From a virus: a DNA stretch of 25,549 bases. Shown piece by piece: positions 1 to 25,549 of this stretch. The translations under genes were made by a program, and so were the position numbers. The DNA is taken from positions 1 through 25,549 of the IMG/VR virus record IMGVR_UViG_3300002917_000009; one strand, 5' to 3'. Positions within the stretch are counted from its first letter, which is position 1. Each line of letters begins with the position of its first letter. Under the pieces are notes generated by a model. It saw only the letters and a list, made by a program, of their open reading frames with translations, was not told the origin of the DNA and did no database searches.

Positions 1-1481
1 GTAATTCCACTTGGTTTTGTCCACGTGCCATTGGCGGTAAATGTCTGGGAATTTGATGAAATAGCAGTTAGAACTTGGTTTGTCCCTGTGCCTAGATCCT
101 GAAGATTTCCCGAAGTATTAGTCGCAAAGTAAGGAACGATGATCGTATTGTTATTGTCGTTGGCGTTGGCGATGTTTATACCCCAGCCACCGGAGCCGGT
201 AATGTTAATCGCGCCACCGATAGTATTATTGGATGACGAGGCTGTAAGTTTAATACCATCGGATATATTGGAAGTTATCAAAGATTCTGTGATGAAATTA
301 TTATTGCAGCCGGAAACAAACTGAATACCGATCCCCGTGTTAGAAGCCGCCTCTATTTCAAAGACGCAGTTAGTGACTGAAGTGCAGTTGTAGCCGTCCA
401 CGGTGTTGGAATCGGCCGCAGAGAAATAAAAGGGCGAAGATTTAATGTTGTTCAATACCGCTCCCGACCCGCCGTTAGAAACTGCGGCAACCTGAAGGAA
501 ATTACAGAACGAACCGTTAGTTAGTTCAAAACCGTTGGAAGTCGAAGACGCAGATGTGACCTGATTAGCTCCGATATTCATTAAATTGGTCAAAGAAAAC
601 CCTTTATTATTACTGACAAAAACGACATTATTTAAATTTAAATCCCTTACATCAGTTCCGACCAAAGCCGTCAACGTAGAATTTTTAATTGTCATTCCGG
701 TTAAAGTCACATTTTTTATCGGGGTTGCGATTCTATAAGTCCCTGCAAAAGTCGCGCCATCGGCGTAACCAGTGGCCAGAGTTAGATGAGTTGCATCAAC
801 AACATTTACAATTATGTACCACCTGTTGTTTATAAAAATCTGCTGTCCGATCATGGCCGCCGTCCAAGTAGTCCCCGAACCGACGACATTTACTCCACCC
901 CCGATGGAAGCAATCGTGCCTGTTGTATAAACAGAAGTTCCGGTCATTGTTGCATTATTGGCCGTGGTATTGAAATCTATCGTAGTGTTCCCTGATCCGG
1001 TGCCGATAATAGAAATATTGGAGTATAGAGTTAAGGACGAACCTAAAGTATATGTCCCTGTTTGTAAATATAATGTCCCGCCACCCGCAGTATTCAAGGT
1101 ATTAATCGCTGTTTGGAGATTATCAGTTGTAGCCGCTGTCACAATAGTTGTCCCGATAGTAATATTATTGACTGTGACATTCCCTGCCGCTGTTACTCGA
1201 AACGGGGCAGTAACGCGGTTTGACTGGTCTTTACCAGCCCAGAAAACAATATCAGAAGCAACTTGGGCGGTGTTAATCCCTCCACTGTTTGATCCGGCAC
1301 CGGTTTGAATATAACCTCGCTGAATACGCATTTTAAAGATCAAATTAGTCAATTTCTGGCTTAAAAGATGGTCAAAATCGCCTTGGTCAAATGGCTCTAC
1401 CACTTTTGGAGGAATTAAATAAGTCTCCTCGGTTTGATGAAGTGGGCCGTCGAGATAATAAATGTCGTGTTTTTCTTTCAT
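1..1481 (-). CDS. Beta-helix tailspike / pectate-lyase-like tail protein (3' end cut by window)
   Basis: Open from an ATG at 1481 to the window edge, 493 residues with no stop, so the C-terminus lies outside. Residues 1-110 look like a virion-attachment head region. Residues 119-170 (DNLQTAINTLNTAGGGTLYL onward) match the start of pectate-lyase-3 type right-handed beta-helix proteins. Asn- and Thr-rich short repeats then run to about residue 460 (for example NNNFITESLITSNISDGIKL). Residues 184-252 are a separate beta-rich insert also found in the adaptor gene at 3582. The last visible residues, FTANGTWTKPSGI, are typical of the start of a Gly-rich fibre domain. The likely role is binding or cutting a cell-surface polysaccharide. 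It starts 6 nt after the upstream gene's stop, with no Shine-Dalgarno. No catalytic residues can be assigned with certainty. Confidence 0.85.
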   Translation of the reverse strand, partial: MKEKHDIYYLDGPLHQTEETYLIPPKVVEPFDQGDFDHLLSQKLTNLIFKMRIQRGYIQTGAGSNSGGINTAQVASDIVFWAGKDQSNRVTAPFRVTAAGNVTVNNITIGTTIVTAATTDNLQTAINTLNTAGGGTLYLQTGTYTLGSSLTLYSNISIIGTGSGNTTIDFNTTANNATMTGTSVYTTGTIASIGGGVNVVGSGTTWTAAMIGQQIFINNRWYIIVNVVDATHLTLATGYADGATFAGTYRIATPIKNVTLTGMTIKNSTLTALVGTDVRDLNLNNVVFVSNNKGFSLTNLMNIGANQVTSASSTSNGFELTNGSFCNFLQVAAVSNGGSGAVLNNIKSSPFYFSAADSNTVDGYNCTSVTNCVFEIEAASNTGIGIQFVSGCNNNFITESLITSNISDGIKLTASSSNNTIGGAINITGSGGWGINIANANDNNNTIIVPYFATNTSGNLQDLGTGTNQVLTAISSNSQTFTANGTWTKPSGI

Positions 1482-1487
1482 AATTTT

Positions 1488-3089
1488 TTAGAAACTGTCC
1501 GGCTCATCATCTTCCACTTCACAATCCATTAGGATTGGAAATGAAATTGGGATCGGAGTAGTTAATCCCCAAACGAACTCCAAGATAAAATTATTTGAAC
1601 CGGTAACATCAAAAGCTAAACCTGGCATTTTCATAATAATTTTTCTCCGGCCGCCATAAGTCGCGTTATTGATTACCGGCAAAGACGCGATTGTATGGGA
1701 AGCGTCATCGTTATATAAAGTTGTAGTAATTTGGGTATTGGCATCCACGAGTCCGGCTAAAGGAATCCTTAATTTCATGATCCTAAATTTTCTGCCGATA
1801 TTAAACATAAAACGGAGTGTTGAGCCTAGAGTCGCCGAAGATGAATATTTATCCAATCCGTTCGCCGGTGTACCATCATGCCAACCGACGACCATTTTCG
1901 GGGCGACGTTTGAAGATTGCTGGGCGAATTTTAAAGCCGTCACAATTTGACTAACACCTGAAGTAGAAGGAGTCATAACCGCATGGATAGGCACTGGTTC
2001 CTGGGAGAGTCGGACATTTTTAGAGTTAAATCCAAAAACCACGCTTGAAGCTACAGGGTAAGTTATCCAACTACCCCAAACAACCCGATTACCTTTAGCG
2101 TCAATTGCTCCAGGAAAAGGCGAGTAACCTTCTTCTTGGTAAACAATTTCATGCAAAGAATCGCCGCCGACATAATGAGAAATTCTCATACCACTTTGAG
2201 CGTTACCAGAAAAAACCAGCAACTTGCCATTGACATCGTCGATCGCCGTGGCAAATGGATCAGCTAAGGGAATATTGCGGTAGAAACCAGAAGTATTAGT
2301 CGTATCCCACAAAATCAACCAACCATTGCCTTGATTAACTACGGTATCGGTCGATTGAAAACCGACAATAGCTAAATCATTAATATTGTAATTGACTAGA
2401 TCCATGGGGTAATAACCAAAAGGCAAAGCCAAAACTTGGTAAGCTGAACCGCTGTTGGTATCGCCTTCATTAGTAACCCGAGTGGTTTTGATCTTATTTA
2501 AATACCCTTGGCCATTTTTAAAGTCACAAAAGTATAAGGCGTTATCGCCTGGATTATATTGAGCCCAATGATTAGGCAAAGCCACCCCGCGAAAAGATGG
2601 GTAAGTCGTATTAGTTAAGGCTGTCTGAGTTCCCAAAGTCGCCCCTGTCCACACGGTATCAGTCAACGCAGGAACGCCGTCTAAAGGGCCATAACGGGAA
2701 ACATCAGTGCCAGTGGAAGTACCTAGTAGATAAATATAATTATTATAGTAAGCAGCTCCCGAGCAAGTTCCACCCGCCGCAGGGGCAATTAAGGTTTCCA
2801 CACCCAAAGCTGAATTATAAGAAATCAACCGTCCGTTATTTAAAACAACATAAGTCAAGGTATTTTTCGGATTGGTGATGATGTTGATTATCGGAGCATT
2901 GACGTTGACTCCGGAGAATTTGGAATAACCGATAGGGACGGCTAAACCGGAAGTTCTAATATCAGTAGAACTGATTGGGAAGTCCGGATCTATCGCAAGA
3001 GACGAATTGTATGTCCCTTTCATATTGAAATACATCGCAGGACTCCATCCATTTAATATCGAGTCGATTCTTAATTTTAGGATTGCCAT
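1488..3089 (-). CDS. Beta-propeller-like tail hub / stopper protein
   Basis: 533 residues. The body is a series of short beta segments ending in aromatic and Gly residues (LTYVVLNNGRLISYNS, YYNNYIYLLGTSTG, GKLLVFSGNAQSG, GNRVVWGSW), the pattern of a beta-propeller. The last ~140 residues look like a beta-sandwich. It lies between the adaptor gene (3582) and the beta-helix tailspike. In P22-like podoviruses this slot holds the gp10 hub, a propeller of about 470 residues that closes the portal-adaptor channel. The assignment rests on order and fold pattern, not on a recognised motif. Its ATG overlaps the stop of the HNH gene upstream (TAATG), so translation is probably coupled. It shares the MAIL- start with the 8046 gene. 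It could instead be a receptor-binding propeller. Confidence 0.65.
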   Translation of the reverse strand: MAILKLRIDSILNGWSPAMYFNMKGTYNSSLAIDPDFPISSTDIRTSGLAVPIGYSKFSGVNVNAPIINIITNPKNTLTYVVLNNGRLISYNSALGVETLIAPAAGGTCSGAAYYNNYIYLLGTSTGTDVSRYGPLDGVPALTDTVWTGATLGTQTALTNTTYPSFRGVALPNHWAQYNPGDNALYFCDFKNGQGYLNKIKTTRVTNEGDTNSGSAYQVLALPFGYYPMDLVNYNINDLAIVGFQSTDTVVNQGNGWLILWDTTNTSGFYRNIPLADPFATAIDDVNGKLLVFSGNAQSGMRISHYVGGDSLHEIVYQEEGYSPFPGAIDAKGNRVVWGSWITYPVASSVVFGFNSKNVRLSQEPVPIHAVMTPSTSGVSQIVTALKFAQQSSNVAPKMVVGWHDGTPANGLDKYSSSATLGSTLRFMFNIGRKFRIMKLRIPLAGLVDANTQITTTLYNDDASHTIASLPVINNATYGGRRKIIMKMPGLAFDVTGSNNFILEFVWGLTTPIPISFPILMDCEVEDDEPDSF

Positions 3090-3577
3090 TAGATTTTATT
3101 TAAATAAGCAAATTGACCAAAAAATTGTTTGGCGGCTTGATTGTAAGCAAGAGCGGCTTGATTTTCATTATCATAGCTTCCTAAGTTCCTTGTTTTATGA
3201 TTTATACAGATTTGAGCAATCCACTTCTTATTATTAGGAAATTTTGTTACACCCTTAAATTTGGATAAACTATTCTTATGAGGCTTACTATTAAAAAGAT
3301 TTTGTTTTTTATAGCATAATCGTAAGTTACTTAGGACATTATTTAATCCATTTCCATCTATATGGTCTACTTCCTTATTCTTAGGAGCTTCCATAATCAA
3401 ACGATGCATATAGATTTTATTCGATTTTCCTTTAGAACCCTTAATCCATTGGGTTCGTTGAGCATATAAATTTCCATGTTTATCTGTATGGCAAAACCAT
3501 TTCCATTGACTCAGGAAATCAAAATTTTCATCATCTACAATGGTTTTTTTATTTTGAGTTAATTCAATATATTTCAT
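3089..3577 (-). CDS. HNH-AP2 homing endonuclease
   Basis: 162 residues. The N-terminal part is MKYIELTQ followed by a Trp-rich segment (QWKWFC). A central HNH-3 type nuclease has HRLIM, then VDHIDGNGLNN and NLRLC. The C-terminal AP2 DNA-binding domain runs from about residue 108, with SKFKGV, a W.AQI core, LGSYDNENQAALAYNQAA and a final YLN. These proteins cut unoccupied alleles and spread by repair; they serve no virion function. It is a paralogue of the gene at 19490, with the same start and domain order. It sits exactly between the adaptor and hub genes, joined by TAATG to the hub, so it is a free-standing insertion that leaves both neighbours intact. More AT-rich than the structural genes around it. 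Confidence 0.9.
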   Translation of the reverse strand: MKYIELTQNKKTIVDDENFDFLSQWKWFCHTDKHGNLYAQRTQWIKGSKGKSNKIYMHRLIMEAPKNKEVDHIDGNGLNNVLSNLRLCYKKQNLFNSKPHKNSLSKFKGVTKFPNNKKWIAQICINHKTRNLGSYDNENQAALAYNQAAKQFFGQFAYLNKI

Positions 3578-3581
3578 AAAA

Positions 3582-4745
3582 TTATGGGCCAGTATTAGAA
3601 ATTAATAAATTTGGATTTACGATAACATACGGTGATTCACCAGAATCAAGGACAGGTGAGGCTTGTTTGTCGGATTGTTCATCATCCATCTGTTGGTATA
3701 GGCCTTTAAACAATCCGTTGTAGAGCTCAAATTTAGTCTTATCTGGCGAGACCGTGGCAAAGTACTGGCGGGCGGCATCCCAAACAGGCAGGTCGGTATA
3801 GCCTTCGGGAAAAGCTGACATCTGGCCTAGAGTATAAACCGCCGTCCCAGAAGCAATTGAATTACCAGTATAATTGCGAACTAACGATAAAGTTGTGGCA
3901 CTGATATTTAATATCGTATGCACGCCAGATTGAACGCCGGACGTGTTAATAGCAGCACCTCCAGCACTGGCAGAGACCTGGAAGGCATTAGCAGTTAAAC
4001 CGGTGGATAAGACGTAATAATTCGTCCCAGTAGAAAGTCCTGTGGGCAGGGCTCCGGTCGTTGTAAAATTAATAACATCGTTGGCAACCAAGCCATGATT
4101 GGTCGCAGTAATCACGGCGGGTGTCGCAATAGTTATGGTAAAGATGCTGATTAAATTATTGACCTCATACCAAAACCCATCGCCGGTGTTGGCGGAATTA
4201 GAATCGGTAATTCTTAAATATCGACCCCCCATTTGTTGGGTAAAAGCAGTCCCAGTGGCAACGATTTGTCTCGTGCCATTGGTCGCTGTCGTAATCGAGC
4301 CAGTTATGTAATCGGCAAGGGTCAAGTCTTTGACAATCTTTTTATAAATCAATCCAATGCCGTTGCCTGACGTGGCCGGAGTTGGCCAGATCCAAACCTG
4401 CCCGCCAAAGATATAAAAGAATAAAGGGATGTCGGCGGTGTAAGACACTAAGTTAATCCGATCCCATTCATCTCGAAGCGTGATCAGTCTTGGTACCCAA
4501 CGAAAATTCGAAACCGTGATGTACATGCTTTTAAACTTGCCGTTAATCTGAGGCATGTTGTAATTTTGCTGGTTTGCAACAGTGACTAACGATTTGTCTT
4601 CTTTTTCCAAAAACGGCCAGTCTTTAGAAGCCAAAATTCGCTTTTCCGATTGGTTCATTAAACGATCCCCTAAATTTAGGGTATTGATATCTGAGGCGTT
4701 TGTAATGTCTTGCCATTGTTGGCGTCTGCCGGTATAACTTAGCGT
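3582..4745 (-). CDS. Head-tail adaptor (connector) protein, probable ACG start
   Basis: A family of phage adaptors that dock under the portal. Recognisable pieces are ILASKDWPFLEKED near the N-terminus, PLFFYIFGGQVWIWPTP and the closing PEGYTDLPVWDAARQYF. The first ATG is at 4658 (358 residues), but the frame stays open upstream and reads TGRRQQWQDITN...LNLGDRLMN, which matches the usual N-terminus of this family. The only start-like codon there is ACG at 4745, 9 nt after AAGGGAG, giving 387 residues. Either a rare ACG start or a T-to-C change from ATG is possible. Residues about 120-280 (ATG numbering) are a beta module like that in the tailspike, itself split by a second inserted domain at 172-249 (HGLVANDVINF...). 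The C-terminus is a helical tail. Confidence 0.78.
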   Translation of the reverse strand, partial: TLSYTGRRQQWQDITNASDINTLNLGDRLMNQSEKRILASKDWPFLEKEDKSLVTVANQQNYNMPQINGKFKSMYITVSNFRWVPRLITLRDEWDRINLVSYTADIPLFFYIFGGQVWIWPTPATSGNGIGLIYKKIVKDLTLADYITGSITTATNGTRQIVATGTAFTQQMGGRYLRITDSNSANTGDGFWYEVNNLISIFTITIATPAVITATNHGLVANDVINFTTTGALPTGLSTGTNYYVLSTGLTANAFQVSASAGGAAINTSGVQSGVHTILNISATTLSLVRNYTGNSIASGTAVYTLGQMSAFPEGYTDLPVWDAARQYFATVSPDKTKFELYNGLFKGLYQQMDDEQSDKQASPVLDSGESPYVIVNPNLLISNTGP

Positions 4746-4763
4746 ATATTTATTCTCCCTTAA

Positions 4764-5036
4764 TTATTTATAAAGTATCCGTTTCCTTTTTTCTAACTCA
4801 TTTTCTAATTCATTTAATTCTTTTAACAACTTTGACCGTTTCAATTGAATCATATTGACAAATATCAAAAAATCTTTTTCTAACTTTTCTTTTATCGGAT
4901 CTATTCTTTCTTTTAACTCCTCGTAAGTTTCTCTGGCTCCCTTTAAGAGACTCTGATAATGCGCCAATTCTTCCACTACCGCTGTTTTAGCGATTTGATT
5001 TTGGGTATTCACTTCTTTAGGACTAATAAGTTTCAT
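4764..5036 (-). CDS. Coiled-coil protein, unknown, in tail module
   Basis: 90 residues, almost all predicted helix, with heptad-like Leu/Ile spacing from residue 20 to the end (KEKLEKDFLIFVNMIQLKRS, then KELNELENELEKRKRIL). It begins with ATG overlapping the stop of the 5036 gene (TAATG) and ends 18 nt before the probable ACG start of the adaptor. It is charged, with no signal peptide and no Cys. A rod or chaperone role beside the adaptor is possible, but I recognise no family. In P22 the needle protein gp26 is a coiled coil near this locus, but at 90 residues this one is far too short to equate with it. Confidence 0.7.
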   Translation of the reverse strand: MKLISPKEVNTQNQIAKTAVVEELAHYQSLLKGARETYEELKERIDPIKEKLEKDFLIFVNMIQLKRSKLLKELNELENELEKRKRILYK

Positions 5037-6172
5037 TAATAGGTATATGAATCAATAGCGGTTCCAGCCGTAACCACAGGCACGCGAGTTGTGCCACCAT
5101 TATTTATAAAGAACGACTGCAAAATTTTACCTCTGGCGTTTAACTGGTATTTACCGTCGCTATCTTTATACAAAAGCGAAGTATTTTGGCCTTCCCAACC
5201 GCCCCAGTTGTTAAAACCGACTAGATGACCATTTGGTGACACAAGACTATCTCTAAGTGATTTATAAAATTGAATAAGAAAAGCCAGGCGATTCTCTTCA
5301 GTTAGAGCAGCGGATGTTGACATAGCATTAGGTAAGTCTCCCCATTCGCCCCAGAACTGGTTGACACCGGCGCAACCATTATTGCCAATACCATCCCAGT
5401 CTTTGCCCAGATAAAGTTGCGCCCAATCATTTACGTAATCAGACGGTTTATTAAACAAGGCTCCTCGACGTTGACCGTAGTAGTCGGCTCCAACCATACT
5501 TTGATTACTAAAAAGAGAAGAAGCTAACCATCCACTAGCTGCCTCTGAAAAATTATTATGCGACATAAAAGTTAAAGTTACATTCTGAGCAGTTGCATAA
5601 GTGCTTGTTATGGTATTAAGCTGGGGAAACAAGGACATGTATCCAGCTTGGTTGGTAAAGAAGTTGGCCCCAAAAGCATTAGTAGTTCCTTCTGGAATTG
5701 GAGCAAATACGTCTCCGGTAGCGACACGTGTTCCGACGTGATTATTTAAGTATCGATAATAACGCCCACACCAGGTAGTATTTCCATCCGCAGCGGAAGA
5801 GGCTGCCGTTCCTAGAGCCGTTCCAGTATCAAAAGGAAAGCCCCAGATATTTTCTATTCCGCAGAATGCTCCGCGATGAATAACTTTTAAAAATCCGCCA
5901 TAAGTTCCTGACCCATAAACATTGGGTTGAGCATGAATAATACTGCACCAATCTTGAGTCTCCGACTCAACCGTTCTTGGAGAAGGAGTGGTACTACCGA
6001 CAGAAATAAGTCTGGCGTTGTCATCCATGACAACAGAAATTGCAATATGAGTAACACCCATAGTTGCGATGCGAGCAACTAAATCTGTCTTTTCAACTGT
6101 CGTCAACTGAGAAGTCAAAGTGTCCTTTGTCTTCTTCATTATGTCGCAACTTTTGTAAGTTAAATTAAACAT
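5036..6172 (-). CDS. Hydrolase-like virion protein, possible TIM-barrel glycoside hydrolase
   Basis: 378 residues from an ATG at 6172, 8 nt after the stop of the GH5 gene. A longer frame reaches 6304 but lies inside the GH5 gene, and an ATG at 6139 is also possible. The sequence alternates beta strands and Trp/aromatic loops in a barrel-like way: VTHIAISVVMDD, GGFLKVIHRGAFCGIENIWG, VTLTFMSHNNFSE, NQFWGEWGDLPN, HLVGFNNWGGWEGQ. The Glu in FWGEWGD sits where many clan GH-A enzymes carry a catalytic Glu, and NNFSE could hold another. This is pattern reading only. Placement beside a real GH5 and a LamG protein supports a carbohydrate role. Structure comparison would decide between an active enzyme and a receptor-binding scaffold. 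Confidence 0.6.
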   Translation of the reverse strand: MFNLTYKSCDIMKKTKDTLTSQLTTVEKTDLVARIATMGVTHIAISVVMDDNARLISVGSTTPSPRTVESETQDWCSIIHAQPNVYGSGTYGGFLKVIHRGAFCGIENIWGFPFDTGTALGTAASSAADGNTTWCGRYYRYLNNHVGTRVATGDVFAPIPEGTTNAFGANFFTNQAGYMSLFPQLNTITSTYATAQNVTLTFMSHNNFSEAASGWLASSLFSNQSMVGADYYGQRRGALFNKPSDYVNDWAQLYLGKDWDGIGNNGCAGVNQFWGEWGDLPNAMSTSAALTEENRLAFLIQFYKSLRDSLVSPNGHLVGFNNWGGWEGQNTSLLYKDSDGKYQLNARGKILQSFFINNGGTTRVPVVTAGTAIDSYTY

Positions 6173-6180
6173 AAGTAAGG

Positions 6181-7284
6181 TTAATAGTTTATCGTTCCTA
6201 AATGATTCTGAAGTATTTTCATCTGGTCTGCTTCGATAGCCGGAACAAGAGGAGAATTGGGTTGAGCTGTAGAAACTGCCGAATACCATTGCCCTGTAGC
6301 CCAATGAGTACCGGCGATGTTGTAAGCATCCATGACGTTCATAAAGTCACTGAGAGCAGACAGATAAGCTTCATCTGTAGTTGGGATAGTTCCCCCTATA
6401 TATATATTATTATTCGGTACTCCATATTCACCGAGGAACAATGCTGGGTAACCCCCGACGGTTAAGCCCCTATTATTGACCCAGGTGGCTACAGTAATTA
6501 GGAAATCCCCGCCTGCTTGAATACCAAGTCCTGAGCCGGCAAAACCAGCGTTAGCTCCAGCGTAGGTTCCAGAATGGTCGGAATCAAAATAGTAATGCCA
6601 GGAATAGTAAAGTTTATTGGCAACACTGTCAGTAAACCAGGGAGTGGGGTTAGCTCCGTAGTCACCTACGAAATTCTGTAGTCCTGACCAGTTATCAGTC
6701 TCAGCAACGATATAATGTCCAGTGTCAACGGCCCGGATTGCGACTATTGCCGCATTAGCCGCCAATGTCCATGTTGCCGTAGTGTTATAAGTTGCAGGCG
6801 TCGTCTGGACGGGCATGGCGTTTGGTTCATTCATTAAGTCATAGCCCCAAACATTTGCATTACCCACATAACGAGTAGCGACTTTAGTCCACAAGTCTGT
6901 AAAATTTGCTTGAGTCAGTTGAGCTGAGCCAATCTTACGATTAACGCCTGATACATCCCTACCACCAAAGTTATGACATTCTAAAAGGACTTTAAGTGAG
7001 GCTCCTGACGCCCACGTGTTGATAATGGTGTCGAGATACCCCATGTAGGTTGCATCTAACGCTCCCCCAACAGTGGGTTGAGCACGCTCCCATAGGAAGG
7101 GGACTCTGACTATATTGAATCCCTTGTTTCTGACGTAATTGAAATCCTGCTGAGTGTTCTTCGTGTAATTGGTCCCTTCTACTCCTGGTAACGTAGCAGG
7201 AGCCATCTCGAGACCTGACATGTTGAGACCTCTGGGAACAGGGGCTTTTGATGGACCGATTTGTCTACGTAATGTTCTTGCCAT
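6181..7284 (-). CDS. GH5-type glycanase (cellulase-like) virion protein
   Basis: 367 residues; the barrel fills nearly the whole protein. Clan GH-A / family 5 marks are in order: RGLNMSGLE at 18-26, FNIVRVPFLWER at 56-67 with the conserved Arg, CHNFGG with His104, YDLMNEPNA with the acid/base Glu153 of the NEP motif, SWHYY with His230, FLGEYG with the nucleophile Glu286, and HWATGQW near 327-333. GH5 enzymes hydrolyse beta-1,4 glucans, mannans or related polymers with retention of configuration. No signal peptide is seen. The start MARTL matches the LamG protein next to it, and the stop/start gaps are only a few bases, so it probably belongs to the virion as a depolymerase. Substrate cannot be read from sequence. 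Confidence 0.88.
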   Translation of the reverse strand: MARTLRRQIGPSKAPVPRGLNMSGLEMAPATLPGVEGTNYTKNTQQDFNYVRNKGFNIVRVPFLWERAQPTVGGALDATYMGYLDTIINTWASGASLKVLLECHNFGGRDVSGVNRKIGSAQLTQANFTDLWTKVATRYVGNANVWGYDLMNEPNAMPVQTTPATYNTTATWTLAANAAIVAIRAVDTGHYIVAETDNWSGLQNFVGDYGANPTPWFTDSVANKLYYSWHYYFDSDHSGTYAGANAGFAGSGLGIQAGGDFLITVATWVNNRGLTVGGYPALFLGEYGVPNNNIYIGGTIPTTDEAYLSALSDFMNVMDAYNIAGTHWATGQWYSAVSTAQPNSPLVPAIEADQMKILQNHLGTINY

Positions 7285-7288
7285 AAAA

Positions 7289-8023
7289 TTAAGCTAAAGT
7301 GCGAGTTCCTGCGACTGTGCGAGCAGGGATGTTGGTAATCCAAACAGTTCCGGTTATGAAAGTGACAGTACCTTGTATAGTGCCCGTATTTCCCGCAACA
7401 GAAGAATCGACTACGGTAGTTGCGCCAGTTGTCTCATCAAACTTATACCAAAGAACTAAATTAGAGGTACTTGGATTGTTTTGTGGATTATTTCCGTAAA
7501 TCTGTAAAAGTTCAGCGGTTGATAAAGCACGGGTATAAATTCTGGCATCATCGATGTACCCATTAAATACGTTTGTATATGTATTGCTTGTAGTGTTATG
7601 AGTACAGCCAACAGTAGTATCGACTTGAGGGGAGTTGAAAGTTCCTGTAATAACAGCACCTTCAGCAACGCCATTTAAATACATTTGCGTGTTGGTACCT
7701 GTGCGAATGAATGCGACGTGATACCACGTCAGGGTTGATAGTACTGTGGTGCCTGATCCTCCCCAGACACCGCCAGGATCATTTACTTCTAATTGTGAAG
7801 ATGCATTAAGAACAAAATTCCAGCCACCATTACCGTTTCCGGTTTGGCCATTCTTTATTAACGTTACCTTTCCTGAAGGTACTACGCTAATATAAATCCA
7901 AGCTGAAGCCGTGTAATCTCCAGTATTACCGTCAGCGACAATGCTCCGTTGAATACCATTACCATTGCTTCCATTAAATACAGCGGCATTGCCTCTAACT
8001 TGTGCAACTAAAGTTCTAGCCAT
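7289..8023 (-). CDS. LamG / concanavalin-like lectin-fold virion protein
   Basis: 244 residues. Residues about 10-170 are a LamG (ConA-like jelly roll) domain: AVFNGSNGNGIQ, YTASAWIYI, WYHVAFIRTGTNTQMYLNG, GYIDDARIYTRALSTAELLQIYG. After it, residues about 183-215 read NLVLWYKFDETTG...VVDSSVAGNTGTIQG, which is the motif that normally opens a LamG domain. The order is therefore permuted, or a second domain is truncated. LamG domains bind glycans. The protein shares MARTL at its N-terminus with the GH5 gene that follows 4 nt later, suggesting a common attachment peptide. The leader lacks a Shine-Dalgarno. A binding partner to the glycanase downstream is the simplest reading. Confidence 0.82.
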   Translation of the reverse strand: MARTLVAQVRGNAAVFNGSNGNGIQRSIVADGNTGDYTASAWIYISVVPSGKVTLIKNGQTGNGNGGWNFVLNASSQLEVNDPGGVWGGSGTTVLSTLTWYHVAFIRTGTNTQMYLNGVAEGAVITGTFNSPQVDTTVGCTHNTTSNTYTNVFNGYIDDARIYTRALSTAELLQIYGNNPQNNPSTSNLVLWYKFDETTGATTVVDSSVAGNTGTIQGTVTFITGTVWITNIPARTVAGTRTLA

Positions 8024-8045
8024 GTTAAGATAATTGAATAATTAA

Positions 8046-8459
8046 TTATTTTAGCTGTTCAACTATACCGGCAACTGTAAATGTACCGGTAAAAGTACCT
8101 GTCAGTTGTGCTGTTATAGTGGTCGCCGTGTCCGGATTTATTAAGTCTGTTGCTGTTCCTAGAGTATTAATAGCAGTAGCCGTAACAATCATAGTTCTTA
8201 CTCCCGCGTTCTGTGTCCAGCTAATTGTGTAATTTGCCGTTCCCGTCACCGCGGCAGTGGCAAAAATATCAGCTGTAATACGGAATAAACTTGTGCCATT
8301 AACTGTGGTGTATAGGGTAGTAGCCGCCCCATCAACAACTGTAAGCCCAGTACGATTATCCAGTCCATAGATAGCCGGTACTCCCGCCCCAGCCGTGGCT
8401 ACGTTGTTATAATTAGCGATTTTAGGTAACGCTGTAATACCTGTAAGTAGTATTGCCAT
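8046..8459 (-). CDS. Small beta-rich structural protein, unknown
   Basis: 137 residues, rich in Thr, Ala and Val, with alternating beta segments (TADIFATAAVTGTANYTISW, then TMIVTATAINTLGTATDL, and AQLTGTFTGTFTVAGIVEQL). It has no Cys and no charged clusters, the composition of phage head-decoration or fibre proteins. It lies between an HNH gene and the LamG protein in the late operon, so a virion role is likely. I recognise no named family. Its start, MAILLTGITALPK, resembles the MAIL- opening of the hub gene at 3089. Confidence 0.65.
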   Translation of the reverse strand: MAILLTGITALPKIANYNNVATAGAGVPAIYGLDNRTGLTVVDGAATTLYTTVNGTSLFRITADIFATAAVTGTANYTISWTQNAGVRTMIVTATAINTLGTATDLINPDTATTITAQLTGTFTGTFTVAGIVEQLK

Positions 8460-8463
8460 AGAA

Positions 8464-9060
8464 TTATGTGTAAACTAAATTAATATTTTTATTTGCGAAT
8501 GTGTCTGTTTGTTTGTGACAATCAAGACAGAGTGAAAGTCCATTAGATAACTCAAATCTTAATTCAGGAGAATAGGCAAACTGTTTAATGTGGTGAGCGT
8601 TTAGAGTTCCGCCCTTTTGTCCACATTCCTGACAAGTATAATCGTCCCGTTCAAAAACTGTCCTACGCCAATTTTTATACTCAAATGAGTTTCTAATTAA
8701 GGCATTGATTGAAGAAATTCCGCCCTTCCAGAAAGGACTCTTATCCCCCTTTTTAGATTCGCTTAGATGCCTTCGTTGTTCTATAGTTAAACTATATTTA
8801 TTTCCTTTTGCTCTTTGGTTTCCTACTAAACTTTGACTTATTTTAAGCCGTGTTTCTAAGGGATATTTTTTACCAGTATTGATTTGAATTAATTTTTCTT
8901 TTGTTTTTTCGCTGTGTTTTTTATTAAAGAAAGGGTTTCTACTACCACTATATTTTTCAGCCCGTTCTTGTTTTTTTTCATCAGTCCAAAATTTAAGACA
9001 ACTTATTCTGGCTTTTCTTTTTGATTCTTCAGATTTAGGTTTACCTTTTGGGTAAGACAT
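8464..9060 (-). CDS. HNH homing endonuclease with NUMOD3 repeats
   Basis: 198 residues. The N-terminal half carries NUMOD3-like DNA-binding repeats, short Gly-Lys motifs each followed by a basic helix: YPKGKPKSEESKRKA, NPFFNKKHSEKTKEKL, NTGKKYPLETRLKISQSL and a further one ending in FWKGG. The C-terminal HNH nuclease has WRRTVFERDDYTCQECG, LNAHHIKQFAYSPELRF, NGLSLCLDCHKQT; the two CxxC pairs hold a structural zinc, and the His-His pair belongs to the active site. It lies between two structural genes with 3-4 nt on each side, so it is free-standing and breaks nothing. Domain order differs from the HNH-AP2 genes, so it arrived independently. Confidence 0.92.
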   Translation of the reverse strand: MSYPKGKPKSEESKRKARISCLKFWTDEKKQERAEKYSGSRNPFFNKKHSEKTKEKLIQINTGKKYPLETRLKISQSLVGNQRAKGNKYSLTIEQRRHLSESKKGDKSPFWKGGISSINALIRNSFEYKNWRRTVFERDDYTCQECGQKGGTLNAHHIKQFAYSPELRFELSNGLSLCLDCHKQTDTFANKNINLVYT

Positions 9061-9063
9061 ATT

Positions 9064-9582
9064 TTAACTGTATAAAACATTAAAGAAACAATCTGCGCTC
9101 CCCGCCGTTTTTGTTGCAGCAGTTGAAGAATTAGAAACTGAAATACCTGTGCCAAATTGAATGGGCAATTGTCCTAAGTCCAAACTGAAGTTTGAAGAGG
9201 CAGGAACAGTGAAGGTAATGATAGGAACCGCAGTGTCCGCAGGAACCGTCGCGGAATTGAATACTTGGATAAACTGGGAAGAAACTCTATTGCTATACCC
9301 GAATATTCCATACAAATTGCCCGCGGCAGCTTTAATGACGTGACTGGCTTCCAGGGCGGTTGACTGCACCATTGAAGCCGCATAAGCAGCTACTGACAAC
9401 GGTTTAATAGCCACCCCCGCAACGTTATTAGTTAAGTCCTCACCGGCTAAAAGCGTACCCTGAGTGATTTTAAGATTAGCGTTGACGTCCATATTTAACG
9501 CCCCAGGTGTCCCGTCGGTAAGAGTGGGAGCCGAAGCGTTATAAACCGCGGGCATCCCTCTGGTTGTGGCTATTGTGGCCAT
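9064..9582 (-). CDS. Beta-rich virion accessory protein, unknown
   Basis: 172 residues, Ala/Thr/Ser-rich. The pattern ASHVIKAAAGNLYGIFGYSN, then QFIQVFNSATVPADTAVPII and a closing FSLDLGQLPIQFGTGISVSN is common in phage structural proteins coded next to capsid genes, but I cannot attach a named function. A clear ribosome site, AAAGGA, lies upstream of the ATG at 9582. The gene follows the 9586 gene by 3 nt. A head fibre or tail decoration role is inferred from composition and location. Confidence 0.68.
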   Translation of the reverse strand: MATIATTRGMPAVYNASAPTLTDGTPGALNMDVNANLKITQGTLLAGEDLTNNVAGVAIKPLSVAAYAASMVQSTALEASHVIKAAAGNLYGIFGYSNRVSSQFIQVFNSATVPADTAVPIITFTVPASSNFSLDLGQLPIQFGTGISVSNSSTAATKTAGSADCFFNVLYS

Positions 9583-9585
9583 ATT

Positions 9586-10029
9586 TTATTCCTTTAATCC
9601 TGGAAATTCTGTCTCAGTGACTGCGACAGATTCCTTAACTTTTTTAGGTCGACCTCGTGAAACTGAAACTTCTGCGACAGGTTTTGATTTTTCCTTAACA
9701 TTCATCAATTCCCGATCGATATCAGAGGACCGGACTTCTGCTCCTGGCTCCATGATGCAAAGTTTTGTCATCTTGGCCCGTTCATAAGTATCATCAATCG
9801 CTTTATTGTTCCGATCCAATTCACGGTTAATTAAATGCTTGGCTAAATGTTCCGCGCGCCAATCTTCCATATATTCCGATTGTCCTGGCAGGAAGGTTTC
9901 AGGTTGGCCATCCCATTTACAATTTTCGTCGACTGTTTCGACTAATTCTTGACTCTTAGGATGCGGCCACATGTAAGGCACGCCAGAGAATGGTTGTTTC
10001 GAAAAATTCACAAACAAAATTGTTTTCAC
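9586..10029 (-). CDS. Capsid-proximal hypothetical protein with RGRPKK motif, GTG start
   Basis: 147 residues from GTG at 10029. The start is fixed by GAAAGG with a 7-nt spacer. The segment from about 40 to 75 (QPETFLPGQSEYMEDWRAEH, then LAKHLINREL) resembles proteins often found beside phage capsid genes, with no known role. Near the C-terminus, SRGRPKKVKE is an AT-hook-like basic motif, which may be chance. It is one of only two genes here with the composite leader element (10037-10080), the other being the scaffold gene, so it may be expressed at a high or specially timed level. Confidence 0.7.
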   Translation of the reverse strand: MKTILFVNFSKQPFSGVPYMWPHPKSQELVETVDENCKWDGQPETFLPGQSEYMEDWRAEHLAKHLINRELDRNNKAIDDTYERAKMTKLCIMEPGAEVRSSDIDRELMNVKEKSKPVAEVSVSRGRPKKVKESVAVTETEFPGLKE

Positions 10030-10036
10030 AGAATTA

Positions 10037-10080
10037 CCTTTCGTGTCCGTAGGGTGAAGCGGACTTAATTTATACTCCCC
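10037..10080 (-). promoter_or_regulatory. Composite leader element, copy 2 (16-mer + hairpin + ribosome site)
   Basis: Reading the minus strand: GGGGAGTATAAATTAA at 10080-10065, then without a gap a hairpin GTCCG-CTTCACCCTA-CGGAC at 10064-10045, then AC and the ribosome site GAAAGG at 10042-10037, 7 nt before the GTG. The same layout occurs at 13929-13887 with a different stem sequence. TATAAATT resembles the T4-type late promoter core TATAAATA. If so, the transcript would begin near the base of the hairpin. An RNA element is the alternative. Seen directly: the repeat, the hairpin and the adjacency. Function is inferred. Confidence 0.6.
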
Positions 10081-10087
10081 TAATTGA

Positions 10088-10139
10088 GGCGGTCTTTATG
10101 GGAAGACCGCCAGAACCACTAGCTTGAGAGAAGCTTAGT
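10088..10139 (-). other. Two tandem hairpins between HNH gene and leader element
   Basis: On the minus strand, ACTAAGCTT-CTCTC-AAGCTAGT (10139-10118, 8 pairs with one bulge) is followed by GGCGGTCTT-CCCATA-AAGACCGCC (10111-10088, about 9 pairs). Neither is followed by a T-run, so they are not classical intrinsic terminators. They may protect or process the transcript end after the HNH gene. Confidence 0.5.
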
Positions 10140-10144
10140 TTAAT

Positions 10145-10663
10145 TTAATCTTTACTGAAGTTTAATGTGAAACAGAATTGACATTTAGGACACTTAACTT
10201 CGGAACTATGTTTACTTGAATGCCATTTTCGTTCAGTAAGTTCTAAGTTTTCTGGTCTATTATCGCTTCTATTTCCGTTTTTGTGATGGACAATTTCATT
10301 AGAAGTAAGACTTCTGTTTAAAATTTGTGACATTACCAAACGGTGTTCAAAAATATATCCGCTTTTTCCGCTCATTGGATTATCTGGCATCCAAAGATGA
10401 ACATATCCTTGATTTTTACGTCTTTTAGAAAAATAGCTTTTAGGTTTACCTTTATGGGCAAGACCTATTTTTTTAAGAACTTCAAGCGAATTATGATGCC
10501 CTTTCACGAAACGTGATGGTCTTAACTCTATTCCATATAAATGAAGGCAGTCAGTTACTGTTTTAGTACTTCGCTTTAATTCATAAGCAATTTTTCTAAT
10601 TGATTTCCTTTTTTCACAATATTCTTCTTTTAAAGAACTTTCTTGGATAGGATTGCTTATCAT
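10145..10663 (-). CDS. HNH endonuclease with N-terminal helix-turn-helix
   Basis: 172 residues. Residues 8-50 resemble a helix-turn-helix ([20 protein letters not shown], then [15 protein letters not shown]). The nuclease core follows: [46 protein letters not shown], the HNH-3 layout with His-His and Asn. The C-terminus has a Cys pair (VKCPKCQF) that could bind zinc. It stands alone between the gene starting at 11437 and the leader of the 10029 gene, breaking neither. Its start codon lies within the 39-bp palindrome at 10657-10695, which suggests its own control. A third HNH type in this window. Confidence 0.88.
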
Positions 10664-10695
10664 ATATAGTATTAATTATTATACCTATATGATAA
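10657..10695 (-). promoter_or_regulatory. 39-bp near-palindrome over HNH start, with -10 box inside
   Basis: Minus strand: TTATCATATA-GGTAT, a short AT loop, then ATAC-TATATATGATAA. The arms pair over about 15 positions with one mismatch and one bulge. The right arm contains the HNH start codon (ATG at 10663). The left arm contains GGTATAAT, a good -10 box; no convincing -35 is seen. As RNA, read-through transcripts would hide the start in a stem, while transcripts begun at this -10 would lack the left arm. As DNA, it could be an operator. Confidence 0.5.
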
Positions 10696-10714
10696 CACAG
10701 TCTACCTAACATCC

Positions 10715-11437
10715 CTAATCTATTTGTAAAAATACAGGGACATTCTTTGCATCCACGCCGACTTTCATGGTGTAACCGACAACCGGTAATACACCAGTAA
10801 AAGCAGTCACCGAACCGGCGGCTGAAGGTACGCCACCAAGTAGGGAACCGACAATTGCGGTGCCGGAACTTAGAGCGGAATAACAACCATGAGTCTGTAC
10901 CCATCCGAACTGGGCGTTGGTGATAGGAGCAACTGCACCGCCGACGATTGTGCCGGTCAGTGTGGTCACTGGAGCCTGCAAGACGCCAGAGTACGGATTA
11001 AGCACCAAATCAACGATGGAGGCTGCTGTACCCGCGACCTGTACTGGATCGCTTAAGTTGATAGTTCCAGCTACGGCATTAGTAATTGCCGCATGACCGG
11101 AGATCAGATAGGCAAACCCGTTGCCTGGTGTGGTGTTGATGTTGGCGTAACCCATAGCATACTGGTTGGCCGTAACCGAAGTTGCGCCCATAGTAACACT
11201 GATGGAGGTTGCCCCAATCGCAAACGCGGTTGGAGTCAAGGTCTGGTTGCCTGCAACCACAGCAGGCGATTGCAAGAGGTTACCGGAAACCAGTGTCACG
11301 CCACCTGCAAGAGCGTAGCGGAAGATACGGCCGTCGGCTGATTCAATCTTTTGACCTAGGGTCATCAACTGAACCGAATCGTTGCTGTATAGTCCACCAT
11401 GTCCGACAAGGGTTGCACTAGATAATTGTGTTGACAT
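10715..11437 (-). CDS. Putative capsid decoration / head accessory protein
   Basis: 240 residues, poor in charge, rich in Gly, Ala, Thr and Val. It opens MSTQLSSATLVGHGGLYSND, then ADGRIFRYALAGGVTLVSGN, and continues with short beta repeats (FAIGATSISVTMGATSVTAN, FAYLISGHAAI, PITNAQFGWVQTHGCYSAL). Proteins with this DGRIFRYA opening are common directly after phage capsid genes, and I infer a decoration or major accessory head role. It lies two genes after the capsid gene. There is no Shine-Dalgarno in its AT-rich leader. No enzymatic motif. Confidence 0.66.
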   Translation of the reverse strand: MSTQLSSATLVGHGGLYSNDSVQLMTLGQKIESADGRIFRYALAGGVTLVSGNLLQSPAVVAGNQTLTPTAFAIGATSISVTMGATSVTANQYAMGYANINTTPGNGFAYLISGHAAITNAVAGTINLSDPVQVAGTAASIVDLVLNPYSGVLQAPVTTLTGTIVGGAVAPITNAQFGWVQTHGCYSALSSGTAIVGSLLGGVPSAAGSVTAFTGVLPVVGYTMKVGVDAKNVPVFLQID

Positions 11438-11463
11438 AATAGTGAAGAATTAATAATAAGAAC

Positions 11464-11982
11464 TTAGCTGGCGGCAAAAGTACCGGAAATTGCGGTCATC
11501 CACCACGCCGTACCATCACAAGCGATGGAGATTGTATCTCCCACGATTGCCGTGGCCTGAGTATTGGTAAGAGTAGTGGTTGAAGTAAGCACCGTACCTG
11601 AAGCAGATGTCTTAAAGTGAATGACACCTGTCGCACTTGTCACTGTAAATCCCGCTGTGGTATTAGCGGTGACAAACGTGAAGTATGCTCCACTGTTGGT
11701 AGATTCTGCTGGGAGTGTCCACGAAGGACTGCCACTGGTAGAACGATTGATACAAACCTTGCCGGAGTCGGCCGAAGTTAAGACAATCGTTGCCCCAACT
11801 AAGGCACTAAGTTGCACCGCCCGAACTTGCGGACCGCTTGGCGCATTAGTGAACGCCGGAGCCGCTCCGCTCAAAGTAAGCGCGCCGCTGATCGTAGTTG
11901 CACCGCCCAATGTTACCGTTTTATTGGTGGAAAAACCATTGAGCTGGGTAAACGGATCGTAACCTTCATATTGCATTGCCAT
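11464..11982 (-). CDS. Head fibre / decoration-like beta-rich protein
   Basis: 172 residues. A short N-terminal segment (MAMQYEGYDPFTQLNGFST) precedes a beta domain with VLTSADSGKVCIN, SPSWTLPAES and YFTFVTANTTAGFTV, a pattern frequent in phage proteins coded just after the capsid gene. Role in decorating the capsid is inferred. AAAGGA lies 6 nt before the ATG, but the site can be paired in a hairpin (11988-12011). It begins 32 nt after the capsid stop and ends with TAG. Confidence 0.68.
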   Translation of the reverse strand: MAMQYEGYDPFTQLNGFSTNKTVTLGGATTISGALTLSGAAPAFTNAPSGPQVRAVQLSALVGATIVLTSADSGKVCINRSTSGSPSWTLPAESTNSGAYFTFVTANTTAGFTVTSATGVIHFKTSASGTVLTSTTTLTNTQATAIVGDTISIACDGTAWWMTAISGTFAAS

Positions 11983-11987
11983 AATTT

Positions 11988-12011
11988 ATCCTTTCTTTTC
12001 CTGTTAAGGAT
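11988..12011 (-). promoter_or_regulatory. Hairpin pairing the ribosome site of the 11982 gene
   Basis: Minus strand ATCCTT (12011-12006), a 12-nt loop, AAGGAT (11993-11988). The right arm contains the AGGA ribosome site of the next gene. Six pairs only, so stability is modest. It could lower translation relative to the capsid gene. No T-run follows, so it is not a terminator. Confidence 0.35.
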
Positions 12012-12014
12012 TAA

Positions 12015-13061
12015 TTACGTTGATGTAATTCCTGTAAGCTTGCCGTGTCTTTTCGGATTCTGGGTGATGAACTGTCCACCAAGGTAGATGTGACCTACCA
12101 CCGAAGCCGAGTTGATCGGTTTGATCCAACCGGACCAGGAGAAGCCCAGTCCCAACGGAGTGTTATAATCATTGCCATCAATTACGAATTTGTATTTAAT
12201 AGCATCCGTCATAGCAACAGGCAGAGCGTAGAAATCCAAGAAGTCTTCGTTAACGAAAGCCAACTGTTGAGCAGTTGATTTTTCATCAGCGAGAATCGGA
12301 AATCCTTTGAAGTACAATCCTGTAAAACCAGTACCGGTGTAAAGACCCTGTCCTGGCTTATCAATTCGGCCACCTTTTTTAACAATCGAGAAATCTTTAA
12401 CGACGCGCTCTTGCGGTTGTAAAAGTGTTTCGTAGAAGTTAAAAACTGCCGGAGTAGTCAAACCAAGAGTTGGTTTGATCGAACCGGATGTGATGTTGTT
12501 GTAAAGAGTAGACATCTTTGGCAACGAAATCACACCAGAGGAAGCGGTAACCGTCCCTTTTAGTGTGGTATTGGTTGAACGAGCAAGTCCGCCGATGTTG
12601 GCAACGTTTGTGCCATCATCAACCAAAGCTGCAAGCCCCAACGGGTCTTTGCTGTTATTGCCTGTACCGTCCGCGTAAGCAATGGTGCCAAGGTTATCAG
12701 CCATGTCTTGAGCGGTTGAAGCTGTTTCGACATCAATCAAATCTATGACTTTGGTTTCATCTACCGCGTTGACCGATAATTCGTCGAGCGGTAAGGCTAC
12801 GGTAATCTGATAAAATGCCGGACTAAAAGCCAGCAAGTTGCGAGTTTGTGAAGAAGTCGTGGAGAATTGATCGAAGCCGCCGAAAGATGTCCCAGTAGTA
12901 TTGGTTGAAAGTTTCACTGGAAACTTCAGCGTTTCACCTTTCCACTTCTTGGTTGCTGACAAGATTCGTGTCAGCAATACGTTCGAGTTCAAAACGGTGT
13001 CGACAACCGCCGGCATGATTTTGAAATACGTCACAGATAGAACTCTGTTAGTAAACGTCAT
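12015..13061 (-). CDS. Major capsid protein (HK97-fold type)
   Basis: 348 residues, following the scaffold gene by 20 nt, the usual order. The N-terminal region (LNSNVLLTRILSATKKWKGE) leads into a beta segment FPVKLSTNTTGTSFGGFDQF and AFYQITVALPLDELSVNAVD, an arrangement typical of the N-arm and E-loop side of HK97-like capsid proteins. The central helix includes TASTAQDMADNLGTIAYADG. The closing part contains GFTGLYFKGFPILADEK and FYALPVAMTDAIKYKFVIDG. It forms the icosahedral shell, probably cleared of scaffold during maturation. No protease gene is seen in the window. The leader is AT-rich without a good Shine-Dalgarno; coupling to the scaffold gene is possible. Confidence 0.83.
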   Translation of the reverse strand: MTFTNRVLSVTYFKIMPAVVDTVLNSNVLLTRILSATKKWKGETLKFPVKLSTNTTGTSFGGFDQFSTTSSQTRNLLAFSPAFYQITVALPLDELSVNAVDETKVIDLIDVETASTAQDMADNLGTIAYADGTGNNSKDPLGLAALVDDGTNVANIGGLARSTNTTLKGTVTASSGVISLPKMSTLYNNITSGSIKPTLGLTTPAVFNFYETLLQPQERVVKDFSIVKKGGRIDKPGQGLYTGTGFTGLYFKGFPILADEKSTAQQLAFVNEDFLDFYALPVAMTDAIKYKFVIDGNDYNTPLGLGFSWSGWIKPINSASVVGHIYLGGQFITQNPKRHGKLTGITST

Positions 13062-13081
13062 AAGTTAAGAGTTAATTATAA

Positions 13082-13882
13082 TTACCAGACTTTGTGCAAT
13101 CCTTTTTGAATATCCTCATGGGTCAGGTAATCACGGGCCGGAGCTTCACCTTTGTTGGTGCTGGTAGTAGAGGCGGCTAATTCCTTGCGGGCATCAGTTT
13201 TCTTCTTGCCCTCGGTTTCAGCCACTCGATCTTCCAAAAGCATAATATTATAGGCTTTAGTAAAATCGATATTCCCGTTTAAATCAGTCGGCATATCTCT
13301 GATGGCAATCGCTTTCAGGCGATTTTCATCAAAAGTTTTGCCGCTGTCTTTCAGTGATTGGACGGAAGTTTCAACCCATGTCTCCCAACGCTTATTTTCA
13401 GCTTCCACCGCTTGCCTTCCGGCCTCAATACGGCCTTCGTATTCGGCAATGGCTTCGTCCTTAATTCGTTGGGCTTCCGTATCACGTTCCAGTAAATATT
13501 CTTTATAAAGTTCGGGATCATCCCCATAAACTTTCTTAAAAAATTCGCTGGGTTTTATATCACCCCTAAGTAAGGGTGAAAATTTGTCTTCCAAGCTTTG
13601 AATGCGGCCTTCGTATTCGGCTTTAGTTTCGCCGATGGCCTGTTCCAATTTGGTTTGCCATTCCCGTTCACGTTCCTGCCAGCGGGGATGGTCTTTGAAG
13701 GGTAATCCTTTATCTGATTGAGTATTGTCCCCCTCAACCGGCGGGGTTTCGTCCTTTGATTTGGTTTCAGCGGTCGCTTCTGGCGCAGTTTTCTCTGCGT
13801 CGCTAGCGGTAATGGTTTCATCACCGTTAGGCAATTCGGCCGGTTTTGACAGTTCTTCTTCTGTCATATTCTCAAAATCCAT
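13082..13882 (-). CDS. Capsid scaffold protein
   Basis: 266 residues, acidic at the N-terminus (MDFENMTEEELSKPAELPNG) and then long charged helices: WQEREREWQTKLEQAIGETK, RIQSLEDKFSPLLRGDIKPS, YLLERDTEAQRIKDEAIAEY. A short basic C-terminal segment (DYLTHEDIQKGLHKVW) is the usual capsid-contact end in scaffold proteins. Position directly before the capsid gene supports the call. It nucleates procapsid assembly and is then removed. It has the strongest translation signal in the window, GAAAGGA 5-6 nt from ATG, preceded by the composite leader element (13887-13929). Confidence 0.82.
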   Translation of the reverse strand: MDFENMTEEELSKPAELPNGDETITASDAEKTAPEATAETKSKDETPPVEGDNTQSDKGLPFKDHPRWQEREREWQTKLEQAIGETKAEYEGRIQSLEDKFSPLLRGDIKPSEFFKKVYGDDPELYKEYLLERDTEAQRIKDEAIAEYEGRIEAGRQAVEAENKRWETWVETSVQSLKDSGKTFDENRLKAIAIRDMPTDLNGNIDFTKAYNIMLLEDRVAETEGKKKTDARKELAASTTSTNKGEAPARDYLTHEDIQKGLHKVW

Positions 13883-13886
13883 ACTA

Positions 13887-13929
13887 TCCTTTCTCGCTTG
13901 GGTGAGTTGCGAGTTAATTTATACTCCCC
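13887..13929 (-). promoter_or_regulatory. Composite leader element, copy 1 (before scaffold gene)
   Basis: Minus strand: GGGGAGTATAAATTAA at 13929-13914, directly joined to a hairpin CTCGC-AACTCACCCAA-GCGAG at 13913-13893, then AAAGGA at 13892-13887 and the scaffold ATG at 13882. The 16-mer is identical to copy 2, the stem differs by compensating changes, and the loop keeps TCACCC. This makes the stem a real conserved structure. Candidate late promoter with a 5' hairpin, or an RNA control element. Confidence 0.62.
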
Positions 13930-13937
13930 GAAACTTA

Positions 13938-14048
13938 TTAAACTGCTGGTTCAGCAGGAGCTTCTGTTGCCGGCACATCTGGTGTTACCGGAACTTCAGG
14001 AGCTACTGGGGCCATTTCTTCTTCTTCTGGCATGATATTTTCTTTCAT
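13938..14048 (-). CDS. Pro/Glu/Ala-rich small protein
   Basis: 36 residues, MKENIMPEEEEMAPVAPEVP followed by alternating Pro-Ala-Glu and ending AEPAV. It lies between the gene at 14063 and the scaffold leader, within the late operon. Low complexity and acidic, with no fold expected. A second ATG at codon 6 is possible. It may be a disordered head protein or a translated linker; evidence is the open frame, tight spacing (14 nt) and operon position only. Confidence 0.5.
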   Translation of the reverse strand: MKENIMPEEEEMAPVAPEVPVTPDVPATEAPAEPAV

Positions 14049-14062
14049 ATTAATTATATTAA

Positions 14063-14176
14063 TTATGGTTTCTTCATTCGCTCGGTCACGATTTCGTCGT
14101 AATTATCCGGCGGAATCATGGCGGCACCGATATTATTGGCTTCTAAATCGTTCTCTTGTTCTTTAGTTAGTTTCAT
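14063..14176 (-). CDS. Small acidic protein, unknown
   Basis: 37 residues, MKLTKEQENDLEANNIGAAM then PPDNYDEIVTERMKKP. Its ATG overlaps the TGA of the upstream gene (ATGA), which supports it as real and coupled. No family recognised. Lies in the run of very small genes between portal and scaffold. Confidence 0.55.
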   Translation of the reverse strand: MKLTKEQENDLEANNIGAAMIPPDNYDEIVTERMKKP

Positions 14177-14313
14177 TTCATACTCTTTTTTATTGCAGAT
14201 GTCTGCTTACCTAACTTGTCCCTTAGATCGACCTTTTGGAACTTAACTTTTATAGACTTAACCGGAGCTACCTGCTCACCCTTTTTCATTATCTTTTGAA
14301 CTAGTTTGTCCAT
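14173..14313 (-). CDS. Small basic protein, unknown
   Basis: 46 residues, Lys-rich (MDKLVQKIMKKGEQVAPVKS, then KVKFQKVDLRDKLGKQTSAI). It starts 1 nt after the stop of the 14315 gene and its TGA overlaps the next ATG. Like its upstream neighbour it is strongly basic, so it may bind DNA or the acidic scaffold. That is inference; no family is recognised. Confidence 0.55.
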   Translation of the reverse strand: MDKLVQKIMKKGEQVAPVKSIKVKFQKVDLRDKLGKQTSAIKKSMK

Positions 14314-14314
14314 A

Positions 14315-14584
14315 TTATTTGATAGATTTCTTTATGGCTTTAATTTGTTTCTTAACCTTATCGGCCACATCCGGTTTAGAATCCTTCAGTTTTTTAGCGA
14401 CATCCTTAGCCGCTTTTAAATGCTCCTTGGCATGAGGCAGGTTATATTGCGCTGATTTTAAGAGTTTTGGTATACCTTTCATAGAATCTACTTCCGCCCG
14501 ATGATTTAAATGACGTTTGCTCATAATTTTGTCACTAGCGGTTACGGGCTTAGTTTCGTGCTGGTGACCCATTGGATCGGACAT
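14315..14584 (-). CDS. Lys-rich basic small protein, unknown
   Basis: 89 residues. The N-terminus holds His and Met (MSDPMGHQHETKPVTASDKI). From residue 40 on it is an amphipathic Lys/Ala helix (HAKEHLKAAKDVAKKLKDSK, then DKVKKQIKAIKKSIK), resembling small DNA-binding or virion core proteins. It lies between portal and scaffold. Ends in TAA, 1 nt before the next gene. Nothing indicates an enzyme. Confidence 0.62.
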   Translation of the reverse strand: MSDPMGHQHETKPVTASDKIMSKRHLNHRAEVDSMKGIPKLLKSAQYNLPHAKEHLKAAKDVAKKLKDSKPDVADKVKKQIKAIKKSIK

Positions 14585-14587
14585 ATA

Positions 14588-14842
14588 CTAGAATCCTTGG
14601 ATGCCGTTGGGATTATTCTTGTTTCCGGCATTACTTTTTGTCCCTAAGGCTTTTTTAATGGCCATAATTTGATGAAAGATCGGAATTGCATGTCCCAAAA
14701 GTCCATGTACCGCATCACTGTGTTGCGTTGGTGGCAATTGAGAGGCCATCTGTTGGCCTTGAATCAAGGGATGAGGTTGTGGAGCCTGCGGCTGTTGGCT
14801 TGGCTGTTGTGGCGGCATCGGCCGCATGTTGATTGGATTCAT
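14588..14842 (-). CDS. Pro/Gln-rich small protein after portal
   Basis: 84 residues. The first 40 are Pro/Gln-rich and disordered (MNPINMRPMPPQQPSQQPQA). A helix follows at about 45-68 (AVHGLLGHAIPIFHQIMAIKKAL), then a Gly/Asn tail. Composition matches the disordered C-terminus of the portal protein just upstream, so it may have split from it or been duplicated. Three nt from the portal stop. Ends with TAG. Confidence 0.6.
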   Translation of the reverse strand: MNPINMRPMPPQQPSQQPQAPQPHPLIQGQQMASQLPPTQHSDAVHGLLGHAIPIFHQIMAIKKALGTKSNAGNKNNPNGIQGF

Positions 14843-14845
14843 AAA

Positions 14846-16732
14846 TTAGATATTAGGTGTATGAGATGTCATGGGTGAAATGGAGGGCGTTGGGGCTCCG
14901 GCTGGCAATCCTTGTGGCATTGGCGGCATTCCTGACGGTCCAGTGGGCGGTTGGCCTGGAGGGGGAGCTTCTTGAGGCAATTGGCCAGGTGATCCGCCTT
15001 GTTCTGGGTGCTGTTGTCCTTGAGGTTGTCCTTGTCCGCCTTGCCCTTGCATTTCAGGGAACAAAGACATAGGATTGGTTTTCCAAAGCAGTAAGTTCAT
15101 CGCCATTTCTTTGGGGTTTGGATAGTCCAGGTAAGAATAAAGAGTAATCGGGTCCATTAATCCGGCGGAAGCCAGTTCTTGGGCTTGTTTAGCTTGGCTC
15201 ATCTCGTCTTTAGGAATTAAGGAACCTTCTTTGACTGAAACAGTGACTTTTCTATCTAACTGGGCGTTAGACAGGCTGACGTATTCAAAAGCTTTAGCTT
15301 GGCCGACTACAGCACCGTCATGTGCCGTATCCCAATAAACGTAAATCATCTGGGTCATCCAATTGAAAATCCGATCGGCAAACTGTTCTAAGGTATCAGA
15401 GATTTCCCCGCCAATACGGATAGAATCAGCTTGCGAGAGCATAGCCATGCCGCGGACGGTCTTTTGTCCTGCTAGGCCCCCAGCTCCAAAGCCTCTGGTG
15501 CCAAAGATGTTCTTTAGTTCATTTCTAGCATCGGATAAGTGTTCAAAAACCTGGGCTGGTAGTGGTTCGCCGTGAGTTTGGATAAACGCCCGTCTGACAT
15601 CCCCTGGTACGCCGATTGCGCCGCCTTTTCTAAGAGCTGTAGAAGCTTGTTTGGCTTGTTCAGTCGTTAAGTTATCAAGCGAGAAGACCATGCCGCCGTT
15701 CATATTATCGGCGTTTTTATCAATCTGGCGATAACGCTTGTTAACCAAATCCTGTAAAGGTAAGTTTTGTTCAATCAATGAAGTGTCATCAAACGGCTTT
15801 GTTCCTAAGTTAAAGATTGACAAAGGAATATATGGCATCTTAGGAACCTTGAAATGGTTGCGTGGCGGAATCGAATTGGTCTGTTGCTGGCCGAATTGAT
15901 CGGTTGTTTGAGTATCTTTGGCTTCATACCGGAAATGAGGATTCTTAATCTTGCCCAAGATCTCGTTGTCCATCTCCCAGCAAACATACTCATCTGTCCA
16001 CCATTCGATGTATCGAAGCAACGTCCCGCCCATCTTATCGGTTTGCTGGTCAATATACGCCGATTTCTTCGGGAAACGTTTCTTTAAATCCGAAGCCTTA
16101 TCTTGCCTATACTCGCCGATAAATTCTCCGTCATACCAAAGGGTTTCATCAATCGTTCCGTCGGGGTCCAAAATCAATTTCTGGGGCCTAACGACCTGCA
16201 AGATCATTTCATCCTCAACCATGCTCCAAGAAATTTTTATCATTCCCAAATGATATATCGCCCAATGTCTGGCTGCTCGCTTAAGTTTTAAGCGCAAGGC
16301 CAGCTTGTCTGCCAAATAAATCAGCATCTTCTTGGTCGTAGACGCAATTTTCCGGCCTTCTTCCGAATCATCTGTCGCAACTGACGGTTCGGGATTCTGC
16401 TTAGTCGCCACAGGCAGGGCTTCTTCTAAACTGTTAAAGATCAAATTGTCGACTAAGGGGCGGGAGCCTTCATCTTCCGATTGTTTGCCTAACCAATACC
16501 TTTCGTTCTCTTTTTGCTTCTTTTCCAATTCACCCTTCAACGGACTATTAAACCATTTAGCTTTCCATTTGGCTGTTAAAGAACGTAGTTCCTCATCATC
16601 CATACTTAAAGCTAGCTCAGGGATTGGATCACCAACAACGCCTTCGCCTTGTTCCATCCCTTTACCCTTGATCTTGTTTAAATCTTTCGAAAGCGAGAAG
16701 AATCCCGCTAATCTACTGGTGATATCTGCCAA
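14846..16732 (-). CDS. Portal protein, TTG start
   Basis: 628 residues from TTG at 16732, the only start-type codon before the upstream in-frame TAA; AAGGA 9 nt ahead supports it. The body fits a phage portal: LTAKWKAKWFNSPLKGEL, KQNPEPSVATDDSEEGRKIA, RHWAIYHLGMIKISW, KMPYIPLSIFNLGTKPFDDT, LPLQDLVNKRYRQIDKNADN and FADRIFNWMTQMIYVYW. The last ~80 residues are a disordered Gln/Pro/Gly tail. The dodecameric portal seeds capsid assembly, is the terminase docking site and later the DNA exit. It is the first gene of the operon after the promoter/terminator region. Longer than the ~500 of many portals and shorter than P22 gp1 (725). Confidence 0.85.
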   Translation of the reverse strand: MADITSRLAGFFSLSKDLNKIKGKGMEQGEGVVGDPIPELALSMDDEELRSLTAKWKAKWFNSPLKGELEKKQKENERYWLGKQSEDEGSRPLVDNLIFNSLEEALPVATKQNPEPSVATDDSEEGRKIASTTKKMLIYLADKLALRLKLKRAARHWAIYHLGMIKISWSMVEDEMILQVVRPQKLILDPDGTIDETLWYDGEFIGEYRQDKASDLKKRFPKKSAYIDQQTDKMGGTLLRYIEWWTDEYVCWEMDNEILGKIKNPHFRYEAKDTQTTDQFGQQQTNSIPPRNHFKVPKMPYIPLSIFNLGTKPFDDTSLIEQNLPLQDLVNKRYRQIDKNADNMNGGMVFSLDNLTTEQAKQASTALRKGGAIGVPGDVRRAFIQTHGEPLPAQVFEHLSDARNELKNIFGTRGFGAGGLAGQKTVRGMAMLSQADSIRIGGEISDTLEQFADRIFNWMTQMIYVYWDTAHDGAVVGQAKAFEYVSLSNAQLDRKVTVSVKEGSLIPKDEMSQAKQAQELASAGLMDPITLYSYLDYPNPKEMAMNLLLWKTNPMSLFPEMQGQGGQGQPQGQQHPEQGGSPGQLPQEAPPPGQPPTGPSGMPPMPQGLPAGAPTPSISPMTSHTPNI

Positions 16733-16747
16733 ATATTTATGTCCTTA

Positions 16748-16766
16748 AACCCGCTCTTCACGGGTT
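16748..16766 (-). promoter_or_regulatory. Hairpin before portal ribosome site
   Basis: Minus strand AACCCG-TGAAGAG-CGGGTT, 6 pairs with a 7-nt loop, ending 1 nt before AAGGA and about 15 nt before the TTG start. It has the hairpin-then-ribosome-site layout of the two composite leaders but not the 16-mer. Confidence 0.45.
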
Positions 16767-16792
16767 GCCTTCCATAAGTGGAAAAAGGGTTA

Positions 16793-16832
16793 AAAGACAA
16801 AAAGAGCCACGGCCCAATAGGGCTGTAGCTCT
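16793..16832 (-). terminator. Intrinsic terminator in late leader
   Basis: Minus strand AGAGCTACAGCCC-TATT-GGGCCGTGGCTCT, a 13-bp stem with one A-C mismatch and one G-U pair, followed by TTTTTGTCTTTT. A textbook Rho-independent terminator. It lies about 40 nt after the likely transcription start and before the portal gene, so it would stop the late transcript unless overridden. A smaller stem GGAGA-ACA-TCTCC stands just ahead of it. Confidence 0.85.
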
Positions 16833-16875
16833 GGAGATGTTCTCCTCAAGCAACTTATACACAAAACTTAATTAG

Positions 16876-16904
16876 ATTATATTCTTAAAAACTTATTTTG
16901 TCAA
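16876..16904 (-). promoter_or_regulatory. Perfect sigma-70 consensus promoter for the late operon
   Basis: Minus strand TTGACA at 16904-16899, 17-nt spacer, TATAAT at 16881-16876. Both hexamers and the spacing are exact consensus. The -35 box overlaps the last codons of the 16893 gene. Transcription should begin near 16869 and run toward the portal gene, meeting the terminator at 16832-16793. Host RNA polymerase would read it unaided. Confidence 0.85.
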
Positions 16905-17114
16905 ATGCAAACCGATAATAATCTGCTGCATCGGGTTAGTCAGCTTCACCGGCAAGCCGTCTTGAATAGTTAAAGTCACTGATCCATAGTCTAATTTCTT
17001 AGAAAACTCAATAACTTCCAACCAGTTCTTATGCCAAGTATCAAAATCCTGCTGCCATAACCGGAAACGTTTAAAATGTTCGGCCTCTTGGTCAGAGAGT
17101 TCTATCGTGGTCAT
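16893..17114 (-). CDS. Small phage protein after large terminase, unknown
   Basis: 73 residues, MTTIELSDQEAEHFKRFRLW onward, with a helical N-terminal half and a C-terminal beta part (LDYGSVTLTIQDGLPVKLTN). The ATG at 17114 overlaps the terminase TGA (ATGA). A longer frame to 17126 begins with ATT and is not needed. Small proteins of this style with an MTTI-L-EEAE-F start are common in phages and have no known role. Its 3' end holds the -35 box of the late promoter. Confidence 0.68.
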   Translation of the reverse strand: MTTIELSDQEAEHFKRFRLWQQDFDTWHKNWLEVIEFSKKLDYGSVTLTIQDGLPVKLTNPMQQIIIGLHLTK

Positions 17115-18712
17115 ACGCGCCTCCAATCGTCGGTATCCTCGTACTTAAAAAAGGTCTTTGGATTAAATTCTACGGTCTCTGTCGGGTTTAAAGCATAACT
17201 TTGCGGAATCTTGATCGTATCCGTGTTGACTATTTTCATTGATCCGCCAAATCTCGTCCAACCCACACGGGCAATAACAGTAGCCAAAGCCTTATGATCC
17301 CGCCCTGATCTGATCCATTTAAAACCTTTAAACTCGCCGGTATTGTTATCAAGCTCTTTAATTCTGGTTAGGTTATTCCAGTCCAACCAGTAGTCATACC
17401 AATCATTTTCCGTGCCTTGCAAGGATATCCGGCCCTTACTAAACTCGCTAACGACTAACTGAATATACTTATTCCGATCAATCCCAACGATGTTTTCATC
17501 CTCATTCCATACCGGCTCATCAGAGTTTGCTTTGGCTCCGCCTAAATTAACAAGAAAAACCCGACCTCGCCAGCGGTTCTGAAAGTCCCTCGATCCGATT
17601 AAATCCCCGCCAATATCCACAAATGCGATCATCTTTTTCCAGCGTTTCATTAACGCATCCAACTCGTCGTATTTCTCCGCTTCGCCATTAAAGAATAAAC
17701 CCTTTTCACCCCAAATGACATAATCCAATTTTAATCCGGTATCAACGCCTAAGATAACGCGTTCCGTAACTTCCGATGTGATAATCTCAGTCGTTAGATT
17801 TTTCATCAAATTGACTTTAGTCAGCTTGTTATCCGTGCCGACATAGGGTAATCCTAAAACCTTATTATAAAAATACTCTTCGGATTTGTTGTTAAAGTAA
17901 CCGATTATCTCTTTCGCTGATACCCAAGGACAAATTAAAAGCGGTATCCAGTAGCCGGAAAACTCACGGCCAGGGTATTTAGCTACCCATTTGCCTTTGC
18001 GCCTCGTTTCGTCCGTAAGTTCTTTGTGACACTTCGTACATTGGAAGCATGAGCGAGTGGTATCCACGCTATTTGGCCACTGAATAAATTGCCATTCATT
18101 ACAAGCTGAACATCTAATAAACCAGTGTTTTTGATCGCTTCTTTGCCAATATTTGTCCACCCCTGACCCTTCAGCACTTGGATGCGAGAAATACCACTCC
18201 CACTTATATGGAGAATGTTGTAACCGAGTGCTATATTGCTCAATAACTCGTTGATTAGAGGCGTCGACTTCGTCATAAATGTTTAAGTCTGATGAGACCA
18301 TGATCGCAGCTTTTTCCGACCATGTTCCTTTAAAATGTATAAAATGTTCGCCTATTTGCTTTTGCTCAATTGTATCCTTATCTCTAGTGTACTCCTGTAA
18401 AACCGGATTCTGTTGGATGATTGGATTGACCTTTGATCCGACCATCTTTTGAATATCATCTTCTGTGGGTAACAGGTAGATCGTATTCAGTCCCAGCTTC
18501 TTAACTACGAAAAATGATTTGATGATATGACAGGTCGTGGCCGTGATTTGTGCCGCTTTCATAATCACTTGTTTCGGTCTGAAATCTCGGTAGACATCGA
18601 ACATAAACGGATGATCTTTAAAATCCAATGATATGCCGGATTCTGTCTTTATCTGGTATTCCTGAATCCAGGCGTGGATCGAAATATCTTCAAGTCTTGG
18701 TAGATTTGACAT
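17111..18712 (-). CDS. Terminase large subunit, gpA-type
   Basis: 533 residues, ATPase plus nuclease that packages DNA into the procapsid through the portal. ATPase: FRPKQVIMKAAQITATTCHI at 44-63 holds a variant Walker A (Gln-Ile-Thr-Ala-Thr-Thr, without the classic GxGKT). LNIYDEVDAS at 143-152 is Walker B with the catalytic Glu. EWYFSHPSAEGSG at 172-184 fits the coupling motif. A zinc ribbon, RCSACNEW and CFQCTKCHKE (Cys201/204/225/228), is characteristic of the lambda gpA family. Nuclease acids are probably Asp324 (LGVDTG) and Asp366 (AFVDIGGD). gpA-type terminases usually give cos ends or related packaging. It follows the small subunit by 20 nt. Confidence 0.92.
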   Translation of the reverse strand: MSNLPRLEDISIHAWIQEYQIKTESGISLDFKDHPFMFDVYRDFRPKQVIMKAAQITATTCHIIKSFFVVKKLGLNTIYLLPTEDDIQKMVGSKVNPIIQQNPVLQEYTRDKDTIEQKQIGEHFIHFKGTWSEKAAIMVSSDLNIYDEVDASNQRVIEQYSTRLQHSPYKWEWYFSHPSAEGSGVDKYWQRSDQKHWFIRCSACNEWQFIQWPNSVDTTRSCFQCTKCHKELTDETRRKGKWVAKYPGREFSGYWIPLLICPWVSAKEIIGYFNNKSEEYFYNKVLGLPYVGTDNKLTKVNLMKNLTTEIITSEVTERVILGVDTGLKLDYVIWGEKGLFFNGEAEKYDELDALMKRWKKMIAFVDIGGDLIGSRDFQNRWRGRVFLVNLGGAKANSDEPVWNEDENIVGIDRNKYIQLVVSEFSKGRISLQGTENDWYDYWLDWNNLTRIKELDNNTGEFKGFKWIRSGRDHKALATVIARVGWTRFGGSMKIVNTDTIKIPQSYALNPTETVEFNPKTFFKYEDTDDWRRV

Positions 18713-18732
18713 CTAATATTTTCATAATACAA

Positions 18733-19206
18733 TTAAAGGGGAGTCTCGGTCACTGGTTTCTCTTGTATCGTCTTTAATAACTCAGCTTCATACTTCCTCG
18801 CTAGATCTTGATACTTCTCAAGGTCTTTTATATTGGTTTTAACTTCAAGATTGATAGTCTTTTCCGGCGCGTAACTGCCTTTTAACTTATAAGCTGTATC
18901 TAAATATTTGTGTCTGGTCGGATAATCATCAACAATCCTATCGGGCTCAGTCATTGAACCGTGAACCTTCATTGCATGTAATCCTTCTTTGTGAACTTGT
19001 AATAATTCCTCATCTGGTATTCGTTCCGCAATTGACTTAACAACCTTGATTATCTTAGGTTTTCTTAGCAACTCGTGACCTTTTACACCAGCATAATTTT
19101 TATCTGTAATATTGGGAAATGCCTTAATAACCGATTGAGTAGCATTACCAGTTTTTACTACATTCTTAACAAATTTTTTTTCTTCATCAGTTAAACCATT
19201 GGCCAT
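18733..19206 (-). CDS. Terminase small subunit
   Basis: 157 residues. The N-terminus LTDEEKKFVKNVVKTGNATQ, then SVIKAFPNI...YAGVKGHELLRKPKI is the helix-turn-helix domain of terminase_2-type small subunits, which recognise the packaging site. Residues 55-125 give helical oligomerisation segments, and the C-terminus (DLEKYQDLARKYEAELLKTI) is a helix that would contact the large subunit. Next to the gpA-type gene, in the usual order. The first 20 nt overlap the end of the 19363 gene. Start ATG at 19206. Confidence 0.85.
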   Translation of the reverse strand: MANGLTDEEKKFVKNVVKTGNATQSVIKAFPNITDKNYAGVKGHELLRKPKIIKVVKSIAERIPDEELLQVHKEGLHAMKVHGSMTEPDRIVDDYPTRHKYLDTAYKLKGSYAPEKTINLEVKTNIKDLEKYQDLARKYEAELLKTIQEKPVTETPL

Positions 19207-19363
19207 ACTTTTTTAGTATCCAAAACTTAATATCATACCAAAAGCCGGTAGTATCCACACTTTTACAAGTTGCAGCATGGATTCTACTATCTAATGTATT
19301 ACAATCACATTCTCTTTGGAGTTTTTGGTAGATCCAAAGATCTTTTTCATTTAGTGTCGACAT
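19187..19363 (-). CDS. Small Cys-containing protein, unknown
   Basis: 58 residues, MSTLNEKDLWIYQKLQRECD onward, with Cys19, Cys21 and Cys33 and a His at 29, then an aromatic segment (TTGFWYDIKFWILKKYGQWF). It overlaps the 3' end of the 19490 gene by 17 nt in another frame and the start of the terminase small subunit by 20 nt. Such overlaps are common for phage genes. Possible zinc binding. No family recognised. Confidence 0.55.
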   Translation of the reverse strand: MSTLNEKDLWIYQKLQRECDCNTLDSRIHAATCKSVDTTGFWYDIKFWILKKYGQWFN

Positions 19364-19490
19364 CTTTTAATACCTCTATTTTAATTAAATCAGCGACCAT
19401 TTCAATCGCTCGTTCCGGTTCTAAGGCCTGGATTTCGACTTGGCCGACTATTTCATCTTGTAGTTTAATTTGGACTTTATAACTGTTCAT
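19347..19490 (-). CDS. Small protein, unknown
   Basis: 47 residues, MNSYKVQIKLQDEIVGQVEI then QALEPERAIEMVADLIKIEV. A beta-beta-alpha pattern can be read. Its ATG overlaps the stop of the HNH-AP2 gene (TAATG), and its end overlaps the next gene. The overlap at the start supports it as real. No family recognised. Confidence 0.58.
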   Translation of the reverse strand: MNSYKVQIKLQDEIVGQVEIQALEPERAIEMVADLIKIEVLKDVDTK

Positions 19491-19954
19491 TATAGGTTAG
19501 TTAATGAATACTCACCAAATAATTCTTTTGCCTTTAAATCATAGGCTTTTGCCGCTTCTAATTCAGTTTTATGATAGGTACAAAATACCTTACCCTGTAA
19601 TTTACATTGCATTACCCAATATTTTAATGTTTTATTCCAGCAAACGCCTTTATAATCTGAAGTTAATTGTCTCTTTTGTTTATTTTGGTTCATGCCATTT
19701 TGAGATTTAGTTACAATTCTTAAATTCTCTCGACGATTATCAAGTTTGTTATGATTGATATGGTCAACGTTTAATCCTTTTGGGCAATTACTTATTATTC
19801 TATGTAAATAAATTGCCTTTTTAATTCTTTCTGAATAATCAAATCGCATTGCATAACCTAATCCCATACAATACCACTTGTGTTTATTAACCAATTCAAA
19901 ATCCACATCATCCACAATAGCTTGTTTACCTTGAGTTAATTCAATATATTTCAT
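19490..19954 (-). CDS. HNH-AP2 homing endonuclease (second copy)
   Basis: 154 residues starting at MKYIELTQ, the ATG that overlaps the stop of the 20325 gene; a five-codon longer frame is unlikely since the paralogue at 3089 starts at the same motif. Order as there: KHKWYC, HRIISNCPKGLNVDHINHNK, NLRIVTKSQN for the HNH-3 nuclease, then the AP2 domain SDYKGVCWNKTLKYWVMQCK, with AAKAYDLKAKELFGEYSLTN. The LG of the AP2 turn is replaced (FCTYHKTELE). Joined by TAATG on both sides, it lies among small genes upstream of the terminase. Confidence 0.9.
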   Translation of the reverse strand: MKYIELTQGKQAIVDDVDFELVNKHKWYCMGLGYAMRFDYSERIKKAIYLHRIISNCPKGLNVDHINHNKLDNRRENLRIVTKSQNGMNQNKQKRQLTSDYKGVCWNKTLKYWVMQCKLQGKVFCTYHKTELEAAKAYDLKAKELFGEYSLTNL

Positions 19955-20325
19955 TATCCAGCGTCCCATTGAGTCATACCATTTGACCCTTTAATTCGGT
20001 TATCTATGCGTAGTTCTGTTCTAGCACCAACTTTATGAATACAGAAATTTTTTCCATTACAACTATTCGATAAACAAATACGAATTACTGTTAACTGCGG
20101 ATGGTAAACTTTATGATAAACAGCTTTCGTCCGTCCGGTAGGTTGACAGGTTTCGGCAATGCAGACATTCAGGTAATCTAAATTGTCAATTCTACCTTTC
20201 GAGTCCTTGTTAAACTTGTGCTTATAACCGCATTTAACGCACTGCTTGTACTGGGCATTAACAAAGTCGGCAAGATTAGTCATGTCGTGTGGTAGATTAC
20301 TTTTACATTTGGCGTAATCAATCAT
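19954..20325 (-). CDS. Cys-rich zinc-binding-like protein, unknown
   Basis: 123 residues. Cys pairs: Lys-Gln-CVKCGYKHKF, then CIAETCQ, then ICLSNSCNGKNFCIH, a layout suggesting one or two zinc sites. The rest is basic (KAVYHKVYHPQLTVIRI). Its ATG overlaps the stop of the 20600 gene (ATGA), and its stop overlaps the HNH start. I recognise no family. A nucleic acid-binding role is plausible but not shown. Confidence 0.6.
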   Translation of the reverse strand: MIDYAKCKSNLPHDMTNLADFVNAQYKQCVKCGYKHKFNKDSKGRIDNLDYLNVCIAETCQPTGRTKAVYHKVYHPQLTVIRICLSNSCNGKNFCIHKVGARTELRIDNRIKGSNGMTQWDAG

Positions 20326-20600
20326 TTCTTTTTAATAATTCTTCCCACCTTACTTACTATTTGCCAAAATTGATATGCTTTATCAAAGTCTATTCTCTTC
20401 TTTTTTGGATTATAAAAATTATCCGGATTTTTTAGTACAAACATTTTCAATTCTATTTCGTCAAATTCGTTATATTTTTTATGTAATTTATTAAATTCAT
20501 TATTAACCCAATTCGTCCAATACTTTACCTCTTCTGGTTTATGCTTGATATCATCCTCGAACCGTAATTTTTTCCACCATTTGGGAATATATTTCTTCAT
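20322..20600 (-). CDS. Basic Trp/Lys-rich protein, unknown
   Basis: 92 residues, MKKYIPKWWKKLRFEDDIKH onward, very basic, with five Trp and helical segments (EEVKYWTNWVNNEFNKLHKK, then AYQFWQIVSKVGRIIKKK). Starts 4 nt after the GroES stop, so it belongs to the chaperonin operon by position. ATGA overlap with the next gene. No family recognised. Confidence 0.6.
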   Translation of the reverse strand: MKKYIPKWWKKLRFEDDIKHKPEEVKYWTNWVNNEFNKLHKKYNEFDEIELKMFVLKNPDNFYNPKKKRIDFDKAYQFWQIVSKVGRIIKKK

Positions 20601-20604
20601 AAAG

Positions 20605-20889
20605 TTATTTTATCCATCCAAGTATCTCCTCATCTTCCAATAACACATATTCGGTTTCCTTATCTTTTTCCATGATTTTAAGCTTTTCCCCTGCATAACG
20701 ACCGTAAAAAACTATTTCATCTTTTTTATACTTATCTTTGAAATCCTCACCAACAGCTAATACTTTTCCTTGGGTTTTTTCCTCTCGATCAGAAGTATTG
20801 GGCATGATAATACCGGAAGCTGTTTTGTGCTGTTCAGTTTCGATTTGTTTAACAAGAACCCGCGATGAATTGGGAATTATTTTAAGCAT
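20605..20889 (-). CDS. groES: Co-chaperonin GroES
   Basis: 94 residues from the ATG at 20889, 1 nt after the GroEL stop. A longer frame to 20952 would overlap GroEL and adds 21 residues not seen in the family. GroES features in order: IIPNSSRVLVKQIETEQHKT at the start, then the mobile loop with ASGIIMPNT (family: GGIVL), GKVLAVGEDF, DEIVFYGRYAGEKLKI and a C-terminal EYVLLEDEEILGWI. GroES forms the heptameric lid of GroEL. Order here is GroEL then GroES, the reverse of the usual bacterial groES-groEL. Confidence 0.92.
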   Translation of the reverse strand: MLKIIPNSSRVLVKQIETEQHKTASGIIMPNTSDREEKTQGKVLAVGEDFKDKYKKDEIVFYGRYAGEKLKIMEKDKETEYVLLEDEEILGWIK

Positions 20890-20890
20890 A

Positions 20891-22426
20891 TTAGTAAGGC
20901 CTTGGAGCCATTTCAACGTACTGCTTCTCTTTGCAATCTGCCAAAATCCCACGGATTAAAATTAGTTCACACGCCATAGACACGGCGGATTCGATTTGAG
21001 CGATCAAAACTGCGGTCGGATCAACCACCCCAACCTTCAAGAAGTCGCCAATCTCGCCTGTAACGATGTTTAAAGCTTCGTCTTTTTTCAAATCAGGGGC
21101 AGAAACGTTACTATTTTCCAATAATTGCATATATGGAGCCATGAGGGCTTTGTTTAAAAGGTTGGATTTAGTTTTTAAACGCGCCAAGGATAGCCCGCCA
21201 CCGCAGACTATGCCCGATTCAGCCGCAACTTTCACGGCATTAGTTGCGTCTTCAACCTTGTAACGAAGAGCGTGCATCTCTTGTTCCGTCGGCGCGCCGA
21301 CTCGAATGACCGCAATACCGTTCATTAACCGACCATAACGTCTCTGTAATCTATCCAATTTATACCCTAAAGCGTTTTCCATTAAGACTTTAATCCCAGC
21401 GGCAACCTTATTGATTTCGCTTTTCTTGCCTTTACCGCCGATTATCAAGGTTGAATCGGCTTTGGAAACTATTTTATCGGCTTTACCCAGCATCTTGATG
21501 TCAAAATCCTCAATCCGGATGTCTTTTGACCTGGATAAGACCTGTCCGCCTGTAACCACAGCCAGGTCGTTTAAAAAGTCGTCCTTATCGTCATAACCAG
21601 GAACATTTACGGCAATTGGGTAGAAAACACCGCGTTGGCGATTAGCAAGTAACGTGGTTAAAGCGTCGCTTTCAATGGCTTCGGCAACAAATACGCACTG
21701 AGTCACACCTTCTTTCACCAGTTTTTCTAGGATCTGCACCATATCGATAGCCGTGGTCAGCCGGTAATCGGTAATAAAAATCTTGGCGTTACTGAACTCA
21801 GCTTCCATTCGTTCGGGATTGGTGACCATAAATGGGGCAACATAGCCTTTTTCAAATTCAAATCCGTCAACGTGTTCGTGGGTCGTTTCCATAGTCTGCG
21901 ATTCCTGGACCGCAATCACGCCTTCGTGACCGATCTTATGGACAAGTTCGGCGATGATCTTGGAAATCTGGGCATTATCAATCGAAATCTGGGCAACTTT
22001 CTGTAAATCTTCCAAAGTTTTGACCTTTTTAGAAGCTAGAATGAGCTTATCTTTGGCTTCAGCCGCGGCTTTTTTTAATTCTGAGACGACTAAACGAGGA
22101 TTAATCGCGCCCAAAGCGTCGACTTCATTCAAAATCGCCTGAAGCATGATTAACGAGCCCGTAGTGCCGTCGCCAACTCGATCATTAGTCTTAATCGCGA
22201 CCTGCTTAATTAACTCAATCACGGCGTTTTCGTGTTCATTTTCTAGGGTAAACTTCTTGGCAATTGCTACGCCGTCGTCCAAAGCTTGCGGTTTGGCCGC
22301 AAACTCGGGGGGTAGGATGACTTTAAAACCGGAGGGGCCGAACGTAACTTTGACGTAGTCGACTAAGGCGTTGACCGCGTTTTTAATGGTTTCTTTAACT
22401 TTGTCTTGTTCCAAGTGGTGGATCAT
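20891..22426 (-). CDS. groEL: Chaperonin GroEL, divergent phage type
   Basis: 511 residues, full length apart from the tail. Equatorial ATP site: VTFGPSGFKVIL at 27-38 (family GPKG), Asp51 in LDDGV, GDGTTG with Asp86 at 85-90, and VEDATNA with Asp393 near 391-397, then CGGGLSL. The apical domain runs about 190-370 (EFEKGYVAPFM, ITDYRLTTAIDMVQILEKLV, IAVNVPGYDDKDDFLNDLAV). All three key acidic residues are present, so it should be an active ATPase. The C-terminus ends MAPRPY with no GGM repeat, which in bacterial GroEL fills the cavity floor. GroES follows 1 nt later. Probably folds a phage protein; the capsid protein is the usual client in phages. Starts 2 nt after the upstream stop with no Shine-Dalgarno. 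Confidence 0.95.
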   Translation of the reverse strand: MIHHLEQDKVKETIKNAVNALVDYVKVTFGPSGFKVILPPEFAAKPQALDDGVAIAKKFTLENEHENAVIELIKQVAIKTNDRVGDGTTGSLIMLQAILNEVDALGAINPRLVVSELKKAAAEAKDKLILASKKVKTLEDLQKVAQISIDNAQISKIIAELVHKIGHEGVIAVQESQTMETTHEHVDGFEFEKGYVAPFMVTNPERMEAEFSNAKIFITDYRLTTAIDMVQILEKLVKEGVTQCVFVAEAIESDALTTLLANRQRGVFYPIAVNVPGYDDKDDFLNDLAVVTGGQVLSRSKDIRIEDFDIKMLGKADKIVSKADSTLIIGGKGKKSEINKVAAGIKVLMENALGYKLDRLQRRYGRLMNGIAVIRVGAPTEQEMHALRYKVEDATNAVKVAAESGIVCGGGLSLARLKTKSNLLNKALMAPYMQLLENSNVSAPDLKKDEALNIVTGEIGDFLKVGVVDPTAVLIAQIESAVSMACELILIRGILADCKEKQYVEMAPRPY

Positions 22427-22428
22427 AT

Positions 22429-22656
22429 TTATTCAAATTTAGTATCAATTCCTTTTTCGTCGTTTTCTTCGAGTAATTCTACAAACCGTTCCTGAGCCGG
22501 AGCAGGTGGTTCGATAATCTCCACAGGCTTTTTCGCCTGTTTTTCCACTAGCTCAATAGCGTGTTCTGTCACAGTTTTACTGGTTCTGACCCATAAGTAC
22601 AGATCAAGTAAAACTATCAAGATTGCCGCTAAAAAACCAACTACTAACCCTATCAT
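22429..22656 (-). CDS. Small single-pass membrane protein
   Basis: 75 residues. Residues 2-24 (IGLVVGFLAAILIVLLDLYL) form one transmembrane segment. The rest is cytoplasmic-like, acidic and Pro-rich (PVEIIEPPAPAQERFVELLE). It ends 2 nt before GroEL and its ATG overlaps the stop of the 22829 gene. No lysis motif is visible: no second transmembrane segment and no charged C-terminal holin tail of the usual kind. Function unknown. Confidence 0.65.
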   Translation of the reverse strand: MIGLVVGFLAAILIVLLDLYLWVRTSKTVTEHAIELVEKQAKKPVEIIEPPAPAQERFVELLEENDEKGIDTKFE

Positions 22657-22829
22657 GGGGTTATAATTGGCGAGGCAGACGTAGGCGCGACTGGTTGCTC
22701 TGTGTTTTGGGCTTCAGGAAGCACGTAAGCTTGTAACGAAATACTGGGCTGAAGGCCAATACCATGCTTCTTTATTAAAGCTTCCAGTTCAACCTGAAAC
22801 GCTTTGAATTTTTCTTCTTGTTCGCTCAT
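22653..22829 (-). CDS. Small hypothetical protein
   Basis: 58 residues, MSEQEEKFKAFQVELEALIK, then KHGIGLQPSISLQAYVLPEA. One N-terminal helix and a Pro/Thr-rich tail. The region KHGIGLQPSISL is a common ending in small phage proteins of unknown role. AAAGGA is 4 nt from the ATG, a good ribosome site. Overlaps the next gene by ATGA. Confidence 0.65.
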   Translation of the reverse strand: MSEQEEKFKAFQVELEALIKKHGIGLQPSISLQAYVLPEAQNTEQPVAPTSASPIITP

Positions 22830-22830
22830 A

Positions 22831-23001
22831 TTATCCTTTCTTTTCTAATGAATATTTAATTTTAAAATTACTTGGCAAAGTGGAATAACTCTTAAGATTG
22901 AGATAATCTTTCCTGTACCGACGGATTTCCGCTTTGGTCGGCGGTCTCATCAGTTTTTCAGTTTGTTCTTGTTTCAAAGCTTTAATCCTTTTTTTATTCA
23001 T
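22831..23001 (-). CDS. Small basic protein, unknown
   Basis: 56 residues, MNKKRIKALKQEQTEKLMRP, then PTKAEIRRYRKDYLNLKSYS. Basic, helical. Its last codons supply the AAAGGA ribosome site for the 22829 gene. The ATG is 6 nt after a TATAAT box, so the mRNA may be leaderless if that promoter is real. No family recognised. Confidence 0.6.
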   Translation of the reverse strand: MNKKRIKALKQEQTEKLMRPPTKAEIRRYRKDYLNLKSYSTLPSNFKIKYSLEKKG

Positions 23002-23007
23002 GCCTTA

Positions 23008-23037
23008 ATTATACGCCCTTTTATTAAAGGAATACAA
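23008..23037 (-). promoter_or_regulatory. Candidate sigma-70 promoter
   Basis: Minus strand TTGTAT at 23037-23032, 18-nt spacer, TATAAT at 23013-23008. The -10 is consensus, the -35 matches 4 of 6. A small inverted repeat CCTTT-AATA-AAAGG lies in the spacer. It would drive 23001 onward, including groEL and groES. Confidence 0.55.
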
Positions 23038-23058
23038 GATGTGGATAAATCAGAGCAA

Positions 23059-23193
23059 CTAATTAAATGGAAATCCCTTTTTTCGCAATCGTCCTGCATA
23101 TAAAATCTGTTTCATTTTTGCTCGTTTAAGTTTTCTTTTAGCTTTGGGTGCCTTTCGTTTTGTCTTTTCCCTTAATTTATCGTAAGTATCCAT
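23059..23193 (-). CDS. Very basic 44-residue protein
   Basis: MDTYDKLREKTKRKAPKAKR, then KLKRAKMKQILYAGRLRKKG. About 40% Lys/Arg and helical. ATG lies 1 nt after the stop of the 23527 gene. Likely nucleic acid binding by charge. TAG stop. Followed by the non-coding 58 nt that hold the 23008 promoter. Confidence 0.58.
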   Translation of the reverse strand: MDTYDKLREKTKRKAPKAKRKLKRAKMKQILYAGRLRKKGFPFN

Positions 23194-23194
23194 T

Positions 23195-23527
23195 TTATTT
23201 TTTCTTATTTAATTCTAACCAAAGTTCTGCGACGGCAATTTCAGGAGTTTGGCCTAAACCAATACTATCCGCATCCCATCCTGTTGCTTCCCAGCTTTTG
23301 TCATTAGCTACTAAATGTAAATTATCAAACTTATCCCCACACGCTTCAATTAATTCAGATAGGGTTGGAATAGCAATATCAAACTCATCAGGATCATAGT
23401 CGAACAGTAAAGCCTTTTCATAATTTCCAACCATACATTCTTCACAATTTTCTCGATAGTGAATACGGTGCTCAATGTGTTGAGGAAACCCCGCATCCTT
23501 CAAAGATTTTGCTAAATTATAATTCAT
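23195..23527 (-). CDS. Phage conserved hypothetical protein
   Basis: 110 residues, MNYNLAKSLKDAGFPQHIEH onward, then PTLSELIEACGDKFDNLHLV and TPEIAVAELWLELNKK. This LSELIEACG plus AVAxLWLxLNKK arrangement is seen in many phage genomes and has no assigned role. Four Cys/His residues in the middle (ENCEECMVGN) are extra. ATGA overlap with the upstream gene. Confidence 0.75.
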   Translation of the reverse strand: MNYNLAKSLKDAGFPQHIEHRIHYRENCEECMVGNYEKALLFDYDPDEFDIAIPTLSELIEACGDKFDNLHLVANDKSWEATGWDADSIGLGQTPEIAVAELWLELNKKK

Positions 23528-23862
23528 TTTATTAATTTCTTAATATTGGCTTCGTAATCTTGGAGAGCTAGGTTATACATAGCAAAACCCAAATATTCTA
23601 TACTTAAACCATTTTCCTTTTTTCCTTCTGGTTTAATTATCGGTCTAGCTTCCAAACCAGCTTCCAGTCCTGCCTTATAGGATTGACGGATAAAGTCTTT
23701 AACTGCTAAAAATTTTGAACAGTTTTCAGCAGAACGAAAACATTTTTTACAGATGTTAGTAGTGATTTTGAAATCATGCTTATTACACATAGGTAAAGTC
23801 CCACCATATATTCTATAGTGTTTTTTCTCAAACTCTTTAATTATTTGTTCTAGTGTTTTCAT
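23524..23862 (-). CDS. Zinc-ribbon-like small protein, unknown
   Basis: 112 residues. Residues 25-50 hold MCNKHDFKITTNICKKCFRS, a C-x2-H...C-x2-C arrangement that would bind zinc. A helical middle (FIRQSYKAGLEAGLEARPII) and C-terminal helix follow. Its start overlaps the 24067 gene by 26 nt. No family recognised. Confidence 0.62.
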   Translation of the reverse strand: MKTLEQIIKEFEKKHYRIYGGTLPMCNKHDFKITTNICKKCFRSAENCSKFLAVKDFIRQSYKAGLEAGLEARPIIKPEGKKENGLSIEYLGFAMYNLALQDYEANIKKLIK

Positions 23863-24067
23863 AAGGCCATCTTAATTTTAATGTCTTAAATTCAAACCAA
23901 CGATTTCCTCCTCCCCACCGATTGTTATAATAAGCGTGATACCAACACCAATTCCAACCAGCCCAATCTTGGAACCATGCCGTTTTCTTACAAGCAGAGT
24001 TCCAACATTTCCGTTTATGTTCTCTCATTTCTTCAGGTGTTGCTTGTTTTGCTTCTGATTCTTCCAT
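23837..24067 (-). CDS. Trp/Tyr-rich Cys/His protein, unknown
   Basis: 76 residues with nine Trp. CWNSACKKTAWFQDWAGWNW then CWYHAYYNN holds C-x4-C...C-x2-H, a possible zinc knuckle. The N-terminus is acidic and helical. Overlaps the next gene by 26 nt. Function unknown. Confidence 0.58.
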   Translation of the reverse strand: MEESEAKQATPEEMREHKRKCWNSACKKTAWFQDWAGWNWCWYHAYYNNRWGGGNRWFEFKTLKLRWPYENTRTNN

Positions 24068-24070
24068 TCT

Positions 24071-24274
24071 TTAATAATCAATTAATTTAATCATCTTTTC
24101 TTTACTTTCGTGTCTCCAATTTTCATGCACATGATAGCAACTGTGATTAGTATTGGCACTGTGAGCAATCCGGTAGATTTCATTTAATAAAGCGCTGTTT
24201 CTTTTATCAGTTAAAGTTTCGTCTGCGATTGATACTAATTTTTCAATAGTTTCTAAGGCTTGGTTTGGAGTCAT
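24071..24274 (-). CDS. Small helical protein, unknown
   Basis: 67 residues from ATG at 24274 (MTPNQALETIEKLVSIADET). An in-frame TTG at 24298 would overlap the upstream TGA and add 8 residues; neither has a good ribosome site, so the start is uncertain. Middle helix, then SANTNHSCYHVHENWRHESK with four His and one Cys. No family recognised. Confidence 0.6.
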   Translation of the reverse strand: MTPNQALETIEKLVSIADETLTDKRNSALLNEIYRIAHSANTNHSCYHVHENWRHESKEKMIKLIDY

Positions 24275-24294
24275 ATAATTAATTTCGGCCCTGT

Positions 24295-24534
24295 TCAAGG
24301 TTTATTAAAATGATATAAAATTTTTTCTTTTATCGATTCTACAGAACTATTACCATACCAATCTTCAGGAATATACCATTTACGCAAATCGTTAAACCAA
24401 TCACCACTATCAATTCCGGCTATATGTAATTCATATAAAGCCTGAAGTAAAACACGAATATTTCCTGCTTCGTATTTCGATAACCAAATACCGTCATTGC
24501 CAAATTTATCTTTTATCAGTTTTCTATTGTCCAT
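24295..24534 (-). CDS. Small protein, unknown
   Basis: 79 residues, MDNRKLIKDKFGNDGIWLSK, then ALYELHIAGIDSGDWFNDLR and EDWYGNSSVESIKEKIL. Soluble, mixed charge. Typical small early phage gene with no recognised family. Twelve nt separate it from the 24547 gene. Confidence 0.62.
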   Translation of the reverse strand: MDNRKLIKDKFGNDGIWLSKYEAGNIRVLLQALYELHIAGIDSGDWFNDLRKWYIPEDWYGNSSVESIKEKILYHFNKP

Positions 24535-24546
24535 ATATCTCTTTAA

Positions 24547-24651
24547 TTAATTGTTAGACGGTGCGGAAACACTATTTATTAATAACCAGTCAGAAACAAC
24601 CATAACTTTGTAAACTGGAAGGATTGCCCAATCTTCATAGTTCTCTTTCAT
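24547..24651 (-). CDS. Very small protein, unknown
   Basis: 34 residues, MKENYEDWAILPVYKVMVVS, then DWLLINSVSAPSNN. The ATG overlaps the TGA of the 24842 gene (ATGA), the main support for it. Might be membrane-associated through its hydrophobic middle, but too short to say. Confidence 0.48.
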   Translation of the reverse strand: MKENYEDWAILPVYKVMVVSDWLLINSVSAPSNN

Positions 24652-24842
24652 TCTCTTACTTTCTTAGCGGAAGTATCTTGATGGGCTCGCCTCCAAATAT
24701 CCTCAGCCTCATAAATAGCTACAACAATAATTTCCCTTAATTCTTTAAGTTGTTCTCGTGACAAATCAGCAAGGCTCATTAGAATCCCAAATTCAGCTTC
24801 GCCGTTCTTATCGAATCCAATTGTTATCAATGACTTTTCCAT
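24648..24842 (-). CDS. Small hypothetical protein
   Basis: 64 residues, MEKSLITIGFDKNGEAEFGI, then LADLSREQLKELREIIVVAI and EAEDIWRRAH. A beta hairpin then a long helix. No family recognised. Its end overlaps the next ATG. Confidence 0.62.
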   Translation of the reverse strand: MEKSLITIGFDKNGEAEFGILMSLADLSREQLKELREIIVVAIYEAEDIWRRAHQDTSAKKVRE

Positions 24843-24862
24843 ATTATTCTCTTACTTTCTTA

Positions 24863-25168
24863 TTAAATTAAATGTTTATGACAGGAACAATTAACATTTC
24901 CACATATCGGAATATCTTTAATATATTCCTTACAATTATTACAACAATAAGGTTTATAGGCCAGAGGAGTGACGAAAGCCTCTAACTCTTTTAAATCCTC
25001 AGCTAGGTTGGAGATGTCTGTAAACATATCGGACTGTTTTTTGTGCATGTCGTTTACGACGTCGATGAGTTCCATGTCATTTACGAAGTCGATTATTTCG
25101 TTGAGCTTGTCCGTTACAGCATGTTCCCATAGCTTTAATTCACCATGAACCTTTATTTTTTCTATCAT
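24863..25168 (-). CDS. Coiled-coil protein with C-terminal zinc site (duplicate pair, member 2)
   Basis: 101 residues. Residues 14-70 are a coiled coil that matches the upstream gene: EIIDFVNDM...ISNLAEDLKELEAFV here, EIIDFVNEI...ISQIAEDLRELEAFV there. Inside it a 10-residue unit is repeated in tandem (IIDFVNDMEL / LIDVVNDMHK). The C-terminus, YCCNNCKEYI and ICGNVNCSCHKH, adds a Cys-rich site absent from its partner. Function unknown. AT-rich leader, no Shine-Dalgarno. Confidence 0.65.
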   Translation of the reverse strand: MIEKIKVHGELKLWEHAVTDKLNEIIDFVNDMELIDVVNDMHKKQSDMFTDISNLAEDLKELEAFVTPLAYKPYCCNNCKEYIKDIPICGNVNCSCHKHLI

Positions 25169-25171
25169 AGT

Positions 25172-25549
25172 TTAGATATTAATATCTTCTTGAATCTCAC
25201 TTAGCAAATCATTTATCCTTTGCTCTTCATCCGGTAATTTCCCAGAGATTTTATATTCATCGATGATTTTTAGGATTCTGGCTCGTTCATCTTGGCGGAT
25301 TGATTCCATCATTTGAGATGCTCTCTCTGGCGGTAACATAAACTGGTATTCCCACATTTCTCGATGTGCTTCCAGGCTTGCTTCCTCTATCTCTTTCACT
25401 TTATTACCGACAAAAGCCTCTAATTCTCTTAAATCCTCAGCTATTTGAGAGATGTCTAATAATATATCTGATTCAATTTGAGCAATCTCGTTTACAAAGT
25501 CAATAATTTCGTCAAGCTTTAGTTGAATGTCTACAAGAAGTGTTTCTTT
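25172..25549 (-). CDS. Coiled-coil protein (duplicate pair, member 1; 5' end cut by window)
   Basis: The frame is open from the stop at 25172 to the window edge, 125 residues visible; an internal GTG at 25399 is not the start. The visible N-terminal part (LKLDEIIDFVNEIAQIESDI, then SQIAEDLRELEAFVGNKVKE) aligns with the next gene. The rest is its own: ASLEAHREMWEYQFMLPPER then a helix RARILKIIDEYKI. No zinc site. Tandem duplication followed by replacement of the C-terminal half is the simplest history. Confidence 0.65.
   Translation of the reverse strand, partial: KETLLVDIQLKLDEIIDFVNEIAQIESDILLDISQIAEDLRELEAFVGNKVKEIEEASLEAHREMWEYQFMLPPERASQMMESIRQDERARILKIIDEYKISGKLPDEEQRINDLLSEIQEDINI

Follow-up and report, generated by a model that had tools for sequence, protein, structure and literature searches.

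Each of two short, similarly built elements in a tailed-phage genome fragment of 25,549 bases (the whole stretch of DNA analyzed, called the window here) is read as a cis-acting H-type pseudoknot in an mRNA leader, most likely a translational operator, and we put the probability of this reading at roughly 0.55. One copy lies directly before a putative scaffold gene and the other directly before a gene for a 147-aa protein. Relatives of the phage carry H-type RNA pseudoknots, as judged by pairing, in their leaders at the same two positions (about 80 scaffold-gene leaders and 62 second-gene leaders), and in these relatives the RNA structure, its position, and its covariation are plainly observed. 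The leaders make up a widespread, hitherto undescribed family of structured phage mRNA leaders, for which both Rfam and the literature were searched without a match. In the lines below, S1 is the upstream strand pairing into the loop of the S2 hairpin, and L1, L2, and L3 are the loops. Labels such as L053 and L016 denote relatives' loci.

13082-13882, minus strand: putative scaffold gene (266 aa), an open reading frame and the first gene thought to be controlled; it adjoins the capsid gene, and its homologues likewise lie upstream of the major capsid protein gene
12015-13061, minus strand: major capsid protein gene, following immediately after the scaffold gene; matches the major head protein family phrog_9953 (E 8e-44)
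9586-10029, minus strand: second gene thought to be controlled, 147 aa, no known family; homologues lie after the capsid block (79 matches among the fetched loci)
13924-13929, minus strand: copy 1 S1 5' strand GGGGAG, partner CUC-A-CCC in the loop (from sequence, MFE pairing, and the S1 position in relatives)
13914-13923, minus strand: copy 1 loop L1 UAUAAAUUAA, a T4-late-promoter look-alike, equivalent to CUAAnnAA or CUAUAAAUUAU in relatives
13909-13913, minus strand: copy 1 S2 5' strand CUCGC (sequence, folding, chance test)
13898-13908, minus strand: copy 1 hairpin loop AACUCACCCAA, made of L2, the S1 3' strand (13900-13906), and L3; same as L2-S1'-L3 of L053
13893-13897, minus strand: copy 1 S2 3' strand GCGAG (sequence, folding, chance test)
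13888-13892, minus strand: AAAGG, Shine-Dalgarno-like by its motif, before the scaffold ATG at 13882
10088-10111, minus strand: strong hairpin GGCGGTCTT/AAGACCGCC shortly before copy 2, no U tract (-22 kcal/mol, z -5.1)
10075-10080, minus strand: copy 2 S1 5' strand GGGGAG (sequence)
10065-10074, minus strand: copy 2 loop L1 UAUAAAUUAA (sequence)
10060-10064, minus strand: copy 2 S2 5' strand GUCCG (sequence, chance test)
10050-10059, minus strand: copy 2 hairpin loop CUUCACCCUA, made of L2, the S1 3' strand UUCACCC (10052-10058), and L3 (sequence)
10045-10049, minus strand: copy 2 S2 3' strand CGGAC (sequence, chance test)
10037-10041, minus strand: AAAGG, Shine-Dalgarno-like by its motif, before the GTG at 10029

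The minus strand of the window encodes a terminase, a portal protein, the putative scaffold, the major capsid protein, more late genes, an HNH endonuclease, and the 147-aa protein. The product of 13082-13882 would be a scaffold judging by position only. The 147-aa product has no Pfam match and no PHROG match, and its AlphaFold model (moderate confidence, pLDDT 73) has no PDB match below E 0.001. The scaffold/capsid genes and the 147-aa gene may also be the most highly expressed of the phage, as the original prediction suggested. Homologues of the capsid protein and the terminase were fetched from IMG/VR, which gave 505 capsid relatives, and 80 loci were kept. Named relatives in the phage collection are limited to a TM7 phage and an unclassified phage from Manatee Spring. 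A search of 84,980 species genomes returned four relatives, all of them in Patescibacteria metagenome-assembled genomes (MAGs; Berkelbacteria, a Patescibacteria group bacterium, Parcubacteria, and Jorgensenbacteria), and the host of the window phage is therefore probably a member of Patescibacteria, an assignment resting on those four MAGs. Elsewhere in the window lie a phage-encoded GroEL-like chaperonin (20891-22426; phrog_5725, E 4e-95), which has homologues in eight relatives and a Cpn60-family counterpart in the TM7 phage record, and a perfect sigma-70-type promoter (TTGACA, 17, TATAAT) at 16876-16904 upstream of the portal gene. Two repeats were also noted: an 86-nt repeat, 77% identical, whose copies at 3492-3577 and 19869-19954 sit at the starts of the open reading frame 3089-3577 and of the HNH open reading frame 19490-19969, and, toward the end of the record, a direct repeat of 102 nt with 74% identity (24971-25072 and 25409-25510). 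Related HNH endonuclease genes occur at 10145-10663 of the window and at 10507-11073 of L021, where in each phage they separate the capsid block from the second pseudoknot leader.

As originally predicted, exact copies of the 16-mer GGGGAGTATAAATTAA lie on the minus strand at 13929-13914 and 10080-10065, with no further site in the window at up to two mismatches. In both places a 5-bp stem begins one base after the 16-mer (CTCGC/GCGAG around an 11-nt loop; GTCCG/CGGAC around a 10-nt loop), TCACCC stands in the loop, and AAAGG and a start codon follow (ATG at 13882, GTG at 10029). The suspected pairing of GGGGAG with the loop is also possible in both copies, GGG and GAG facing CUC-A-CCC or UUC-A-CCC in 6 bp with one bulged A and, in copy 2, one G-U pair. 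In copy 1, which reads GGGGAG-TATAAATTAA-CTCGC-AA-CTCACCC-AA-GCGAG, this pairing is the predicted MFE structure. A given base starts a perfect 5-bp stem closing a loop of 8-12 nt with probability 0.0062; for both copies this gives about 4e-5, with the leader position still left out of account, and the stems, which lie in leaders on the coding strand, are therefore not attributed to chance. An origin of the 16-mer repeat in homing-endonuclease activity was considered and rejected; an HNH gene adjoins copy 2 only, which leaves copy 1 unexplained.

The pseudoknots of the relatives come in at least two architectures. In the CTAA type, the order is the S1 5' strand, an L1 that is usually CTAAnnAA, the S2 5' strand, L2 (e.g., AACT), the S1 3' strand, an L3 of 1-2 nt, and the S2 3' strand, after which come an A-rich stretch and the ATG. 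The second architecture is found in many scaffold leaders, about 25 in all (e.g., L079, L074, L057, L101, and L109), and consists of S1, an L1 of (T)CTCGT, S2, no L2, S1', an A-rich L3 of 8-12 nt, and S2', followed by TGCG or TCG; this CTCG type likewise has no Rfam match. Examples are as follows.

L053 element: GGGTG-CTAATA-ATTGG-AACT-CACCC-AA-CCAAT
L016 element: GGGTG-CTAACTC-ATAGG-AACT-CACCC-AC-CCTAT
L093 element: CGGAG-CTAATCA-GCCGG-ACT-CTCCG-A-CCGGC
L079 element, CTCG type, 4600-4684: TCCGT-CTCGT-TCTGC-GCGGA-CTCAAAAAAA-GCAGA

In phages such as L006 and L007, the scaffold gene has the CTCG type and the second gene the CTAA type. At least nine loci (L012, L014, L019, L020, L021, L051, L057, L116, and L119) carry pseudoknots in tandem. 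Further loop variants (CTTATAAAA, and TATAAAAA with TGAT) in the second-gene leaders of L087, L093, L081, L089, L106, and L100, where the pseudoknots are in tandem, suggest more subtypes. The geometry of the CTAA type is not that of a classical H-type pseudoknot, a point against the operator reading: L3 has 1-2 nt where S1 has 4-7 bp, and L2 has 3-4 nt instead. So short an L3 could not span the shallow groove in the usual manner, which leaves either unusual stacking of the stems or an alternation between S1 and S2; the covariation in pairing fits both. Many relatives have strong hairpins upstream in the second-gene leader (mean MFE -11.5 vs -5.7 in controls). In two relatives a tRNA gene ends 13 nt (L012, 10662-10745) or 4 nt (L020, 12757-12836) before the second-gene pseudoknot, so that 3' processing of the tRNA would expose the pseudoknot near a new mRNA 5' end.

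Several tests on the relatives bear on the structure. When 70-nt leaders were compared with their own dinucleotide shuffles, P was 0.01 or less for 45% of 80 scaffold leaders, 37% of 62 second-gene leaders, and 12% of 160 other intergenic leaders, and an earlier version of this pairing-energy test with capsid-gene leaders as the control gave 40% vs 9%, percentages that come from a crude energy model (stacking only) and from related phages that are not independent. A loose generic pseudoknot finder proved noisy, with many matches in coding sequence, and later tests therefore relied on anchors, permutation, or leader controls. Of 71 sites chosen by S1 and its anchor only, 30 had an S2 of at least 4 bp, whereas 1000 rounds of exchanging the 3' tails between sequences gave 4.8 such sites on average and never more than 12; the S1-anchored sites without S2 lie mostly within coding sequence. 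A fixed-column alignment of 14 sequences is 94% paired over S1 and S2 (37-52% in slid controls) with two-sided changes in seven of the nine pairs, and it holds 24 two-sided cells where shuffling gives 7.3. S1 counts from a larger alignment of 26 sequences are partly circular because most of its rows were picked by S1. The covariance model R1 picked out 56 sites across 91 loci; every one is on the coding strand, and wherever checked they fall at the two leaders. Because 26 sequences from the same loci went into building R1, only the remaining sites count as independent. A scan of 2.9 million viral contigs with a sequence-only pattern gave seven matches, and all seven fall in the two leaders of this phage family; five are known loci, and the two new ones (L128 and L133) are scaffold leaders of the family with S2 intact. 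The relatives thus lend strong support to two early proposals, selection on RNA structure, through two-sided changes in both stems, and the tentative pseudoknot, through H-type pseudoknots at the leaders of the same two genes.

The window copies themselves are very probably functional members of these pseudoknot leaders, mainly on the basis of position and also on S2, the loop letters, and L1. In line with the S2 sought as a mark of the family (3-6 bp, with S1' inside the loop and ending near the AUG), theirs is 5 bp with letters that differ between the copies, encloses S1', and ends 10 and 15 nt before the start. The copy 1 hairpin loop AACTCACCCAA is identical to L2-S1'-L3 of L053, and the L1 of L085, CTATAAATTAT, shows that the TATAAATT of the window copies belongs to loop 1. 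Their S1, with its bulged A, differs from the 4-7 uninterrupted pairs with a G-C end beside L1 that were sought as the mark of the family. Two covariance models built from the relatives with the window left out were also applied. With R1, copy 1 scored 7.3 bits (E 6.5) and copy 2 was unmatched; with the S2-based model R2, copy 1 was the top window match (E 0.65) and copy 2 was again unmatched. The bulged A that S1 needs and the nonsignificant scores of these models on the window copies speak against the operator reading, under which the window copies would fold like the relatives' pseudoknots. As for the further copies that the original prediction called for, the architecture recurs at the same leaders in relatives, but the exact composite is found in no other phage of the collection. 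The 16-mer was rejected as a conserved unit after searches of viral contigs for the exact composite gave one chance match in coding sequence (L120); the conserved unit is the architecture, and the 16-mer itself is not.

In the proposed operator, GGGGAG would pair as S1 with the loop of the adjacent S2 hairpin, which ends 10-15 nt before the start codon. The folded pseudoknot would then lie within the ribosome footprint, and its folding would set how often the gene is translated. Whatever stabilizes the fold is most plausibly a phage protein, for instance the gene's own product. Spacing argues for an effect on translation, which like the protein binding is something we infer. From the end of S2 to the AUG the median is 12 nt at the scaffold gene and 14 nt at the second gene, and S2 ends 4-16 nt before the AUG in 62-69% of cases vs 37% for the best pseudoknots of control leaders. 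S2 is thus inside the bacterial ribosome footprint, and control of translation initiation is therefore favored. The pseudoknot could help translation rather than hinder it. A single regulator shared by both genes is doubtful in phages such as L006 and L007, since the types at the two sites of one genome differ.

Known systems offer partial precedents for such an operator. The scaffolding protein of phage P22 controls its own synthesis after transcription, which is a precedent for a phage product acting on a scaffold gene at the posttranscriptional level, although P22 is an unrelated phage and we know of no pseudoknot operator in its autoregulation. In phages T4, T2, and RB69, a pseudoknot operator in the gene 32 mRNA lies 67 nt upstream and seeds cooperative binding of gp32 (PMC3014915). 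This precedent for a phage pseudoknot operator is cited in favor of the translational reading: it too is an H-type pseudoknot preceding the start codon in the leader of a phage mRNA, has an A/U-rich stretch between pseudoknot and AUG, and has been proposed to act on translation. The gene 32 operator belongs to a DNA-binding protein, however, and here a capsid-block gene is involved, S2 ends about 10-15 nt before the AUG instead of 67 nt, two genes carry the pseudoknot, tandem copies occur, and the binding protein is only inferred. The rpsO (ribosomal protein S15) translational operator (mentioned in PMC3014915) is also a pseudoknot at a ribosome binding site and serves autogenous control, but it belongs to a cellular gene and, as known from the literature, has another sequence and other fold details.

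The main rival to translational control, and an unlikely one, is that the pseudoknots are 5'-exonuclease barriers that stop RNase J and stabilize the capsid mRNA segment and the one that follows, while the strong hairpin upstream of copy 2 would guard the 3' end of the segment before it. Flaviviral xrRNA is pseudoknotted, often occurs in tandem, and halts bacterial RNase J1 mechanically and without cofactors (PMC5760640), and an RNase J family protein scores above the curated cutoff in all four MAGs that carry relatives. The tandem pseudoknots in about nine relatives, the strong hairpin just upstream of the second-gene element, the tRNA genes that end just before the pseudoknot in L012 and L020, and stem letters that are nearly free while the shape is retained would all suit a barrier. 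A start codon 10-16 nt downstream is not needed by a barrier, yet the spacing is fairly tight, and the host identity on which RNase J depends comes from four MAGs. The likeness to the xrRNA of flaviviruses and plant viruses, compact pseudoknotted elements that are often in tandem, also has limits; the present elements precede start codons in DNA phages, and neither a three-way junction nor a ring is seen in them. Slightly less probable again is that the leaders are shape-only tandem barriers to RNase J marking out a long-lived capsid mRNA segment in Patescibacteria phages, which, if true, would add a class of exonuclease-resistant RNA in DNA phages of bacteria.

The tight spacing to the AUG could alternatively mean that, where a leader has no Shine-Dalgarno sequence, the pseudoknot positions the 30S subunit on the AUG, and Shine-Dalgarno-like words are indeed found in 2.5% and 3% of these leaders vs 15% of others. 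This recruiting role is improbable, however, as most other leaders of these phages also lack a Shine-Dalgarno sequence and have no pseudoknot, and the window copies have AAAGG.

Small H-type pseudoknots beside a start codon are a common riboswitch form (preQ1-I and SAM-II), and that form, together with conserved loop letters (G-CUAA in L1, the U before S1', and the A-rich tail), would be expected if a small molecule bound by the pseudoknot gated translation. The scaffold CTCG type even shares the A-rich L3 that preQ1-I has. In other respects the small pseudoknot riboswitches differ from the present leaders, which have other loop letters and occur only at phage structural genes. A search of Rfam, riboswitches included, gave nothing at the gathering threshold and only chance matches at lenient thresholds, and the literature search found no description of such leaders and no relevant work on RNA structures of Patescibacteria phages, in keeping with the original remark that no described element of exactly this form was known. 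A ligand-binding riboswitch is decidedly improbable given this lack of an Rfam match, the few invariant letters, the two loop types at the same gene, and the structural rather than metabolic nature of the controlled genes. The motif is also absent from 287 host-phylum genomes except for the one that carries the phage, in a search of limited sensitivity in which 25 candidates were scored per genome.

Chance or recent sequence copying with no function is very improbable as an account of the window copies: an exact repeated 16-mer does appear at least once in 60% of dinucleotide-shuffled windows and the relatives' models find the copies without significance, but both copies sit exactly where relatives have pseudoknots, with compensated stems and the same loop letters. 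The least credible reading is the T4-type late promoter of the original prediction, in which the transcript would begin with the hairpin, for although TATAAATT is in both window copies, the TATAAATA-like element is not conserved (TATAAA in 3 of 49 relatives' elements), the TATAAATTAA segment aligns with pseudoknot L1, usually CTAAnnAA, and the window, whose record is a fragment, shows no T4-type late sigma factor.

The pseudoknot leaders, read as translational operators, would represent an undescribed form of on-RNA control of virus-shell production, in which a shape is kept in dozens of related phages with different letters. Across a whole phage family, pseudoknots recur before two structural genes, covary strongly, occur in places as tandem copies, and take at least two architectures; they would give Rfam a new family. 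The element is a short, transplantable RNA, and its effect on translation or its resistance to exonuclease could be tested in common laboratory bacteria. For the phages of the ultrasmall Patescibacteria, almost all of them uncultured, it may provide a first handle on how the amounts of shell proteins are set.

Follow-up and report, generated by a model that had tools for sequence, protein, structure and literature searches.

A putative protein-dependent transcription attenuator ahead of the virion operon in phages that probably infect Patescibacteria

Introduction

How are the virion genes of a phage expressed when the promoter that faces them is followed at once by a strong terminator? The question arises at the head of the portal-to-tail operon in a 25,549-nt stretch of viral DNA, here called the window. 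By computation on the window and its relatives we establish a consensus promoter, two mutually exclusive folds in its leader, the conservation and covariation of these folds, their association with a small upstream ORF, and the coevolution of this ORF with one of the hairpins; from these we infer protein–RNA binding, the direction of its effect and its timing. With a probability of about 0.74, the region is a protein-dependent transcription attenuator of the virion (portal-to-tail) operon, in which a DUF2292-like protein would clamp an antiterminator hairpin.

Results

A promoter and two competing hairpins precede the portal gene

The locus lies between the genes for the terminase large subunit (terL) and the portal protein and comprises the following features.

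17111..18712, minus strand: terminase large subunit gene (terL; PHROG 675), upstream of the DUF2292 ORF
16893..17126, minus strand: small ORF of 77 codons with DUF2292 (PF10055) at residues 38-61, the proposed RNA-binding antiterminator
16904-16899, minus strand: -35 box TTGACA, a sequence match within the last codons of the DUF2292 ORF
16881-16876, minus strand: -10 box TATAAT, with a 17-nt spacer to the -35 box
16851-16828, minus strand: antiterminator hairpin GCUU-ga-GGAGA-aca-UCUCC-a-GAGC, -10.4 kcal/mol, the putative protein-binding site
16832-16803, minus strand: intrinsic terminator hairpin AGAGCUACAGCCC-UAUU-GGGCCGUGGCUCU, with a fold of about -21 kcal/mol
16799..16803, minus strand: terminator U-tract, 5 U followed by GUCUUUU in the sequence
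16740..16799, minus strand: post-terminator 5' UTR fold UGUCUUUUAACCC...GGGUUUAAGGACA, from folding and sequence
14846..16732, minus strand: portal protein gene (PHROG 156), the first gene past the attenuator

The promoter, which the first-pass annotation had called a perfect consensus, is indeed the sole exact match to TTGACA-N17-TATAAT in the 25.5 kb, with 0.01 expected by chance, and its position would place the RNA start near 16869. The same annotation had described a 13-bp terminator ahead of the portal gene; a strong terminator with a U-run is present, but its stem consists of 12 pairs and one A.C mismatch rather than 13 perfect pairs. The 77-nt leader has a folding z of -3.3. Its antiterminator hairpin is built from an outer stem of 4 bp, a 2-nt 5' internal loop, an inner stem of 5 bp, an ACA loop and a 1-nt 3' internal loop, and the segment AGAGC (16832-16828) of the terminator 5' arm is common to both hairpins, which abut and compete (-21.4 kcal/mol for the terminator vs -10.4 kcal/mol for the antiterminator). 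The antiterminator hairpin and the DUF2292 ORF had both escaped the first-pass annotation. The leader thus contains two mutually exclusive, strand-sharing hairpins of which the downstream one is an intrinsic terminator, the arrangement expected of an attenuator. Of the 56 terminator-like sites that the window contains on its two strands, this one alone has the full antiterminator signature.

Beyond the terminator, the 16740-16799 fold would cover the portal Shine-Dalgarno sequence AAGGA and could possibly add a second, translational layer of control. A structured 5' UTR of this kind, with a long closing stem near the portal start codon, is also seen past the terminator in L007, L008, L009, L017, L066, L077, L100 and L125 (locus labels used in this study).

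The layout recurs in diverged relatives

The first-pass annotation had suggested looking for the region in relatives. Portal and terminase relatives were gathered from IMG/VR and genome assemblies, giving 94 distinct loci with both genes after de-duplication. The order of promoter, 5'-end hairpin, terminator and portal start is kept in most of these 94 loci while the sequences have diverged, and the layout is present in most relatives with room between terL and portal. Within the 43 element-bearing loci, the best promoter in the 75 nt upstream reaches a score of 10 or more in 72%; for background windows the figure is 1.2%. The hairpin starts a median of 14 nt past the -10 box, which places it near the RNA 5' end. 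The earlier proposal that a promoter–terminator unit gates the late genes by antitermination is therefore well supported, since the layout recurs across the phage family on diverged sequence.

The viruses among the relatives occur in metagenome-assembled genomes (MAGs) of Patescibacteria, Parcubacteria and Jorgensenbacteria, with one further match in a MAG labelled Ignavibacteriae. The hosts of the phage group are thus probably Patescibacteria, an assignment drawn from these relatives. The window phage is distantly related to a TM7 phage, and the annotated phage relatives, TM7 phage MG269973 and MW202566, have a short terL-portal gap or another ORF layout.

Several other features of these genomes were recorded by eye or in passing. 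The window carries HNH-endonuclease-like ORFs at 3089-3577, 8464-9060, 10145-10663 and 19490-19969, and terL is split by inserts in L001, L002, L024, L025, L027 and L030. The tail region of the window has a glycoside-hydrolase-like ORF (6181-7284) and a lectin/LamG-like ORF (7289-8023), whose products are possibly receptor-binding or cell-surface-degrading proteins. Phage GroEL and GroES are encoded at 20605-22426 in the window and also in L007, L008, L014-L017, L021 and L066.

The antiterminator is a small element with covarying arms

Leaders were folded only up to the terminator 5' arm, i.e., without the terminator 3' arm. A recurrent topology emerged, in which an outer stem, a 5' internal loop of 2-3 nt (GA or UAA), an inner stem, an apical loop often holding ACA, and a 1-nt 3' internal loop follow one another, and in which the outer 3' strand lies consistently inside the terminator 5' arm. 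At a threshold of -4 kcal/mol or lower, 27 of 43 distinct leaders show a strict version of this topology, whereas dinucleotide shuffles do so in 3.5% of cases. Several of the remaining leaders were judged by eye to match, their inner stem having 2 bp or their apical loop carrying an insertion.

Covariation scores exceed those of shuffled controls in both the 2-nt loop class (1.05 vs 0.32) and the 3-nt loop class (0.87 vs 0.33). For these alignments the apical loops were cut out to bring the arms into register. The elements had been detected and selected in part by their pairing, so the 100% of paired cells is partly by construction. Loop letters, which lay outside the search criteria, are nearly fixed: an A precedes the inner stem in 24 of 27 elements (53% of shuffles), and a 2-nt loop with 3' A or a 3-nt loop with 3' C is likewise present in 24 of 27 (33% of shuffles). 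In each of the 44 loci compared, the terminator fold is more stable than the antiterminator, so the default state should be OFF. Searches of Rfam at gathering and relaxed thresholds gave no convincing match to the element. In the leaders of L104, L033 and L144, a tandem pair of CUAACCACGGCG-type motifs stands ahead of the terminator, which suggests two binding sites.

A small DUF2292-like ORF accompanies the switch

The ORF directly upstream of the promoter starts with TTG at 17126 or ATG at 17114, and DUF2292 is its only above-cut-off Pfam match, at 27.2 bits against a cut-off of 22; the corresponding ORF of L020 scores 22.3 bits. A homologous small ORF occupies the same position in most relatives, where it mostly falls below the DUF2292 cut-off and is joined to the family by iterative profile search only; further ORF types were recognised by position together with the pattern V-x-I-x-I-x-x-G-x-I-V-x-x-E. 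Broad alignments of the small-ORF family are without conserved stretches, and profile scans made with them were unproductive. Searches of PDB, PHROGs and NCBIfam with the family gave no convincing match. The model of a type-2 protein, a helix with four strands, reaches a pLDDT of 88.6, and a fold search with it against PDB and BFVD returned no significant match; the model of the window protein itself is poorer (pLDDT 71.7).

Presence of the ORF and presence of the switch go together. In the 20 loci with terL-portal gaps below 100 nt, both the ORF and the terminator/switch are absent. Where the gap exceeds 100 nt, the antiterminator was detected automatically in 44 of 60 ORF-positive loci vs 2 of 14 ORF-negative loci (Fisher 7e-5, with relatedness among loci uncorrected). 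The two switch-bearing exceptions carry a frameshifted ORF (L067) or another ORF, of no assigned type (L027). The 16 ORF-positive loci in which automatic detection found no antiterminator speak against the proposed attenuator. Some of them (L055, L042, L033, L017, L010, L066 and L134) could be fitted on visual inspection, given an inner stem of only 2 bp, an insertion in the apical loop or a single-stem form; L049, L106 and L156 gave no clear fit. In six loci (L007, L008, L014-L016 and L066) groEL is inserted between ORF and switch, and both are still present. A scan based solely on the type-2 ORF returned ten loci, all within this phage group; nine were known, and the sole new one, L125, has the switch.

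The DUF2292 family also occurs in ordinary bacteria, for example as yezD in Bacillus subtilis. A search of 145 genomes drawn from the phylum to which a Patescibacteria MAG belongs gave two DUF2292 matches, one of which (L116, on an 819-kb Patescibacteria contig) stands directly behind a terminase gene in the host chromosome. This terminase-DUF2292 pair (3-1665) is likely a prophage remnant; the switch was not apparent there by eye, and a portal gene was not obvious.

ORF and hairpin sequences change together

Co-occurrence admits another account, namely that the antiterminator, although real, is recognised by some host factor or by a different phage protein, and that the DUF2292 ORF is a mere linked neighbour. 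The ORF overlaps the -35 box or promoter in many loci and is thereby physically coupled to it, so that some of the co-occurrence could be due to linkage; moreover, the literature searched yielded no function or biochemical data for DUF2292. If the protein reads the hairpin, ORF and hairpin sequences should change together. In a set of 35 loci from which near-duplicates had been removed, loci with more distant ORFs also have more distant hairpins when portal and terL distances are controlled for (partial Mantel r=0.41, p=0.0002). The distance between ORFs follows neither the remainder of the terminator (r=0.01) nor the spacer that separates promoter and hairpin (r=0.02). With the ORF controlled for, neither portal nor terL distance is a significant predictor of the hairpin, and the ORF-hairpin correlation is also seen when type 1 is analysed by itself (r=0.25, p=0.0095). 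ORF types also pair with hairpin classes, type 2 with GACCG..CGGA and type 4 with GAACAG..CUGUA; type 3 ORFs are accompanied, as judged by eye, by a single stem capped by a 10-11 nt loop, as in GGUUC-AAACCCACAA-GAACC of L017 and GCUC-AAACCUACAA-GAGC of L010. A merely linked ORF would not be expected to track the hairpin after control for both flanking genes when spacer and terminator do not, nor would distinct types 2 and 4 be expected to go with distinct hairpin classes, and a host factor would have no need of per-phage specificity. We consider the linked-neighbour account unlikely. Of the candidates that the first-pass annotation had offered for the antiterminator, the evidence thus favours one of the unknown small proteins, i.e., the DUF2292 protein encoded directly upstream.

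The shared strand points to local refolding

HK022 put RNA acts on RNA polymerase without a phage protein. Processive antitermination, as by lambda N/boxB, Q or HK022 put, would modify the polymerase so that it ignores this and later terminators. The locus resembles such systems in its late promoter and early terminator and in its small hairpin near the RNA 5' end, and a small regulator could ride on polymerase. Like lambda pR'-tR' with Q, the first-pass model for the locus, it has a promoter and then a terminator at short distance ahead of late genes; unlike it, control apparently resides in a strand-sharing RNA fold. Nothing Q-like was recognised among the part of the ORFs scanned in the window, itself a fragment, nor was a Q-type site. 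Like put, the other model named there, it would have a structured RNA at the phage transcript start overcome termination, yet here a dedicated ORF coevolves with the RNA, which argues against put. The outer stem consistently uses the terminator's own 5' arm, an arrangement that local refolding requires and processive systems do not, and although the window has dozens of terminator-like sites, the signature is found at a single one. The shared strand therefore points to local refolding rather than put- or Q-type modification of RNA polymerase, and a processive mechanism appears quite improbable.

A small-molecule riboswitch or a translation-coupled leader-peptide attenuator would match the overall two-state architecture of the leader; however, the element of only ~24 nt has neither a conserved long aptamer nor an Rfam match, and a hairpin beginning so soon after the -10 box leaves no space for a leader peptide in most relatives, making either very improbable. 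That an ordinary inter-operon terminator merely sits beside an independent strong promoter, or that the leader is a free sRNA, has next to no probability: both elements are abundant in phage genomes, as the terminator-like sites of the window illustrate, but the promoter precedes the terminator, rather than standing behind it, in tens of diverged relatives, and a competing hairpin shows covariation and fixed loop letters. The sRNA suggested at first pass is neither needed nor supported and was rejected, because leader sequences differ widely between relatives while the two-state fold is kept.

Discussion

BglG/LicT regulators combine a CAT RNA-binding domain with PRD domains, and their RAT target is a conserved sequence of ~29 nt; ANTAR sites are a two-hairpin motif, and ANTAR proteins carry an ANTAR domain. 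In a Pfam scan of the window ORF, in which DUF2292 alone was above cut-off, neither a CAT nor a PRD domain was found, and no antiterminator-family match was found among the part of the window's ORFs that was scanned, the window being a fragment. As in BglG/SacY/LicT-RAT (PMC3369936), a weak hairpin over the terminator 5' arm would be stabilised by an operon-encoded RNA-binding protein. The phage protein is, however, much smaller and without PTS domains, it would serve virion genes rather than sugar use, and its ~24-nt element has another consensus, without RAT-type sequence or Rfam match. The ANTAR antiterminators NasR, AmiR and EutV bind a leader hairpin and block terminator formation (PMC3369936, PMC8934654), as is proposed here, yet neither the two-hairpin motif nor the ANTAR domain is seen in the phage system.

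The slot itself offers a further parallel. In L180 and L101, a Mu Com-like zinc ribbon (PF10122) scoring above cut-off replaces the DUF2292 ORF between terL and portal, and weaker Com-like (PF10122) matches occupy the same slot in L173 and L062; all four phages have different structured leaders. Mu Com is a proven RNA binder (PMC6483171), and a regulator of a proven RNA-binding type in the same slot supports an RNA-binding role for DUF2292. Com, which acts on mom mRNA, is likewise a very small phage protein that binds RNA and activates a phage gene (PMC6483171); it differs in being a zinc ribbon that acts on translation, whereas the DUF2292-like protein is modelled as a helix with beta strands.

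In the mechanism that we propose, RNA polymerase would start at the consensus promoter, located where the DUF2292 ORF ends, and the weak antiterminator hairpin (16851-16828) would be the first stable structure in the nascent RNA. Unheld, this hairpin would give way to the terminator (16832-16803), with which it has the strand GAGC in common and which is ~10 kcal/mol stabler, and the RNA would end at a length of about 70-75 nt. Translated from the terS-terL-ORF transcript that originates upstream, the DUF2292-like protein would bind the internal-loop A, the inner stem and the ACA-containing loop of the antiterminator; the bound hairpin would then occupy the common strand and polymerase would read into portal and beyond, so that the virion operon would be switched on after the upstream genes have been expressed. 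The terminator may also catch read-through from upstream genes.

We lean towards the broader view that DUF2292 is a new RNA-binding antiterminator family and that, combined with a new RNA element, it serves an entire clade of Patescibacteria phages as their late-gene switch. With parts as tiny as ~24 nt of RNA and 50-80 aa of protein, and with dozens of natural pairs of apparently differing specificities, the switch is testable in vitro without culturing host or phage. If the reading is true, it would give DUF2292 its first function, that of an RNA-binding antiterminator, add an RNA element absent from Rfam, and reveal late-gene control in a phage group nearly all of whose hosts are uncultured.
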